Positions 1 through 64,000 of a stretch of DNA of 64,000 nt are shown piece by piece. This DNA is from Demequina sp. NBRC 110056 (GTDB lineage: Bacteria; Actinomycetota; Actinomycetes; Actinomycetales; Demequinaceae): positions 1 through 64,000 of the forward strand of contig NZ_BBRM01000007.1 in NCBI RefSeq assembly GCF_002090155.1. The letters are read 5' to 3'. The notes beneath the pieces were generated by a model. It had not been told where the DNA came from and made no database searches. It worked only from the letters and a program-made list of their open reading frames with translations. The position numbers were made by a program, and so were the translations under genes. Numbering within the stretch: the stretch's first letter is position 1; every line of letters begins with the position of its first letter.

Positions 1-450
1 GGCATCGGCTACGCCTACCTCCACCACGCCGTTGATGACTGCAGCCGGTTGGTCTACTCCGAACAGCTCGCCGACGAACGCAAGGAGACCGCGGCCGCGT
101 TCTGGCATCGAGCGAACGCGTTCTTCGCCGACCATGGCATCACCGTCACCGCCGTGATGACAGACAACGGCTCGTGCTACCGCTCGAGAGTGTTTGCTCA
201 AGCCCTCGGTGACAACATCACCCATGTCCGTATCCGGCCCTACCGGCCGCAAACCAACGGCAAGGTCGAACGGTTCAACCGGACCCTTGCCGCCGAATGG
301 GCCTACGCCCAGACCTACCGCTCAGACGCCGCCCGCGCAGCCACCTACGACGACTGGCTCCATCACTACAATCACCATCGCGCCCACACCGCACTCGACG
401 GATCAACGCCCGCCGACCGCGTTCACAACCTCACGGGGAAGAACACCTAG
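1..450 (+). CDS. IS481-like transposase, C-terminal part (cut by window edge)
   Basis: The reading frame is open from the first base of the window and ends with TAG at 448-450, so only the last 149 codons are visible. The protein shows the retroviral-integrase (rve) DDE core: an Asp in AVDDCSR, a second in MTDNGS about 45 residues later, and the Glu in NGKVERFNRTL about 35 residues further on. The ending HHYNHHRAHTALDGSTPADR is typical of IS481/IS3-type transposases. It would cut and join insertion sequence ends in the cytoplasm. No terminal inverted repeat was recognised between 450 and 513, so the element boundary is unknown, and whether the 5' part is intact cannot be judged. Confidence 0.85.
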   Translation, partial: GIGYAYLHHAVDDCSRLVYSEQLADERKETAAAFWHRANAFFADHGITVTAVMTDNGSCYRSRVFAQALGDNITHVRIRPYRPQTNGKVERFNRTLAAEWAYAQTYRSDAARAATYDDWLHHYNHHRAHTALDGSTPADRVHNLTGKNT

Positions 451-512
451 GGCGTCCGCAGGGCCGATGCGCGGGCTGGGTTGCGCTTCCCCGTTCTGAG
501 CGCGTGACCTCC

Positions 513-518
513 TAGACT
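513..518 (+). promoter_or_regulatory. -10 box TAGACT for a probable leaderless transcript
   Basis: TAGACT ends six bases before the ATG at 525. This puts the expected transcription start on or next to the A of the start codon, and no ribosome binding site fits between. The same TAnnnT-N6/7-start arrangement recurs at several other genes of the window. Confidence 0.5.
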
Positions 519-524
519 CACCTC

Positions 525-3107
525 ATGGCCCGGGACCGCTCGACGCAGGAGACCCCTGCGGACGACCCCATCGTGGCCGACCCGATCGTGGCCGAGCCGC
601 TCGACGGCGACGCGACCGGCGGCCTCGGCGCGGAGCCGCTCGTGGAGGACGCCGAGCCGGAGGAGCCGGACCCGCTGCGTGGCGTCACAGTCATCGATCA
701 GCCCTCGATGCGGGTGCATCGCGTCACCGACCTGATCGCGGCGATCGGCACCGTCGTGGGCGTGGTCCTCGTGCTGCTGCTCGGCGCGTACGGGCACGCC
801 ACCACGGAGGGCTTCGCCGAGGACGTCGAGGGCATCGCCGCTGTGCTGCAGCGCCTGCTCGTCGCCCCGGTCAACATCTTCTCCGGCATCGTCACGCTCA
901 TCGTGCCCGCCGCGGTCATCATCGATCTGGCCTCGCGCCGCGAGCCACGACGCATCCTCGAGGTGCTCGGCGCCGCCGTCCTCGCGTTCATCGTCACCGT
1001 CATCGCGGCGTTCACCACGCTCGAGTGGGGCGCCGACGAGCTCATCGCGAGCCTGTCGGTGCGGGGCTCGGACGGCGAGATGATCGTTCAGCTGCCCGCG
1101 TACCTCGCCGCCGTCGCCGCCATGCTCACCGCGGCGGGCCTGCGCACCACGCGCCGCGTGCTCTCGGTGTCGTGGACGCTGCTGTGGGTCGCGTCCGCGG
1201 TCGCGTTCGTGTCCGGCATCGTCACGCTTCCTGCAGTGGTCGCGGTCGTGCTGATCGGCCGCTCGTCCGGCCTGTTCCTGCGGTGGCTGCTGGGCTCGAC
1301 CGCCGACCGCGCGTACGGCGCCGCGCTCGTCGAGGGCATCCGCCGCGCCGGCTTCGACCCGCGCCGCGTGGTGCGCTCGGACACGCACGACGGCTACGAG
1401 CCCGAGGGCATCGACGAGGTGTCCGCGGCGCTCGGACGCACCCGGTCGGGACGCGTCTACGACGTCACCACCGTCGAGGGCCACCGCCTCATCACCATCG
1501 CTCTCGACGGCGACCGCCACGCGGCCGGCTTCCTCACCAAGCTGTGGAACACCATGCGCTTCCGGGGCATCGATGCCCGCGCGGAGGTCAGCCTGCGCCA
1601 CTCCGCGGAGTCCACGGCGCTCGCGTCGCACGCGTCACGCACCGCGGGGGTGCGCACGGCCCGGGTCCTCGGCATGAGCCAGGCGCGCGACACGATGATC
1701 ACCGTCTACCAGCGCCCGCTCGCCACCCGCGCACTGAGTGACATCCCCGACGACGAGGTCACCGACAGCCTGCTGGACGCGGTGTGGGCGGAGGTGCGCA
1801 AGGCCAACGAGGCCGGCATCTCGCACCGGTCGCTCAGCGCGGACACGATCCTCGTGGGCGAGGAGGACAGCACCGGCGAGCCCGTCGTGTGGATCACGAC
1901 GTGGGAGATGGGCGAGGTCGCGGCGCCCGCGCTGTCACGCCGCCTCGACGCCGTGCAGGTCATGGGTGCGACCGCCGCGATCGTGGGCTCCGACCGCGCC
2001 GTCGAGGCGGCGTTCCGCGCGCTCGGCGAGGACGTCGTCGAGCAGATCGCGCCGCTGCTGCAGACCATCGTGCTGCCCCGCGAGACGCGCCAGGCGGTGA
2101 AGAAGGAGAAGCTGCTGCCGAAGATGCGCTCGAGCATCGTGCAGCGACTCCCCGACGCCGAGATCGAGCAGCAGAACATCGTCCGCTTCGGCTGGCGCAC
2201 GGTGCTCACCATCGCCGCCGCTGTCATCGCGGTCGCGGTGATCATCGCCGGCTTCAACACCCAGGACGTCATCACCGCGGTGCAGGAGGCCAACCCGTGG
2301 TGGCTGCTCGCGGCGCTCGTGTGGGCCATGTTCACCTTCGTGGGCGCGGCCCTCGCGATGATCGCCTTCTCGCCCATCAAGCTGCCGTGGACGCGGGTGC
2401 TGCTCGTGCAGGTCGCGGCGGCATACATCGCCCTCGCAGTGCCTGCGGGCATCGGCCCCGCGGCGCTGAACCTCCGACTGCTGACCAAGCGGCGCGTCGC
2501 CGGTCCGCTCGCGGTAGCCACCGTCGCGCTGGTGCAGGTGAGCGCGATCGTGGTGACGGTCGGTGGCCTGCTGGTGCTCACGCTCGTCACGGGTTCCGAA
2601 GGCACGCTGGCGGCGCTTCCCTCCGGCACGGTCCTGCTCGGCATCGGCATCGTCGTGGCGGTGGTCGTCGCGGCGATGCTCGTGCCCAAGATCCGCCGGT
2701 GGGCGCTGGCCAAGATCATGCCGCCACTGCGGCAGACCTGGCCGCGCCTGGTGCAGGTGCTCGGCCAGCCGCTACGCCTGCTGCTCGGCCTGTCCGGCAA
2801 CTTCGTCCAGACGATCGCCTACGTGGGCGCCTTCTACTGCACGCTCCAGGCGTTCGGCCAGGAGCTCGCGATCATCGACGTCGCGGTGCTGTTCTTCCTG
2901 TCCAACGCCGTCGGTGCCGTGGTCCCCACGCCTGGTGGTCTAGGCGCGGTCGAGTTCGCCCTCATCACCGGTTTGACCACGTCCGCGGGCCTGTCCGTCG
3001 GCGTCGCGACGTCGGTCGTGATCGTGTACCGACTCATCACGTACTGGGCCCGCATCCCCCTGGGCTACGTCGCGATGCAGTGGCTGCAGCGCAAGGGTGA
3101 GCTGTAG
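525..3107 (+). CDS. lysylphosphatidylglycerol synthase-type membrane protein with pseudokinase-like region
   Basis: An 860-residue multi-domain membrane protein. Residues 1-70 are acidic and disordered. About 70-260 hold several transmembrane segments. About 270-530 form a soluble region resembling an atypical kinase fold, with AGISHRSLSADTILV where a catalytic loop would be; the usual catalytic Asp is Ser. From about 560 there are seven or eight transmembrane helices of the UPF0104/LPG-synthase transmembrane (AglD-like) family, including PTPGGLGAVEF. No aminoacyl-transferase domain of MprF is present, so a lipid flippase or glycolipid-export role is more likely than lysyl transfer. The start is set by the -10 box six bases upstream. 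The substrate is unknown. Confidence 0.8.
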   Translation: MARDRSTQETPADDPIVADPIVAEPLDGDATGGLGAEPLVEDAEPEEPDPLRGVTVIDQPSMRVHRVTDLIAAIGTVVGVVLVLLLGAYGHATTEGFAEDVEGIAAVLQRLLVAPVNIFSGIVTLIVPAAVIIDLASRREPRRILEVLGAAVLAFIVTVIAAFTTLEWGADELIASLSVRGSDGEMIVQLPAYLAAVAAMLTAAGLRTTRRVLSVSWTLLWVASAVAFVSGIVTLPAVVAVVLIGRSSGLFLRWLLGSTADRAYGAALVEGIRRAGFDPRRVVRSDTHDGYEPEGIDEVSAALGRTRSGRVYDVTTVEGHRLITIALDGDRHAAGFLTKLWNTMRFRGIDARAEVSLRHSAESTALASHASRTAGVRTARVLGMSQARDTMITVYQRPLATRALSDIPDDEVTDSLLDAVWAEVRKANEAGISHRSLSADTILVGEEDSTGEPVVWITTWEMGEVAAPALSRRLDAVQVMGATAAIVGSDRAVEAAFRALGEDVVEQIAPLLQTIVLPRETRQAVKKEKLLPKMRSSIVQRLPDAEIEQQNIVRFGWRTVLTIAAAVIAVAVIIAGFNTQDVITAVQEANPWWLLAALVWAMFTFVGAALAMIAFSPIKLPWTRVLLVQVAAAYIALAVPAGIGPAALNLRLLTKRRVAGPLAVATVALVQVSAIVVTVGGLLVLTLVTGSEGTLAALPSGTVLLGIGIVVAVVVAAMLVPKIRRWALAKIMPPLRQTWPRLVQVLGQPLRLLLGLSGNFVQTIAYVGAFYCTLQAFGQELAIIDVAVLFFLSNAVGAVVPTPGGLGAVEFALITGLTTSAGLSVGVATSVVIVYRLITYWARIPLGYVAMQWLQRKGEL

Positions 3108-3459
3108 GGACTGCAAGTGGTCGCTCCGGTCTGGTACTGGACGCGAGTTGGGCGCTACTACCGGTCTAGTCCGGAGGTTGCTGGGCAATGCAGACGATAG
3201 CTGTGGCTTCACCGCGAATCTCAACGACAGAAGTGGGCGCGCTCTAGGCTCACAGCGCTTTGGCATTACGACATAGCTCCAGGCACACAATGAAGGCAAG
3301 CGCGTCCCGTCGCGGCGCTGGCCGGTGCCGCAGGCCCGGCCTCTGTAGCGAAGATCGGTGAGGTCTGCGAGGGTGACAAAACTCCGCCAGCTCCAGCGGT
3401 CTGGTCGACAGCGTCCATGGCCAACCCGACGCGGAGTCCACGCGCGCTCTTGTGGCGAC
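3108..3459. other. gene-free stretch at the left edge of the low-GC island
   Basis: I see no convincing coding frame, tRNA or terminator here. Composition shifts from the roughly 70% GC of the upstream gene to a lower value near 3110-3250, which suggests that the accessory island begins directly after the stop codon at 3107. Confidence 0.5.
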
Positions 3460-3814
3460 CTGCTCCTGTATTACGTCAGCGAGCGACCGCCCGGTGTCGT
3501 CGAGCGTCTCGACGCCGCGCGCCGACCTACTCGCGTTCACCGCGTTCCCGAATGACGTCTGGACACAGATCTCATCCAACAACCCCGCCGAGAAGCTGAA
3601 CAAAGAGATCCGCCGATGCACGGACGTCGTCGGCAGACTCGCAACCCGGGAGGCAATCAACCGGCACGTTCGCGCAGCCCGTATGGATCAGACCGACAAG
3701 TGGGTCGAGACCATGCGCTACTTCGGACTCGCGACCCGCTCCCGCTGCCGATTCACCACAGTCCCCAGCGACGACCTCGAGGAGGTGACTGAGCCGCTCG
3801 CACTCACCGTCTAA
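3460..3814 (+). pseudogene. IS256-family (mutator type) transposase remnant, frameshifted
   Basis: The segment from about 3515 to 3814 encodes the C-terminal hallmark of IS256 transposases: ADLLAFTAFPND, then NNPAEKLNKEIRRCTDVVG, then a WVETMRYFGLATRSRCR-like end. Just upstream, the matching continuation (PPGVVERLDAAR) lies in a different frame, so a frameshift near 3515-3525 separates the two parts. The N-terminal two thirds, with the first catalytic residues, is missing or unrecognisable. This is a dead insertion-sequence scar and shows that the island has hosted mobile DNA. Confidence 0.75.
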
Positions 3815-4120
3815 CGAAGGTACTCGCTACACCATTTGCAGGGACTTGACCCCGGAGACGAGGTCCGGCTCCGATCGAGGTCGAGCCGCTGGCCAGTCGA
3901 GCCGGCGCAATGCTCTGTCAGCCGTGCACTTGCCCAAAGGGGCATACGGTGAGCCGCACTGGCTGGCCAAAACTAACTCAGTAGCCTTTGTTGCGTGCAG
4001 GCGATCGTAGTCCTGGACACAAACGCTCATGAGGTAGAGCCACCCGACGCTGGGCGACACAGACCCGATTGAGTGGATCGCTCGCGACGGCGCATCGTCG
4101 AACCGAACGTGCAGCAACTT
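3815..4120. other. intergenic, nothing recognised
   Basis: Lower-GC sequence between the transposase scar and the next ribosome binding site (AAAGGAGGG at 4121-4129). Several short open frames exist on both strands, but none has a ribosome binding site or a recognisable protein. Confidence 0.4.
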
Positions 4121-4134
4121 AAAGGAGGGCAGCC

Positions 4135-4563
4135 GTGAGCTTTGACAAGCACAAGTACGACGCATACGGCGTGGATGACATTCAGTTTCTCCTCGATGAG
4201 GCCGTCCGGAATCTTCTAGCGTGCCGGGTTGCCCATGCCCGCGCTGAGGAGTTGGCCGCCGCCATCGGAAGCGGCATGTTTGTTCGTCGTGATGTTCGGA
4301 GATCGCTTCTGGCCGCTCGACAGTGCAGGGACTGGGCAGAAGATCAGTGCACCCGGGTGACAGGTGAGGCTGAAGAATCACTCGCCAGCGCCCGAAGTGC
4401 TGCGTCGCGTGGGGATCTCTCCGGCGCGAGCCTCAGTCTTTCCCATGCACTTAAGGCGGCTCGCAACGCCGCTCGCAACAACCTGCAATTCCTCTCAGGG
4501 CTTGAGATCGCGGTGGACTACCTTGAAGGTCACCCCGCTCGACCTCGAACGAACGGCCACTAG
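4135..4563 (+). CDS. orphan hypothetical protein, helical, 142 aa
   Basis: A strong Shine-Dalgarno AAAGGAGGG lies five bases before the GTG start, the best ribosome binding site in the island, so this is probably a real gene. The protein is rich in Ala, Arg, Glu and Leu and looks almost entirely alpha-helical (for example DEAVRNLLACRVAHARAEEL and SLSHALKAARNAARNN), with no signal peptide or membrane segment. I do not recognise the family. It stands alone between the IS256 scar and a gene-free stretch, with base composition lower than the core genome, and is probably horizontally acquired cargo. No function is proposed. Confidence 0.6.
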   Translation: MSFDKHKYDAYGVDDIQFLLDEAVRNLLACRVAHARAEELAAAIGSGMFVRRDVRRSLLAARQCRDWAEDQCTRVTGEAEESLASARSAASRGDLSGASLSLSHALKAARNAARNNLQFLSGLEIAVDYLEGHPARPRTNGH

Positions 4564-5462
4564 GCCCGGGTGCGCCGCCCCAGTTCGAGGCAGATCGCAC
4601 GCCTAGACCGTTGCGCGTAGCACTCTTGATGCGCATGCGTCGACTGCCAAGGATCCCAAGTGCGTCGGCGTCGTCGACGCTAATAGGGACTTGCTTCGCA
4701 GACGGGCTCCGCTTTGGCGAGAAGCTCATCGAGCATCGTCCACGTATCGGACTTCGCGAGGAGATACAGCGCTCAATGGCGTCGTGGACCGTGTCCAGTC
4801 GCTGAAGCACGAGCGGGTCGCGAGCCGTGGCCGCGACCGGCAGCACTCCGGTTGGCGAAAGCACGGCTCCAGAACCTGGTGCCTCACCCGACAGGCGAAC
4901 GCAACCTCGACGCCCTCGGCCCAAAGCCAATCTCCTACTTCGTGACGACGGGCATCGCACCTCTCGACTACATGGCCCCGCGCGACTACGAGACTTGTGA
5001 TCGTGGTGAGGCCGGCAAGAGGCATTGCCGCGCACGCGGCAACCATTGCATCCGTGGTGTCAGACAACTATCCACAGGCTCCGATCCCGCCGTTACCACG
5101 TTGCCTCGGGGTTCGTTCCCTTTGCGCGCGGCAAAGCTTCGGTGTCTGGCGGTCTGCGTTGTAGTCACTAGTCCCGGTACGAACTGCGCACCCACTTGCC
5201 GCTTTGGTGGACCGGGAGGGACGCCCCGCTGGCGAGCCCAAGTCCGGCGGTGCCGATGAGCGCCCTGTGCCGTGAATCCGTCGCCTCGCCAAACGGCGCG
5301 CAGTCTCATCCTGCGATAGGTCCGGCGCCCTGGAGGCCGTGGGCGGCTCCGGCGAACATCACCGTTTGGTGCGCGCGATCGAGAGCGGCACTACCGCGAT
5401 CTCGACGTTGCCGACGGCCCTCCAGACGACCGCGCGTGTCGCGCGCTTCACGCGCCTGTCGA
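4564..5462. other. about 900 bp without a supportable gene
   Basis: Several overlapping open frames of 60-190 codons exist on both strands, but none has a ribosome binding site, a recognisable motif or consistent codon bias. The stretch may be decayed mobile DNA. One isolated DnaA-box-like word, CTATCCACA, occurs near 5067. Nothing else was identified. Confidence 0.4.
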
Positions 5463-6143
5463 TCATAGCGACCAGTCGACTGTCGCATTGGCTGGGAGCA
5501 CACTGTTTACCTCGCTGAATACGCGGACACTATGGAAGGGCCGTTCACCCCCAGAGTTTCCCGCCATGGGATGGGCAGCACGGATGATGCGCCTGTCTGG
5601 GACACCCTGGAGTTCGGGGAGAGCTAGCTTCACTGCGTCTCCACCAAGCAGCACAAACACCGCTCGTGAGTTCGCGGAGCTCACGCTGCGAAGGACTTCG
5701 CGCGTGAACGGCTGCCAGAAGGCAAGATGTGACCTCGGCACCCTTTCCGCAACGGTCAAAGCAGCATTCAACAGGAGAACGCCCTTCTCCGCCCACTTCG
5801 TGAGATCGCCGGAACGCGGCCGAGAGAACGCGATATTCGGGTCGCGTTCTAAGTTCAGAAAGAGTCTATGGAGCGCAGATCGCTTCGCGACACCTCCCGG
5901 CTGGGAGAAAGCCAATCCGTCAGCACGCCCGACTGTGTCGTATGGGTCTTGGCCCAGCAGGACCACCCGCACCTGTCCGAATGGTGTGGCACTGAAAGCC
6001 CTGAACACTCGGTTTCGATCCGGGAAAACGCGCGCCGTGGTCGAGTAGATCTGCCCTAGGTCCGGAACATGGGGGCCGAGCAACGATCCCCACCGGTCGT
6101 GGAGGCGGGAGTAGTCCTGCAATCCACCTAGAGTGCTCGCCAC
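5463..6143 (-). CDS. divergent family-1 uracil-DNA glycosylase
   Basis: A 226-residue protein with the order of UDG family 1 motifs: LLGQDPYD near residue 63 (water-activating Asp and pocket Tyr), LAFS, GVLLLNAALTV (uracil-binding Asn) and RAAHPMAG near residue 190 (catalytic His). It would remove uracil from DNA and start base-excision repair. Two canonical stretches are altered: GQDPYH reads GQDPYD, and the HPSPLS minor-groove loop reads HPMAGN, so substrate range may differ. The GTG start follows a TACGCT -10 box by seven bases. The gene sits inside the low-GC island, so it is more likely an acquired copy than the housekeeping ung. Confidence 0.8.
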   Translation of the reverse strand: MASTLGGLQDYSRLHDRWGSLLGPHVPDLGQIYSTTARVFPDRNRVFRAFSATPFGQVRVVLLGQDPYDTVGRADGLAFSQPGGVAKRSALHRLFLNLERDPNIAFSRPRSGDLTKWAEKGVLLLNAALTVAERVPRSHLAFWQPFTREVLRSVSSANSRAVFVLLGGDAVKLALPELQGVPDRRIIRAAHPMAGNSGGERPFHSVRVFSEVNSVLPANATVDWSL

Positions 6144-6150
6144 GCGAACT

Positions 6151-6156
6151 AGCGTA
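6151..6156 (-). promoter_or_regulatory. -10 box TACGCT of the uracil-DNA glycosylase gene
   Basis: Read on the minus strand, TACGCT is followed by seven bases and then the GTG at 6143, consistent with a leaderless transcript. Confidence 0.4.
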
Positions 6157-6355
6157 TTGCCTTAAGCGCAAGTGTCGCCTGCTACGAGGAGAGGGGGCCG
6201 CCCCTAACCCGCCAAGCGCTGCCCCGATAGAGAGGCATGTACTCGGCGCCTTCAGGCCGCCGACCACAGCGAAACATTCTCAGCCGTACCTGAGCAAGTG
6301 CTCAACTAGCGATGGGCCTCACAAGTGACACTAAGAATGCAACCGCGGCTGCGGC

Positions 6356-7030
6356 CTAGCTGCTGCGCTGCGGGTTGACCCGCTTGATCCAGTCGATGAG
6401 GTCGTTGCTCGAGCGGGTCTGCAGCCACACGCGCCCCGGGCCGGTGAAGTCGGTGACGAGGCCCTCGCCGCCGAGGATCGTGGACTTCCACGAGCCGGCC
6501 TTGCGCACGGAGTACTGGACCGAGTCGTCGAACGCGACCACGTGCCCGGTGTCGAGCGTCAGCGTCTCGCCCTGCTCGAGGGTGACGGACTGGATCGCGC
6601 CGTAGGAGGCGAGCAGCAGCTCGCCGGCTCCGGTGCAGCGCAGGAGGATGAGGCCCTCGCCGGAGAAGAAGCTCTTGCCGCCGCCCCACTTCGAGTCGAC
6701 CTCGATGGACGCGTCGGACGCGATCCACGATCCGGACTGCACGAGCAGCGCACCGGAGCCGGACAGCGTGACCTCCGCCATGTCGCCCGGCAGCGTCGCT
6801 GCCACGCCCACCTGGCCGCCGGATCCCGAGTGGAAGTCGTTGACGAAGAAGCTCTCACCGCCGAGCGAGCGCTTGAGGCCGCTCATGAAGCCGCCTCGAG
6901 TCGACGTCTCGATGGTGATGTCGCCGCGCGTCATGGCCATCGCGCCCGCCTCGACGCGCACGGAGCCGCCCGGCGGGATGGAGATGGTGCCCATCGCGAA
7001 GGCGGGGCCGGAGGTGATCGATACGTCCAT
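6356..7030 (-). CDS. AIM24 family protein
   Basis: A 224-residue soluble protein of the AIM24/TIGR00266 family. It is built of beta strands with repeated Gly-rich turns (GGSVRVEAGAMAM, TRGGFMSGLKRSLGGES, GSGALLVQSGSW). The family adopts a double-stranded beta-helix-like fold; the yeast relative is mitochondrial, and the bacterial role is not established. Length matches bacterial members. A GAGGAG ribosome binding site precedes the ATG. It lies 39 bp downstream of the ABC permease gene in the same direction and may be co-transcribed with the exporter. GC content is back to the genomic norm, so the island ends before it. Confidence 0.85.
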   Translation of the reverse strand: MDVSITSGPAFAMGTISIPPGGSVRVEAGAMAMTRGDITIETSTRGGFMSGLKRSLGGESFFVNDFHSGSGGQVGVAATLPGDMAEVTLSGSGALLVQSGSWIASDASIEVDSKWGGGKSFFSGEGLILLRCTGAGELLLASYGAIQSVTLEQGETLTLDTGHVVAFDDSVQYSVRKAGSWKSTILGGEGLVTDFTGPGRVWLQTRSSNDLIDWIKRVNPQRSS

Positions 7031-7069
7031 GGGGTTCTCCTCGTCGGGGTTGACGTGCTGCAGGGGGGT

Positions 7070-7855
7070 CTAGGCGTCGCGCCGGCTCATCGCGACGGAC
7101 GCTGCGATGCAGGCGCCGACCGACCAGGCGAGCAGCACCACCGTTCCGAGCCACGGGCCGATGTCGTCCGGCGTCACGCCGAACGAACCGGCACCGATGA
7201 TCGAGTCGCCCGCACCGCTCGGCAGGTAGGCCGTGATGTGCGCGAGCCACTGGAGTCCGAAGAGTCCAGCGAAGGGGAGCACCACCAAGAGCCCCACCAC
7301 CGCGGTCACGGCGATGCCGCTCGAGCGCACGAGCGCTCCGATGCCCACGGCCATGATCGCCGTCATGATGCACACAGCGGGCACCCCAATGAAGATCTGC
7401 CAGGTGTGGCCCACGGCGAAGTCGATGGTCGCGCCGACGTTGCCGAACTTCACGAGCGTGGTGACGACTGAGGTGATCATCACCAGGATCGAAACGGCGC
7501 CGGCGAAGATGCCGAGCGCAGTCGCCTTCGCAGCGAGCCACAGGTTGCGCCGGGGCACGACCGCGAACGACACGCGGTACATGCCCGAACTCCACTCGCC
7601 GGTGGCCTGCAGCGCGGCGTACACGGCGAGGATCACCCACGGCGTGAGGATGCCCTTGGCGCTGGTCACCGCGGTCCACTCGGCCTCGACCCCCGGCTCG
7701 GGCGGCGGCTCGCTCGAGGTCGCGAGGATGAAGATGCCCATCGCCACCGACACGATGAGGATCCACCACATGGACCGCATCGTCGTGACCTTGAGGAGCT
7801 CGGAGCGCACGGCGCTTCCGTAGCTGAGCTTCGCATTGGCGACGGTGGCGCTCAC
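7070..7855 (-). CDS. ABC transporter permease
   Basis: A 261-residue integral membrane protein with six predicted transmembrane segments and a long extracytoplasmic stretch after the first, typical of ABC-2 type single-domain permeases. The GTG start overlaps the stop codon of the ATPase gene by four bases (GTGA), showing translational coupling. With the ATPase it would form an exporter (two ATPases, two permeases). The substrate cannot be read from sequence; this architecture is common for antibiotic or lipid export and for uncharacterised exporters. Confidence 0.85.
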   Translation of the reverse strand: MSATVANAKLSYGSAVRSELLKVTTMRSMWWILIVSVAMGIFILATSSEPPPEPGVEAEWTAVTSAKGILTPWVILAVYAALQATGEWSSGMYRVSFAVVPRRNLWLAAKATALGIFAGAVSILVMITSVVTTLVKFGNVGATIDFAVGHTWQIFIGVPAVCIMTAIMAVGIGALVRSSGIAVTAVVGLLVVLPFAGLFGLQWLAHITAYLPSGAGDSIIGAGSFGVTPDDIGPWLGTVVLLAWSVGACIAASVAMSRRDA

Positions 7856-8772
7856 CGGGCCGCTCCCTGCTGCGAGTCGGCGTGGTATTCGACCGCATCG
7901 GCCGTGAGGCGCAGGTACGCCTCTTCCAGGGTCGCGTTGGTCTTGACCAGCTCGTGCAGGTCGAGCCCGGCGCCCACGGCGAGCTGCGCGATGCGCGGCG
8001 GCTCAAGCCCGTTCACCACCAGCGCGTCGCTCGTCCGGGTCGCCTCGGCTCCCTCACCCGCGACCAGCGCCGCGAAGGCCTCGTCGTCCGACGTCTTCAC
8101 CGTCACGGCGCCCGTGGCCGCCTCCGCGGTGAAGTCCGCGACCGAGCCTTGGGCGAGGATCTTGCCCCGGCCGATGACGACCACGCGATCGGCTGTGAGC
8201 TGCACCTCGCTCATGAGGTGGCTCGACAGCAGCACGGTGCGGCCCTCCGAGGCGAAGTGGCGAGCGAGGTTGCGCACCCACAGCACGCCGTCGGGGTCGA
8301 GTCCATTGACCGGCTCGTCCATGATGAGCGTGGCGGGGTCGCCGAGCATCGCGGTCGCGATGCCGAGGCGCTGTCCCATGCCGAGTGAGAAACCCTTGAC
8401 GCGCTTCTTCGCCACCGAGTCGAGGCCGGTCATCTGGATGACCTCGTCGACGCGCCTCTCGCCAATGCCGTGGGTCGCGGCAAGAACGCGCAGGTGGTTG
8501 CGCGCGGTCCGGCCGGGCGTGACCGACTTCGCCTCGAGGAGCGCGCCCACCACGTGCATGGGTGCCGCGTGGGCCGCGATGTGCATCCCATCGATGGTCG
8601 CCGTCCCGGCGTCGGGCCGGTCGAGACCCATGATCATGCGCATGGTCGTGGACTTGCCCGCGCCGTTCGGCCCGAGGAAGCCGGTCACCGAGCCCGCGGG
8701 TGCGGTGAAGGAGATGTCGTCGACTGCGCGCTTGGGGCCGTAGGTCTTGGTCAGGCCTGCTACTTCGATCAC
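7852..8772 (-). CDS. ABC transporter ATP-binding protein
   Basis: A 306-residue ATPase with Walker A GPNGAGKST near residue 35, signature FSLGMGQRLGIA near 130, Walker B LIMDEPVNGLD and the switch His in LLSSHLMSEV. The C-terminal extension of about 90 residues is typical of the DrrA/CcmA-like class paired with ABC-2 permeases. The GTG start follows AAGGAG. It heads an operon with the overlapping permease gene and probably the AIM24 gene, and powers export at the cytoplasmic membrane. Confidence 0.9.
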   Translation of the reverse strand: MIEVAGLTKTYGPKRAVDDISFTAPAGSVTGFLGPNGAGKSTTMRMIMGLDRPDAGTATIDGMHIAAHAAPMHVVGALLEAKSVTPGRTARNHLRVLAATHGIGERRVDEVIQMTGLDSVAKKRVKGFSLGMGQRLGIATAMLGDPATLIMDEPVNGLDPDGVLWVRNLARHFASEGRTVLLSSHLMSEVQLTADRVVVIGRGKILAQGSVADFTAEAATGAVTVKTSDDEAFAALVAGEGAEATRTSDALVVNGLEPPRIAQLAVGAGLDLHELVKTNATLEEAYLRLTADAVEYHADSQQGAAR

Positions 8773-8895
8773 CGGGGACTCCTTCGTAGGCGGCTGGCAT
8801 CGACGCTAGCGCAGGGATCGAAACCACGTAAAGAGGAAGGAAAGCGAGTTCCCGAGAACGTCACCTCGACCCGCGGACCCACCCGCGAAAGGACC

Positions 8896-8944
8896 GAGGG
8901 CCCCGCACCGGGAGGCTGGCGATCCGCCCGGGTGCGAGGCCCTC
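8896..8944 (-). terminator. hairpin terminator downstream of the aztD-like gene
   Basis: GAGGGCCCCGCACC at the left pairs imperfectly with GGTGCGAGGCCCTC at the right, giving a GC-rich stem of about 16 pairs around a short loop, placed 23 bases beyond the stop codon of the minus-strand gene ending at 8967. There is no long U tract, as is common in high-GC actinobacteria. Confidence 0.6.
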
Positions 8945-8966
8945 GTGTGAGAGAAGGAAGCGGACG

Positions 8967-10289
8967 TCAACCGGTGACGCCCACCACCTCGTTGAAGGCG
9001 ACGCCCGCATCGGCCGTGCGGAACACCTCGCCTCCGACGTAGTCGACGCTCGTGATGGTCCCGGTCGCCGGGTCGGTCACGAACGCCATGCCCTCGACGA
9101 CCGCGAGCGCCGGGTGGGCGGTCTGCCACTCCTCGGGCACCTCCCACGCGTCGATGACGGGGATCGTCGAGGTCACGTCGCCCGTCGCCGGGTCGATCAC
9201 GCGCAGCGAGCCGTCGGTGCCGAGCACCAGCACCTCGCCGTCGGTGCCGCGGCGCAGGCCGCGCCAGGTGTAGGTCGCGTCGTCACCCGCGAACGGGTCG
9301 ACGGTCGTGATGGTCTCGCCCTCGGGGTCGATGAGCGCGATCTCGGACAGGCCCAGCCCGCCCTCGGGGTCGGACTTGTAGTCGCCCAGGACGATGTCGT
9401 TGCCGTCCGTGGCGAACAGGTTGCCGATGCGCCCGAAGTCGGTGGGGGACGTCAGCTTGTGGACGTGGTCGCCGTGGAAGACGGCGACGCCGTCCTCGCA
9501 GCCGAACGCCACGAGCTCCTCGTCCTCGGCGGTGTGGAAGGCGGTCTCGCCGTGGACGCCGGGGCACTCGTCGGTCGACGCGATGACCTCGCCGTCGAGC
9601 AGCGCCTGCGCTCCCGAGCGGGACTCGTCGTCGCCGACGGTCGTGTAGAGCACGCCGGCCCCGTCGATCACGGCCACGCCGTGGTGCGGCGACTCGGCCG
9701 TCCACTCATCGATGGCGTGCACGTGGGCGTGCTCGACCATGTCCGCCCACTCGCTGATCTCGACCACGGTGACGTGGCCGGTGCCGTCGTCCCACAGCGC
9801 CGCCAGCTCGCCATGCGGCACGACGTGCCCGGGCACCTCGGCCTCGACGATGACGTCCGTGAGCGCCGGCTCGGCGGTGTAGTAGTGGAAGTGATCGCCG
9901 TGCGCCTGCGACCAGGTGCCCGCGTCCAGGACGGCCCAGCCGCCGGTCGTGGACACCGCCACGTGGCGGCCGTCGCCGGCGTCGCTCAGGCGGTTGAAGC
10001 CGTCGAGCGGAAGATCCGCGACGGTCTCGAGGGATGCCGCGTCGAGCACGACGATCCCGCCGTCGTAGGTCGCGACGATGCGCGGGGTCGCCGAGGCGTT
10101 CTCCGACGCGGCGTCCGTGGCCTCGTCGTGGTCGTGCTCGGCCTCGTCATGGTCGGCCTCATCGTGGCCGGCAGCTGCCGTCGTGTCGTCGAGCGGTTCG
10201 TCCTCGGTCGCGCACGCGGTCAGTGCGAGCGCGAGCGCCGCTGCAGCGGCCACGGCGGCGGTGCGGGCGGGTCGGGCGGTGGGGAGCAT
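8967..10289 (-). CDS. aztD: AztD-like zinc metallochaperone lipoprotein (beta-propeller)
   Basis: A 440-residue exported protein. The start is taken at the ATG at 10289 because it opens a canonical lipoprotein signal (TARPARTAAV, hydrophobic stretch, LTAC with Cys26). A His/Asp/Glu-rich segment follows (HDEADHDEAEHDHDEATD), then a propeller of WD-like blades with further His clusters (HGDHFHYY, EHAHVHAID, CPGVHGE, FGCEDG), matching the AztD family that delivers zinc to the AztC solute-binding protein. No aztABC genes are near, so its partner is elsewhere or it buffers zinc alone. It is divergent from the ccdA-like gene, with a Zur-like palindrome between them. Confidence 0.7.
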   Translation of the reverse strand: MLPTARPARTAAVAAAAALALALTACATEDEPLDDTTAAAGHDEADHDEAEHDHDEATDAASENASATPRIVATYDGGIVVLDAASLETVADLPLDGFNRLSDAGDGRHVAVSTTGGWAVLDAGTWSQAHGDHFHYYTAEPALTDVIVEAEVPGHVVPHGELAALWDDGTGHVTVVEISEWADMVEHAHVHAIDEWTAESPHHGVAVIDGAGVLYTTVGDDESRSGAQALLDGEVIASTDECPGVHGETAFHTAEDEELVAFGCEDGVAVFHGDHVHKLTSPTDFGRIGNLFATDGNDIVLGDYKSDPEGGLGLSEIALIDPEGETITTVDPFAGDDATYTWRGLRRGTDGEVLVLGTDGSLRVIDPATGDVTSTIPVIDAWEVPEEWQTAHPALAVVEGMAFVTDPATGTITSVDYVGGEVFRTADAGVAFNEVVGVTG

Positions 10290-10367
10290 GTGGTCTACCT
10301 GGCCCCAGGGGTGGGGCGTCCTTTCGATTCGAGTGGCCGGATCATCCCGGCAGTCGCCACCGTACAC

Positions 10368-10386
10368 GATAACGAGAACGGTTATC
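10368..10386. promoter_or_regulatory. candidate Zur operator (inverted repeat GATAAC-N7-GTTATC)
   Basis: GATAACGAGAACGGTTATC is an AT-rich palindrome in a GC-rich promoter region shared by the divergent zinc-chaperone and ccdA-like genes. Its form resembles actinobacterial zinc-uptake regulator boxes and its position suits repression of both genes when zinc is plentiful. The assignment to Zur is inferred from the zinc-binding neighbour; another Fur-family regulator is possible. Confidence 0.55.
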
Positions 10387-10477
10387 AATCGCATGAAGGG
10401 AAGCAACCCGTCCGGCGACCGCTCCGCCCCGAATGCAGATCAGCCCCCGCCTAGACTCCTGCCAGGAGAGGACCTTC

Positions 10478-11503
10478 GTGATTGACCCCACCGCCGCCGC
10501 CTACGCGCTGCTCCTCGGCGCCGTCGCCGCCTTCAACCCGTGCGGCTTCGCCCTGCTGCCGGCCTACATCACCGTGCTGGTGACGGGCAGCGCCGATGCG
10601 GGCGTCACCCGCGCCGTCGCGCTCCGCCGCGCGGTCGGGTTCGGGCTCGCGATGACCGTGGGCTTCATGGCCATCTTCACCGCGTTCGGCCTGCTGTTCG
10701 GGGCGGTCAACGCCGGCCTGCAGGGCTCGATCCTCCCGTACCTGTCGTACGTGACGACCGCCATCGGCGTCGTCCTGATCTGGCTCGGCGTCGTGCTGCT
10801 GCGCGGCGGCGAGCTCAAGGGCCCCGGGCTACGCGTGCGCGGCACCGCGCCCGGCAAGGCGTTCTGGTCCCAGGTGGGCTACGGCGCGACGTTCGCGCTC
10901 GCCTCGATGAGCTGCACCATCGGCCTCTTCCTCGCGATCGTCGCCCAGGCGCTCGCCGCCACCGGTCCGGTCGGCGCGGTCGCGCCGTTCCTCATCTACG
11001 CGGCGGGCATGGGCGCGTCGATCCTCGCGGTGTCGATCCTCGCTGCGGTAGCAGGGTCGTCGGCCGCCTCAGCGCTGCGGTCGAAGACGCCGCTGCTCAT
11101 GCGCATCGGCGGCGGGCTGATGGTGCTCGCCGGCCTCTACGTCCTCGTGTTCGGCCTCGCCGAGGTCCTGCCGCGCTACGGCGTCACCGCGCTCAACCCG
11201 GTCCTCACCACCACCGCGAAGTGGCAGGGCGCGGTGTCGCAGTGGATCGACTCGTGGGGCACCGTCGCGCTCGTGGTGTTCGTGATCGTGATCGCGGCCG
11301 CTGTGGTGTGGATCCTCGTCGCCAGCCGCCGCGCGGAGGGGGGACACAGCACCAAGGACGGCAGCAGCGCCGATGCGGTCGCCGTCTCCCGCTCGACGTC
11401 ACCCGAGCAGGGCGAGGGTTCGCAGGCGCCTGCGGCGCCCCGCATCCAGGTGGCGCCGGCGGCGACCCTCGACGCCGTGCGCGCGGCCGCCAAGTCCGAC
11501 TGA
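10478..11503 (+). CDS. CcdA/DsbD-like transmembrane thiol-electron transporter
   Basis: A 341-residue membrane protein. GTG at 10478 is chosen because CCAGGAGAG lies just upstream and the hydrophobic N terminus begins there. It has six or seven transmembrane helices; the paired cysteines typical of CcdA are in FNPCGFALLP (Cys22) and SMSCTIGLF (Cys146). The family moves reducing equivalents from cytoplasmic thioredoxin to extracytoplasmic thiol proteins. A charged, Ser/Ala-rich tail of about 70 residues follows the last helix. Neighbours are the zinc-chaperone lipoprotein (divergent) and a thioredoxin-like lipoprotein (convergent), a likely electron acceptor. A TAGACT box at 10452-10457 is a plausible -10. 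Confidence 0.8.
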   Translation: MIDPTAAAYALLLGAVAAFNPCGFALLPAYITVLVTGSADAGVTRAVALRRAVGFGLAMTVGFMAIFTAFGLLFGAVNAGLQGSILPYLSYVTTAIGVVLIWLGVVLLRGGELKGPGLRVRGTAPGKAFWSQVGYGATFALASMSCTIGLFLAIVAQALAATGPVGAVAPFLIYAAGMGASILAVSILAAVAGSSAASALRSKTPLLMRIGGGLMVLAGLYVLVFGLAEVLPRYGVTALNPVLTTTAKWQGAVSQWIDSWGTVALVVFVIVIAAAVVWILVASRRAEGGHSTKDGSSADAVAVSRSTSPEQGEGSQAPAAPRIQVAPAATLDAVRAAAKSD

Positions 11504-11764
11504 CCCGGCGGCGCCAGACCGGTCACGTGGCGAGCCCACTCGCCCGGCCTACCCGACGACCGTTGCACTGCCACGGCGGCCACCAGGCCAGCCCGCGCAT
11601 CGGCGCTGCGCACGCTCCACCGCTTCTCAGCACCCCTGCCCTGAACAGCGAAAAGGATCCAACTCACTGCTCCAAGGCCGGGGAACAGCGAGATGGATCC
11701 GATTCGCGTGAAAGCGTGGGGTGGCACAGCGTGGGGTGGCGCGGTGCGGGCCGCGCCAGACCGA
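11504..11764. repeat. convergent spacer with short imperfect direct repeats
   Basis: The 261-bp spacer contains a direct pair of about 22 bp beginning GAACAGCGA and containing GGATCC (11643-11665 and 11683-11705), a doubled GCGTGGGGTGG near 11713-11738, and one copy of the over-represented word CGCATCGGC at 11596-11604 within CCGCGCATCGGCGCTGCG. That longer form recurs in the spacers near 24850 and 31125. No gene is seen. Confidence 0.5.
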
Positions 11765-12397
11765 TCAGGTCGCGGCGAGCTGCTCCGCGGCGTCGAGGAT
11801 GCCCTGCTCGCTCAGCGAACCGGGGATCGACTCGATGGTGCCGTCGTCATTGATGAGGACGAAGGCCGGCTGGTACGAGACGCCGAAGTTCGCCCACAGC
11901 ACCGCCTCCTCATCCATGATGTGGTCGAAGCCCTCGAGCTCGTAGAACTCGACGAACGCCTCGGCGGCGGCCTGGTCGGAGCGGCCAGGCAGGCCGTAGA
12001 TCTCGACGCCCTCGGGCAGCTGGGCGCTCGCCGCGGCGACCGTGGGGGCCTCGGCCTGGCACACGGGGCACCAGGATGCCCAGATCCACAGGATCGCGTC
12101 GGTGCCCGCGAGGCTCGCGCCGTCGAACTCGCCACCCGCGACCGTGGGCGCGGTCCACTGGAGCTGCTCGGGGACGGCGACCTCCTCGGCCATCGCGTCC
12201 TCGGTGGGCTCCCTCTCCATCGCCTCGTCCGTGGGCTCCTTGTCCATGGAGTCCTCCATGGCGTCGTGCGTGGACTCCATCGTGGCCTCGGGCTCGGTGG
12301 AGGCGTCCTCCGGTTCGGAGGAGGCGGCGCACGCGGCCAGGGACAGCGCGGCGAGCGAGGTGAGGGCGACGAGACGGGTGGTGTTCAGCATGCTCAT
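11765..12397 (-). CDS. TlpA/thioredoxin-like lipoprotein
   Basis: A 210-residue exported lipoprotein: signal peptide with lipobox LAAC around residues 20-23, an acidic Met/Glu/Asp/Thr-rich spacer of about 50 residues built from near-repeats such as MEDSMDKEPTDEAM and MEREPTEDAM, then a redoxin domain with WASWCPVCQAE (active-site CPVC), a cis-Pro segment YQPAFVL and the usual C-terminal helix. Such proteins reduce or isomerise extracytoplasmic disulfides and take electrons from CcdA, whose gene faces it across 261 bp. The acidic, Met-rich linker may hold the domain off the membrane or bind metal; this is inference. Confidence 0.85.
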   Translation of the reverse strand: MSMLNTTRLVALTSLAALSLAACAASSEPEDASTEPEATMESTHDAMEDSMDKEPTDEAMEREPTEDAMAEEVAVPEQLQWTAPTVAGGEFDGASLAGTDAILWIWASWCPVCQAEAPTVAAASAQLPEGVEIYGLPGRSDQAAAEAFVEFYELEGFDHIMDEEAVLWANFGVSYQPAFVLINDDGTIESIPGSLSEQGILDAAEQLAAT

Positions 12398-12414
12398 GGG
12401 AGGCCTTCGGAGTC

Positions 12415-12446
12415 CGGCGGCGGGCGGATGGGTCCACCCGCCGCCG
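12415..12446 (-). terminator. terminator of the beta-galactoside operon
   Basis: CGGCGGCGGG pairs perfectly with CCCGCCGCCG around a 12-base loop. It lies six bases beyond the lacZ stop codon on the minus strand and just ahead of the next gene, so it should end operon transcripts. Confidence 0.7.
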
Positions 12447-12451
12447 GGAGA

Positions 12452-16312
<3,861 letters not shown>

Positions 16313-16329
<17 letters not shown>

Positions 16330-17263
16330 CGACCTTCATCTGGATGGCGGCGAGGACGGCGACGATGATGAGGATCACGTACGACAGCGCCGCGCCGTAG
16401 CCGAAGTTGGGGTTGTTCTGGAAGGAGACCTCGTAGAGGTAGTGCGACATCGTCATCGTGGTGTTCGCGGGGCCGCCTCGCGTCAGGTTGTACGACTCGT
16501 CGAACATCTGGATGGTGCCGTTGGTCGACATGATGACGGTGAGCAGGATCATGGGCTTCATCTGCGGGATCGTCACAGAGAAGAAGGTTCGAATGGGGCC
16601 GGCGCCGTCCATCTTGGCGGCCTCGAGGGTCGTCGGGTCGATGTTCTGGAGCGCCGCCAGGTAGAAGATGACGTTGAACCCGGTCCAGCGCCACAACAGG
16701 CCCAGGATGATGACCAGGCGCGCCGTACCGGTCTCGCCCAGCCAGTTGATCGGCAGGTCGATGAAGCCCACCCACAGAAGGAAGTCGTTCACCAACCCGT
16801 CTGTGGCGAAGATCGTGCGGAACACCAGCGAGTAGGACACCAGCGAGATCGCCGCGGGCACGAAGATCGCCGTGCGCCAGAAGCTCTTCCACCGCAGCCT
16901 CGGGTTGTTGAGGATGTTCGCCAGCACGAGCGCCGAGATCAGCATGATCGGCACCTGGATCACCAGGTACAGCAACGTGTTGGTCATCGTCAGCCGGAAG
17001 ACGTCGTCGTCCAGCATGCGGTCGTAGTTGAACAGCAGCGGGTCGGCCCAGTCCAGGTTGGTGCCGCGACCCGTCTGGAAGGACAGGATCAGCGCCTGGA
17101 ACATCGGCCAGAACATCATCACGCCGATGAGGACGGCGGCCGGGATGAGGAACGCCCAGCCGGTGAGGCTGCGACGCTTGGCGGCGGGCGACAGCTGACG
17201 CTTGGCGCCGCCCTTGTTGCGCTCGGGACGCTTGAGCATCGTCGCGGGGGTCATCGTTGACAC
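16313..17263 (-). CDS. sugar ABC transporter permease (MalF type)
   Basis: A 316-residue permease with a cytoplasmic basic N terminus of about 30 residues, six or more transmembrane helices and the EAA motif (TLEAAKMDGAGPIRTFFSVT). It pairs with the MalG-type permease encoded next to form the channel of a CUT1 sugar importer. The GTG at 17263 has GGAG upstream; ATG at 17254 is an alternative nine bases in. It is separated from the solute-binding protein gene by a strong hairpin at 17284-17313. Confidence 0.9.
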
Positions 17264-17283
17264 AGGAGTCTCCAGGGGGGTTC

Positions 17284-17313
17284 GGGAGGGGGCCGGCGAA
17301 CCGGCCCCCTCCC
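17284..17313 (-). terminator. intra-operon hairpin between binding-protein and permease genes
   Basis: GGGAGGGGGCCGG pairs perfectly with CCGGCCCCCTCCC around a four-base loop. Placed directly after the solute-binding protein gene, it probably acts as a partial terminator or mRNA stabiliser, so that binding protein is made in excess over the membrane subunits, a common arrangement in sugar importers. Confidence 0.75.
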
Positions 17314-17327
17314 TGCTCGAGATGGAC

Positions 17328-18647
17328 CTAGCTCATCGCGAACTCGACGGTGGCCTGAGCCTCGTCGAGCGCGGCGGCCGGGTCGGTCCCGCCCTTGATC
17401 TGCGTGATCGCGACGCCCACGGCGTCACGAGCCTCGTAGTAGTACGCGCCGGTGTTGTTCGCCGGCACGCCTGCGCCGAACGAGATCACGTCGGCGTAGA
17501 TGGGCTGGCCGCCGAAGAAGTCGACCGGCTGGTTGTAGACGTCGGAGTCACCCGCGGGGATCCAGTTCGCGACCGCGCCGGCGCTCGGCAGGATCGTGTC
17601 GTAGAACTCCGTCGAGCCGGCGAAGGTCGTCGCGAGGAAGTCCGCGGCGAGCTCCACGTCAGCGTTGGAGCTGATCGCCCACGACGAGCCGCCGTTGGCG
17701 GAGAAGTGGGTCGCGCCGTCGACGGCCTCGATGGCGGGGAGGTTGGTGACCGCCCAGTTGCCGGCCTGGTCCTCGGCCGTCTGGATTGATCCGGAGATCC
17801 ACACGCCGTTGATGGTGCCCGCGACGCCGCCGTTGACGATGGTGCCGATGTACTCGTCCCACGAGTTGACCTCGAGGTAGATGCCCTTGTCGACCATCTC
17901 GTTGTAGACCTCGATCGACGCGTCGAGCGCCGCGTTGTCCGTGATGGTGGGGTTGCCCTCGGCGTCGAACATGCTCTGGCCCGCCGACTGCAGCATCATG
18001 AGGATGGTGTCGGGCTCGCCCGCGATGCCCGAGAGCATCGGGGTGCCGGTCGCCGCGAGGACCTCCTCGCCCATCGCGATGAACTCGCTCCACGTGACGT
18101 CGGTGAAGTCGTCCACCGTGTAGCCGGCCTCGCCGATGATGTCCGTGCGCAGCGCGTTGATGGCCGTGCCCGAGTCGAACGGCACGCCGTAGTTCGCGCC
18201 GTCGACCGTCGAATAGGCGACCACGCCCTCGGGGAACTCCTCGAGGCCGATGCCGAGGTCGGTGATGTCGGTGAAGAGGTCGGGGTAGTTGATCGCGTTC
18301 TTCTGGAACGCGTTGTTCTGCATGAGGAAGATGTCGGGCAGCTCGCCGAACTCCTGGGACTGCGCGAGGGTCGTCAGGCGAGGCTGCAGGTCCTCCCACG
18401 TCACCTCCTGGATGTCCAGCGTGAAGTCCGGGTGCTCCTGCTGGTAGACCTTCTCGGCCTCCTCCATCGCGTAGATGTTGAACGCGGGGTCCCACGCCCA
18501 CACGGTGAGGGTGTTGCCACCCTCGCCGCCGCCGGTGTCACCCGACGGGTCGGCGCTGTCGCCGCCGTCGGAGCTCGAGCATGCGGACAGTGTGATGGCG
18601 AGGGTCGCTGCTGCCGCCATCGTCATTCCGGTACGGAACTTGGTCAT
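17328..18647 (-). CDS. extracellular sugar-binding lipoprotein (CUT1 family)
   Basis: A 439-residue solute-binding protein (SBP family 1). The ATG at 18647 is preceded by AGAAGGGTGG and opens a lipoprotein signal with lipobox LSAC; the mature part begins with a Ser/Gly/Asp-rich linker. The rest shows the two-lobe periplasmic-binding fold with aromatic residues expected for sugar stacking (TVWAWDPAFN, GAYYYEARDA). It captures the sugar outside the membrane and delivers it to the two permeases. It is the first gene of the operon with lacZ last, which points to a beta-galactoside substrate. Confidence 0.9.
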   Translation of the reverse strand: MTKFRTGMTMAAAATLAITLSACSSSDGGDSADPSGDTGGGEGGNTLTVWAWDPAFNIYAMEEAEKVYQQEHPDFTLDIQEVTWEDLQPRLTTLAQSQEFGELPDIFLMQNNAFQKNAINYPDLFTDITDLGIGLEEFPEGVVAYSTVDGANYGVPFDSGTAINALRTDIIGEAGYTVDDFTDVTWSEFIAMGEEVLAATGTPMLSGIAGEPDTILMMLQSAGQSMFDAEGNPTITDNAALDASIEVYNEMVDKGIYLEVNSWDEYIGTIVNGGVAGTINGVWISGSIQTAEDQAGNWAVTNLPAIEAVDGATHFSANGGSSWAISSNADVELAADFLATTFAGSTEFYDTILPSAGAVANWIPAGDSDVYNQPVDFFGGQPIYADVISFGAGVPANNTGAYYYEARDAVGVAITQIKGGTDPAAALDEAQATVEFAMS

Positions 18648-18791
18648 CGGTGACCACCCTTCTGATCGGGTATGGCCCGGGCCTCGAGCGCACCACGTCG
18701 AACGCTCACCGGGTCGAACTTCCCCGTGGATGAGAGCCGTCGGCACTGACGGTCACGCGGCGACCACTGTGTCGTCCGGCACTCCCCTTGG

Positions 18792-18816
18792 GGTTGTTAA
18801 GGTAAACATAGCAACC
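18792..18816. promoter_or_regulatory. candidate LacI-family operator upstream of the sugar operon
   Basis: GGTTGTTA and TAGCAACC form an imperfect palindrome (seven of eight positions pair) centred near 18804 in an AT-rich patch, about 150 bp upstream of the solute-binding protein start and 130 bp before the divergent regulator. The site and size suit a LacI-type dimer, but this is inferred from symmetry and position only. Confidence 0.45.
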
Positions 18817-18934
18817 GCGTCTGGAGCGCGGAAGTGCCCCTTGTGTCACGATCCCGTAACGGAAAAGTGACCATTCCGCCGCTCGTAGACGGCCATGGCA
18901 ACGTCAACACGGCGACAATCCGCGACAGTGCCCC

Positions 18935-18940
18935 TACAAT
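18935..18940 (+). promoter_or_regulatory. -10 box TACAAT of the lacI-type gene, leaderless
   Basis: A near-consensus TACAAT ends six bases before the ATG at 18947, so transcription should begin at the start codon. Confidence 0.55.
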
Positions 18941-18946
18941 CCAGGC

Positions 18947-19978
18947 ATGGCGAGCACAGGCGCACGCGGCGGACGCAAGAGGGGACCCTCGATCGCCGAT
19001 GTCGCGCGCCTCGCGGGCGTCTCGGCCCAGACCGTGTCGCGGGTGTCGACCGGCGCCGAGGCCGTCAAGCCCGAGACCCGCGCCAAGGTCCTGCTCGCGA
19101 TGGAGCAGCTCGGCTACTCGCCCAACCGGGCTGCCCGCGCCCTGCGCGACGGCCGGTACGGCTCGATCGGCTTCCTGGCCCGCAGGTTCGACCGCACCGG
19201 CGAGGCGCTCACCATGGACGCGGTGCTGCGCGCCTGCGAGGCCGAGGACTACTCCGTCACCCTGCTGAGCGCCCATGACACCACGTCGGCCGAGTGGGAG
19301 CCGGCGGCCCGCCGCCTGCAGAACCAGACCGTCGACGGCATCATCATCATGCGCGCCGAGGGCGGCGCGGGAGACCCTCTCGCGCTGCCGGCGACCATGC
19401 CTGTGGTCGTGTCGGACTCGCGCGCCCACGGACGCTACCCCCGCGTCACGACCGATGAGATGCTCGGAGCGCGTCGCGCCGTCGAGCACCTGCTCGACCT
19501 GGGCCACGAGACTGTCCACTACCTCGCCGGGCCCGAGGACTCGGAGCCGGCGCGACTGCGCACCATCGGCTGGCGCGCCGCGCTGACCGATCGCGGTCGC
19601 GCCACGCCCGAGCCGATCTGGGGCGACTGGACGCCCCAGTCGGGCTATGCGGCGGGCTCCGCCTTCGCGGCGGACCCGACGGTCACCGCGATCTTCTGCG
19701 CCAACGACGAGATGGCCTTCGGCCTGATGCTCGCCCTGCACGCGGCCGGCAAGGACATCCCCGGGGACATCTCCGTGGTGGGCTTCGACGGCATCTCGCT
19801 CGGCCGGTACAGCGTGCCGCCGCTCACCACCATCCGTCAGGACTTCCCGCAGATCGGCCGCGAGCTCGTGCGCATGGTGCTGCGACAGATCGGCCAGACG
19901 CACCCGCACTCGGTGCCAGACTCGATCGTGCCGCTCGAGCTCGTGGTGCGCGACTCCTCGGCGCCACCGCGCCGCTGA
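18947..19978 (+). CDS. LacI family transcriptional regulator
   Basis: A 343-residue repressor. The N-terminal helix-turn-helix is near residues 14-35 (IADVARLAGVSAQTVSRVS), the hinge helix near 55-65 (NRAARALR), and the rest is a periplasmic-binding-like effector domain ending with the typical LTTIRQDFPQIGRELV. It is divergent from the sugar-uptake and beta-galactosidase operon and probably represses it until a galactoside is bound. Candidate operator at 18792-18816. It appears to be translated from a leaderless message. Confidence 0.9.
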   Translation: MASTGARGGRKRGPSIADVARLAGVSAQTVSRVSTGAEAVKPETRAKVLLAMEQLGYSPNRAARALRDGRYGSIGFLARRFDRTGEALTMDAVLRACEAEDYSVTLLSAHDTTSAEWEPAARRLQNQTVDGIIIMRAEGGAGDPLALPATMPVVVSDSRAHGRYPRVTTDEMLGARRAVEHLLDLGHETVHYLAGPEDSEPARLRTIGWRAALTDRGRATPEPIWGDWTPQSGYAAGSAFAADPTVTAIFCANDEMAFGLMLALHAAGKDIPGDISVVGFDGISLGRYSVPPLTTIRQDFPQIGRELVRMVLRQIGQTHPHSVPDSIVPLELVVRDSSAPPRR

Positions 19979-20051
19979 ACGACTGAGCCGCCGCGCCGTC
20001 GTCCGACGCGCGACTGAGCTGCGCTGCCACCGCGCGGCTGAGAACCGCCTG

Positions 20052-21434
20052 CTACAGGTCGGGCGCCATGTCGGCGAAGTGCGCGTAGTCCTTCTTGAAC
20101 GCCACTGCGATGGTGTCCGTGGGGCCCGCGCGGTGCTTGGCGACGATGAAGTCCGCCTCGCCGGGGCGGTTGTCGCGGTCGTACGCGTCGTCGCGGTGGA
20201 GCAGGATGACGATGTCCGCATCCTGCTCGATGGCGCCCGACTCGCGCATGTCCGACAGCATCGGCTTCTTCTCGGTGCGCTGCTCGGGGCCACGGTTCAG
20301 CTGCGAGATCGCGATGACCGGGACCTCGATCTCCTTGGCCAGAAGCTTGAGCGCGCGGGAGAACTCGGAGACCTCCTGCTGGCGCGACTCGACCTTGCGA
20401 CCGGAGCTCATGAGCTGGAGGTAGTCGACGACCACGAGCTGCAGGTCATGCTGCTGCTTGAGGCGGCGGCACTTCGCACGGATCTCCATGAGCGACATGT
20501 TGGGGGAGTCGTCGATGAACAGCGGCGCCGCGGACACGCTCGCCGCGGTCTGCGCGAGGCGCTCCCAGTCGTTAGGTCCCATGGGGCCCTTGGTGAGGCG
20601 CGACAGCTTGACGTTCGCCTCGGCCGCCAGCATGCGCTTGGTGATCTCCTCGCGGCTCATCTCGAGCGAGAAGATGACGGAGGCCTTGCCGTGCTTGATG
20701 GAGGCGGCCCGCGCGATGTCGAGGCCCAGCGTCGACTTGCCGATCGCGGGTCGTGCGGCGATGACGATCATCTGGCCGCCCTGCAGGCCGCCCGTGAGGT
20801 CGTCCAGCTCGCGGAACCCGGTGGGGATGCCGAGCATCTGGCCGTCGCGGCTCGACGAGGCCTCCACCTGCTCGAGCGTCCTCTCCATGACGTCGCCGAT
20901 GGACAGGTAGTCGGCGGAGTTGCGGCGCTCGGTGACCGCGAAGATCTCCGCCTGGGCGCCGTCGACGACCATGTCGACCTCACGCCCGTCGGAGTCGTAG
21001 CCCATGCCGGCGATGCGGGTGCCGGCCTCGACGAGCCGGCGGAGGATGGACTGCTCGCGCACGAGCCGTGCGTAGTAGCCGGCCGACGCCGCCGACGGCA
21101 CGATCGCGATGAGCGTGTGCAGGTACTCGGCGCCGCCGATCTTGCCCAGCTGGTTGGTGCGCTGCAGCTCCGCGCTCACCGTCAGCGCGTCCACCGGGTC
21201 GCCCGCGTTGTAGAGCTTGACGGCGATGTCGAAGATGGTCTCGTGCGCGGGCTTGTAGAAGTCGTCGGCGCGGACGGACTCGATGACGTCGGCCATCGCG
21301 TCCTTGCTCAGGAGCATCGATCCGAGCACGGACTGCTCGGCCTCGAGGTTCTGCGGGGGGAGGCGATCGTAGGTGCTCGACTCGGGACCGTACGAGTCTG
21401 GGCCGTATGAGGCTTCGAGCTCCTCGACTGACAT
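20052..21434 (-). CDS. dnaB: replicative DNA helicase DnaB
   Basis: A 460-residue hexameric helicase that unwinds DNA ahead of the replication fork. The N-terminal DnaG-binding domain begins at LPPQNLEAEQSVLGSML; the RecA-like domain has Walker A ARPAIGKST, Walker B LVVVDYLQLM and the Arg-finger region ending AKHRAGPTDTIAVAF. Length is normal, and no intein is present (inteins are frequent at this Walker A in actinobacteria). The ATG at 21434 follows GGGAGAGGGAG. The gene follows the rpsF-ssb-rpsR-rplI block, but a 614-bp spacer with DnaA-box-like words separates it from rplI. Confidence 0.95.
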   Translation of the reverse strand: MSVEELEASYGPDSYGPESSTYDRLPPQNLEAEQSVLGSMLLSKDAMADVIESVRADDFYKPAHETIFDIAVKLYNAGDPVDALTVSAELQRTNQLGKIGGAEYLHTLIAIVPSAASAGYYARLVREQSILRRLVEAGTRIAGMGYDSDGREVDMVVDGAQAEIFAVTERRNSADYLSIGDVMERTLEQVEASSSRDGQMLGIPTGFRELDDLTGGLQGGQMIVIAARPAIGKSTLGLDIARAASIKHGKASVIFSLEMSREEITKRMLAAEANVKLSRLTKGPMGPNDWERLAQTAASVSAAPLFIDDSPNMSLMEIRAKCRRLKQQHDLQLVVVDYLQLMSSGRKVESRQQEVSEFSRALKLLAKEIEVPVIAISQLNRGPEQRTEKKPMLSDMRESGAIEQDADIVILLHRDDAYDRDNRPGEADFIVAKHRAGPTDTIAVAFKKDYAHFADMAPDL

Positions 21435-21552
21435 GCGCGCTCCCTCTCCCTTCCACGCCGGTGAACCCCGGCTGACGTCAGTGTCTCTCCGGGGACTGAC
21501 ACGCCAACGTAGGGCCCCGGGCGCGTCCGCACAAGTCGGCCCCGAGCGCATC

Positions 21553-21640
21553 CGTGGACAACCGGTGGAGAACCATGCGACCCGGCGTGGACGACCTGTG
21601 AACAACCCCAGGGGCACCATGTGGACAGAAGTGTGGATGA
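21553..21640 (+). promoter_or_regulatory. cluster of DnaA-box-like sequences upstream of dnaB
   Basis: Four words close to the actinobacterial DnaA box (TTGTCCACA, here read as TGTGGACAA) occur in one orientation within 90 bp: CGTGGACAA 21553-21561, TGTGAACAA 21597-21605, TGTGGACAG 21620-21628 and TGTGGATGA 21632-21640. Each differs from consensus at one or two positions. They lie just upstream of the dnaB coding region, suggesting DnaA control of dnaB or a DnaA-binding reservoir. Confidence 0.5.
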
Positions 21641-21853
21641 AGCATCCAGATTGTCTCGTGCAGTGCTCTTACCAGCCCTTTCGCGGAAACCAAGCCTGTG
21701 GAGGAAGCTCGGGAAGAACTCCTCGGCGTGTCGCACCCCGGCGTGTCGGCCATCCCCAGCCAGCGAGCGCATCGGCCCTCCTCAGACCCCACCGAGCGCC
21801 CACCAGGCACGACGCTCTCGAACTTGCGAACGTCGCCGCACGGCGACCCGCCG

Positions 21854-21950
21854 CGACACTCTCGAACATCCGAGCGTCCGACACCCCGGTGGCGCGCCCG
21901 CTTCGAGCGCGGAGCGCGGCGTGTCGCGAGCGAGATGTTCGGAAGTGTCG
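21854..21950. repeat. 97-bp nested palindromic element, copy A1
   Basis: The ends CGACACTCTCGAACATC and GATGTTCGGAAGTGTCG form an outer stem; inside, CGACACCCCG faces CGGCGTGTCG as a second stem. A second element of exactly the same length and plan lies at 24940-25036. It occupies the spacer between dnaB and rplI and has no coding sense. Confidence 0.6.
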
Positions 21951-21993
21951 GGCGCCACGGGCGAATCGAGCACCCGCACCCGGGAACGGCAAA

Positions 21994-22036
21994 GGCCCCA
22001 GCCAGCGGCTCTCCGGGGGAGCCACCGGCCGGGGCC
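21994..22036 (-). terminator. terminator after rplI
   Basis: GGCCCCAGCCAGCGGCTC pairs with GAGCCACCGGCCGGGGCC around a short G-rich loop, 13 bases beyond the rplI stop codon on the minus strand. It ends the rpsF-ssb-rpsR-rplI operon. Confidence 0.7.
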
Positions 22037-22048
22037 AGTGCGTGAGCG

Positions 22049-22495
22049 CTACTTCGCGGCGACGACCTGCACGGCGACCGTCGCGGTCACGTCGTCGTGG
22101 AGGGAGACCTTCACGTCGTAGCTGCCCAGCGCCTTGATGGGCTGAGCGATGTGGATGCGGCGCTTGTCGACCTTGGCGCGGTCGCCGATCGCCTCGGCGA
22201 TGTCCGCCGGGGTGATGGCGCCGAAGAGGCGACCGGAGTCGCCCGCCTTCGCCGAGACCTTGACGGGGTTCGCCTGCAGCGAGTCGCGGGCCGCCTGGGC
22301 CTCCTCGACGCTGGCGATCTCCTTCTCGCGGCGCGACTTGCGCATCGCCTCGATCTGCTTCTCCGCGCCGGCCGACCACGGGGTGGCGAGCTTGCGGGGA
22401 ACCAGGTAGTTGCGCGCGTAGCCGTCCTTGACGTCGACCACGTCGCCGGCGACGCCGAGGCCGGAGACCTCGTGGGTCAGGATGAGCTTGGCCAT
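22049..22495 (-). CDS. rplI: 50S ribosomal protein L9
   Basis: A 148-residue protein, the usual length. The N-terminal domain starts MAKLILTHEVSGLGVAGDVV with the expected GYARNYLVPRKLA motif; a long connecting helix (residues about 45-75) leads to the C-terminal domain with GRLFGAITPADIAEAI. It binds 23S rRNA near the L1 stalk and helps keep the reading frame. It is the last gene of the rpsF-ssb-rpsR-rplI operon, 14 bp after rpsR, and is followed by a hairpin terminator. Confidence 0.97.
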   Translation of the reverse strand: MAKLILTHEVSGLGVAGDVVDVKDGYARNYLVPRKLATPWSAGAEKQIEAMRKSRREKEIASVEEAQAARDSLQANPVKVSAKAGDSGRLFGAITPADIAEAIGDRAKVDKRRIHIAQPIKALGSYDVKVSLHDDVTATVAVQVVAAK

Positions 22496-22509
22496 CGTCT
22501 AACCCCCGA

Positions 22510-22746
22510 TCAGCGGCCGGAGCCGGCGTAGGGGAGAAGGGCCATCTCGCGGGCGACCTTGATCGCGCGCGCGATCTCGCGCTGCTCCTGGACCGAGACG
22601 CCGGTGACGCGACGCGAGCGGATCTTTCCGCGGTCCGAGATGAACTTGCGCAGAAGAGCGGTGTCCTTGTAGTCGACCTTGTCGACCTTGGCCGCCTTGA
22701 GCGGGTTCACCTTCTTCCGCGGCTTGCGGATGTCGTGCTTAGCCAT
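22510..22746 (-). CDS. rpsR: 30S ribosomal protein S18
   Basis: A 78-residue protein with the S18 signature [19 protein letters not shown] and [25 protein letters not shown]. It binds the platform of the 30S subunit together with S6, which is encoded in the same operon. It contains no Cys, so it is the zinc-free type. An AGGAGCT ribosome binding site precedes the ATG. Confidence 0.97.
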
Positions 22747-22773
22747 GTGAATGAGCTCCTGAGTGGAAAGTGT

Positions 22774-23256
22774 TTAGAACGGGGGCTCGTCCGACGCGGG
22801 GGCCGAGGCCCACGGGTCGTTCGAGGAGCCGCCTGCAGGCGCGGAGGAACCGCCGCCACCGAAACCGCCCTGGCCGCCGCCGGAACCGCCCTGACGCTGC
22901 GTACGGTTCACCTTGGCGGTGGCGTAGCGCAGCGAAGGGCCGACCTCGTCGACCTGGATCTCGTTGACGGAGCGCTTCTCTCCGTTCGCCTCCCACGAGC
23001 GCGACACGAGGCGGCCGGTCACGATGACTCGCATGCCCTTCGTGAGCGACTCGGCCACGTTCTCCGCGGCCTCACGCCACAGGGAGCACCGCAGGAAGAG
23101 GGTCTCGCCATCCTTGAACTCGTTCGTCTGACGATCGAACGTGCGCGGCGTCGAGGCAACGGTGAAGTTGACGACGGCCGCTCCGGACTGGATGAATCGC
23201 AGCTCCGGGTCGCCGGTCAGATTGCCGACGATCGTGATGGGAGTCTCGCCTGCCAT
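22774..23256 (-). CDS. ssb: single-stranded DNA-binding protein
   Basis: A 160-residue SSB: OB fold over residues 1-115 ([31 protein letters not shown]), a Gly-rich disordered linker, and the canonical acidic tip ending SDEPPF that recruits replication and repair partners. It forms tetramers that protect single-stranded DNA at forks. Its place between rpsF and rpsR is the standard bacterial operon position of the main SSB. Confidence 0.97.
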
Positions 23257-23309
23257 GTGTGTTCCCCTTGGTTTCGTGTCGTGTGTGGGTTGCAGTCGGG
23301 AGTGATCGG

Positions 23310-23600
23310 CTACTTGGCGTCGGGACGCAGCAGCTTGGTGCGAAGAATGGACTCGTTGAGGCCCAGCTGGCGCTCGAGCTCCTTGGCGGTGGCGGACTCC
23401 GAGGTGAAGTTGATCACCGCGTAGATGCCGTCGCTCTTCTTCTTGATCGGGTAGGCCAACCGACGGCGGCCCCAGATGTCGACCTTGTCGACAGTGCCCT
23501 TGTCGGTCGTGACCACGTTCAGGTACTTGTCGAGCGACGGCTGAACCGTGCGCTCGTCCACCTCAGGGTCGAGGATGACCATCATTTCGTACTGACGCAT
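23310..23600 (-). CDS. rpsF: 30S ribosomal protein S6
   Basis: A 96-residue protein starting [16 protein letters not shown] with the central [18 protein letters not shown] motif of S6. The ATG at 23600 is chosen because AGGAGGTGGG lies just upstream and S6 proteins start at this point; the reading frame stays open further upstream but has no support. S6 pairs with S18 on the 30S platform. It is the first gene of the operon. Confidence 0.97.
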
Positions 23601-23754
23601 CGAATACCCACCTCCTCTGGACTCATGCGGCCACGGACGTTCCGTGGCAGGAGGGTTGATGCTGGCCCGCACGCCATGGGGGCGGCAGGCCATCGACAAG
23701 GATACCTTGCGGGGCCTCACCCCGTCATCTCTGTCCACAGGTAGCCTCGTACGC

Positions 23755-24789
23755 GTGACAGACCTCCGCATCGAGCACTGGGACGACGCCCGCTTCATGG
23801 ACGCCGCACGCGGCTGGGGCCACCCCGTCCCGATCGAGCAGGCGCCCGCCTGGGACGCCTTCGACCGGGCCGTCGAGGGGCGCTCGCCGTGGCGCCGCCT
23901 CGCCGTCCTGAACAGCGCCGATGCGGTCGTCGCCCTCATCTCCCTGTCCGAGTTCGAGGGGCGTGGCTTCACCTACCTGTGGGCCAAGCACGGGCCGATG
24001 TGGCCCTCCCGCCCGAGCGCCGATGCGGAGGCGGCGGTGCGTTCCGCGGTGGTCGACTACGTGCGCCGCGAGGCACCGTCGGCCGCGTTCGTGCGCATGC
24101 ACGCCTGGCACCGGGCGTCGGACCTGCACGAGCTGCTGCAGACCGTCACCTACGACACGACGGTGGTCATCGACCTCACCCGCTCCGAGGACGACATCCT
24201 CGCGTCGTTCACCAAGCGCGGGCGGTACAAGACGCGCAAGGTCCTCAAGGACGAGGACATGACGGTGACCGACGAGTCGGGCATGTCGCACGAGGAGTTC
24301 GCGGAGCTCTACGAGATCTACCGCGAGACCGCCGAGCGCGACGGGTTCGGCATCTTCCCCATGGACGTCTACACGACGATGATCGACTCGCTCGGGGAGC
24401 ACGCCCGCGTGTTCGTCGCGCGCCGCCACGACACCGGACCGGAGGGCGACCTGAAGCCGGGCCGCGCCGTGTCGTGGGTCATCGCGCTGGTGCACGATGG
24501 CGGCGGCGTCGACTTCTACGCCGGCGGCAACCGCGAGGCGCGCGACACCAACGCGGCGATCCTGCTCAAGTGGCACATCTTCACGACGCTCAAGGCCGAG
24601 GGCGTCACCCGGTACGACCTCATGGGCGTCGGCTCGGACCGCGCCCCGCAGCTCGCCGGCGTGGGCGAGTTCAAGCACCAGTTCGGGGACGACGTGGAGA
24701 TCGACGGCGCGTGGGACGTGCCGGTCAAGGCGCTGCGGTACCGGATGCTGGTGCTCGCCCTGCGGCTCAAGCGCGCGCTGCGCCGCTAG
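23755..24789 (+). CDS. FemA/FemB/FemX family peptidoglycan aminoacyltransferase
   Basis: A 344-residue protein of the Fem family (tandem GNAT-like domains), which uses aminoacyl-tRNA to add amino acids to the peptide of peptidoglycan precursors at the cytoplasmic side of the membrane. Characteristic stretches are [33 protein letters not shown] and the final [21 protein letters not shown]. The GTG at 23755 is preferred: TAGCCT at 23742-23747 ends seven bases before it, indicating a leaderless message, and Fem similarity starts there. It is divergent from rpsF and convergent with the PBP gene. Confidence 0.85.
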
Positions 24790-24939
24790 GCCGGCGCCGC
24801 CCCGCACGCCACGTCACCCTCGGTGCCGAGTGGACGGGCGAACCAAGCGCGCGCATCGGCGCTGCGAACGCCCGGGGTGCCGGCGGCGACGTCCGTGGCG
24901 CCCGCCACCCTGACGCGTCGCCTGTCCCGTCGCCTGTCC
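24790..24939. other. spacer with over-represented 9-mer and pentadecamer repeats
   Basis: Holds one CGCATCGGC at 24852-24860 inside the longer GCGCATCGGCGCTGCG and a near-tandem CGTCGCCTGTCCCG at 24916-24939. It joins directly to the 97-bp palindromic element. No gene is seen. Confidence 0.4.
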
Positions 24940-25036
24940 CGACACTCCCGAACATGCGCGCGGACGACACCCCGCGCATCGGCCCTCTCCAGGGCGCGAG
25001 CGCGGCGTGTCGCGAGCGAGATGTTCGAAACTGTCG
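24940..25036. repeat. 97-bp nested palindromic element, copy A2
   Basis: The outer stem is CGACACTCCCGAACATG against GATGTTCGAAACTGTCG; the inner stem is CGACACCCCG against CGGCGTGTCG. The interior contains CGCATCGGC at 24975-24983. Same length and plan as copy A1 at 21854-21950. It lies between two convergent genes just downstream of the PBP stop codon, where it could also serve as a terminator. Confidence 0.6.
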
Positions 25037-25073
25037 AGGGACGCGGAGGTCGGACAGCCCAGGTCGACCCGAC

Positions 25074-27386
25074 CTACGGCACCGTCACGGTGACGGTCGG
25101 CGCCGGGGTGGGCGTCGTCACCGGCGGCTCCGGCGTCGTGGTGGACGGCTCGGGGCTCGGCTCCGGCGGGGGCGTGGTCTCGGTCGGCTCCGGCTCGGGC
25201 TCCGTGGTGGTCTCCTCGGGCGTGGGCGACGGCGTCGGGCTCGGGTCCTCCGAGGGCTCGATGGTGCTCGCCGTGCCGACGTTCGCGCGCGGCGGGAAGT
25301 CCACCACCTCGTAGCCCTCGAGGATCGGAGCCATCATCCACGTCCAGACGCGGGTCGGGATGGTCGACCCCGTGATCTGGTCGAAGCCGCCGAACGGCGT
25401 GATCTGCTCGGCGGATCCGTCCTCGCCCACCTGGTACAGCGACACCGCGCCGACGATCTGCGGCGAGAAGCCCACGAACCACGCGGAGCGGTTCTCGTTG
25501 GACGTTCCGGTCTTGCCCGCGAGCGGGCGGTCGATGTTGTCGCCGGCGTACGAGCCGGAGCCGAACTTGACGACCTGCTGCATCGCGTAGGTGGTGTCCG
25601 CCATGACGTCCTCGGCGAAGACCCGCTCGGCGGTGTCCTCGTGCTCGAAGACGACCTCTCCGGACGAGTCCGACACCGTCTGCACCATGTACGGGTCGGT
25701 GCTGATGCCGCCGGCGGACAGCGTCGCGTACGCGGAGGCCATGTCGATCGCGTGGGGCGAGGCCGAGCCGAGCACGTTCGACGGGTTGGCGTCGAGGCCC
25801 AGGGTGTCCTCGGGCAGGCCGGCCGTGATCGCGGTCTCCATGGTCGCCTCGGGCGTGACGTCCTCGTTGAGGCCCACGTACGCGGTGTTGACCGAGCTCT
25901 GGGTCGCCTTCACGAGGTCGATGACGCCGTACGAGACGCCGCCGAAGTTGCGCACCGGGCGGTCGAAGCCGGGGAACTCCATGTTGTTGTTCGCCAGGTA
26001 CTCCGACCCCAGGCCGATGCCGCGCTCGAGGCCCGCGATGAGCGCGAACGGCTTGAAGGTCGAGCCGGCCTGCGCGACGTCCTGGGTGACGGCGTTGCGC
26101 TGGATCTCGAGGTAGTCCTCGCCGCCGTACATCGACGTGATCGCGCCCGTGGCCGAGTCGACCGTCACCGCGGCGACGCGCAGGTTGTCCGCGTGGTCGT
26201 CCGGCATCTCCGCGACGGCGGCCTCGGCGGCATCCTGGTGCGCGGGGATGATCGTGGTCGTGATGCGGTAGCCCAGCGACTCGATCTCCTCCTGGGACAC
26301 CCCCGTCTGCTCCGAGACCTCGAGCAGCGCCTCGCGCAGGAGGTAGCCCTCGGTGCCCGCGTAGACATCCTCGTTCTGGTACTCGATGGGCTCGGGGAAC
26401 TCGGTGATGGTGGCGCGCTCCTCGGCGGACAGGAAGCCGCCGTCGACCATGCCGTCGAGCACGTAGTTCCAGCGCTCGACCGCCTTGTCGTGGTCGATGC
26501 GCGGGTCCCACGCGCTCGGCGCCGGGATGAGCCCGGCGATCATCGCGGACTCGGAGACGGTGAGGTCGGCCGCGTCCTTGCCGTAGTACTGCTCCGCCGC
26601 GGCCTGGATGCCGTAGGCGCCGCGCCCGAAGTAGATGGTGTTCATGTAGTTCTCGAGCACCTCCTCCTTGGGCTGCTCCTGGTCGATCTTGAGCGCCATG
26701 AGGGTCTCGTCGATCTTGCCGGTGATGGAGGTGGTGGTCTCGCCCACGTAGTAGCGCTCGACGTACTGCTGGGTGATGGAGGATCCGCCGCGGGTGTTGC
26801 CGAGCACCACGGTGTCCCACAGCGCCTTCACCATGCCGGGGATGTTGATGCCCGGGTTGGTCCAGAAGCTGCGGTCCTCGGCAGCGACGATCGCGTTGCC
26901 GACGTGCTCGGGCAGGTCCTCGTACGCCACGACCTCGCGGTCGGCGACGCCCAGGCGGCCCAGCTCTGTCTCGCCGTCCGCGTAGTAGAAGATCGAGGAC
27001 TGCGCCTGGGCGAAGTCGTCGGGCTCGGGGATCTCGAGCTGCATGTAGCGGATGACCAGGCCGATGATGCCGATCAGCGACACCGCGAGCAGGGCGATGA
27101 GCGCCCAGATCCCGATGCGCCACAGCCACCGGCGCCAGGCGGGCCAGTCGTCGCGCTTGCTCTTCTTGCCGCCGCCGTTGCCGCCGTTGCCGCCGCCGTT
27201 GCCACCCTTGGCAGGCTGCTTCGCGGCGCTGGCCTTCTTGGGCGCCGCGCCGGTGGCGCTCCACGGCGGGATGCCGTTGGCCGGCTTGCCGTTGGTGCGC
27301 TGCACGCCGGTCGTGGGGCGGGCAGGACTCTTGCCTGCCGGGGCGCGCGTGCTCCGACGCTGCGGGGTCGTTCGGGAATCGCTCAC
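25074..27386 (-). CDS. class A penicillin-binding protein (glycosyltransferase/transpeptidase)
   Basis: A 770-residue bifunctional peptidoglycan synthase. A basic, disordered cytoplasmic N terminus (1-80) is followed by one transmembrane helix near 90-115. The GT51 domain carries AAEDRSFW and GGSSITQQYVERYY. The transpeptidase domain carries STFK (AGSTFKPFALIAG), SVN (SSVNTAYVG) and KTGT (AGKTGTSNENRSAWF). The last 80 residues are Pro/Thr/Glu-rich low complexity, probably spanning the wall. It polymerises and crosslinks glycan strands outside the membrane. Start GTG at 27386, near TAGGGT on the minus strand. No PASTA domains are present, unlike mycobacterial PonA1. Confidence 0.93.
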   Translation of the reverse strand: MSDSRTTPQRRSTRAPAGKSPARPTTGVQRTNGKPANGIPPWSATGAAPKKASAAKQPAKGGNGGGNGGNGGGKKSKRDDWPAWRRWLWRIGIWALIALLAVSLIGIIGLVIRYMQLEIPEPDDFAQAQSSIFYYADGETELGRLGVADREVVAYEDLPEHVGNAIVAAEDRSFWTNPGINIPGMVKALWDTVVLGNTRGGSSITQQYVERYYVGETTTSITGKIDETLMALKIDQEQPKEEVLENYMNTIYFGRGAYGIQAAAEQYYGKDAADLTVSESAMIAGLIPAPSAWDPRIDHDKAVERWNYVLDGMVDGGFLSAEERATITEFPEPIEYQNEDVYAGTEGYLLREALLEVSEQTGVSQEEIESLGYRITTTIIPAHQDAAEAAVAEMPDDHADNLRVAAVTVDSATGAITSMYGGEDYLEIQRNAVTQDVAQAGSTFKPFALIAGLERGIGLGSEYLANNNMEFPGFDRPVRNFGGVSYGVIDLVKATQSSVNTAYVGLNEDVTPEATMETAITAGLPEDTLGLDANPSNVLGSASPHAIDMASAYATLSAGGISTDPYMVQTVSDSSGEVVFEHEDTAERVFAEDVMADTTYAMQQVVKFGSGSYAGDNIDRPLAGKTGTSNENRSAWFVGFSPQIVGAVSLYQVGEDGSAEQITPFGGFDQITGSTIPTRVWTWMMAPILEGYEVVDFPPRANVGTASTIEPSEDPSPTPSPTPEETTTEPEPEPTETTPPPEPSPEPSTTTPEPPVTTPTPAPTVTVTVP

Positions 27387-27518
27387 AGTTCTCTCACCCT
27401 AGAAGTCTGGGACGCGGACGGGGGCATCCCGCCCGGGGCGTCGGGCGGTCGCGAGTGACGCGCGCCCGAGCCTGGCTGTACGACCTAACGCGCGAGGCAG
27501 GGGTTTTGTCCCCTCCGC

Positions 27519-27635
27519 CGGCGACGTCTCCCCTGACAGTACGAACCAATTCTGCCCGCGACACCCCGCCGGAGCGCCGATGCGCGGCCTGGCACCGGCG
27601 TGTCGTCCACCCTTCTGGTTCGCACTGTCAGCGGG
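27519..27635. repeat. 117-bp palindromic direct repeat, copy B1
   Basis: Begins CGGCGACGTCTCCCCTGACA and ends CACTGTCAGCGGG. The outer stem CTGACAGTACGAACCA faces TGGTTCGCACTGTCAG (15 of 16 pair); an inner stem CGACACCCCG faces CGGCGTGTCG, and the loop holds GCCGATGCG at 27576-27584. Copy B2 lies 289 bp downstream in the same orientation with only scattered differences. Confidence 0.75.
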
Positions 27636-27807
27636 CCGGGCGGTTGCGGCGCGCCTCGCTGCCCGCCGGGAGGCCGTACCGCTCAACACACAGCGGTGAC
27701 GGGTGAGGATCCTGCGACAGGTGTGCCGTCCCACCACGCACAACAGTCACGCGCGTCCCAGCCGTGTGGTGAGCGGTACGGCGCGCGCCCGGCCCGCCAC
27801 CCGGCAT

Positions 27808-27924
27808 CGGCGACGTCTCCCCTGACAGTACGAACCACCTCTGCCCGCGACACCCCGACGGAGGGCCGATGCGCGGGCTGGCACCGGCGTGTCGTGCGCC
27901 TTTCTGGTTCGCACTGTCGGCGGG
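27808..27924. repeat. 117-bp palindromic direct repeat, copy B2
   Basis: Same length, order of stems and inner 9-mer (27865-27873) as copy B1. It ends 22 bp before the palindrome that covers the padR promoter. The two copies together fill most of the 633-bp spacer between the divergent PBP and padR genes. Confidence 0.75.
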
Positions 27925-27946
27925 ACTGCGGGGATGCCGCGTGCGA

Positions 27947-27963
27947 TGTATCGTGGCGATACA
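27947..27963. promoter_or_regulatory. perfect palindrome TGTATCG-TGG-CGATACA, probable PadR operator
   Basis: A 17-bp palindrome with seven-base arms overlaps the expected -35 region of the padR-ino1 promoter (TACTGT at 27973-27978 as -10). PadR regulators usually bind short palindromes in their own promoters, so this is the obvious autoregulatory operator. Confidence 0.65.
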
Positions 27964-28019
27964 ACGCTCTGCTACTGTTGCGGACTGCGCTGATCACCCA
28001 GGAGACGAGAGGAGCGCCC

Positions 28020-28604
28020 GTGGCCAAGACCGACGTCCTGTCGCTGGCGATCCTCGGCATGCTCGCGGAGCAGCCGCTGCACGGCTACCAGATCCGCAAG
28101 CGCCTGGGCACGGAGCTCGGCCCGTTCCGCGCGCTCAGCTACGGCTCGCTCTACCCCTGCCTCAAGCGCATGGTGGGCGCCGGCCTCATCGCCGCCGACG
28201 AGTCCGACGCGGGCCGCGTCTCCGGCTCGAAGCGCTCGCGCATCGCCTACGGTCTCACCGAGGACGGCGAGCGCCGCCTCGCGGAGGAGCTCGCCAACTC
28301 GGGCGCCTCGGCGTGGGACGACGACACCTTCGACGTGCGCTTCTCGCTGTTCACCAAGACCGATTCGGCGACCCGCCTGCGCATCCTCGAGGGCCGCCGC
28401 TCGCGCCTCTCGGAGCGCCTCGAGGAGGTCAACGAGGGCCTGGCGCGCGTCCGCGAGCGTCACGACGCCTACACCACCGAGCTGCACCGCCACGGACTCG
28501 AGCGCGTCGAGCGCGAGGTCGAGTGGCTCGACAAGCTCATCGAGAACGAACGATCCGCGACCCGCGGAGACAACCCCAGCACCGCGTCCGCGGGCAACAA
28601 CTAA
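28020..28604 (+). CDS. PadR family transcriptional regulator
   Basis: A 194-residue repressor. The N-terminal winged helix (LAILGMLAEQPLHGYQIRKR and SYGSLYPCLKRMVGAGLI) is the PadR signature; the C-terminal half is a long coiled-coil dimerisation region (SERLEEVNEGLARVRERHDA). The GTG at 28020 follows AGAGGAG; extending upstream would run into the repeats. It is nine bases ahead of ino1 and co-transcribed with it. The same pairing is known in mycobacteria (Rv0047c next to ino1), so it likely controls inositol synthesis together with itself. Confidence 0.9.
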   Translation: MAKTDVLSLAILGMLAEQPLHGYQIRKRLGTELGPFRALSYGSLYPCLKRMVGAGLIAADESDAGRVSGSKRSRIAYGLTEDGERRLAEELANSGASAWDDDTFDVRFSLFTKTDSATRLRILEGRRSRLSERLEEVNEGLARVRERHDAYTTELHRHGLERVEREVEWLDKLIENERSATRGDNPSTASAGNN

Positions 28605-28613
28605 GGAGAAATC

Positions 28614-29705
28614 ATGGCTGCACTTCGCGTCGCCATCGTCGGCGTCGGCAACTGCGCCACGTCGCTCATCCAGGGCGTGGAGTTCTACAAGGACCGCGCG
28701 GCTGACGAGTCCGTGCCGGGCCTCATGCACGTCCAGTTCGGCGAGTACCACATCTCGGACATCGAGTTCGTGGCCGCCTTCGACGTGGACTCCCTCAAGG
28801 TGGGCAAGGAGCTGGTCGAGGCGACCGAGTGCTCCGAGAACAACACCATCAAGATCTGCGACGTCCCCAAGACCGACGTGCAGGTCCAGCGCGGCCACAC
28901 CCTCGACGGCCTCGGCAAGTACTACCGCCAGACCATCGTCGAGTCGGACGAGTCGCCCGTCGACATCGTCCAGGTGCTCAAGGACACCGAGGCTGACGTC
29001 CTCGTCTGCTACCTCCCCGTGGGCTCCGAGGAGGCCGCGAAGTTCTACGCCCAGTGCGCGATCGACGCCGGCGTGGCCTTCGTCAACGCCCTCCCCGTCT
29101 TCATCGCCTCGGACCCCGTCTGGGCCAAGAAGTTCGAGGACGCGGGCATCCCGATCGTCGGCGACGACATCAAGTCGCAGGTGGGCGCGACCATCACGCA
29201 CCGCGTGATGGCGAAGCTGTTCGAGGACCGCGGCGTGGTGCTCGACCGCACCTACCAGCTCAACGTCGGCGGCAACATGGACTTCAAGAACATGCTCGAG
29301 CGCGACCGCCTCGAGTCCAAGAAGATCTCGAAGACCCAGGCCGTGACCTCGAACCTCGAGGGCCCGCTCGCCGGCCTCAAGGACTCGCGCGACGTGCACA
29401 TCGGCCCGTCGGACTACGTCGCCTGGCTCGACGACCGCAAGTGGGCGTACGTGCGCCTCGAGGGTCGCGCGTTCGGCGAGGTCCCTCTCAACCTCGAGTA
29501 CAAGCTCGAGGTGTGGGACTCGCCCAACTCGGCGGGCATCATCATCGACGCGATCCGCGCGGCGAAGATCGCCAAGGACCGCGGCGTCGGCGGCCCCATC
29601 CTGTCGGCCTCGACGTACTTCATGAAGTCGCCGCCCGTCCAGATGGAGGACACCAAGGGCCGCGCTCAGCTCGAGGCGTTCATCGCCGGCGAGGTCGAGC
29701 GCTAG
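28614..29705 (+). CDS. ino1: inositol-3-phosphate synthase
   Basis: A 363-residue NAD-dependent enzyme that converts glucose 6-phosphate to 1D-myo-inositol 3-phosphate, the first step towards mycothiol and phosphatidylinositol in actinobacteria. The N-terminal Rossmann motif is [20 protein letters not shown]; the family stretches [15 protein letters not shown] and [14 protein letters not shown] are present. Length matches actinobacterial Ino1 (mycobacterial about 367). An AAGGAG ribosome binding site lies in the nine-base gap after padR. A strong terminator follows. Confidence 0.96.
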
Positions 29706-29737
29706 GGAACCAGCAGGCGCCATCGCGCCGCTGCACG

Positions 29738-29780
29738 CGAAGGGCCGGGTCGTCCGCTGGGGGGACGACCCGGCCCTTCG
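29738..29780 (+). terminator. strong terminator of the padR-ino1 operon
   Basis: CGAAGGGCCGGGTCGTCC pairs perfectly with GGACGACCCGGCCCTTCG, an 18-bp stem with a seven-base loop, followed by CTGTCTCTCC. Confidence 0.85.
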
Positions 29781-29800
29781 CTGTCTCTCCCCGCGGAGAT

Positions 29801-29897
29801 ACGAAAGTGGGCCCACTTTCATCGTCGCGGCCACGCCACGACACACGTGGGCCCACTCTCGTCGGGCGGAGGGGGAGGCGGACGGACGGCCGATGCG
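29801..29897. repeat. paired GTGGGCCCAC palindromes with trailing 9-mer
   Basis: ACGAAAGTGGGCCCACTTTC and ACGTGGGCCCACTCTCGT face each other across about 26 bp that include CCACGCCACGACAC; each is itself a palindrome. GCCGATGCG follows at 29889-29897. The plan (outer arms, CGACAC core, 9-mer) recalls the 97- and 117-bp elements, but the arm sequence differs. Confidence 0.5.
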
Positions 29898-29920
29898 CTC
29901 GCTCGGCCCTCCCGCTCGCG

Positions 29921-30589
29921 TCAGCTGGCAGCCGCGTCCAGGGCCGCGGGGATCGGGGTGTCGCCGCCGACGAGCTCCCACTGGTGGCCCGCGGTGGCGG
30001 GCCGGTCGAGGACGTCGGCGATGACGTGCGCGACGTCGGCGCGCGAGATCTGGCCGCGGTCGACCTCGGGAGCGACGCGCACCTTGCCGGCGGCGGGCTC
30101 GTCCGTCAGGCCGCCCGGGCGGATGATCGTCCACGCGAGACCCGAGTCGCGCAGCGCCGCGTCGGCGTCGCGCTTGGCCTCGACGTAGGCCTTCCACACC
30201 GGCTCGACGTCGTCGGGCAGGCGCTGGTCGACACCGATGGCGCTGACCTGCACGAACCGCTCGATCCCGGCGGCCTTGGCTCCGGCGATCGACTTGAGCG
30301 AGCCCTCGAGGTCGACGGTGCGCTTGCGGTCGATGTTGCCGTCGGGGCCGCCGCCGGCCGTGAACACGACGGCGTCGCAGCCGTCGAGCACCGCGGCGAA
30401 GTCCGCCTCGGACGCGGACTCGATGTCGAGCCCCTTGGGGTCCGCGCCCATCGCGGCGAGGTCCAGCAGCTGCTGCTGGCCGCGCGCGAGCGGGACCACC
30501 TGCTTGCCGCGGCCCACGAGGATGGGGATGAGCTGAAGGGCGACCTTGCCGTGGCCGCCCACGATGGCGATGCGCTGTGGTGTCGTCAT
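29921..30589 (-). CDS. NAD(P)-binding atypical SDR family protein
   Basis: A 222-residue protein with an N-terminal Rossmann motif (IAIVGGHGKVALQLI) and the NAD(P)-binding, NmrA/YwnB-like fold (AVVFTAGGGPDGN, RFVQVSAIGVD, WTIIRPGGLTDEP). The YxxxK catalytic pair of classical short-chain dehydrogenases is represented only by YVEAKRDAD, so the protein may be an oxidoreductase or a nucleotide-sensing protein. GGAGGG precedes the ATG. It is monocistronic and convergent with ino1. The substrate is unknown. Confidence 0.85.
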   Translation of the reverse strand: MTTPQRIAIVGGHGKVALQLIPILVGRGKQVVPLARGQQQLLDLAAMGADPKGLDIESASEADFAAVLDGCDAVVFTAGGGPDGNIDRKRTVDLEGSLKSIAGAKAAGIERFVQVSAIGVDQRLPDDVEPVWKAYVEAKRDADAALRDSGLAWTIIRPGGLTDEPAAGKVRVAPEVDRGQISRADVAHVIADVLDRPATAGHQWELVGGDTPIPAALDAAAS

Positions 30590-30693
30590 CCCTCCACCAT
30601 GCCGGGCCGCGGCGCCGCGCGCATCCTCGTTCGCGCCGAGCGAGACTGGGAATGCGCCGGTGCGCTCAGAACCTGGGAGTCAGCACCTGAGAG

Positions 30694-31074
30694 TCAGGGC
30701 TTGGGGTCGGGACCGAACTGGTTCGCGCCCTGGGTACCGGGGATGAAGCCGACGACGAAGGTGATGAGCGGGATCACGAGGCCCAGCAGCGAGAAGCCGC
30801 CGTGGGCGTTGATGTCCTGGTAGCGACGCCAGTTCACCGCGAGCGTCGGAATGATGAACGCGAGGCCCAGCACGATGCTCAGCACCGTGGCGATGATCGC
30901 GAGCCACGACCCCGAGCCCTCGTCCTGGGCGTTCAGGCCCGCGGCGGCCGCCCACAGGAGCACCAGGCCGAGGCCGATGAGGTACAGCGTGATGTGAAAG
31001 CCCCAGAACTCGCGCCGGCGCGAGCGACCCGAGAACTGCGCGTACTTGCTGAGACCGATCCGAAAGCCTTCCAC
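30694..31074 (-). CDS. DUF805 family membrane protein
   Basis: A 126-residue protein with the DUF805 signature: an N-terminal amphipathic start (GLSKYAQFSGRSRRREFWGF), three transmembrane helices, and VNWRRYQDINAHGG before a short tail rich in Gly, Pro and Asn. Function of the family is unknown. The GTG start follows GGGAGG. Two paralogues lie at 31879-32625 and 32627-33046 on the same strand. Confidence 0.85.
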   Translation of the reverse strand: MEGFRIGLSKYAQFSGRSRRREFWGFHITLYLIGLGLVLLWAAAAGLNAQDEGSGSWLAIIATVLSIVLGLAFIIPTLAVNWRRYQDINAHGGFSLLGLVIPLITFVVGFIPGTQGANQFGPDPKP

Positions 31075-31157
31075 GGCATCCTCCCTGATGCGACGCGTGG
31101 GCGCGTCGTCGTCACCACGCTAGCCCGCGCATCGGCGCTGCGGGCGGTGCACCGCCG

Positions 31158-31805
31158 TCAGGCGACGCGCCGGCTCGCGATGAGCGCGACGCCGAGCGCG
31201 GCCATCATCGCGCCGCCGGCAGCGCGCACCGACGCGATGCGGCGCGGGGAACGCGCGAACCACCGGCGCGCGCCCGAGGCCGCGAGTGCGTAGGTGCCGT
31301 CGCACACGATCGCGATGACGGTGAACACCAGTCCGAGCAAGAGGATCTGCGCCCATGCCGGCCCCGCCGCGGGCTCCACGAACTGCGGCAGCACGGCGGC
31401 CACGAAGACCAGCGTCTTGGGGTTCGTCACGCCGACCACGAACGACTCGGCCAGCACGCGACGTGACGAGACCGCGGGAGCCGCGAGCGCATCGGCCGCA
31501 AGCACGTCGAGTCCCTCACGGCGGTGCCGCACCGCCTGGACTCCCAGGTAGATCAGGTACAGCCCGCCCGCCATCTTGAGGACGGTGAACGCGACGGCCG
31601 AGGCCGCGATGATCGCCCCGACCCCCACCGCGACGAGCACCGCGAAGACCACGAAGCCTCCGGCGTTGCCGACGACGCTGAGGAGCGCCTCGCGGCGGCC
31701 GTGCTGGAGGGCGCGGCCGACGATGAACAGGACGCTCGGTCCCGGGATGGCGATGACGACGAACGACAGCGCGGCGAAGGCGAGCAGCGTGTCCCAGTCG
31801 ATCAT
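31158..31805 (-). CDS. LysE family translocator (RhtB type)
   Basis: A 215-residue membrane protein with five or six transmembrane helices and the LysE/RhtB signature IPGPSVLFIVGRALQHGRRE near residue 20 and FVVGVTNPKTLVFVAAVLPQF near 125. The family exports amino acids (lysine, homoserine, threonine) or related solutes; the substrate cannot be read from sequence. The ATG at 31805 lies six bases after TAGCCT, so the message is probably leaderless. It interrupts the series of DUF805 genes. Confidence 0.9.
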   Translation of the reverse strand: MIDWDTLLAFAALSFVVIAIPGPSVLFIVGRALQHGRREALLSVVGNAGGFVVFAVLVAVGVGAIIAASAVAFTVLKMAGGLYLIYLGVQAVRHRREGLDVLAADALAAPAVSSRRVLAESFVVGVTNPKTLVFVAAVLPQFVEPAAGPAWAQILLLGLVFTVIAIVCDGTYALAASGARRWFARSPRRIASVRAAGGAMMAALGVALIASRRVA

Positions 31806-31811
31806 GCGCTC

Positions 31812-31817
31812 AGGCTA
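31812..31817 (-). promoter_or_regulatory. -10 box TAGCCT of the lysE-type gene, leaderless
   Basis: On the minus strand TAGCCT is followed by GAGCGC and then ATG; no ribosome binding site fits between. Confidence 0.5.
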
Positions 31818-31878
31818 GAGCCGTGGGCGAGGTCCCGGGAAGGGGTCGAGCGGGAGCGCGCCTCCTGTGCGGGCGGGT

Positions 31879-32625
31879 CTACTGCGCGGGCGGGTCGTCG
31901 CGTCGAGGCTGGTCCTCGCGCTGTCCGGGGGTCGCCCACACGTCGTCGGAGCTCGCGGGTGCCGAGCCATCGGCAGGCGGCGCGACCGGCGCTTGGTAGC
32001 CGGGGTGGCCGCCGGGCGCAGGGTAGGAAGGCGCAGGGTAGGACGGTGCGGCCGGGGGCGCGGGCTGGGCCGGGTTCGTGGGCTGCGCGGGTTGCGCGCC
32101 GTAGCCGGGAGCGATCGCGCCGGGCTGCGCGTAGCCGGAAGCGCCATACCCCGGTGCGCCGTACGCGGGAGCCTGCGGGCGCTCGTGCGCCTTCGGGTCC
32201 TCGCCCCACCGGTTGGCGCCGCGCTCCGAGTCGAGGAACGCCATGATCAGCGGCACGATGCCGAGACTCGCGAGGTTGAGCCACAGCCAGTGGCCGGTCT
32301 GGCCCATGTCGTGCAGTCGACGGGCCCACACGGCGTACGTCGGGATCGCGAGGGCGAGCCACACGACGAACATCAGCACGCCGCCCAGGATGATGAGGCC
32401 CCAGCTGATGTCGCCCACCGCGTCCGACGGGACCGAGCCGTCGGGGTTGACCTGCTCGGCGACCGGCACGAAGGCGGCGAACACCAGGACGTAGAAGAGG
32501 ATCGCGACGGGCAGCGACACGAGCGCGGTGAAGAGGTACCACCACCAGAACTCCGAGCGCCGCGCGCGTCCCGAGAACTCCGCGTACTTGCTGAAGCAGG
32601 ACTTGGTCGCCGCGCCGAAGCTCAT
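31879..32625 (-). CDS. DUF805 family membrane protein with Pro/Ala/Tyr-rich tail
   Basis: A 248-residue protein. Residues 1-145 are a DUF805 unit (FSKYAEFSGRARRSEFWWW, WARRLHDMGQTGHW) with about four transmembrane helices. The remaining 100 residues are a disordered tail with repeats of Pro-Ala-Tyr-Gly (APGYGASGYAQPG, SYPAPSYPAPGG), probably cytoplasmic. The ATG lies one base after the stop codon of the preceding DUF805 gene (TGACATG), so the two are co-translated. Family function is unknown. Confidence 0.85.
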   Translation of the reverse strand: MSFGAATKSCFSKYAEFSGRARRSEFWWWYLFTALVSLPVAILFYVLVFAAFVPVAEQVNPDGSVPSDAVGDISWGLIILGGVLMFVVWLALAIPTYAVWARRLHDMGQTGHWLWLNLASLGIVPLIMAFLDSERGANRWGEDPKAHERPQAPAYGAPGYGASGYAQPGAIAPGYGAQPAQPTNPAQPAPPAAPSYPAPSYPAPGGHPGYQAPVAPPADGSAPASSDDVWATPGQREDQPRRDDPPAQ

Positions 32626-32626
32626 G

Positions 32627-33046
32627 TCAGGCCTCCGGTCCGCGCTCGAGCTCCTTGGGGTCGGGCCCGTAGCGGTTGGGACCCACCGTGCCGTCGAAGA
32701 ACGACAGGATGAAGATCACGATCGGCAGGAAGAACAGGAACAGTAGCCACCAGGCCGACTTGTCCTGGTCGTGCAGGCGACGCACCGTCACGGCCCACGT
32801 GGGGATCAGCAGGAACAGCGACACCGCCGACGTCAGGCCGATCATGATCCAGCCCGACAGTCGCACGTCCGCCGGATCGAAGGTCCAGCCCTCGTAGGCG
32901 TCGCCGAGGGTGACCGCGGTGAACGCGAGCAGCGCGAAGACCACGAGGTAGCCCGTGATGATGAACCACCAGTACTCGCGCCGGCGCGCTCGCTGGTGGA
33001 AGTCCGCGTACTGCCCGATCCCCTTGAAGAACCATCCGACTGTCAT
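32627..33046 (-). CDS. DUF805 family membrane protein
   Basis: A 139-residue protein with the DUF805 plan: GIGQYADFHQRARRREYWWF at the N terminus, four transmembrane helices, VRRLHDQDKSAWW and a GPNRYGPDPKELERG tail. The ATG at 33046 follows GGGAAGGGAGC; longer in-frame starts have no ribosome binding site. It is the first gene of a pair with the longer paralogue downstream. The NRYGPDPK ending is shared with the copy at 30694-31074 (NQFGPDPK), supporting recent duplication. Confidence 0.85.
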   Translation of the reverse strand: MTVGWFFKGIGQYADFHQRARRREYWWFIITGYLVVFALLAFTAVTLGDAYEGWTFDPADVRLSGWIMIGLTSAVSLFLLIPTWAVTVRRLHDQDKSAWWLLFLFFLPIVIFILSFFDGTVGPNRYGPDPKELERGPEA

Positions 33047-33132
33047 GCCTGCTCCCTTCCCTGCGGACACCCTATCCGGCGCGAGCCTGCTCGCGGACGC
33101 CAACCACCGCATCGGCCCTCCCGCCCCACCCC

Positions 33133-33138
33133 TAGGCT
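33133..33138 (+). promoter_or_regulatory. -10 box TAGGCT of the MFS gene, leaderless
   Basis: TAGGCT ends six bases before the ATG at 33145 with no room for a ribosome binding site. Confidence 0.5.
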
Positions 33139-33144
33139 GTCGCC

Positions 33145-34455
33145 ATGTCCTTCGCGTCCGACCTGCGCCACCTGTGGCACGCGAAGGGCTTCCGACACCT
33201 GGCGTACGTGCGGCTGCTGTCGCAGGGCGGCGACGGCATGTTCCAGGTCGGCATCGCCGCGGCGTTCTTCTTCGACCCGACGACGGCGACCACGCCGGAG
33301 GCGATCGCGGCCGGCTTCGCGGTGCTGCTCGCCCCGTTCACGATCGTCGGGCCGTTCGTCGGGCCGCTCATCGACCGCTGGCAGCGCCAGCGCATCCTGC
33401 TCGTCGGCAACCTCGTGCGGCTCGTGCTCGTGGGCGGGATCCTCGCCCTGCTCGCGCTCGGCGCGCCCCTGTGGACCCTGTACGTCACCGCGCTGCTGAC
33501 GCTGTCGGTCAACCGCTTCCTGCTGGCCGCGATGACGGCCGGCCTGCCGCGCGTGGTGGCTCCCGAGGACTTGCTCACCGCGAACGCGATCCTGCCGACG
33601 CTCGGCACGGTCGCGGCGGCGATCGGCGGCGCGATCGGCGGCGTCGTCACGTTCCTGGCGCCGGACGCCTCCGACGCAGGCCTCGCCAGCGCCGCGCTCG
33701 GCTGCTCGGGCCTCGCCTTCGGCCTGTCCTCGTGGGCGACCGTGCTCATCGGCCGTCGCACGCTCGGCCCGGAGAACCCGCTCAAGCGGCTGCGGCTCGT
33801 CGCGCAGGTGCGCGAGCTGGGCACCGAGCTCGCCGTCGCGGTGCGCTACCTCCACGCGCGAGTCACGCCGTTCCAGGCGCTCGGCGTCATGGCGGCGCAG
33901 CGGCTGCTCTACGGGATTATGTTCGTCGCTTCCATCCTCATCTCGCGCGAGGTGCTCGGCGACCCGGACAAGCCCGAGGAGGCCCTGGGTCGGTTCACGA
34001 TCGTGGTGGGCTTCGCCGCCGTGGGCTTCGGCCTCGCGGCCGTCCTGACGCCGGTGTTCAAGGAGCGGTTCTCCCGCCACTCGTGGATCGTGCTGTGCCT
34101 GTGCGTCGGCGCGGCAGGCCAGGCGCTGCTCGCGATCTCCGCCGAGCCCTGGGCGCTCCTCGGCGCCGCCGTCGTGGTGTCGTTCGCCGTGCAGGGCGGC
34201 AAGATCGCCGTCGACACCATCGTGCAGCGCGACACGGAGGACCACGTGCGGGGCCGGGCATTCACGCTCTACGACATGGCGTACAACGTGGCGTTCATCT
34301 CGAGCGCCGTGATCGGCGGGCTGCTGCTGCCCGACGACGGCTACTCGCGTCCGCTCATGGCCTCGCTCGTCGTCGTGTACCTGCTGGTGGCCGCGGTGTT
34401 CTCCCGTGCCCCTCGCGTGCCGTCCCCGGCGCCCGCGTCTCCCTCCTCTCGGTAG
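33145..34455 (+). CDS. MFS transporter (EntS-like exporter group)
   Basis: A 436-residue major-facilitator protein with twelve predicted transmembrane helices, LIDRWQRQRILLVGN as the loop 2-3 motif, and a central cytoplasmic loop near residues 200-225. The family includes drug and siderophore exporters; there is no neighbouring biosynthetic gene that would identify a substrate. It is divergent from the DUF805 pair and apparently transcribed without a leader. Confidence 0.85.
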   Translation: MSFASDLRHLWHAKGFRHLAYVRLLSQGGDGMFQVGIAAAFFFDPTTATTPEAIAAGFAVLLAPFTIVGPFVGPLIDRWQRQRILLVGNLVRLVLVGGILALLALGAPLWTLYVTALLTLSVNRFLLAAMTAGLPRVVAPEDLLTANAILPTLGTVAAAIGGAIGGVVTFLAPDASDAGLASAALGCSGLAFGLSSWATVLIGRRTLGPENPLKRLRLVAQVRELGTELAVAVRYLHARVTPFQALGVMAAQRLLYGIMFVASILISREVLGDPDKPEEALGRFTIVVGFAAVGFGLAAVLTPVFKERFSRHSWIVLCLCVGAAGQALLAISAEPWALLGAAVVVSFAVQGGKIAVDTIVQRDTEDHVRGRAFTLYDMAYNVAFISSAVIGGLLLPDDGYSRPLMASLVVVYLLVAAVFSRAPRVPSPAPASPSSR

Positions 34456-34504
34456 GAAGGGTGCGCGGCTCGCCGCGCCTATACGTGCGGCCTGGTCGGG
34501 CAGA

Positions 34505-35113
34505 TCAGTCCTCGACGAGCCCCTGGGGACGCGAACCGCGCGACGGGTTGCCGTCCACGGCGGTCACGGGCGCCGATGCGCGCGCGGCGTCGCGCGCCCG
34601 TCCCGTGGGGCCGGCGAGGGCGGCGTTGGCGAGCGACCCGAGCCCGACCACGGCGGTCAGTGCGGCGAACCCCCACTCGCCGCGCAGCGCGGCCAGGACG
34701 GCCGCGAGCAGCACCAGGCCGCCGGGCACGGCGGCGAGTCCCACGAGCGATCCGCTCGCGGCGCCCCGCATGATCCGGTGTGCCTTGACGATGAGGAGGA
34801 CCGCAAAGGCGATCCCCGCGAGGCCGGCCACCGTGATCGCGACCGCGCCCCACAGCCGCGCGCTCTCGGCGCCACCGGGCGCATCGAGCGCCTCCACGGT
34901 GAGCGCGACGCCCACGAGCATCAGGGCGCCGGCGGCGAGCGCGCCGGCGCTCGCCGCCACCCAGGTCACGGGCAGCACGGGGTAGGCGCGGATCACACCG
35001 TGTCGCCGCGAGGGCATGGCAGCTCCCGCCAAGGCCCACAGCAAGGCGACGGCGCAGGCGAGCACGGCCGCGATGATGCCGGCGACGACCGGGATGGCGA
35101 CGATGGTGAGCAC
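34505..35113 (-). CDS. hypothetical membrane protein, 202 aa
   Basis: Six or so hydrophobic segments in 180 residues, beginning LTIVAIPVVAGIIAAVLACA, followed by a short polar C-terminal tail. I do not recognise the family. The GTG at 35113 sits six bases after TAGCGT (35120-35125), a -10 box that includes the stop codon of the cca gene upstream, so it may have its own leaderless transcript besides read-through from cca. It converges on the MFS gene. Confidence 0.7.
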   Translation of the reverse strand: MLTIVAIPVVAGIIAAVLACAVALLWALAGAAMPSRRHGVIRAYPVLPVTWVAASAGALAAGALMLVGVALTVEALDAPGGAESARLWGAVAITVAGLAGIAFAVLLIVKAHRIMRGAASGSLVGLAAVPGGLVLLAAVLAALRGEWGFAALTAVVGLGSLANAALAGPTGRARDAARASAPVTAVDGNPSRGSRPQGLVED

Positions 35114-35122
35114 GGGCTCACG

Positions 35123-36583
35123 CTACGCGCCTTGGCCCTCCCACCACGCGACGAGCTCCTCGCGCGCGCGCTCGGGAGACAGTGGACCGTGCTCCATGCG
35201 CAGCTCGAGCATGTGCTTGTACGCCATGCCGACCTCGCGCCCGGGGCCGATCCCAAGGATCTGCATGATCTCGTTGCCGTCGAGGTCGGGACGGATCGCG
35301 TCGATCTCCTCCTTCTCGCGCAGCTCGGCGATGCGCTGCTCGAGGTCGTCGTACGCGAAGGACAGGCGGTCGGCGCGGCGGCGGTTGCGGGTCGTGACGT
35401 CCGCGCGGGTGAGCCGGTGGAGCCGCTCGAGCTGGTCGCCCGCGTCGGTGACGTAGCGGCGCACGGCGGAGTCCGACCACCGCGCGTCCACGTAGCCGTG
35501 GAAGCGGAGGTGCAGCTCGACCAGGTGCGTGACCGCGGCGATGGTGTCCTTGTCGAACCGCAGCTCCTTCATGCGGCGCCGCGTCATCTTCGCCCCCACC
35601 ACCTCGTGGTGATGGAAGGAGACGCCCCCGCCCGGCTCGTGGCGCTTGGTGGGCGGCTTGCCGATGTCGTGGAGCAGCGCGGCGAGCCGCAGCACGAGGT
35701 CCGGGCCGGGCACGGCGCCGTCCGGCGCGGTCTCGAGGTCGATCGCCTGCTCCACCACGGTCAGGGTGTGCTCGTAGACGTCCTTGTGGTGGTGGTGCTC
35801 GTCGACCTCGAGCTTGAGCGCGGGCAGCTCGGGCAGCACGTGCGCGGCGATGCCGGAGTCGACCAGCGCGCCGAGGCCCACGCGGGGCGACGACCCGAGC
35901 ATGAGCTTGCACAGCTCGTCGCGAACCCGTTCGGCGGACACGATCGTGATGCGGTCGGCGAGCCGGGACATCGCGGAGAACGTCGCCGGCTCGATCTCGA
36001 AGCCCAGCTGCGAGGCGAACCGCGCCGCGCGCATCATCCGCAGCGGGTCGTCGCCGAAGGACACCTCGGGCTCGACGGGGGTGCGCAGCAGCCCGCCCGC
36101 GAGGTCCGCGAGGCCGCCGTGCAGGTCGACGAACTCGCGCGCCGGCAGTCGCACCGCCATGGCGTTGATGGTGAAGTCGCGCCGCGCGAGGTCGCCGTCG
36201 AGCGAGGTGCCGAACGCGACCACCGGCTTGCGGGTCACGCCGTCGTACTCGTCCGCGCGATACGTCGTGATCTCGACGACCAGGTCTCCCCGACGCCCGC
36301 CGATGGTCCCGAACTCGCGGCCCATGTCCCAGGTGGAGCGCGTCCACTGCCGCAGCAGGCGCTCCGTCTCGTCCGGCTTGGCCGAGGTCGCGAAGTCGAG
36401 GTCGGAGCTCGAACGGCCCAGGAACGCGTCGCGCACGGGGCCGCCGACGAGCGCGATCTCGTGCCCGGCGGCCGAGAACGACTCGGCCAGCTCGATGATC
36501 TCGGGCGGGAGCGCGTTCCACAGCAGCTCAGCACGCTGCCGCAGCACGTCGATGGGGGGAGGGGTGTCACTCACGCCCACCAT
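35123..36583 (-). CDS. cca: CCA tRNA nucleotidyltransferase with HD domain
   Basis: A 486-residue class II nucleotidyltransferase that adds or repairs the 3' CCA of tRNA. The N-terminal catalytic core shows LVGGPVRDAFLGR, DLDFAT and the RRDFTINAMAVRL motif; after the neck and body domains comes an HD phosphohydrolase domain with LLHDIGKPPTKR (residues about 260-360). This is the usual actinobacterial (PcnB-annotated) form. It is divergent from the NUDIX gene, as in many actinobacteria near oriC. Confidence 0.93.
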   Translation of the reverse strand: MVGVSDTPPPIDVLRQRAELLWNALPPEIIELAESFSAAGHEIALVGGPVRDAFLGRSSSDLDFATSAKPDETERLLRQWTRSTWDMGREFGTIGGRRGDLVVEITTYRADEYDGVTRKPVVAFGTSLDGDLARRDFTINAMAVRLPAREFVDLHGGLADLAGGLLRTPVEPEVSFGDDPLRMMRAARFASQLGFEIEPATFSAMSRLADRITIVSAERVRDELCKLMLGSSPRVGLGALVDSGIAAHVLPELPALKLEVDEHHHHKDVYEHTLTVVEQAIDLETAPDGAVPGPDLVLRLAALLHDIGKPPTKRHEPGGGVSFHHHEVVGAKMTRRRMKELRFDKDTIAAVTHLVELHLRFHGYVDARWSDSAVRRYVTDAGDQLERLHRLTRADVTTRNRRRADRLSFAYDDLEQRIAELREKEEIDAIRPDLDGNEIMQILGIGPGREVGMAYKHMLELRMEHGPLSPERAREELVAWWEGQGA

Positions 36584-36732
36584 CGTCCCAGATCACCTGC
36601 GCGCCGCCCGGACGGCGAGCTCCCTCCTCCACACCGCGCTCCGGAGGCGAAGCGCGCAGAGGACGTTCCTCCAGGAGGTGGGGATAGGCAGAGGGCGGGG
36701 CGCCGCTGCCCGGGCCCGCGTCACCGGCTCGT

Positions 36733-36738
36733 TAGAGT
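36733..36738 (+). promoter_or_regulatory. -10 box TAGAGT of the NUDIX-DUF6049-murJ operon
   Basis: TAGAGT ends six bases before the ATG at 36745, pointing to a leaderless operon transcript. Confidence 0.5.
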
Positions 36739-36744
36739 GAGCGC

Positions 36745-37290
36745 ATGTCTCGTCCGTCCGATCCGCGCCCGTCGGCCACCCCCCGGCCGCCCGCGGGTCA
36801 CGCGCTGCGGCAACGGCGCGAGGCAGCGGCACGGCGCGCCGCGCAGCTTCCCGTCTCGAACGAGACCTCGGCCGGGGGCATCGCCATCCGCGTGGAGAAC
36901 GGCGTCGCGTTCGCGGCGTGCATCGGACGGCGCAACAGGGCCGGCCGCCTCGAGTGGTGCCTGCCCAAGGGTCACATCGAGGGCGACGAGACCCCGGAGG
37001 AGGCGGCGATCCGCGAGGTCGCCGAGGAGACCGGGATCGATGCGGAGATCCTGCGGCCCATCGGCATCATCGACTACTGGTTCACGGGGGACGACCGTCG
37101 CGTGCACAAGGTGGTCCATCACTTCCTCATGGAGGCGAAGGGCGGCACCATCACCACCGAGAACGACCCCGACCAGGAGGCCGAGGTCGCGGAGTGGATC
37201 CCCGTGAGCGACCTCGGCTCGCGGCTCGCGTTCCCGAACGAGCGCAAGATGGCCTACGTCGCCGCCGAGCTGCTCGCGATCGCGACGTGA
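36745..37290 (+). CDS. NUDIX hydrolase
   Basis: A 181-residue protein with a complete Nudix box, GHIEGDETPEEAAIREVAEE followed by TGI, preceded by LEWCLPK. A basic N-terminal extension of about 40 residues comes first. It hydrolyses a nucleoside diphosphate linked to another group; the substrate is unknown, but the mycobacterial equivalent beside the murJ cluster has been called MutT4. Its stop codon overlaps the next gene's start (GTGA), so it is translationally coupled to the DUF6049 and murJ genes. Confidence 0.92.
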   Translation: MSRPSDPRPSATPRPPAGHALRQRREAAARRAAQLPVSNETSAGGIAIRVENGVAFAACIGRRNRAGRLEWCLPKGHIEGDETPEEAAIREVAEETGIDAEILRPIGIIDYWFTGDDRRVHKVVHHFLMEAKGGTITTENDPDQEAEVAEWIPVSDLGSRLAFPNERKMAYVAAELLAIAT

Positions 37291-39380
37291 GGCGCACGCT
37301 CGCGGCGACCGCCCTGGTCGCCGCCATGACGCTCGCGCCCGCGGGCGCTGGATGGTCCGTGCTCGCCGCCGAGGAGGACGGACCCGTCTCGGCGACCGTC
37401 GAGGGGTTCGGCCCTGAGGTCCTCTCCCCGGGCCAGTCGCTGTCCGCGGCGGTCACCATCACGAACGCCGCGACCACTCCCGCCACCGACATCTGGGTGG
37501 AGATGTGGGTGACGACGGGGCCCCTCAGCAGCGCCGATGCGCTCGGGGACTTCCTCGACAACCCTCACGAGACGTCGTTGCGGGAGGCGGTGCAGGTTCC
37601 GGAGCAGCCCGAGCCGGTCGAGGTCGACGAGGAGGCGGACGAGGAGGTCGAGCCCGAGGAGCCCGAGGGCGCATCCATCGTCGGCCGTGGCTCGCTGTCC
37701 GTGAGCGTCTCGGCGACGGACGCCGACCTGGGCCTTCCGGCCGACGCCTGGGGCGTCTACGGGCTCGTGATCCAGCTGCGCGCGGGCGACACCATCATCC
37801 CGGTGGATGCGCTGCCCGTGACGTGGACCGACGCCGAGGTGCCCGAGCTGGAGCTCGCGGTTCTCGCGCAGGCCACCGGGTCGGACGCCCGCATGGAGGC
37901 GGTGCTGGGCGCGTCCGCGATCGAGGGAGTCGCCGTCGCGCTCGACCCGAGCCTCGTGACCAATGCCTTGGTGTTCGACCAGGACCTACTCGAGCGCGAG
38001 GTCCTGCCCGTGCCGGCGGGCACGCCCGACGTGACGTCGCTCGCGCACGCCGCCGACGAGCAGATCCTCGCCCAGGCCCTGGCGACCCCGCCCGGGACGA
38101 CGCTCGGCGGCGTCGACCGGAACGCGTGGATCGCGACGCCCGCCGCCATCGATGCCTTGAGCGTCGGCTACGCCGCGGCCAACGGAGCCGCGGCCTCGAT
38201 CGCCCTCGCGACCGCCGACGGCCATGCCGAGGCCGCTGAGGGCGGCACGGTGCGCAGCGTCGACGGTGCCACCGTGCTGGTCGCGGACGCCACGCTGAGC
38301 TCGACCCTCGAGTCCTACCGACCCGGCACCCCGGCCGCGCGTGCCGTCCTCGTCGCGTACTCGGCGCTCGCGGCGGATGCGGCCGACGGCGAGCCCCTGC
38401 TGGTCGCGCCGGGAACGCTGTGGCAGCTGGGTGTCGGCGGGGTGTCCCAGCCGCTCGAGGCCCTCGTCGACGCGCCCTGGACCACGGTCGTGCCGGTCGC
38501 CGACCTCATGGGCGCCGACGGCGAGGCGCTCGAGCTCGAGGGGACCCGCGCCACGGAGCAGGATCTGCCGGCGGCGGACATCGAGCAGCTGGGCGACGCG
38601 ATCGACAGCCTCCGGACCCTCGCGACCACCACCGACCGTCCGGATGCCGCCCTCGCCGACTGGGCCGACCCCGTCGTCCGGGCCGTGCCGCAGGCGATGC
38701 GCGACCTGCCCACCGCCCGCGGCGAGCTCGTGAGCGAGGCGCTCACGGCGACGGACGAGACCCTCGCGGGCGTGCGGATCGCGGAGAGCTCAGACCTCAA
38801 CCTGCTCGCGAACGAGGGAGACATCCCCGTCACGATCGTCAACGAGCTGGACTGGCCCGTGACGGTGACGGTGGACCTGCGCAGCCTGTCGCCCAGCCTC
38901 AACGTCCAGGACCGCCCCGTGGTCACCATCCCCGCGCAGCAGGAGCTCGTCGCGCCGGTGACCGTCGAGGCCGTGTCCTCGGGCAACGTCGGCGTGACCG
39001 TCATCCTGCGCACCTCGACGGGCGTCGCGGTCTCCGACGCGCAGTCCTTCGACGTGCGCATCCGTGCGGACTGGGGAACCGCGGCCACGGCCGTGTTCTC
39101 CGTGCTGCTGGTGCTGCTGCTCATCGCCGGCCTCATCCGCACCGTGCGCCGCGGCCGCAAGGACACCCGCACGAGCCCCCAGCCCGCGCCGGCGACCGCG
39201 CCCAGCTCGCTGGACGAGCCGGACGGGTCGGACGGGTCGGATGACGAGCCACGGCCCGACGAACCACAGCCCGACGAACCACAGCCCGGCGAGGACTCGG
39301 AGGACGGATCCGTCCGGGAGGCCGATGCGCCCGCTGGGACCCCGCCCCCGTCACCTCGCCGCGCGGACGCCGATGAGTGA
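37287..39380 (+). CDS. DUF6049 family secreted, membrane-anchored protein
   Basis: A 697-residue protein. The GTG at 37287 overlaps the NUDIX stop and opens a signal peptide (RRTLAATALVAAMTLAPAGAG). A long extracytoplasmic part of beta domains follows, then one transmembrane helix near residue 600 (TAVFSVLLVLLLIAGLIRTV) and a cytoplasmic tail with tandem Asp-Glu-Pro-Gln-Pro units. The family is found in actinobacteria between the NUDIX gene and murJ, so a role in envelope assembly with MurJ is likely but unproven. Its end overlaps the murJ start by eight bases. Confidence 0.8.
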   Translation: MRRTLAATALVAAMTLAPAGAGWSVLAAEEDGPVSATVEGFGPEVLSPGQSLSAAVTITNAATTPATDIWVEMWVTTGPLSSADALGDFLDNPHETSLREAVQVPEQPEPVEVDEEADEEVEPEEPEGASIVGRGSLSVSVSATDADLGLPADAWGVYGLVIQLRAGDTIIPVDALPVTWTDAEVPELELAVLAQATGSDARMEAVLGASAIEGVAVALDPSLVTNALVFDQDLLEREVLPVPAGTPDVTSLAHAADEQILAQALATPPGTTLGGVDRNAWIATPAAIDALSVGYAAANGAAASIALATADGHAEAAEGGTVRSVDGATVLVADATLSSTLESYRPGTPAARAVLVAYSALAADAADGEPLLVAPGTLWQLGVGGVSQPLEALVDAPWTTVVPVADLMGADGEALELEGTRATEQDLPAADIEQLGDAIDSLRTLATTTDRPDAALADWADPVVRAVPQAMRDLPTARGELVSEALTATDETLAGVRIAESSDLNLLANEGDIPVTIVNELDWPVTVTVDLRSLSPSLNVQDRPVVTIPAQQELVAPVTVEAVSSGNVGVTVILRTSTGVAVSDAQSFDVRIRADWGTAATAVFSVLLVLLLIAGLIRTVRRGRKDTRTSPQPAPATAPSSLDEPDGSDGSDDEPRPDEPQPDEPQPGEDSEDGSVREADAPAGTPPPSPRRADADE

Positions 39381-41091
39381 CCCCAGCCTCCCGGAGGACG
39401 CGGCGGGCGAGGACGCCATGAGCGAGGCGCGCGACGACAGGACGCTCGCGGGCAGGCGGCGGCGCTCGCTCGGCCGGTCGACCGCGGTGATGGCGGCCGG
39501 CACAGCGACGTCTCGCATCCTCGGCGTGGTCCGCGGCGCCCTGCTGGCCGCGGCGATCGGCGTCAACGCGCCGGCGGCGAACGCGTACGACATCGCCAAC
39601 AAGCTCCCCAACGCGATGTTCGCGATCCTCGCCGCAGGCGTCCTGAACGCGGCTCTCGTGCCGCAGATCGTCAAGGCGTTCCACCGCCACGGCGGCGAGC
39701 GCACGGTGCACCGGATCCTCACGATCGGCGGCGTGGTCACGCTCGTCGCGACGGTCGTGTTCACGCTCACGGCACAGGTGTGGGTGAACCTCTACACCCA
39801 CGACTGGGACCCAGAGATGATCGCGCTCGCCACCGCGTTCGCGTACTGGTGCATCCCGCAGCTGTTCTTCTACGGGCTCTACACGCTGCTCGGCGGGGTG
39901 CTCAACGCGCGTGAGCAGTTCGGCCCGTTCATGTGGGCGCCGGTGCTCAACAACGTCGTCGCGATCGTGGGCCTCGTCGCGTACCTGCTGATCTTCAACC
40001 CCTTCGACGAGAACGACATCCTGGGACCGTCCGAGTGGACGCCGGAGATGATCGCGATGATCGGCGGGTTCGCGACGCTCGGCGTCGCCGCGCAGGCGGT
40101 CATCCTCATCATCCCGATGGTGCGCGGCGGCTACCACTACCGCTGGCGCTGGCGCGGGCCCAAGGGCGAGCTCACCACCATCGGGCGCATCGCGAGCTGG
40201 GCGCTCGGCGCGGTGCTGATCGAGCAGGTGGCGGTCATCGCCGCGACGCGCGTCGCGTCGGCGGCCAACCCGGACGGCACCGCCACCGACATCGCGGGAA
40301 ACGCCGCCTACTTCTACGCGATGTCGCTGTACCTGGTGCCGCACTCGCTCGTCACGGTGTCGATCGCGACCGCTCTGTTCACCTCCATGGCTCGCCACGC
40401 GACCAAGGACGACGTGGACGGCCTGCGCGCCGACCTGTCGAAGGGGCTGCGCAACGTCGGCGTGTTCACCGTGTTCGCGACCATCGCGATGATCGTGCTC
40501 GCCCCCTACCTGGTGCGGCTGGTGCTGCCGAGCGTGTCGACCGACGAGGTCACCTCCGTCGCCCAGGTGATGATCGCGATGACGCTGGGCCTCGTCCCCC
40601 TCGGCGGCACCGTGCTGTTCAAACGCATGTACTTCGTGCTCGAGGATGCGAAGTCGATCTTCTACATGCACATCCCCATGGCGATCGCGTGGATCGCCAT
40701 CGCCTACGCCGCGATGGCGCTCACCGAGCCGCAGTGGTGGACCGTGGGCGTGGGCCTCGGACTGGCCGCATCCAACTGGGTGGGGCTCCTCCTGCGAGCC
40801 GGCGGCCTGCGCCGCCGCCTGCACGGGCTCGACGGCCGGCGCGTCATGACCGTCCACCTCAAGTCGCTCGTCGCGGCCCTGGTCGCGGGCGGCGTGGGCT
40901 GGGTCGGGCTGCGCTTCGCGCCCAGCGTCGGCGAGCTCTCAGGAACCTCGGGCATGGCCACCGCAGCGGTCGTCGTGGTGATCGGCGGGATCCTCATGAC
41001 GGCCGTCTACGCCGGCGGGCTCGTGCTGTTGCGGGTCCAGGAGGCGAAGGACGCGGCGCGGCCCCTGCTGCGACGCCTCGGCCGCGGTTAA
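39373..41091 (+). CDS. murJ: lipid II flippase MurJ
   Basis: A 572-residue membrane protein of the MviN/MurJ family with about fourteen transmembrane helices; typical stretches are AAGTATSRILGVVRGALLAA and the NVVAIVGLVAYL region. It moves lipid II across the cytoplasmic membrane for peptidoglycan synthesis. The ATG at 39373 overlaps the preceding gene by eight bases; ATG at 39418 (MSEARDD) is an alternative. The C-terminal pseudokinase found fused in mycobacterial MviN is absent here and encoded by the next gene. Confidence 0.93.
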   Translation: MSDPSLPEDAAGEDAMSEARDDRTLAGRRRRSLGRSTAVMAAGTATSRILGVVRGALLAAAIGVNAPAANAYDIANKLPNAMFAILAAGVLNAALVPQIVKAFHRHGGERTVHRILTIGGVVTLVATVVFTLTAQVWVNLYTHDWDPEMIALATAFAYWCIPQLFFYGLYTLLGGVLNAREQFGPFMWAPVLNNVVAIVGLVAYLLIFNPFDENDILGPSEWTPEMIAMIGGFATLGVAAQAVILIIPMVRGGYHYRWRWRGPKGELTTIGRIASWALGAVLIEQVAVIAATRVASAANPDGTATDIAGNAAYFYAMSLYLVPHSLVTVSIATALFTSMARHATKDDVDGLRADLSKGLRNVGVFTVFATIAMIVLAPYLVRLVLPSVSTDEVTSVAQVMIAMTLGLVPLGGTVLFKRMYFVLEDAKSIFYMHIPMAIAWIAIAYAAMALTEPQWWTVGVGLGLAASNWVGLLLRAGGLRRRLHGLDGRRVMTVHLKSLVAALVAGGVGWVGLRFAPSVGELSGTSGMATAAVVVVIGGILMTAVYAGGLVLLRVQEAKDAARPLLRRLGRG

Positions 41092-41125
41092 CATGGGTCT
41101 CCGGAACGACGACAAGGGGTAGAAG

Positions 41126-42508
41126 GTGCAGGCAGGAGCGACGCTGGGTCGCCGCTTCACCGTGGTCCGCACCGTCGCGCACGACCTGCCCGGAGTCGAG
41201 CGCTGGGTCGCCCAGGACGCGCGCCGCGCCGTCGAGGTCAACCTCGACGTGCTCACGTCGCTCGCGCCCAGCGCGGTGCGCCGTGCCGCGGTGCGCGCCG
41301 CCCAAGTGCGCGACGCCCGCTTCGCGCGGGTGATCGCCTCGGGGCGCGAGGTCGTCGATGGCGAGCGCGTCACGTACGTGGTGACCGAACGCCCCCGGGG
41401 AGTCGACGTCGGCGCGCTCGCCGGCGAGCGCATCGTCCCTCCGGGCGTGACGGCGAGCATCGTCGGCGAGGCCGCCCGCGCCCTCCAGGTCGCGTCGGCC
41501 CAGGGCATCCATCACGGCTACCTCCGGCCCGCGTGCCTGACGGTGACGGACGCCGGCCGCGTGGTCGTCGCGGGCCTCGACGCCGACGGCGAGCTCGCCA
41601 CGCAGGCGAGCCTCGGGCGCGGCTCGACCGAGCAGGCCGACGCGGCCGCGCTCGGCCGCATCCTGCTGGCCCTCATCACCGGCATGGACCCCGCCCAGGT
41701 CACGATCGGCGACCTCCCGGCCGGATTGCCGCTCGCGATGGCGGACCTCGCCCGTGCGGCGGTGGCCGGGACCGGCCCGTCCACGCTCGGACAGGTCGCC
41801 GATGCGCTCGGGCCGGCCGACGTCGCCGGCCTGCGCCGCCTGCGCGGCACCGTGGGCGCGCTCACCGAGGTGGAGCACGAGGAGCCGCCGCGCTCCTCCG
41901 CCGTCGCCATCGGCTCGGGGACCCTCGCGGCCGCGGAGCGCGAGGCGGCCGCCGCCGTCTCCGCCGGGATCGCCGACGCGGTGGTCGCCTACGAGATCGC
42001 GGAGGATCACATCGACACGACGGCGATGACCGTCGCGCCCTCCGAGCCGAGCGCTGGGGGACACCGCCGCGACCCCCGCGCGCAGTACGCGACGCCCGAG
42101 GAGGCGGCTCAGTTCTCGAAGCGCACCCGCAAGGCCGTCGAGCGCACGCGGGACCAGCCGCTCGGGCTCGACACCTTCGAGGACATCAACGACGAGCAGA
42201 ACGCCGGCGACGATCGCTCGCTGTGGCAGGCGATGCTCGAGTTCACGCAGCGCCACGTCCCGGAGAACGCGCCTCTCGACGCTGCCGTCGAGCGCGCCCG
42301 TGAGCGCGCGGGTCGATCCGGACCCATCAACTCTGGTCCCCTGCTCGTCGGACTCGTGCTCACGGGACTGGTGATCATCGGCTTCGTGGCCTACGAGAAC
42401 CTCATCGCGCCGTTCGACCCGGGCGACCAGGTGCGGGAGGACCCGGTGCCGGACTACCCATCCTTCACGTACAGCCCGGAGCCGCTGCCGAGCCCATCCG
42501 CGGAGTAG
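41126..42508 (+). CDS. pseudokinase membrane protein of the murJ cluster
   Basis: A 460-residue protein. Residues 1-250 form a protein-kinase fold that has lost catalysis: the HRD region reads GIHHGYLRPACLTV, and no DFG is seen (VAGLDADGEL instead). A charged linker follows, then one transmembrane helix near residue 410 (LLVGLVLTGLVIIGFVAY) and a short Pro-rich outer tail. In mycobacteria the equivalent domain is part of MviN and, once phosphorylated, binds the FHA protein FhaA to restrain peptidoglycan synthesis. Here it is a separate gene 34 bp after murJ. It starts with GTG after AAGGGGTAGAAG. Confidence 0.8.
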   Translation: MQAGATLGRRFTVVRTVAHDLPGVERWVAQDARRAVEVNLDVLTSLAPSAVRRAAVRAAQVRDARFARVIASGREVVDGERVTYVVTERPRGVDVGALAGERIVPPGVTASIVGEAARALQVASAQGIHHGYLRPACLTVTDAGRVVVAGLDADGELATQASLGRGSTEQADAAALGRILLALITGMDPAQVTIGDLPAGLPLAMADLARAAVAGTGPSTLGQVADALGPADVAGLRRLRGTVGALTEVEHEEPPRSSAVAIGSGTLAAAEREAAAAVSAGIADAVVAYEIAEDHIDTTAMTVAPSEPSAGGHRRDPRAQYATPEEAAQFSKRTRKAVERTRDQPLGLDTFEDINDEQNAGDDRSLWQAMLEFTQRHVPENAPLDAAVERARERAGRSGPINSGPLLVGLVLTGLVIIGFVAYENLIAPFDPGDQVREDPVPDYPSFTYSPEPLPSPSAE

Positions 42509-42619
42509 GGGTTCACCGAACGCTCATCAGGGCACGTTGGTCTCGGGAAGATCCACCCCCTACCATCTGTTACGCATGCGGGCGCGCTGAGCGCCCGTCA
42601 CCGACGTGAAGGAAGCACC

Positions 42620-43942
42620 GTGAGCGACACTCGCACCCTCATCATCGTGGGCTCCGGCCCGGCCGGCTACACCGCCGCGATCTACGCCGCGCGCGCCGGC
42701 CTCAAGCCCCTCGTGGTCGCCGGCTCGATCACCGCGGGCGGCGCGCTCATGAACACCACCGAGGTCGAGAACTTCCCCGGCTTCGTCGAGGGCATCCAGG
42801 GCCCCGAGCTCATGGAGACCCTCCAGGGACAGGCCGAGCGCTTCGGCGCCGAGATCCTCTTCGACGACGTCACCGAGCTGTCGCTCGAGGGCGACGTCAA
42901 GACCGTGACGACCGGCATGGGCAAGACCTTCGAGTCGAGGGCCGTCATTCTCGCGACCGGCTCCGCGTACCGCGAGCTGGGCCTCGAGGACGAGAAGCGC
43001 CTGTCCGGCAAGGGCGTGTCCTGGTGCGCGACGTGCGATGGCTTCTTCTTCCGCGACCAGGAGGTCGTCGTGGTCGGCGGCGGCGACTCCGCGATGGAGG
43101 AGGCGACGTTCCTCACGCGCTTCGCGTCGAAGGTCACCGTGGTCCACCGCCGCGACGAGCTGCGCGCCTCGAAGATCATGGCGGACCGCGCCAAGAACGA
43201 CCCCAAGATCGAGTTCGCGTGGAACTCCGAGGTCGCGGGCCTCGACGGCGACGACAAGCTGGCGGGCGTCCGCCTGCGGGACGTCAACACCGGCGAGGAG
43301 CGCGTCGTCCCTGCTACGGGCCTGTTCGTGGCCATCGGTCACATCCCCCGGTCGGAGCTCGTGACGGGTGTCGTCGACACCGACGCCGAGGGCTACGTGC
43401 TGGTCTCGGGCCGCACCACGGCGACCAACGTCGACGGCGTCTTCGCCTGCGGCGACCTGGTCGACAACCGCTACCGCCAGGCGATCACCGCGGCGGGCTC
43501 CGGCTGTGCCGCCGCGCTCGACGCCCAGCACTTCCTCGACGGGCTCGCCGACGCGGAGGCAGCCGACACCGTCGCGACCGAGACGGTCGTCGAGGAGGCG
43601 CCTGCCGCATCGGCCCCGTCGACGCCCGTCGCCGCGACCGAGGACTCGTTCCAGGACGAGGTCATCAAGTCCGACATCCCCGTGGTCGTCGACTTCTGGG
43701 CCACCTGGTGCGGCCCGTGCCGCGCGGTCGCTCCGCTGCTCGACGAGCTCGCGGAGGAGTACGCCGGCAAGCTCAAGGTCGTGAAGGTCGACACCGACGC
43801 CAACCCGCAGCTGGCCGCCGCGTACGGCGTCACCTCGATCCCGACGATGAACTTCTACAAGGGCGGCGAGGTCGTGAAGTCCGTCGTAGGCGCGAAGCCC
43901 AAGCCCGCCCTCGCGGCGCTGTTCGACGAGGTCATCGCCTAG
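42620..43942 (+). CDS. trxB: thioredoxin reductase-thioredoxin fusion protein
   Basis: A 440-residue hybrid. Residues 1 to about 310 are a flavin-dependent thioredoxin reductase with FAD motif [19 protein letters not shown] motif [10 protein letters not shown] and redox centre CATC at 136-139. An Ala/Glu/Thr-rich linker of about 30 residues joins a complete thioredoxin domain with WCGPC at 363-367 and the cis-Pro segment SIPTMNF. It transfers electrons from NADPH to thioredoxin within one chain and keeps cytoplasmic thiols reduced. Such a fusion is known in Mycobacterium leprae; most actinobacteria have separate trxB and trxA at this site. The GTG start follows GAAGGAAG. Confidence 0.95.
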
Positions 43943-43960
43943 TCACGCTCGCGCTTCACG

Positions 43961-43997
43961 AAGGGGCCGGTGACACCACAGGTGGCACCGGCCTCTT
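43961..43997 (+). terminator. terminator after the trxB-trxA fusion gene
   Basis: AAGGGGCCGGTGACACC pairs with GGTGGCACCGGCCTCTT around ACA, an almost perfect long stem 19 bases beyond the stop codon. Confidence 0.8.
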
Positions 43998-44035
43998 CGC
44001 CTTTCTGCACCGCCGATCATGGGAGACTGGCCCGC

Positions 44036-45337
44036 ATGAGCACCCCCGAGCGCCCCGGCACGCGACTGGACCCCTGGTTCGACTCGTACGCCGCACGAGC
44101 TCACGCGATGCGCGCCTCGGAGATCCGTGCCCTGTTCTCGGTCGCCAACCGCCCCGAGGTGGTCTCTCTCGCGGGAGGCATGCCCTACATCGGCGGCCTG
44201 CCGCTCGAAGAGCTCGCAGAGATGACCAAGCGTCTCGTGCTGGAGCAGGGTGAGGTCGCGCTCCAGTACGGCTCAGGGCAGGGAGACGAGGGGCTCCGCG
44301 AGCACATCACCCAGGTGATGGCGCTCGAGGGCATCAGCGCCCATCCGGACGATGTGGTCGTCACCACCGGCTCGCAGCAGGCCCTCGACCTGGTCACCAA
44401 GATCTTCATCGACCCCGGCGACGTGATCGTCGCCGAGGCACCCTCCTACGTCGGCGCGCTCGGCGTCTTCCGCGCGCACGAGGCCGAGGTGGTGCACGTG
44501 CCCATGGATGCCGACGGACTGGTGCCGAGCGAGCTGGACGCCACCCTCACGCGCCTGCGCGCCGAGGGCCGGCGCGTGAAGTTCCTCTACACCGTGCCCA
44601 ACTTCCACAACCCCGGGGGAGTGACGCTGTCGCTCGAGCGCCGCCCGCAGGTGGTCGAGATCTGCCAGCGTCACGGAGTTCTGATCCTCGAGGACAACCC
44701 CTATGGCCTGCTCGGCTTCGACTCCGAGCCGCTGCCCGCGATGCGGTCTCTCAGTCCCGAAGGCGTGATCTACCTGGGATCATTCTCGAAGACGTTCGCC
44801 CCGGGCTACCGCGTGGGGTGGGCCGTCGCTCCTCACGCCGTGCGCGAGAAGCTGGTGCTCGCGTCCGAGGCGGCGATCCTGTGCCCGTCCAACGCCTCGC
44901 AGCTCGCGATCCGCACCTACCTGGATCACGCGGACTGGAAGGGTCAGATCAAGAAGTTCCAGGAGCAGTACCGGGAGCGCCGCGACGCCATGATCTCGGC
45001 GCTCGAGGAGCACATCCCCGACGCGTCGTGGAACGTGCCCGAGGGAGGCTTCTACGTGTGGGTGCGGCTGCCCGAGGGGCTCGACTCCAAGTCGATGCTC
45101 CCGCGGGCCATCACGGCCCGCGTCGCCTACGTGGCGGGCACCGCCTTCTACATGGACGGCTCCGGCTCGACCCACATGCGGTTGTCGTACTGCTACCCGA
45201 CGCCCGAGCGCATCCGCGAGGGCGTACGGCGACTCGCCGGCGTGGTCGACGCCGAGCTCGAGGCCGTCAGCATCTTCGGCCGCGAGTACCGCCCCGGTGG
45301 CGGCACCGTCGACTTCCCGTCTCCCGACCTGGCGTGA
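44036..45337 (+). CDS. PLP-dependent aminotransferase (class I, LysN/MocR-like)
   Basis: A 433-residue fold-type I aminotransferase. The PLP-binding Lys is in LGSFSKTFAPGYRVGW, with TVPNFHNPGG and EDNPYGLL as other cofactor-contacting segments and GSTHMRLSYCYP near the end. It resembles the aminotransferase part of MocR regulators and 2-aminoadipate transaminases but has no DNA-binding domain. The ATG at 44036 is chosen because upstream in-frame codons run into the terminator. It is 30 bp ahead of the ATP-grasp ligase gene and likely works in the same pathway. The substrate is unknown. Confidence 0.85.
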   Translation: MSTPERPGTRLDPWFDSYAARAHAMRASEIRALFSVANRPEVVSLAGGMPYIGGLPLEELAEMTKRLVLEQGEVALQYGSGQGDEGLREHITQVMALEGISAHPDDVVVTTGSQQALDLVTKIFIDPGDVIVAEAPSYVGALGVFRAHEAEVVHVPMDADGLVPSELDATLTRLRAEGRRVKFLYTVPNFHNPGGVTLSLERRPQVVEICQRHGVLILEDNPYGLLGFDSEPLPAMRSLSPEGVIYLGSFSKTFAPGYRVGWAVAPHAVREKLVLASEAAILCPSNASQLAIRTYLDHADWKGQIKKFQEQYRERRDAMISALEEHIPDASWNVPEGGFYVWVRLPEGLDSKSMLPRAITARVAYVAGTAFYMDGSGSTHMRLSYCYPTPERIREGVRRLAGVVDAELEAVSIFGREYRPGGGTVDFPSPDLA

Positions 45338-45367
45338 CGGAGCGCCACCAACGCTTGGAGGACTGAC

Positions 45368-46297
45368 ATGGACGTGATGATCCTGGCCGGCGGACTCTCG
45401 CACGAGCGGGACGTGTCCGTGCGGTCTGGGCGGCGCGTCGCGGAGGAGCTCCGCGACCGCGGCTTGAAGGTTTCGATTCATGACGTTGACATGAACTTGA
45501 TTCCCGCTTTGCACGCGAGCCCCGATGCGGTGGTGTGGCCCTTGCTGCACGGCGCGTCGGGCGAGGATGGCTCGCTCCAGGCCCTGCTGGAGCTCGCCGG
45601 GTCGCGCTACGTGGGCACGCGCTCCAAGGAGGCGCGCGTCGCGTGGGTGAAGTCGGTCGCGAAGGCCGTCTACGGCCGCGACGGCATCGCGACGCCCGAG
45701 TACGTCACGCTGCCGCAGTCCCTGTTCCGTGAGGTCGGTGCCGAACAGGTGCTCGACGCGATCGTCGAGCGCTTCGGCCTTCCCGTCGTCGTCAAGCCCG
45801 CGCGTGGAGGCTCGGCCCTCGGCGTCTCGCTCGTCACCGAGCGAGCCGACATGGCTCGGGCGATGGTGCACTGCTTCGCCTACGGGGACACCGCGCTGAT
45901 CGAGAAGGCGATCGACGGCGTCGAGGTGGCCGTGTCCGTCCTCGGCACGGGCGACGAGGCTCACGCGCTCGCTCCCGTCGAGATCGTCTGCGACGGTCCC
46001 TACGACTACGACGCTCGCTACAACCCCGGGCGCGTCGAGTACTTCACGCCGGCCCGTTTGGACGAGGCGTCGACCTCCGCCGTGACCGAGGCTGCCGTCG
46101 GAGTCCACCGACGCCTGGGCCTACGCGACCTGTCGCGGATCGACATCATCCTCGATGCCGCGGGCGACGCATACGTCCTCGACGTCAACATCGCCCCCGG
46201 CCTGACCGAGACGTCCCTGTTCCCGCAGGCCGCCGTCGCAGGGGGAGAGGACCTCGGCGCGCTGTACGAGCGCATCGTCAAGAGCGCCACGCGCTAG
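45368..46297 (+). CDS. D-alanine-D-alanine ligase-like ATP-grasp enzyme
   Basis: A 309-residue ATP-grasp ligase starting MILAGGLSHERDVSVRSG. Central ATP-binding VVVKPARGGSALGVSLV and C-terminal DIILDAAGDAYVLDVNIAPG match the Ddl family, but the Ddl sequence around NTxPGMT reads NIAPGLT and the protein is shorter than typical Ddl (about 350). It would join two amino acids or similar units with ATP. A main ddl usually lies elsewhere in actinobacteria, so this may be a paralogue with another substrate. TTGGAGGAC serves as its ribosome binding site. Confidence 0.8.
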   Translation: MDVMILAGGLSHERDVSVRSGRRVAEELRDRGLKVSIHDVDMNLIPALHASPDAVVWPLLHGASGEDGSLQALLELAGSRYVGTRSKEARVAWVKSVAKAVYGRDGIATPEYVTLPQSLFREVGAEQVLDAIVERFGLPVVVKPARGGSALGVSLVTERADMARAMVHCFAYGDTALIEKAIDGVEVAVSVLGTGDEAHALAPVEIVCDGPYDYDARYNPGRVEYFTPARLDEASTSAVTEAAVGVHRRLGLRDLSRIDIILDAAGDAYVLDVNIAPGLTETSLFPQAAVAGGEDLGALYERIVKSATR

Positions 46298-46438
46298 GGC
46301 ATCGTTCCAGGTAGACGGCCGTTCTGCGGGTCAGAGTGTCTGTGGGTCTGTGGCTCTGTGAGCCGTGGTCGAGGGCGAGAGCTACCGACGCGCCGCGCGG
46401 ATCTGAGGCCGTCCGGCGGGCGCGGGGTTCGCGCGAGG

Positions 46439-47452
46439 CTACGGCTGCAGCACACCCGGATCGTTCGGGTCGATGATCCCGACGATGCGGTTGAGGTCCT
46501 CGACGGAGGCGAACTCGATGGTCACCTTGCCGCGCGCACGACCGAGCTGAACCTTCACCCGAGTGTCGAAGTGGTCGCCCAGGCGCGAGCCAAGCTCGTC
46601 GAGCGCAGCCGTCCGTCCACCCGCTCGGATGGTGCCGGTGGTGGGCTTCTTCGGCCCGTCGACCCCGAGCGTCACGGCCTCCTCCGTGGCGCGCACGGAC
46701 AGGCCCTCGGCCACGATGCGCTGCGCGAGCACCTCCATGTCGGCCGCGTTCTCCAGGCCAAGCAGCGCGCGAGCGTGTCCCGCGCTGAGCACTCCGGCGG
46801 CCACGCGCTTCTGGACGGGTGCCGGCAGCCGGAGGAGCCGGAGGGTGTTCGAGATCTGGGGGCGCGAACGGCTGATCCGCTCAGCGAGCTGCTCGTGCGT
46901 GATGCCGAAGTCCTCGAGGAGCTGCTGGTAGGCGGCGGCCTCCTCAAGAGGATTGAGCTGCGAGCGATGCAGATTCTCGACGAGCGCATCGCGCAGCATG
47001 TCCGTGTCGTCGGTGTCACGGACGATCGCCGGGATCTGGGCGAGTCCGGCCTCCTTCGACGCGCGCAGACGACGCTCGCCCATGATGAGCTCGTAGCCAT
47101 CACCGCCGGGGTGGGGGCGGACCACGATGGGCTGGAGGACACCGATCTCCTTGATCGAGCCGACGAGCTCGGCCAGGGCCTCGGGATCGAAGACGTCGCG
47201 GGGCTGTCGAGGGTTGGGCGTCACCGCGTGGGGGTCGATGCTGACGAAGCGCGCTCCCGGCACAGGCACCAGCTCGACGTCGTCGCGTGGCTCTGAGCCA
47301 GCGAAGAAGACGTCCCGCGGTCGTGCGCGGTCCGCCGTGGCCACCGCCATGCCGGCGTCCATCGCCGAGGGCGCCGTGGAGTCCTGGTCCTCGGGCTCGC
47401 TAGGGATAAGCGCTCCGAGACCCCTGCCGAGTCCTCGCTTGGGCTTGCTCAC
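46439..47452 (-). CDS. parB: chromosome partitioning protein ParB
   Basis: A 337-residue CTP-dependent DNA clamp that loads at parS and spreads to organise the origin. The N terminus has the ParA-stimulating basic motif ([13 protein letters not shown]); the CTPase motif region includes [19 protein letters not shown] and [19 protein letters not shown]; the parS-reading helix-turn-helix is near [17 protein letters not shown]; the C terminus dimerises. The GTG start follows AAGGAGAA. It is 11 bp after parA, with three parS sites within 2.5 kb. Confidence 0.96.
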
Positions 47453-47463
47453 TGGCGTTCTCC

Positions 47464-48489
47464 TTATGCCGCTGTCGCTGCGCCGCGCACGGCGATCTCG
47501 CGAGCGACCGCTGTGTAGGCCACGGCGCCGCTCGAGTGGGGATCATGGGTGATGACGGTCTGGCCGTGCGACGGTGCCTCGGAGACCCTCACGCTACGAG
47601 GAATGGTCTGCTCGAGCGTCTGCTGCGGGAAATGCGCCCGCACCTCGCTTGCCACCTCGCGCGCGAGGTTCGTGCGGCCGTCGAACATCGTGAGCACGAT
47701 GGTCGAGACATCGAGGTCACGGTTGAGGTGCTTGCGCACCATCTCGACCGTCTTGATGAGCTGCGTCAGTCCCTCCAACGCGTAGTACTCGCACTGGATC
47801 GGGATGAGGATCTCTTGGGCGACCACCATCGCATTGAGCGTCAGGAGACCCAGGCTGGGCGGGCAGTCGATGAAGACGTAATCGAGCTGCTTGCCCGGGC
47901 CCTCCAGGAGCTCGTGCAGCGCGTCGTGGAGGCGAAACTCGCGGCGCACCACGGAGACCATCTCGATGTCCGCGCCGGCAAGATCGATCGTCGCGGGGAT
48001 GCACCAGAGCGTCGGGATGTCGGGGCACCTCTGCGCCACCTTCGCCATCGGGGTGTCATCGAGCAGCACGTCATAGATGGAGGGCGTTCCCGAGCGGTGG
48101 TCCACCCCGAGGGCCGTCGACGCGTTGCCCTGCGGGTCGGAGTCGATCACGAGGACGTTCGCTCCGCGCTTCGCAAGCGCCGCGGCGATGTTCACCGTCG
48201 TGGTCGTCTTGCCCACGCCGCCCTTCTGGTTCGACACGGCGAACACGCGCGTCGCCGCGGGGCGCGGGAAGTCGGACTCGGCGAGCTCGCGACGCAGCCG
48301 CTCGGTAGCAATCAACTCGTTCGCCAAGGGGCTCCCTTCGTCATCGCCGAGACCGTCGTACGCGTCGGATGTTTCACGTGAAACGGGGGCCGACAGGGCG
48401 TCCATCGGTGGGACCGCAGATCGCTGAGACGGCGCGGGCGATGCCGGGGCAGACGTTGCGGCCGGGCCCTGATCCGTCGTCTCGCTCAC
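47464..48489 (-). CDS. parA: chromosome partitioning ATPase ParA (Soj)
   Basis: A 341-residue Walker-type ATPase that drives origin segregation by binding DNA as an ATP dimer. The deviant Walker A is KGGVGKTTT (in [20 protein letters not shown]), Walker B is [12 protein letters not shown]. An N-terminal extension of about 70 residues, rich in Ala, Ser and Pro, precedes the ATPase core. One parS site lies within this extension's coding sequence. The GTG start follows GGAAGGA. The operon order parA-parB is standard. Confidence 0.96.
48371..48384. promoter_or_regulatory. parS site 1 (inside parA)
   Basis: A perfect 14-bp GTTTCACGTGAAAC palindrome, the conserved bacterial ParB loading site, here within codons of the parA N-terminal extension. 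Confidence 0.97.
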
Positions 48490-48504
48490 TCATCGTCCTT
48501 CCAT

Positions 48505-48518
48505 GTTTCACGTGAAAC
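48505..48518. promoter_or_regulatory. parS site 2 (parA upstream region)
   Basis: A perfect GTTTCACGTGAAAC 16 bp upstream of the parA start, overlapping its probable promoter, so ParB binding may also regulate parAB. Confidence 0.97.
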
Positions 48519-48577
48519 GGTCGGCCGCTGAGCGGCACTCCGCACGACTCTACCGCGTCGCGCGCTGTCGATCCCTC

Positions 48578-48632
48578 TGTGGACAACCGTGGTGGACAAC
48601 GCCCCTTTCCCGCATAAATCGGCTGTGGATAA
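48578..48632 (+). promoter_or_regulatory. DnaA-box cluster between parA and rsmG
   Basis: TGTGGACAA at 48578-48586 (a perfect actinobacterial box), GGTGGACAA at about 48591-48599 and TGTGGATAA at 48624-48632 lie in one orientation, with the AT-richer CGCATAAATCGG between the last two. This is about 3.3 kb from the dnaA gene and may be an accessory DnaA-binding site or part of a split origin. Confidence 0.65.
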
Positions 48633-48686
48633 GGGTGGGGAGAAAACGGACACATCAAACTCCGCGCGCGGCGCGGGTCCCGCCGG

Positions 48687-49361
48687 CTACGCGCTGCGGA
48701 TGAGGCGCACGACGGTGGTGGGCTCGAGTCCATCGAGTGTCGGCGCGCTCTGCACGGTCCCCGTCAGACCGAAGCGCCGCAGCACATACTTGGCGCGCTC
48801 AAGCTCGTCGGGGGCCGAGCGACCCTTGAGAAGCGTCATCTCTCCCCGGGCGCTCAAGAGGGGAGCGCTCCACTTCACCAGCTTGTCGATCGAGGCCACC
48901 GCGCGCGCCGTGATGACGTCCGCCTCGACGACCTCGCGCACCTCCTCCGCGCGGCCCCTCACGACCGACACGTTGTCGATGCCGCACCGCTCGCATGCCT
49001 CGAACAGCCACGTGGTGCGTCGCTCCATCGGCTCGACCAGCACCACTCGGCGCTCGGGGAGCATGGCGGCGATCACCACGCCCGGCAGGCCCGCGCCCGA
49101 TCCGATGTCGACGATCGTGCCGTCGCCCAGGAAGGGAACCACCGCAGCCGAGTTCAGGATGTGCCGCTCCCACAGGCGCGGCACCTCACGCGGGCCGATC
49201 AACCCGCGCAGTACTCCCTGGTCGGCTAGGAGCTCCGCGAAGGCGGCGACGCGCTCATAGGAGTCTCCGAAGTACGCACGCAACTCGGGGGTGCCGTGAA
49301 GCGGGTCATCGGAGATGGTCGACGTCTCGCCGCCACCCTCTGCTCCCACGACCTCATCCAT
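48687..49361 (-). CDS. rsmG: 16S rRNA (guanine527-N7)-methyltransferase RsmG
   Basis: A 224-residue SAM-dependent methyltransferase with motif I VDIGSGAGLPGVVIA and VVLVEPMERRTTWL. It methylates G527 of 16S rRNA; loss of the enzyme in other bacteria gives low-level streptomycin resistance. ATG at 49361 is preferred, with AAGGGGAC upstream; a GTG at 49379 would overlap the parS site and has no ribosome binding site. It sits between jag and parA as usual in the oriC region. Confidence 0.93.
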   Translation of the reverse strand: MDEVVGAEGGGETSTISDDPLHGTPELRAYFGDSYERVAAFAELLADQGVLRGLIGPREVPRLWERHILNSAAVVPFLGDGTIVDIGSGAGLPGVVIAAMLPERRVVLVEPMERRTTWLFEACERCGIDNVSVVRGRAEEVREVVEADVITARAVASIDKLVKWSAPLLSARGEMTLLKGRSAPDELERAKYVLRRFGLTGTVQSAPTLDGLEPTTVVRLIRSA

Positions 49362-49372
49362 GGCGTCCCCTT

Positions 49373-49386
49373 GTTTCACGTGAAAC
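49373..49386. promoter_or_regulatory. parS site 3 (between jag and rsmG)
   Basis: A perfect GTTTCACGTGAAAC in the short jag-rsmG gap. Confidence 0.97.
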
Positions 49387-49391
49387 GTCGG

Positions 49392-49880
49392 TCAGGACGC
49401 CGGCAGCACGACGACGTGACGGTGCGGGTCCTCGCCCTCGGACTCCGACGAGAGGCCCGCCTCGAGCACCACGTCGTGCACGACCTTGCGCTCGAAGGCG
49501 TTCATGGGGGAGAGGGAGACGGATTCGCCGGTCTCCTGGACCTTGGCGATGGCCTCGCGGGCCTGCTCGGCAAGGCGCTCACGACGACCCGCGCGGAAGT
49601 CGGCGATGTCGAGCATCAGTCGGCTGAGCTCACCGGTCTCGGACTGCACCGCGAGTCGAGCGAGGTCCTGCAGCGCGTCGAGCACCTCGCCGTCCGGGCC
49701 GACCAGACGCTTGAGGTCCTGGCTCGGTCCATCTGCGATGATCGCGACCTTGGCGCGGCCTGCCTCGACCGAGATGTCGATGTCGCCGTCCATGTCGAGG
49801 ATGTCGAGCAGCTCCTCGAGGAAGTCAGCGGCGACGTCCCCCTCGGCCTCGAGGCCCTTGCCGTTGTCGGTGTCGCTCAT
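49392..49880 (-). CDS. jag: Jag/KhpB R3H-domain RNA-binding protein
   Basis: A 162-residue protein: an acidic N terminus (residues 1-25), a KH domain (VDISVEAG to LVGPDGEVLDALQDLARL), then an R3H domain with RERLAEQAREAIAKVQ and LSPMNAFERKVVHDVV. Homologues bind RNA and influence cell division and wall synthesis. It starts with ATG overlapping the yidC stop codon (ATGA) and is part of the rpmH-rnpA-yidD-yidC-jag run. Confidence 0.92.
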   Translation of the reverse strand: MSDTDNGKGLEAEGDVAADFLEELLDILDMDGDIDISVEAGRAKVAIIADGPSQDLKRLVGPDGEVLDALQDLARLAVQSETGELSRLMLDIADFRAGRRERLAEQAREAIAKVQETGESVSLSPMNAFERKVVHDVVLEAGLSSESEGEDPHRHVVVLPAS

Positions 49881-50929
49881 GACTTGTCCTTGTCTGACGG
49901 GGTGTCGTCGCCTTCGGGAAGGTCGACCGTGGATTCTGAGGCGTCGGCCGCAGCGCCGTTGCCCGGAGTCTGTGCAGGGCCCTTCTTGCGCTGGGCTCGT
50001 GAACCACCCTTCTTGGGCTGCTGACGCTGGCCGGTCTTGGACGCCTCGATGACGGTCGTGTCGACGCCCGTGCCCTCGATGACCTGACCCTTGCGCTTGG
50101 CCTTCTCCGCCTGGCGAGCCTTGAGCTGGCGCTCAGCCTCGGAGCCCGGCGTGGGATTGCGCCTGATGACGTAGAACTGCTGACCCATCGACCACAGGTT
50201 GGTGGTGGTCCAGTAGATGAGGACACCCACCGGGAAGTTGGGTCCGGTGATGACGAAGATGAACGGCAGCGCGTACATGAGGATCTTCTGCTGCTGCGCC
50301 ATAGGGCCCTCGAGCGCCGCGGCCGGCATGTTCTTCTGCGTCAGCTGGCGCTGGGTGAGGAACGTGGTCGCGACCATCGCGACGATCAGGACGGCGGACA
50401 CGATCTTCGCCGAGGCGCCCTCGGAGCTCAGGAACGTCTCCGACAGCTGCGCGCCGAAGATGGTGGCGTCGTGCGCCTCGCCGGCGAGCTCAGCGGTCAG
50501 CAGACCGATGGGCTTGGCCTGGTCGGTGCCCTCGATGCGGTAGTTGAGCACCCGGAACAGCGCGAAGAAGATCGGCGCCTGCACCAGGATCGGCAGACAC
50601 GAGGCGAAGGGATTCGTCTTGTGCTTGGAGTAGAGCTCCATGGTCTCGCGCGACATCGCCTCGCGAGAGGCCTGGTCCTTCTTGCCCTTGTACTTGTTCT
50701 GGATCGCCTTGAGCTCGGGCGCGATCACCTGCATCGCGCGCGACGCCTTGATCTGCTTGACGAACAGCGGGATGAGCATGATGCGGATCGTGACCACGAG
50801 GCCGACGATCGACAGCGACCAGGCCCAGCCCGACGCGCTATCCATGCCGAGGGTGGTGAACAGCCAGTGCCACAGCACCATGATGTTCGCCACCACCCAC
50901 TCAAGGGGGAAGAGGATCGTATCGAGCAC
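49877..50929 (-). CDS. yidC: membrane protein insertase YidC/Oxa1
   Basis: A 350-residue insertase without the large N-terminal periplasmic domain of proteobacterial YidC, as in other Gram-positives. It has five predicted transmembrane segments, the family stretch LPILVQAPIFFALFRVLNYR, and a basic C-terminal tail (KKGGSRAQRKKGPAQ) suited to ribosome contact. It places proteins into the cytoplasmic membrane alone or with SecYEG. The GTG start follows AAGGA, 8 bp after yidD. Confidence 0.94.
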   Translation of the reverse strand: MLDTILFPLEWVVANIMVLWHWLFTTLGMDSASGWAWSLSIVGLVVTIRIMLIPLFVKQIKASRAMQVIAPELKAIQNKYKGKKDQASREAMSRETMELYSKHKTNPFASCLPILVQAPIFFALFRVLNYRIEGTDQAKPIGLLTAELAGEAHDATIFGAQLSETFLSSEGASAKIVSAVLIVAMVATTFLTQRQLTQKNMPAAALEGPMAQQQKILMYALPFIFVITGPNFPVGVLIYWTTTNLWSMGQQFYVIRRNPTPGSEAERQLKARQAEKAKRKGQVIEGTGVDTTVIEASKTGQRQQPKKGGSRAQRKKGPAQTPGNGAAADASESTVDLPEGDDTPSDKDKS

Positions 50930-50937
50930 AGCGGTCC

Positions 50938-51261
50938 TTACGTTGTGGTGAGAGACGCGTGGGCGTCGGGGGAAGAGTGACGGTGGCGGCGGAACAGCGG
51001 CTCGCCAGTGGCGGGGACATCATCGACCCCGCCGTGGCTCCAGGGATTGCAGCGCAGGACGCGCCACACCCCGAGAGCGAAGCCCTTGATCGCGCCGTGG
51101 CGACGCACGGCCTCGAGACCGTACGCCGAGCACGACGGGTAGTACTTGCAGCGCGGTCCGAGCAGGGGAGAGACCCCGAGCTGGTAGATCCGGATGATTC
51201 CTATGATTACCAGGCGTGGAACCGCGACGGCGGCTGCGATGACGCGACGCGCGGGGGTCAT
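50938..51261 (-). CDS. yidD: membrane protein insertion efficiency factor YidD
   Basis: A 107-residue peripheral membrane protein with the family core [20 protein letters not shown] and [15 protein letters not shown], including the conserved cysteines. It assists YidC-dependent insertion. Its ATG overlaps the rnpA stop (ATGA). A His/Arg-rich tail of about 20 residues is extra. Confidence 0.93.
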
Positions 51262-51605
51262 GCCAGAGCGGCCTTGCGCTGCGCCGTCGCCAGGGCGTCG
51301 ACCACGTCGCGGCGGAGCCGATCGAAGTCGACGTCCGCGGAACGCGGAAGCGCGCGGATGACGACCGCGGCACCCGTCGGAAGCAGGGGCAGCTGCTCGT
51401 GCATGATCGCTCGCAGACGCCTCTTGACGCGGTTGCGGATCACTGCACCTCCCACGGCCTTGGATACAGCGAAACCGGCCATGCTCTCAGCCTGGCCGGT
51501 TTGGCTCACGTAGACGACGACGGTAGGCCGGCCGCTCCTGGATCCTTGGCGCATCGCGGCACTGAAGTCCGCGGCCGCCGTCATCCGGGAACGGGCCGGC
51601 AGCAC
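51258..51605 (-). CDS. rnpA: ribonuclease P protein component
   Basis: A 115-residue protein that assists the RNase P RNA in cutting tRNA 5' leaders. GTG at 51605 is taken because RnpA proteins begin with LPARSRM-like sequence and it lies one base after the rpmH stop codon; longer versions would overlap rpmH. The RNR motif is present as [15 protein letters not shown]. Confidence 0.93.
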
Positions 51606-51606
51606 C

Positions 51607-51744
51607 TTACGCCGACAGCTTGTCGCGGCCCTTGCGGCGGCGCGATGCGAGGATCGAGCGGCCCGCACGGGTGCGCATGCGCAGGCGGAAGCCGTGCGTC
51701 TTGGCGCGCTTGCGGTTGTTCGGCTGGAAAGTCCGCTTGCTCAC
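51607..51744 (-). CDS. rpmH: 50S ribosomal protein L34
   Basis: A 45-residue protein read from the minus strand: [20 protein letters not shown], then [19 protein letters not shown], ending DKLSA. This is the full length of bacterial L34. The GTG start at 51744 follows GGAGTGA. It is the first gene of the leftward rpmH-rnpA-yidD-yidC-jag-rsmG series and is divergent from dnaA. Confidence 0.97.
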
Positions 51745-51953
51745 GGGTCACTCCACAAAAGTCTTCTGGGTACGGTCAGAACAGCGCACTAACGTTACGC
51801 GCGTGCGAGCTCAGGGTCAAATCGCATCGCGCGCATTGGACGCACGCTCCGAACAGGATAGGCTCCACCATCACGGGCTCGCGACCTGTGAGCGACACGC
51901 CGCGGGACCGGTAACGAACAGGTGACACTGTCTCAACCGCCTGTGCAGAACCA

Positions 51954-51962
51954 TGTGGACAA
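51954..51962 (+). promoter_or_regulatory. DnaA box upstream of dnaA
   Basis: TGTGGACAA, the complement of TTGTCCACA, lies 22 bp before the dnaA start, suiting autoregulation by DnaA. Confidence 0.7.
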
Positions 51963-51983
51963 CGCCGCAGAAGAGGAGCGTCG

Positions 51984-53387
51984 ATGGCCGTTCAGCCCGG
52001 CACCGAGTCGATGGACGAGGTGTGGACCCGAACGCTGACGGTCCTGGGAGAGGATCCCGACGTCACGGCGCAGCACCGGAGCTTCATCCGCCTCATCAAG
52101 CCTCTGGCGATCGTCGAGAACAACGTCTTCCTCGCCGTGCGCGAGGAGTTCACCAAGAACTACGTCGAGAACACGATCCGCGACCTGGTGACGCGTGCGC
52201 TCACCGAGTCGATCGGCCGCGAGGTGCGCATCGCCGTCACCGTCGACGCCTCCGTGAACCCTCCAGAGCCGACCGCCCGCGAGGAGGAGGTCGACGTCGC
52301 TCCGCCTCCTCCGCAGCCACGTCGCGAGGTGGCTCCGCCTCCCGCCGCGATCGAGGATCCTCACCTCAACCCGCGGTACACCTTCGACACGTTCGTCATC
52401 GGCTCGTCCAACCGTTTCGCGCACGCCGCGGCCCTCGCGGTCGCCGAGTCGCCGGGCAAGACGTACAACCCGCTCTTCATCTACGGCGACTCAGGTCTGG
52501 GCAAGACGCACCTGCTCCACGCGATCGGCCACTACACCCGGCACCTCAAGCCTCAGACGCGCGTCCGCTACGTGAACTCGGAGGAGTTCACCAACGACTT
52601 CATCAACTCGATCCGCGACGACCAGTCGCTGAGCTTCAAGCGCCAGTACCGCGAGGTCGACGTCCTCCTCATCGACGACATCCAGTTCCTTCAGGGCAAG
52701 GAGCAGACGCTCGAGGAGTTCTTCCACACCTTCAACGCTCTGCACAACGCGGGCAAGCACGTCGTGATCACCTCCGATGTGAGCCCGCGCAACCTCGACG
52801 GGATCGAGGAGCGGATGAGGACCCGCTTCGAGTGGGGCCTCATGACGGATGTCCAGCCGCCCGACCTCGAGACCCGCATCGCGATCCTCCGCAAGAAGGC
52901 CGCCGCTGATGACGTGCAGGCACCGTCGGACGTGCTCGAGTACATCGCCTCCAACATCACCAGCAACATCCGCGAGCTCGAAGGCGCGTTGATCCGTGTG
53001 ACGGCGTTCGCGGCGCTCAACAAGCAGCCCGTCGACCTCAGCCTCGCGCAGGTGGTCCTCAAGGACCTCATCTCCGACGACGACTCCGAGATCACCGCGT
53101 CGGCGATCATCGGCACCACCGCGGACTACTTCGGCATCTCCATGGAGGAGCTGACCGGCACGAGCCGCAGCAGGGTCTACGTCACCGCGCGCCAGATCGC
53201 GATGTACCTGTGCCGCCAGCTGACGGATCTCTCGCTGCCCAAGATCGGCGAGCACTTCGGCGGCAAGGACCACACGACGGTCATGTACGCGGTCAAGAAG
53301 GTCGAGGACCAGATCGCTCAGCGTCGCCAGATGTACAACCAGGTCAACGAGATCCACGCGCGCATCAAGCAGCAGTCGCGCGGCTGA
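51984..53387 (+). CDS. dnaA: chromosomal replication initiator DnaA
   Basis: A 467-residue initiator. Domain I spans residues about 1-85, a short Pro/Glu-rich domain II about 90-125 (much shorter than in Streptomyces), the AAA+ domain has Walker [11 protein letters not shown] and Walker [10 protein letters not shown], and domain IV ends with the DnaA-box-reading [16 protein letters not shown]. It binds the boxes in oriC, melts the origin and loads DnaB. The ATG follows AAGAGGAGCG. It is divergent from rpmH and followed directly by oriC. Confidence 0.97.
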
Positions 53388-53787
53388 CCTATCACTCGCG
53401 CCCACCCGGGTTCAAGGGTGTGGTACGAACTTCACACCTGTGGAAAAACCTGTGAATGCCCGTGGATGGCACGCGTGGTCCACAGGGAACAACTTGTGGA
53501 ACATCTCGCGGCGGCTGTGAACGACAAGAATTCCTCCACGTCCCGAATGACACGATCCCAGGGCTCGTCCCCAGGGTCCTCACATCCACGATCGCGGGAA
53601 TACCAGGAATTCTTGTCGTTCTCCCCAGTTTCCACGTCGCCTATGACTACTCCTCACTCTTGTCATTCACGATCCGGCTCATGGGACCTTCATGACGCAT
53701 TGCGCCCCGGGCCCCGGCCTGTCGCCCAGGCCACTTCCAATGTGGGAGCGTTGGCGTAGTCTGTGCGACAGCAATTGAGGAGCGTCC
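53388..53787. other. replication origin oriC (dnaA-dnaN spacer)
   Basis: A 400-bp gene-free spacer in the canonical actinobacterial oriC position. DnaA-box-like words include TGTGGAAAA 53439-53447, TGGTCCACA 53476-53484, TGTGGAACA 53495-53503 and TGTGAACGA 53516-53524. A perfect 17-bp inverted repeat encloses 69 bp (53519-53621). AT-richer sequence around 53635-53690 (CTATGACTACTCCTCACTC) could be the unwinding region. TAGTCT near 53757 is a plausible dnaN -10. Confidence 0.88.
53519..53621. repeat. perfect 17-bp inverted repeat within oriC
   Basis: GAACGACAAGAATTCCT (53519-53535) is exactly complementary to AGGAATTCTTGTCGTTC (53605-53621), with 69 bp between. The arms are AT-rich against the genome background and each includes the palindrome GAATTC. 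Confidence 0.9.
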
Positions 53788-54915
53788 ATGAAATTCTCTG
53801 TCGACCGCGACGTGCTGGCCGATGCCGTCGCTTGGGTCTCGCGTGCCGTGCCGGCACGCCCGCCCGTGCCGGTGCTCGCTGGAGTGCGCATCACCGCGGA
53901 CTCGTCGGGCGAGGTCTCGTTGGCAAGTTTCGACTACGAGGTGTCGGCGCGAGGGACGTTCGCTGCTGACGTCGACCAGGCCGGCGAGGTGCTCGTGTCG
54001 GGGCGTCTGCTCAAGGAGATCGCCAACGCGCTCCCGCACAAGCCCGTGGACTTCTCGCTCGATGGCTCGAAGGTCTCGGTGACCTGCGGCGCCTCGCGCT
54101 TCACGCTCGCGACCATGCCCGTCGACCAGTACCCGGCGCTGCCCGAGCTCCCGGAGCACTCGGGCACCATCGATGGCACCGAGTTCCAGCGCGCGGTTGC
54201 CCAGGTGACGGTTGCCGCGTCGCGTGACGAGACCCTCCCGATCCTCACCGGAGTGCGGATGGAGATCGAGGGCTCGCACATCTCGCTGCTCGCGACGGAC
54301 CGCTACCGCCTTGCGCTGCGCGAGCTCACCTGGAAGCCCTCCAGCTCGGACGCCTCCGCTGTCGCGCTCGTTCGCGCGCGCACCCTCGGCGACACCGCGA
54401 AGGCGCTCGGCGCCGGCGAGGTCACCGTCGCGCTGAGCTCGGGCCAGGGCGTGGACCTCGTCGGGTTCGAGGCTGCCGGGCTCACCACCACGTCGCTGCT
54501 CATGGACGGTGACTACCCGCAGGTTCGCCGCCTGTTCCCGGATGAGAGCCCCATCACTGCCGTCGTCAAGACCACCGAGCTGATCGAGGCGACGCGACGC
54601 GTGTCGCTGGTCGCCGAGCGCAACTCCGCGGTGCGACTCGCGTTCGACGAGGGTGAGGTCACCCTCGACGCGGGCCAGAGCGATGACGCCCAGGCGTCCG
54701 AGGCGCTCGAGTGTGAGCTGTCGGGCGACCCGATCACCGTCGCGTTCAACCCGCAGTACCTGCTCGACGGCCTCGGCGCGCTCAACGCCGAGTACGTGCA
54801 GCTGGGCTTCACCCAGGAGACCAAGCCGGTCGAGTTCGTCGGGCTGGACAAGCCGGGCGGCGAGACGCAGTCCGACTTCCGCTACCTCCTGGTTCCCATC
54901 CGCATCCAGTCGTAG
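53788..54915 (+). CDS. dnaN: DNA polymerase III beta sliding clamp
   Basis: A 375-residue clamp made of three similar domains of about 120 residues. It starts MKFSVDRDVLADAVAWVSRA and ends with YLLVPIRIQS. As a dimeric ring it tethers the replicative polymerase to DNA. GAGGAG lies eight bases before the ATG. recF follows after five bases. Confidence 0.97.
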   Translation: MKFSVDRDVLADAVAWVSRAVPARPPVPVLAGVRITADSSGEVSLASFDYEVSARGTFAADVDQAGEVLVSGRLLKEIANALPHKPVDFSLDGSKVSVTCGASRFTLATMPVDQYPALPELPEHSGTIDGTEFQRAVAQVTVAASRDETLPILTGVRMEIEGSHISLLATDRYRLALRELTWKPSSSDASAVALVRARTLGDTAKALGAGEVTVALSSGQGVDLVGFEAAGLTTTSLLMDGDYPQVRRLFPDESPITAVVKTTELIEATRRVSLVAERNSAVRLAFDEGEVTLDAGQSDDAQASEALECELSGDPITVAFNPQYLLDGLGALNAEYVQLGFTQETKPVEFVGLDKPGGETQSDFRYLLVPIRIQS

Positions 54916-54920
54916 CGCCG

Positions 54921-56081
54921 ATGCGCGTCACGCACCTGCATCTGGTCGACTTCCGCTCCTATGCGGATCAGGAGATCGAGCTCGGGCCGCGCGTCACCAC
55001 CCTCGTCGGGCGCAACGGGCAGGGCAAGACCAACGTGGTCGAGGCCGTCCGTTACCTGTCCTCGCTCTCGAGCCACCGGGTGGCAGCGGATGCGCCGCTG
55101 ATCCGCGCCGGTGCGGAGCGCGCGGTGGTGCGCGCCCGCGTCGAGAAGTCCGGCAGGTCGCTTGCGCTCGAGGTGTCCCTCAATCCCGGCAAGGCGAACA
55201 CGGCTCGCATCGGCCGCGCGGCGGCCAAGCCTCGCGACCTCCTCGGCGTGCTGCGCACGGTGGTCTTCGCTCCCGAGGACCTCGCCCTCGTCAAGGGTGA
55301 TCCCGCCGGCCGGCGCGCGTTCATGGATGAGCTGTGCGTGGCGCTCCAGCCTGCGCTCGCCGGTGACATCGCCGACTACGACCGCGTGCTCCGGCAGCGG
55401 TCGAGCATGCTCAAGACGGCCAAGAATGCCCGCGGCGACCTGACGATGCTCGACATCTGGGACGAGAAGCTCGCTCACCTCGGCGGTCGCATCCTCGCCG
55501 CGCGACTCCGTGCAGTGCGCGCGCTGGCTCCCCACGTCACGGACGCCTACGCGGCCGTCGCCCCTGGCGGCGGCGACTGCTCGATCTCCTACGCGACCGC
55601 CCTCGCCGAACAGGACGACTGGGACGAAGAGGCGACGGCCGCCACCCTCGCATCGGCCCTGCTGTCCCGGCTCCAGGAGGTGCGAGCCAAGGAGCTCGAG
55701 CGCGGGGTGACCCTCGCTGGACCCCATCGCGATGATTTGGAGGTTCGCCTCGGCGACCTCCCCGCGAAGGGGTACGCGAGCCATGGCGAGTCCTGGTCGT
55801 GCGCGCTCGCTCTGCGACTTGGCACGTACGAGCTGCTGACCGAGGACGGCGGACCTGACGATGACGAGGACGGCGAGCCGGTGCTCATCCTCGACGACGT
55901 GTTCGCCGAGCTCGACTCGGGCCGCCGCGACGCGCTCGCCGCGCGCCTTGCCGACGCCAGCCAGGTTCTCATCACGGCGGCCGTCGCCTCCGACGTCCCC
56001 GCGGCGATGGTCGGCGAGGTGCTGACCGTCGCCGAGGGCCGGGTCAGCAGGGCCGATGCGGAGGCTGGGTCCGATGGCTGA
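54921..56081 (+). CDS. recF: DNA replication and repair protein RecF
   Basis: A 386-residue SMC-like ATPase with Walker A GRNGQGKTN near residue 35, signature segment near 290 and Walker B LILDDVFAELD. It helps load RecA at gaps in double-stranded DNA. It is five bases downstream of dnaN; the gnd gene often found between dnaN and recF in actinobacteria is absent. Its end overlaps dciA by eight bases. Confidence 0.96.
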   Translation: MRVTHLHLVDFRSYADQEIELGPRVTTLVGRNGQGKTNVVEAVRYLSSLSSHRVAADAPLIRAGAERAVVRARVEKSGRSLALEVSLNPGKANTARIGRAAAKPRDLLGVLRTVVFAPEDLALVKGDPAGRRAFMDELCVALQPALAGDIADYDRVLRQRSSMLKTAKNARGDLTMLDIWDEKLAHLGGRILAARLRAVRALAPHVTDAYAAVAPGGGDCSISYATALAEQDDWDEEATAATLASALLSRLQEVRAKELERGVTLAGPHRDDLEVRLGDLPAKGYASHGESWSCALALRLGTYELLTEDGGPDDDEDGEPVLILDDVFAELDSGRRDALAARLADASQVLITAAVASDVPAAMVGEVLTVAEGRVSRADAEAGSDG

Positions 56082-56652
56082 CTCGCCCGAGGCGCGTGAC
56101 GGCACGGGCGGTGACGAGCCGGCGACGCGGAGGCAGGACCCAGCGGCCGCGGCCAAGGCTGGCGCCGACCTGGCGCGGGAGGCGATGGAGCGAGCCCGCG
56201 CATCGGCCCGCGAGCGGGGCGCGTATCGGACTGCGCCCAAGGCGGCGCGCAAGGATCGCGACGAGAAGCGCCGCTCCTCGCAGCCGTTCAGCCCGGGTCG
56301 GGACCCGGAGCCGATGTCCGATGCCGTGAACGCGCTGCTCCGACGCATGGGGTGGACCGAGCAGATCGAGGTGTCCGGGGTCACGGGTCGCTGGCGGGAG
56401 GTCGTGGGCGACCAGATCGCCGACCACTGCGAGCCGCTGAGCTTCGACGAGGGCGTGCTGACGGTCAAGGCGAGCTCGACGGCGTGGGCGACGCAGCTGG
56501 GCATCATGTCCGGGCAGATCCGTCACCGCATCAACGAGGAGTTCGGTCGCGAGATCGTGCGCGACCTCAAGGTCCTCGGGCCGACGGCGCGGTCGTGGGT
56601 GCGCGGCCAGCGCAGGGTGCCGGGCCGCGGGCCGCGGGATACGTACGGATGA
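56074..56652 (+). CDS. dciA: DciA (DUF721) replicative-helicase loader
   Basis: A 192-residue protein. The first 85 residues are charged and disordered; the DUF721 domain follows (GWTEQIEVSGVTGRWREVVG, HCEPLSFDEGVLTVKASST, WATQLGIM). DciA is the ancestral helicase operator in bacteria lacking DnaC or DnaI and interacts with DnaB. The ATG at 56074 overlaps the recF stop by eight bases; its own stop overlaps the next gene (ATGA). Confidence 0.93.
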   Translation: MADSPEARDGTGGDEPATRRQDPAAAAKAGADLAREAMERARASARERGAYRTAPKAARKDRDEKRRSSQPFSPGRDPEPMSDAVNALLRRMGWTEQIEVSGVTGRWREVVGDQIADHCEPLSFDEGVLTVKASSTAWATQLGIMSGQIRHRINEEFGREIVRDLKVLGPTARSWVRGQRRVPGRGPRDTYG

Positions 56653-57425
56653 GCGAGTGGATCGAAGGTACGGAGATCGCGCGTGGTGCGACCGCAGTTG
56701 TCCGCCGCGGGCGCCCCGGCACCGTAGTCAAGACCATGAACTCGACGGTTCCGGAGATCGTCGCCGAGCTCGAGGTGCGCGGTACTCGGGCGGCCATGGA
56801 GGCAGGGTTGCCCGTCGCAGCGCTGCTCGACGCCGACCTCGAAGCGCGTCCGCCGCGGCTCACCCTTCAGCACGTGCCCGGCCAGCACCTCGTCGACCGC
56901 GCCAGCGAGATCGGCCACCGTGCAGTCGGTGAACTCCTCGCGGAGCTGCTCGAACTGGTCCACGCTGCCGACCCCGGTGACGCGATCCCTGCCGAGGATT
57001 TCCTCGGCCACCAGATCCGGGGCGCGGACATGCCTGAGTCGGTCCGCGCATCGGCGCTGATGGACCTCGAGAGACTCACGGCCGGAGCCGACCGCACGCT
57101 GTGCCACATGGATCTGCACTCGCACAACGTCATCTGGGACGACGGCCCTGTCATCATCGACTGGACCAACGCGATGGCCGCCCCTTCGGCCGCGGACCTC
57201 GCCAGAAGCCGGCTGCTCCTCGAGACGGAGAGACACTCGGGCCCACCTGAGGCATGGCCGGCCCTGGACGAGGAGCTGGAGGGCCTCACGTCTCGCGCTG
57301 AGGCACAGAGGCAAGGCATCCTTTCCGCCTCGCGCGCCTGGGACCGAGTGCTGGCGGCGGCGCGGCTTGACGAGTCGCCGGGGCCTGCAGAGCGCGCCGC
57401 TCTACTCGCGGCGCTCGCTGGCTGA
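56649..57425 (+). CDS. aminoglycoside phosphotransferase (APH)-fold protein
   Basis: A 258-residue kinase-like protein with the APH/choline kinase catalytic motif CHMDLHSHNVIW followed by VIIDWTNAM, so catalytic Asp, Asn and metal-binding Asp are present, and VVKTMN as the likely ATP-lysine site. It phosphorylates a small molecule; the substrate is unknown, and resistance should not be assumed. Its ATG overlaps the dciA stop codon, placing it in the dnaN-recF-dciA operon directly before gyrB, where dciA and gyrB are normally adjacent. Confidence 0.85.
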   Translation: MSEWIEGTEIARGATAVVRRGRPGTVVKTMNSTVPEIVAELEVRGTRAAMEAGLPVAALLDADLEARPPRLTLQHVPGQHLVDRASEIGHRAVGELLAELLELVHAADPGDAIPAEDFLGHQIRGADMPESVRASALMDLERLTAGADRTLCHMDLHSHNVIWDDGPVIIDWTNAMAAPSAADLARSRLLLETERHSGPPEAWPALDEELEGLTSRAEAQRQGILSASRAWDRVLAAARLDESPGPAERAALLAALAG

Positions 57426-57491
57426 AAAACCGCTACCCACGGTTTCTCCCCAAACGGCCTCCAATAGCCCCAGATCGGCCCTAGAACCGTC

Positions 57492-57497
57492 TAGAAT
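57492..57497 (+). promoter_or_regulatory. probable gyrB -10 box TAGAAT
   Basis: TAGAAT lies 60 bp before the gyrB start in the 131-bp spacer. Upstream at 57427-57445 a small hairpin (AAACCG against CGGTTT) may end the dnaN-recF-dciA transcript. Confidence 0.5.
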
Positions 57498-57556
57498 GGA
57501 CCGCAGTACACCGCGTCCCGTCTGAGGCCGCGAGAGTCCCGTGAAAGGCGAAATCT

Positions 57557-59569
57557 GTGGCCGAGAACGACGCACAGGCATCTCAGCCTGCCTACGGCGC
57601 TGAGAACATCACCGTTCTGGAGGGCCTCGAGGCCGTCCGCAAGCGTCCGGGCATGTACATCGGCTCGACCGGTGAGCGCGGCCTGCACCACCTGGTCTAC
57701 GAGGTGGTCGACAACTCGGTGGATGAGGCCCTCGCGGGTCACTGCGACACCATCACCGTGACCCTGCAGCAGGACGGCGGCGTGCGCGTCACCGACAACG
57801 GCCGCGGCATCCCCGTCGACATCCACCCCACGGAGGGCAAGCCCACCGTCGAGGTCGTCATGACCATCCTGCACGCGGGCGGAAAGTTCGGCGGCGGTGG
57901 CTACGCGGTCTCCGGCGGCCTGCACGGCGTCGGCATCTCGGTCGTGAACGCGCTGTCGAAGAAGGTCGAGACAGTGGTGAAGCGCCAGGGCCACGTGTGG
58001 TCGCAGACCTTCGCCGACGGTGGCAAGCCCCAGGGCACGCTCATCAAGGGCGACGCCACCGAGGACACCGGCACGCAGCAGACCTTCTGGGCCGACGACG
58101 CGATCTTCGAGACCACGGTCTACGACTTCGAGACGCTGCGCGCGCGCTTCCAGCAGATGGCGTTCCTCAACAAGGGACTGTCGATCACGCTGACCGACGA
58201 GCGTCCCGAGCACATCTCCGTCTCCGACGACGTCGAGGCCGAGGGCGACGAGGATGCGCCTACGTCGCGCTCGGTCACCTACCGCTACGACGGCGGCCTG
58301 GTCGACTACGTCGCGCACCTCAACGAGACCAAGAAGGCCGAGCTCGTGCACCCCGAGGTCATCTCGCTCGAGGCGGAGGACACCGAGAAGAAGGTGTCCC
58401 TCGAGATGGCGATGCAGTGGACGTCCGCGTACTCGGAGTCGGTGTTCACCTACGCGAACACCATCGCGACCACCGAGGGCGGCACCCACGAGGAGGGCTT
58501 CCGCGCGGCGCTGACCTCGCTGGTCAACCGCTACGCGCGCGACAAGTCGATCCTCAAGGACAAGGACGACAACCTCACCGGTGACGACGTCCGCGAGGGA
58601 CTCACGGCGGTCATCTCCGTGAAGCTAGGCGAGCCGCAGTTTGAGGGCCAGACCAAGACCAAGCTGGGCAACACGGAGGCGAAGACCTTCGTCCAGAAGG
58701 TGGTGGGTGAGCAGCTCACCGACTGGTTCGACGCGCACCCGAACGAGGGCAAGGAGATCATCCGCAAGGCGATGCAGGCCTCGCAGGCGCGCATCGCCGC
58801 CCGCAAGGCGCGCGAGGCCACCCGCCGCAAGGGCCTGCTCGAGTCCGGCGGCATGCCGGGCAAGCTGCGCGACTGCTCGTCGAAGGACCCGAGCATCTCC
58901 GAGATCTTCCTCGTCGAGGGCGACTCAGCCGGCGGCTCCGCGGTCCGCGGGCGCAACCCCGCGACGCAGGCGATCCTGCCGCTGCGCGGCAAAGTGCTGA
59001 ACGTCGAGCGCGCGCGCCTCGACAAGGCCCTCGCCAACGCCGAGATCCAGGCGCTGTTCACGGCGTTCGGGTCGGGCATCGGCGACGAGTTCGACCTCGA
59101 CAAGTCGAGGTATCACAAGATCGTGCTGATGGCCGATGCCGACGTCGACGGCCAGCACATCCGCACCCTGCTGCTCACCGTGCTGTTCCGCTACATGCGA
59201 CCCCTGATCGAGGCGGGCTACGTCTATCTTGCTCAGCCGCCGCTGTACAAGATCAAGTGGTCCAACGCCGACCACGACTACGTGTTCACCGACCGGGAGC
59301 GCGACGCCGTCCTCAAGGATGGCCTCGCGAATGGCAAGAAGATCCCGAAGGACAACGGCATCCAGCGCTACAAGGGTCTGGGCGAGATGGACTACTCGGA
59401 GCTGTGGGAGACCACCATGGACCCCGAGACCCGCACCCTTCTTCAGGTCACCATGGACGACGCCGCCCTCGCGGACGAGACCTTCTCCATCCTCATGGGA
59501 GAGGACGTCGAGTCCCGCCGCAGCTTCATCCAGCGCAACGCGAAGGACGTGAGGTTCCTTGACATCTGA
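57557..59569 (+). CDS. gyrB: DNA gyrase subunit B
   Basis: A 670-residue ATPase subunit of gyrase. The GHKL ATPase domain begins [20 protein letters not shown] and has DNGRGIPVD; the TOPRIM domain has [24 protein letters not shown] and DADVDGQHI; the C-terminal part ends [17 protein letters not shown]. It drives negative supercoiling with GyrA. The GTG start follows GAAAGGCGAAA. It overlaps gyrA by eleven bases. Confidence 0.97.
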
Positions 59570-62210
59570 GATCCACAACCATGGCCGCATCGACCAGGTC
59601 GACCTCAATGTCGAGATGCAGCAGTCGTACCTCGACTACGCGATGTCCGTCATCGTCGGTCGCGCGCTCCCGGATGTGCGCGACGGCCTGAAGCCGGTCC
59701 ACCGCCGCGTCATCTACGCGATGTACGACGGCGGCTACCGCCCGGACCGCGCGTTCTCGAAGTGCACGCGCATCATCGGCGAGGTGATGGGCAACTACCA
59801 CCCGCACGGTGACTCCGCGGTCTACGACACCTTGGTCCGCATGGTCCAGGACTGGTCGCTGCGCTACCCGCTCGCGGACGGCCAGGGCAACTTCGGCTCG
59901 CCCGGCAACGACCCCGCCGCCGCCCACCGCTACACCGAGTCGCGCATGGCGCAGATCGCCATGGAGATGGTGCGCGACATCGACGAGGACACCGTCGACT
60001 TCCAGGACAACTACGACGGCCGCACCCAGGAGCCGTCGGTCCTGCCCTCGCGCTTCCCCAACCTGCTGGTGAACGGCTCCGCGGGCATCGCGGTCGGCAT
60101 GGCCACGAACATCCCGCCGCACAACCTCCGCGAGGTCGCCGACGGCGTGCAGTGGGCGCTCGACCACCCCGAGGCCAGCCGCGAGGAGCTCCAGGACGCG
60201 CTCATCGAGCGCATCCAGGGACCGGACTTCCCCACGGGCGCCATGATCCTGGGCCGCAAGGGCATCGAGGACGCGTACCGCACGGGCCGCGGCTCGATCA
60301 CCATGCGCTCGATCGTCAACGTCGAGGAGATCCAGGGCCGCCAGTGCCTCGTGGTCACCGAGCTGCCGTACCAGGTGAACCCCGACAACCTCGCGCTCAA
60401 GATCGCCGAGCTCGTCAAGGACGGCAAGGTCGGCGGCATCGCTGACATCCGCGACGAGACGTCGGGCCGCACCGGCCAGCGCCTGGTCATCGTGCTCAAG
60501 CGCGACGCCGTCGCGAAGGTCGTGCTGAACAACCTCTACAAGCACACGCAGCTCCAGGACACCTTCGGCGCGAACATGGTCGCGCTGGTCGACGGCGTTC
60601 CCCGCACCCTGCCCATCGACTCGTTCGTGCGCCACTGGATCACCCACCAGATCGAGGTCATCCAGCGCCGCACCGCGTTCCGCCTCGCGAAGGCCGAGCG
60701 CGAGGCCCACATCCTGCGCGGCTACGTCAAGGCTCTCGACCAGCTCGACGAGGTCATCGCCCTCATCCGCCGCTCTCCGACGGTCGACGAGGCTCGCGAG
60801 GGCCTCATCAAGCTCCTCGACGTCGACGAGGTCCAGGCGAACGCGATCCTCAACCTGCAGCTGCGCCGCCTCGCGGCCCTCGAGCGTCAGAAGATCGAGG
60901 CCGAGTATGCCGAGCTGATGGAGAAGATCGAGGACCTCAAGGACATCCTCAGCAACGAGCCGCGTCAGCGCACCATCGTGTCCGACGAGCTCGCCGCGAT
61001 CGTCACCAAGTTCGGCGACGAGCGCCGCACCGAGATCTCTCCGTTCGACGGGTCCGTCGACATCGAGGACCTCATCGCCGAGGAGGAGGTGGTGGTCACC
61101 ATCACCCGCGGCGGCTACGCCAAGCGCACTCGCTCGGACCAGTACCGGGCGCAGAAGCGCGGCGGCAAGGGCGTGCGCGGCGCGACCCTGCGCAGCGACG
61201 ACATGGTCGACCACTTCTTCGTCACGACCACGCACCACTGGCTGCTGTTCTTCACCAACCTCGGACGCGTCTACCGCGCCAAGGGATACGAGCTTCCCGA
61301 GGGCGGCCGCGACTCGAAGGGTCAGCACGTCGCGAACCTGCTCGCGTTCCAGCCGGGCGAGGAGATCGCCCAGGTGCTGGACCTCAAGAGCTACGAGGAC
61401 AAGCCGTACCTGGTGCTCGCGACCAAGCGCGGTCTCGTGAAGAAGACCGACCTCACCGCGTACGACTCGAACCGCACCGGCGGCCTCATCGCGATCAACC
61501 TGCGCGACGTGGAGGACGAGGACGGCGAGGTCCACCCCGACGAGCTCGTGTCCGCGCGTCTCGTCGGGCCCGAGGACGACCTCATGCTGGTCTCGCGCAA
61601 GGGCCAGTCGCTGCGCTTCCACGCGACGGACGCGGAGATCCGCGCGACCGGCCGCGCGACGTCCGGCGTCAAGGGCATGAGCTTCCGCGGCGAGGATGAG
61701 CTGCTCGCGCTCGACGTCATCGACGCGTCCGTGCCGGACGCGGAGGAGCTGGGTGTCTCCGACGCCTCCGACGAGGACGCCGCCGAGGTGGCGGCCGATG
61801 CGGGCGGTCCGTTCTCCTTCGTCGTCACCGGCAACGGGTTCGCGAAGCGCACGGCGGTGTCGGCCTGGACGCCCAAGCACCGTGGCGGCCTTGGCGTGAA
61901 GGTCGCCAAGCTGACCGAGGAGCGCGGCGACCTCGTGGGCGCGATGCTCGTCGACGAGTCCGACGAGGTCCTCGTGATCATGGCGTCGGGCAAGGTCATG
62001 CGCTCGACGGTGTCCGAGGTGCCCGCCAAGGGCAAGGACACCATGGGCGTCACCTTCGCCAAGCCGGCGAAGGGCGACACGATCATCGGCATCGCCCGCA
62101 ACGTCGAGCGCAAGCTCGACGACGAGGACGAGGCCGGGGAGGCTGCGGAGACCGAGGCCACGGCCGAGTCCGCCGAGACCCCCGCATCGGCGCCCACCCC
62201 GGAGTCCTGA
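59559..62210 (+). CDS. gyrA: DNA gyrase subunit A
   Basis: An 883-residue subunit that cuts and rejoins DNA. The active-site Tyr is in [10 protein letters not shown]; the quinolone-determining region reads [15 protein letters not shown], with Ser and Asp at the E. coli 83 and 87 positions (susceptible type). The C-terminal beta-pinwheel has the GyrA box [10 protein letters not shown]. The acidic Ala/Glu tail of about 45 residues is longer than in many relatives. The only in-frame start before the conserved [11 protein letters not shown] region is TTG at 59559, inside the end of gyrB, so translation is coupled. Confidence 0.96.
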
Positions 62211-62219
62211 CCCGCGCGA

Positions 62220-62248
62220 CCCCCGGCGCGCCGAACCGCGCCCGGGGG
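62220..62248 (+). terminator. terminator after gyrA
   Basis: CCCCCGGCGCG pairs with CGCGCCCGGGGG (one bulged base) nine bases beyond the gyrA stop. No tRNA-Ile or tRNA-Ala genes, often found after gyrA in actinobacteria, are present. Confidence 0.6.
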
Positions 62249-62412
62249 TGCTGCAGGCTCACCCGAGCCCATCGCCCCGGCCACCATCGGAGCCTGAGCG
62301 CGGCAGCGGTGGATCGGTGTCGATCCTCCACGTCGCGCGTCTCTTGATGGTGGGTGAGCGCCGGCCCTAGAGTCATCCCAGGCCGCCGGTCGGCCCAACG
62401 AGGGGGTGGGCT

Positions 62413-62898
62413 GTGGCGGCGGGGAACCTGCTGGGACTTGCGGTGATCGCGCTGTGGGTCGTCGCGATCATCGCGGCGATCGTGGGTGGCATCACGCTGA
62501 TCGTGCGCCGCCGGCGAGCGCTCGGCATCGGCATCCTCGCGACGGGCGCGATCCTGCTGCTCGCTCCGGTCGCGTGGGTCGCGTGGCTGTTCTACGGACC
62601 CGACATGCGGACCACGCTCGAGAGCAACGGCCTCGAACCGAGAGCGGTCTACTTCGAGGCCGACGTGCGCCACGAGCGGCTCGCCTACGACGGCTCGGCC
62701 ACGCACTTCCGCTACTCGGGCGGTAGCGAGCGCCTCTTCGACGAGCTGTCCGAGGCCTACCCCGAGGGCCGCGTCGACGGTGACGCCTGGATCGTGGCGA
62801 TCGACGGCACCACCTTCATCGTGGAGCCGTCGCCCGGGCTCGACGGAGGGCCCGTCCAAGCGGACATCTTCCTTCTGACTCCGACGGAAGCGGACTGA
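62413..62898 (+). CDS. hypothetical membrane protein, 161 aa
   Basis: Two transmembrane helices in the first 70 residues (LLGLAVIALWVVAIIAAIVG and LGIGILATGAILLLAPVAWV) are followed by a soluble domain of about 90 residues rich in acidic and aromatic residues (HERLAYDGSATHFRYSGGSE). The GTG start follows GAGGGGGTGGG, with TAGAGT near 62369 as a possible -10. I do not recognise the family. It converges on the MFS gene. Confidence 0.65.
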   Translation: MAAGNLLGLAVIALWVVAIIAAIVGGITLIVRRRRALGIGILATGAILLLAPVAWVAWLFYGPDMRTTLESNGLEPRAVYFEADVRHERLAYDGSATHFRYSGGSERLFDELSEAYPEGRVDGDAWIVAIDGTTFIVEPSPGLDGGPVQADIFLLTPTEAD

Positions 62899-62911
62899 GG
62901 ACCACGGCCGA

Positions 62912-64000
62912 TCAGGAGACCGGCGCGCCCCTGTCCGCTGGAGTCCGCACGAAGCTCAGCAGCACCAGGCCCAGCGCCACGACGGAGATGACGCCAAGCG
63001 TGCCCCAGATGGTCGCCCCGAAGATCGTGATGGTCAGCGCCCACATCGCGGGCGCCATGAACGACGCCGCACGCCCGGTCGTCGCGTACAGGCCGAACAT
63101 CTCGGCCTCGCGGCCCGCGGGCGACACCCGCGCGAGCAGCGAACGCGACGCCGCCTGGGCGGGTCCGACCATGCCCGACAGCAGCAGCCCGCACACCCAG
63201 AACACGGAGGTGCCGGCGCCGTGGAAGACGACGATGACGATGCCGGCGCCCACGATCACCGCCAGCGCCAGGATGATCACGCGGCGCGGGCCCCACGAGT
63301 CGTCGAAGCGTCCGAAGATGATGGTCGACACGCCCGCGATCAGGTTGGCCGCGATGCCGAAGATGATGACCTCCTGGTCGGAGAACCCGAACGCGACCGC
63401 CGCGATGATGGCACCGAAGGTGAACACCCCCGCGAGCCCGTCCCGGTAGACCGCGGAGGCGAGCAAGAACCACAGGGTCGAGCGCGCATCGGCCCACAGG
63501 CCCTTGAGGTCGCGCCACAGGATCGCGTACCCGCGCAGCAGGCCGACGGTCGGGCGCTGGGAGCCGCGCGACTCGGGGACGAAGGCGAACAGCGGCCACG
63601 CGAAGATCAGCGTCCACACGGCGCAGCCGACCGCGATGAGCCGGTACGCCATCCCGTTCGAGGTGTCCATGCCGAACCAGTCGAACGTGTCGAGCAGCAC
63701 CACGATGACCAGGGCGACGATGCCGCCCATGTAGCCCAGGCCCCAGCCCAGTCCGGAGACGCGGCCCATGGTGGAGGGCGTCGAGACCTGCACCATCATC
63801 GCGTAGTAGTTGACGTTGGCGATCTCCGCGATGATCGAGCCCAGCGCGATGAGGCCGGCTCCCAGCCAGAAGGCGTCGGGCGTCGCCTCGACGAAGTACA
63901 GCCCGCCCACGCAGGCGACGAGCAGCAGCGTGGTGACCCCGAGCCAGGACTTGCGTCGCCCGGCGGCGTCCGCGCGCTGGCCGAGCACGGGTGCGAGCAG
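62912..64000 (-). CDS. MFS transporter, UMF1/Atg22-like (5' end outside window)
   Basis: The last 362 codons of a major-facilitator protein; the frame is still open at the window edge. About nine or ten transmembrane helices are visible, with the family features GQRADAAGRRKSW (motif A loop), VQVSTPSTMGRVSGLGWGLGYMGG and GPAQAASRSLLARVSPAGREAEMFGLY. This group resembles the yeast vacuolar Atg22 family; bacterial substrates are unknown. Confidence 0.85.
   Translation of the reverse strand: MLAPVLGQRADAAGRRKSWLGVTTLLLVACVGGLYFVEATPDAFWLGAGLIALGSIIAEIANVNYYAMMVQVSTPSTMGRVSGLGWGLGYMGGIVALVIVVLLDTFDWFGMDTSNGMAYRLIAVGCAVWTLIFAWPLFAFVPESRGSQRPTVGLLRGYAILWRDLKGLWADARSTLWFLLASAVYRDGLAGVFTFGAIIAAVAFGFSDQEVIIFGIAANLIAGVSTIIFGRFDDSWGPRRVIILALAVIVGAGIVIVVFHGAGTSVFWVCGLLLSGMVGPAQAASRSLLARVSPAGREAEMFGLYATTGRAASFMAPAMWALTITIFGATIWGTLGVISVVALGLVLLSFVRTPADRGAPVS

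Follow-up and report, generated by a model that had tools for sequence, protein, structure and literature searches.

What are the two long repeats that lie between a penicillin-binding protein gene and a padR gene of Demequina sp. NBRC 110056, and how did they come there? The original prediction described two 117-bp direct repeats, each a nested palindrome, that fill this spacer, and took them for a miniature transposable element or a REP/BIME-like hairpin family. Both repeats are present, at 27519-27635 and 27808-27924 of the window (the whole stretch of 64,000 nucleotides analysed). They are 117 nt each, 92% identical and in direct orientation (both on the plus strand), with a start-to-start distance of 289 nt. 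The predicted nested structure was confirmed in full, as the outer arms, the inner boxes and the centre word GCCGATGCG were all found. In the first copy, the core CTGACAG..CTGTCAG spans 27533-27631 and consists of the outer left arm CTGACAGTACGAACCA (27533-27548, plus strand), the inner left box CGACACCCCG (27559-27568, plus), the inner right box CGGCGTGTCG (27596-27605, which is CGACACGCCG on the minus strand) and the outer right arm (27616-27631, minus strand, reading TGGTTCGCACTGTCAG on the plus strand). In the second copy, the core (27822-27920) has its outer arms at 27822-27837 (plus) and 27905-27920 (minus) and its inner boxes at 27848-27857 (plus) and 27885-27894 (minus). These two palindromes are hereafter called A.

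The repeats do not fill the spacer, since a third, different palindrome of ~104 bp (27676-27779), here called C, separates the two A copies. It belongs to another family and lies within 27673-27782, with arms at 27676-27690 and 27765-27779. The A pair sits between divergent genes, namely the penicillin-binding protein gene on the left (PF00912, PF00905; 25074-27386, minus strand) and the gene of a PadR-family regulator on the right (PF03551; 28020-28604, plus strand). Upstream of padR there is also an operator-like palindrome CGATGTATCGTGGCGATACAAC (27944-27965), which the A insertions leave intact and which is kept in all the spacers of relatives that were compared. Two further palindromes of the window (21855-21949 and 24941-25035) are of a B type, which has the span and the inner boxes of A and GACAGTTCCGAACAT-like outer arms.

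The A palindrome proved to be a dispersed family. Its consensus consists of outer boxes GACAGTnnGAACCA in inverted orientation, facing each other, and inner boxes CGACACsCCG, and the span between the outer box ends is nearly fixed at 94-97 bp. A 14-nt A arm with at most one mismatch occurred 20 + 20 times in the 2.94-Mb genome, compared with 2 + 3 times for the reversed control, which is far above chance. Nearly all of these arms pair up, 94-97 bp across, and in the sequence examined 45 of the 48 arm pairs lying within 400 bp fell in the span bin of 90-99 bp. Strict pairs with both arms exact numbered 16 in the source genome (G000) and were found in 9 of 44 Demequina genomes, the reversed control giving 0 in both cases. 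The search for further copies proposed in the original prediction was therefore positive. Outside the window, the copies of this genome share only 67-78% identity with the window pair, yet the boxes and their spacing are kept. A search of phages gave no match and a search of plasmids gave two distant matches, so nothing points to recent spread by phage or plasmid.

The comparison with relatives revealed empty sites. The PBP-padR spacer is 633 nt long in G000 versus roughly 180-390 nt in 27 relatives, those with a PBP match that extends to the start codon or almost so (in two further relatives the measured interval takes in part of the PBP gene). The A palindrome was absent from this spacer in 29 of 29 other genomes, and the conservation among relatives that would have argued for a local duplication was not seen. 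The nearest relative, G032, has C in the spacer without A. At seven other A sites, A was absent in G032 at 3 of 3 resolved sites, in G016 at 3 of 5 and in G030 at 3 of 4, while one A copy is common to G030 and G000 by descent. Several of the spacers hold palindromes of other families instead. This pattern of occupancy fits repeated gain, with loss also possible site by site, as one genome per species, several of them drafts, does not fully separate the two. At the several A sites compared for target-site duplication, the junctions were too diverged to resolve a clean one.

The original prediction also called for a transposase with matching ends. A gene with matching ends does exist, but its product is a nuclease and not a known transposase. 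This gene of ~296 codons lies outside the window, between hpt and ftsH (G000:C3:389248-390135), and is bracketed by two A palindromes (G000:C3:389044-390172), the 3' end of the frame running into the right one. In eight genomes A arms flank the gene on both sides and the downstream arm overlaps the 3' end of the reading frame. The right-hand palindrome arm (L119:6079-6136) encodes PTVRT, the conserved C-terminal tail of the A-type nuclease.

The protein combines an AbiEi_4 winged helix with an MTES_1575/DUF559 nuclease domain (PF13338 + PF18741/PF04480). Its AlphaFold model (mean pLDDT 88.9) was compared with known structures using Foldseek, which matched it to the AbiEi antitoxin 6y8q and matched its C-terminal domain to the Vsr-like homing endonuclease I-Bth0305I (target TM 0.75) and to NGO0050. 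Across 70 aligned proteins, conservation of the residues E179, D206, E216, D218, H223 and D232 is 87-94%. No AbiEii toxin gene adjoins it in the same operon, its neighbours being hpt and ftsH. A link of the A palindromes to any DUF559 gene was rejected, since genomes that lack A palindromes have DUF559 genes too; what matters is the matching allele alone.

The best nuclease match lies between a phosphoribosyltransferase gene (hpt-like) and ftsH in nearly all of 30 Demequina genomes, and the palindromes that bracket it there are of several types: A in eight species, GACACTTCGGAACA (B-like) in G032, CTsCGCACGGA in several genomes, and others. Both G014 and G032 carry a related gene without A arms. 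Placed on the protein tree, the palindrome types required 11 changes, the minimum possible, compared with a mean of 19.6 for shuffled labels (0 of 200 shuffles as low), although the labels were assigned by eye, which could favour a low count. Palindromes of the CGCACGGA type numbered 38, 33, 31 and 17 in G022, G062, G029 and G060 (reversed control 0 everywhere), and it is the CGCACGGA arms that the hpt-ftsH genes of these four genomes carry. Dispersed copies thus abound mainly where the matching allele sits. The exceptions are G004 and G012, with 16 and 12 palindromes of the CGCACGGA type and hpt-ftsH genes with other arms, and G060, where A palindromes are abundant and the hpt-ftsH gene likewise carries other arms. 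These mismatches mean that some palindrome families lack an identified partner; such families may be relics or may belong to a paralogue. The B palindromes of G000 number at least about 20 (the genome-wide totals for B and C are lower bounds) and have their matching arms at the nuclease gene of G032, which fits the idea that they may be relics of a former, since replaced allele. For the C family (GTACCGCTCAACACAC..GTGTGTTGAGCGGTAC), which often adjoins A and was also found in L031, L037, L058, L126 and L127, no partner nuclease gene was found.

The replacement of alleles is best seen in the pair G020 and G011. To the left and to the right of the locus their sequences are 95-96% identical, whereas the nuclease genes have no detectable nucleotide similarity and the palindromes differ. 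The similarity breaks off on reaching the left palindrome from outside and starts again just past the right one, which shows that palindrome-gene-palindrome cassettes have been swapped at the outer edges of the palindromes. A milder form was seen in G034/G014 and G000/G032, where the neighbouring genes are about 89-93% identical and the nuclease proteins 60% and 55%, respectively.

Bracketing is not confined to this locus or genus. Inverted similarity of the two flanks above 29 bits was found for 23 of the 29 hpt-ftsH genes of Demequina, for 10 of 19 Demequina DUF559 genes outside that locus and for 13 of 18 testable nuclease genes from other families. Among ordinary genes the count was 2 of 43, and among mismatched pairs of flanks 18 of 254. 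By the same test, about 30% of the nuclease genes had no detectable palindromes. In G083 the palindrome arm is present at both flanks of the gene and at four further places, and in Actinomyces oris (NZ_CP116225.1) a 122-bp palindrome stands on each side of the gene and is found at four places in the record. In L161, L172, L164 and L302 the nuclease genes have simple inverted-repeat flanks, which are more like classical transposon ends. MTES_1575-type nuclease domains were detected in 76 of 79 genomes sampled from the order, a count that includes large multidomain proteins.

The prediction of a miniature dispersed element is thus supported by the many genomic copies, the empty sites in relatives and the cognate enzyme gene with matching ends. 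Its other half, membership of the REP/BIME family, found no support, as the unit is ~95-99 bp and not 20-40 bp, the enzyme is of another kind than the Y1/HUH tyrosine transposases and selection for folding has left little trace. We consider it likely that the repeats are non-autonomous mobile palindromes of ~95-99 bp partnered with the AbiEi-HTH + Vsr-like nuclease, similar in kind to REPIN-RAYT and served by an unrelated enzyme. Dispersal, differing occupancy, bracketing, co-segregation with the protein tree and cassette exchange can be read directly from the sequences; that the nuclease binds and nicks DNA and acts in trans to move the palindromes is our inference. In the mechanism that we propose, the palindrome would be a symmetric set of boxes for protein binding, spaced at nearly fixed distances, in which the outer boxes would give each family its specificity and the inner boxes would be common to several families. 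The winged-helix part would bind the outer boxes, the nuclease domain would nick the DNA at the palindrome or close to it, and the palindrome would then be copied to new intergenic sites by repair or replication. Meanwhile, the whole palindrome-gene-palindrome cassette could be exchanged between species at its fixed locus, and the specificity of the family would change with it.

The sharp borders of the cassette exchange and its fixed locus, together with the resemblance of the C-terminal domain to the Vsr-like homing endonuclease I-Bth0305I, also agree with a homing-type cassette. The nuclease would then cut chromosomes carrying another allele, homologous repair would copy the cassette, and the dispersed palindromes would arise by another route, e.g., replication slippage. 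Homing requires homologous flanks, however, and by itself does not explain solo palindromes dispersed at unrelated sites, so that we regard it as an unlikely explanation of the whole. It should be noted that homing and mobile palindromes can both be true together.

AbiEi-type proteins can be plain regulators, so binding to the boxes need not mean mobilisation. The nuclease could accordingly be a regulator or nucleoid protein, with the dispersed palindromes as its operators and the copies beside its gene serving autoregulation. The symmetric boxes, the near-fixed spacing and the lack of clear covariation do look like protein sites, and the fold match is to a family of known DNA-binding antitoxins. 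But the palindromes stand on both sides of the gene, the sites differ between near relatives, the nuclease residues are retained, and palindrome types are replaced wholesale between species. Moreover, many copies lie between convergent genes, where a promoter is not expected. Taken together, these points make a regulon of this kind improbable.

The palindromes are often intergenic, and in the RNA folding check proposed earlier both strands folded better than shuffled sequences (z -2.5 to -3.5), as would be expected of structured RNAs or terminator hairpins. Meanwhile, the analysis of 57 A copies indicated little or no covariation of paired positions, expected of a structured RNA family, among the positions that vary. 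At freely varying arm positions, pairing was about as frequent as in shuffled copies, or at most marginally better, and the few mirrored positions that reached p 0.02-0.05 are uncorrected for many tests. This test of mirrored positions led us to reject folding as the main selected property, and folding is probably not what is maintained in the A palindromes. The search of Rfam gave nothing credible, only chance-level matches of plant miRNAs to the C palindrome, and the window pair lies between divergent genes. Structured RNA or terminators are therefore a very improbable explanation, and the conservation of box sequence and spacing points to protein sites on double-stranded DNA and not to an RNA hairpin.

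The arrangement in the window recurs. A-C-A triplets, each made of two direct-orientation A copies around one C palindrome, were found at three unlinked places (27535-27918 of the window, L127:10285-10701 and L126:1283-1631). Identity between the two A copies of a triplet is 92, 92 and 88%, with common flank beyond the arms, whereas between triplets it is 67-77%. As the two other triplets show the same arrangement, the window pair probably goes back to one A insertion that was then duplicated locally around C, judging by these identities. A long target duplication as the origin of the triplets was rejected, since the repeats do not abut C, and an ornithine-cyclodeaminase-like ORF beside the palindromes in L127 was examined and is not a DUF559 gene. 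That the pair is a mere local duplication with no mobile element behind it is barely credible, since duplication, which agrees with the two window copies being each other's closest relatives, may explain why there are two of them and not why there is one, and as a full explanation it is refuted by the many unlinked copies of only 67-78% identity and by the empty sites.

The mobile palindromes and their nuclease were also compared with known systems. RAYT genes are flanked by their own REPs, with which they co-evolve; they evolve faster than their neighbours, and REP abundance tracks the gene (Nunvar 2010, PMC2817692; PMC8049555). The system described here resembles them in that one gene, whose locus is fixed and syntenic, has a copy of its own palindrome on either side. 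The nuclease gene likewise evolves faster than its neighbours, its palindromes co-evolve with the protein, and the dispersed palindromes are intergenic and follow the cognate gene in abundance, with the exceptions named above. It differs in the enzyme, as RAYT is a Y1/HUH tyrosine transposase, and in the palindromes, which are ~95-99 bp long with two box pairs, compared with 20-40 bp for REP. The GTAG/CGTC-type tag of REP is absent from the A box consensus, there is little covariation, and the copy numbers are in the tens, not hundreds. The EDxHD homing endonuclease I-Bth0305I (PDB 3r3p), which is described as binding a target of nearly 60 bp as a dimer (PMC3943268), is similar in its catalytic fold and its E/D/H/D residues, but the domain studied here is fused to an AbiEi-type winged helix, is not in an intron and is associated with dispersed palindromes. 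With MITEs the palindromes have in common that they are short and non-coding, with inverted ends, many copies, empty sites and a larger enzyme-coding element with matching ends; unlike MITEs and their mobilising IS, a full palindrome and not one end stands on each side of the gene, and the enzyme is no known transposase. The AbiE type IV toxin-antitoxin systems share the N-terminal winged-helix domain and the fold of the AbiEi antitoxin, but here a C-terminal nuclease takes the place of an adjoining AbiEii toxin and the neighbours are hpt and ftsH.

In the open-access literature, 14 papers mention DUF559 and, judged mostly by titles and abstracts, none connects it with palindromes (subscription literature and preprints lay outside the search). 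The nuclease-palindrome system looks like a parallel to REP-RAYT that evolved independently and had gone unreported. More broadly, we lean, with some reserve, towards the view that the AbiEi-HTH + MTES_1575/DUF559 family, widespread in actinobacteria, drives its own private dispersed palindromes, in parallel with REPIN-RAYT and evolved independently of it. A Vsr-like nuclease and not a tyrosine transposase would then copy the palindromes through the genome, and specificity would be switched by swapping palindrome-gene-palindrome cassettes at one chromosomal site. The ~300-aa members of this family carry no annotation beyond hypothetical, DUF559 or AbiEi-family protein, and the link to palindromes gives them a testable job. 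It also explains a class of species-specific intergenic repeats, and the palindrome boxes at once supply predicted target sites for every enzyme. If the link is true, the REP-RAYT way of life would have evolved twice, with unrelated enzymes.
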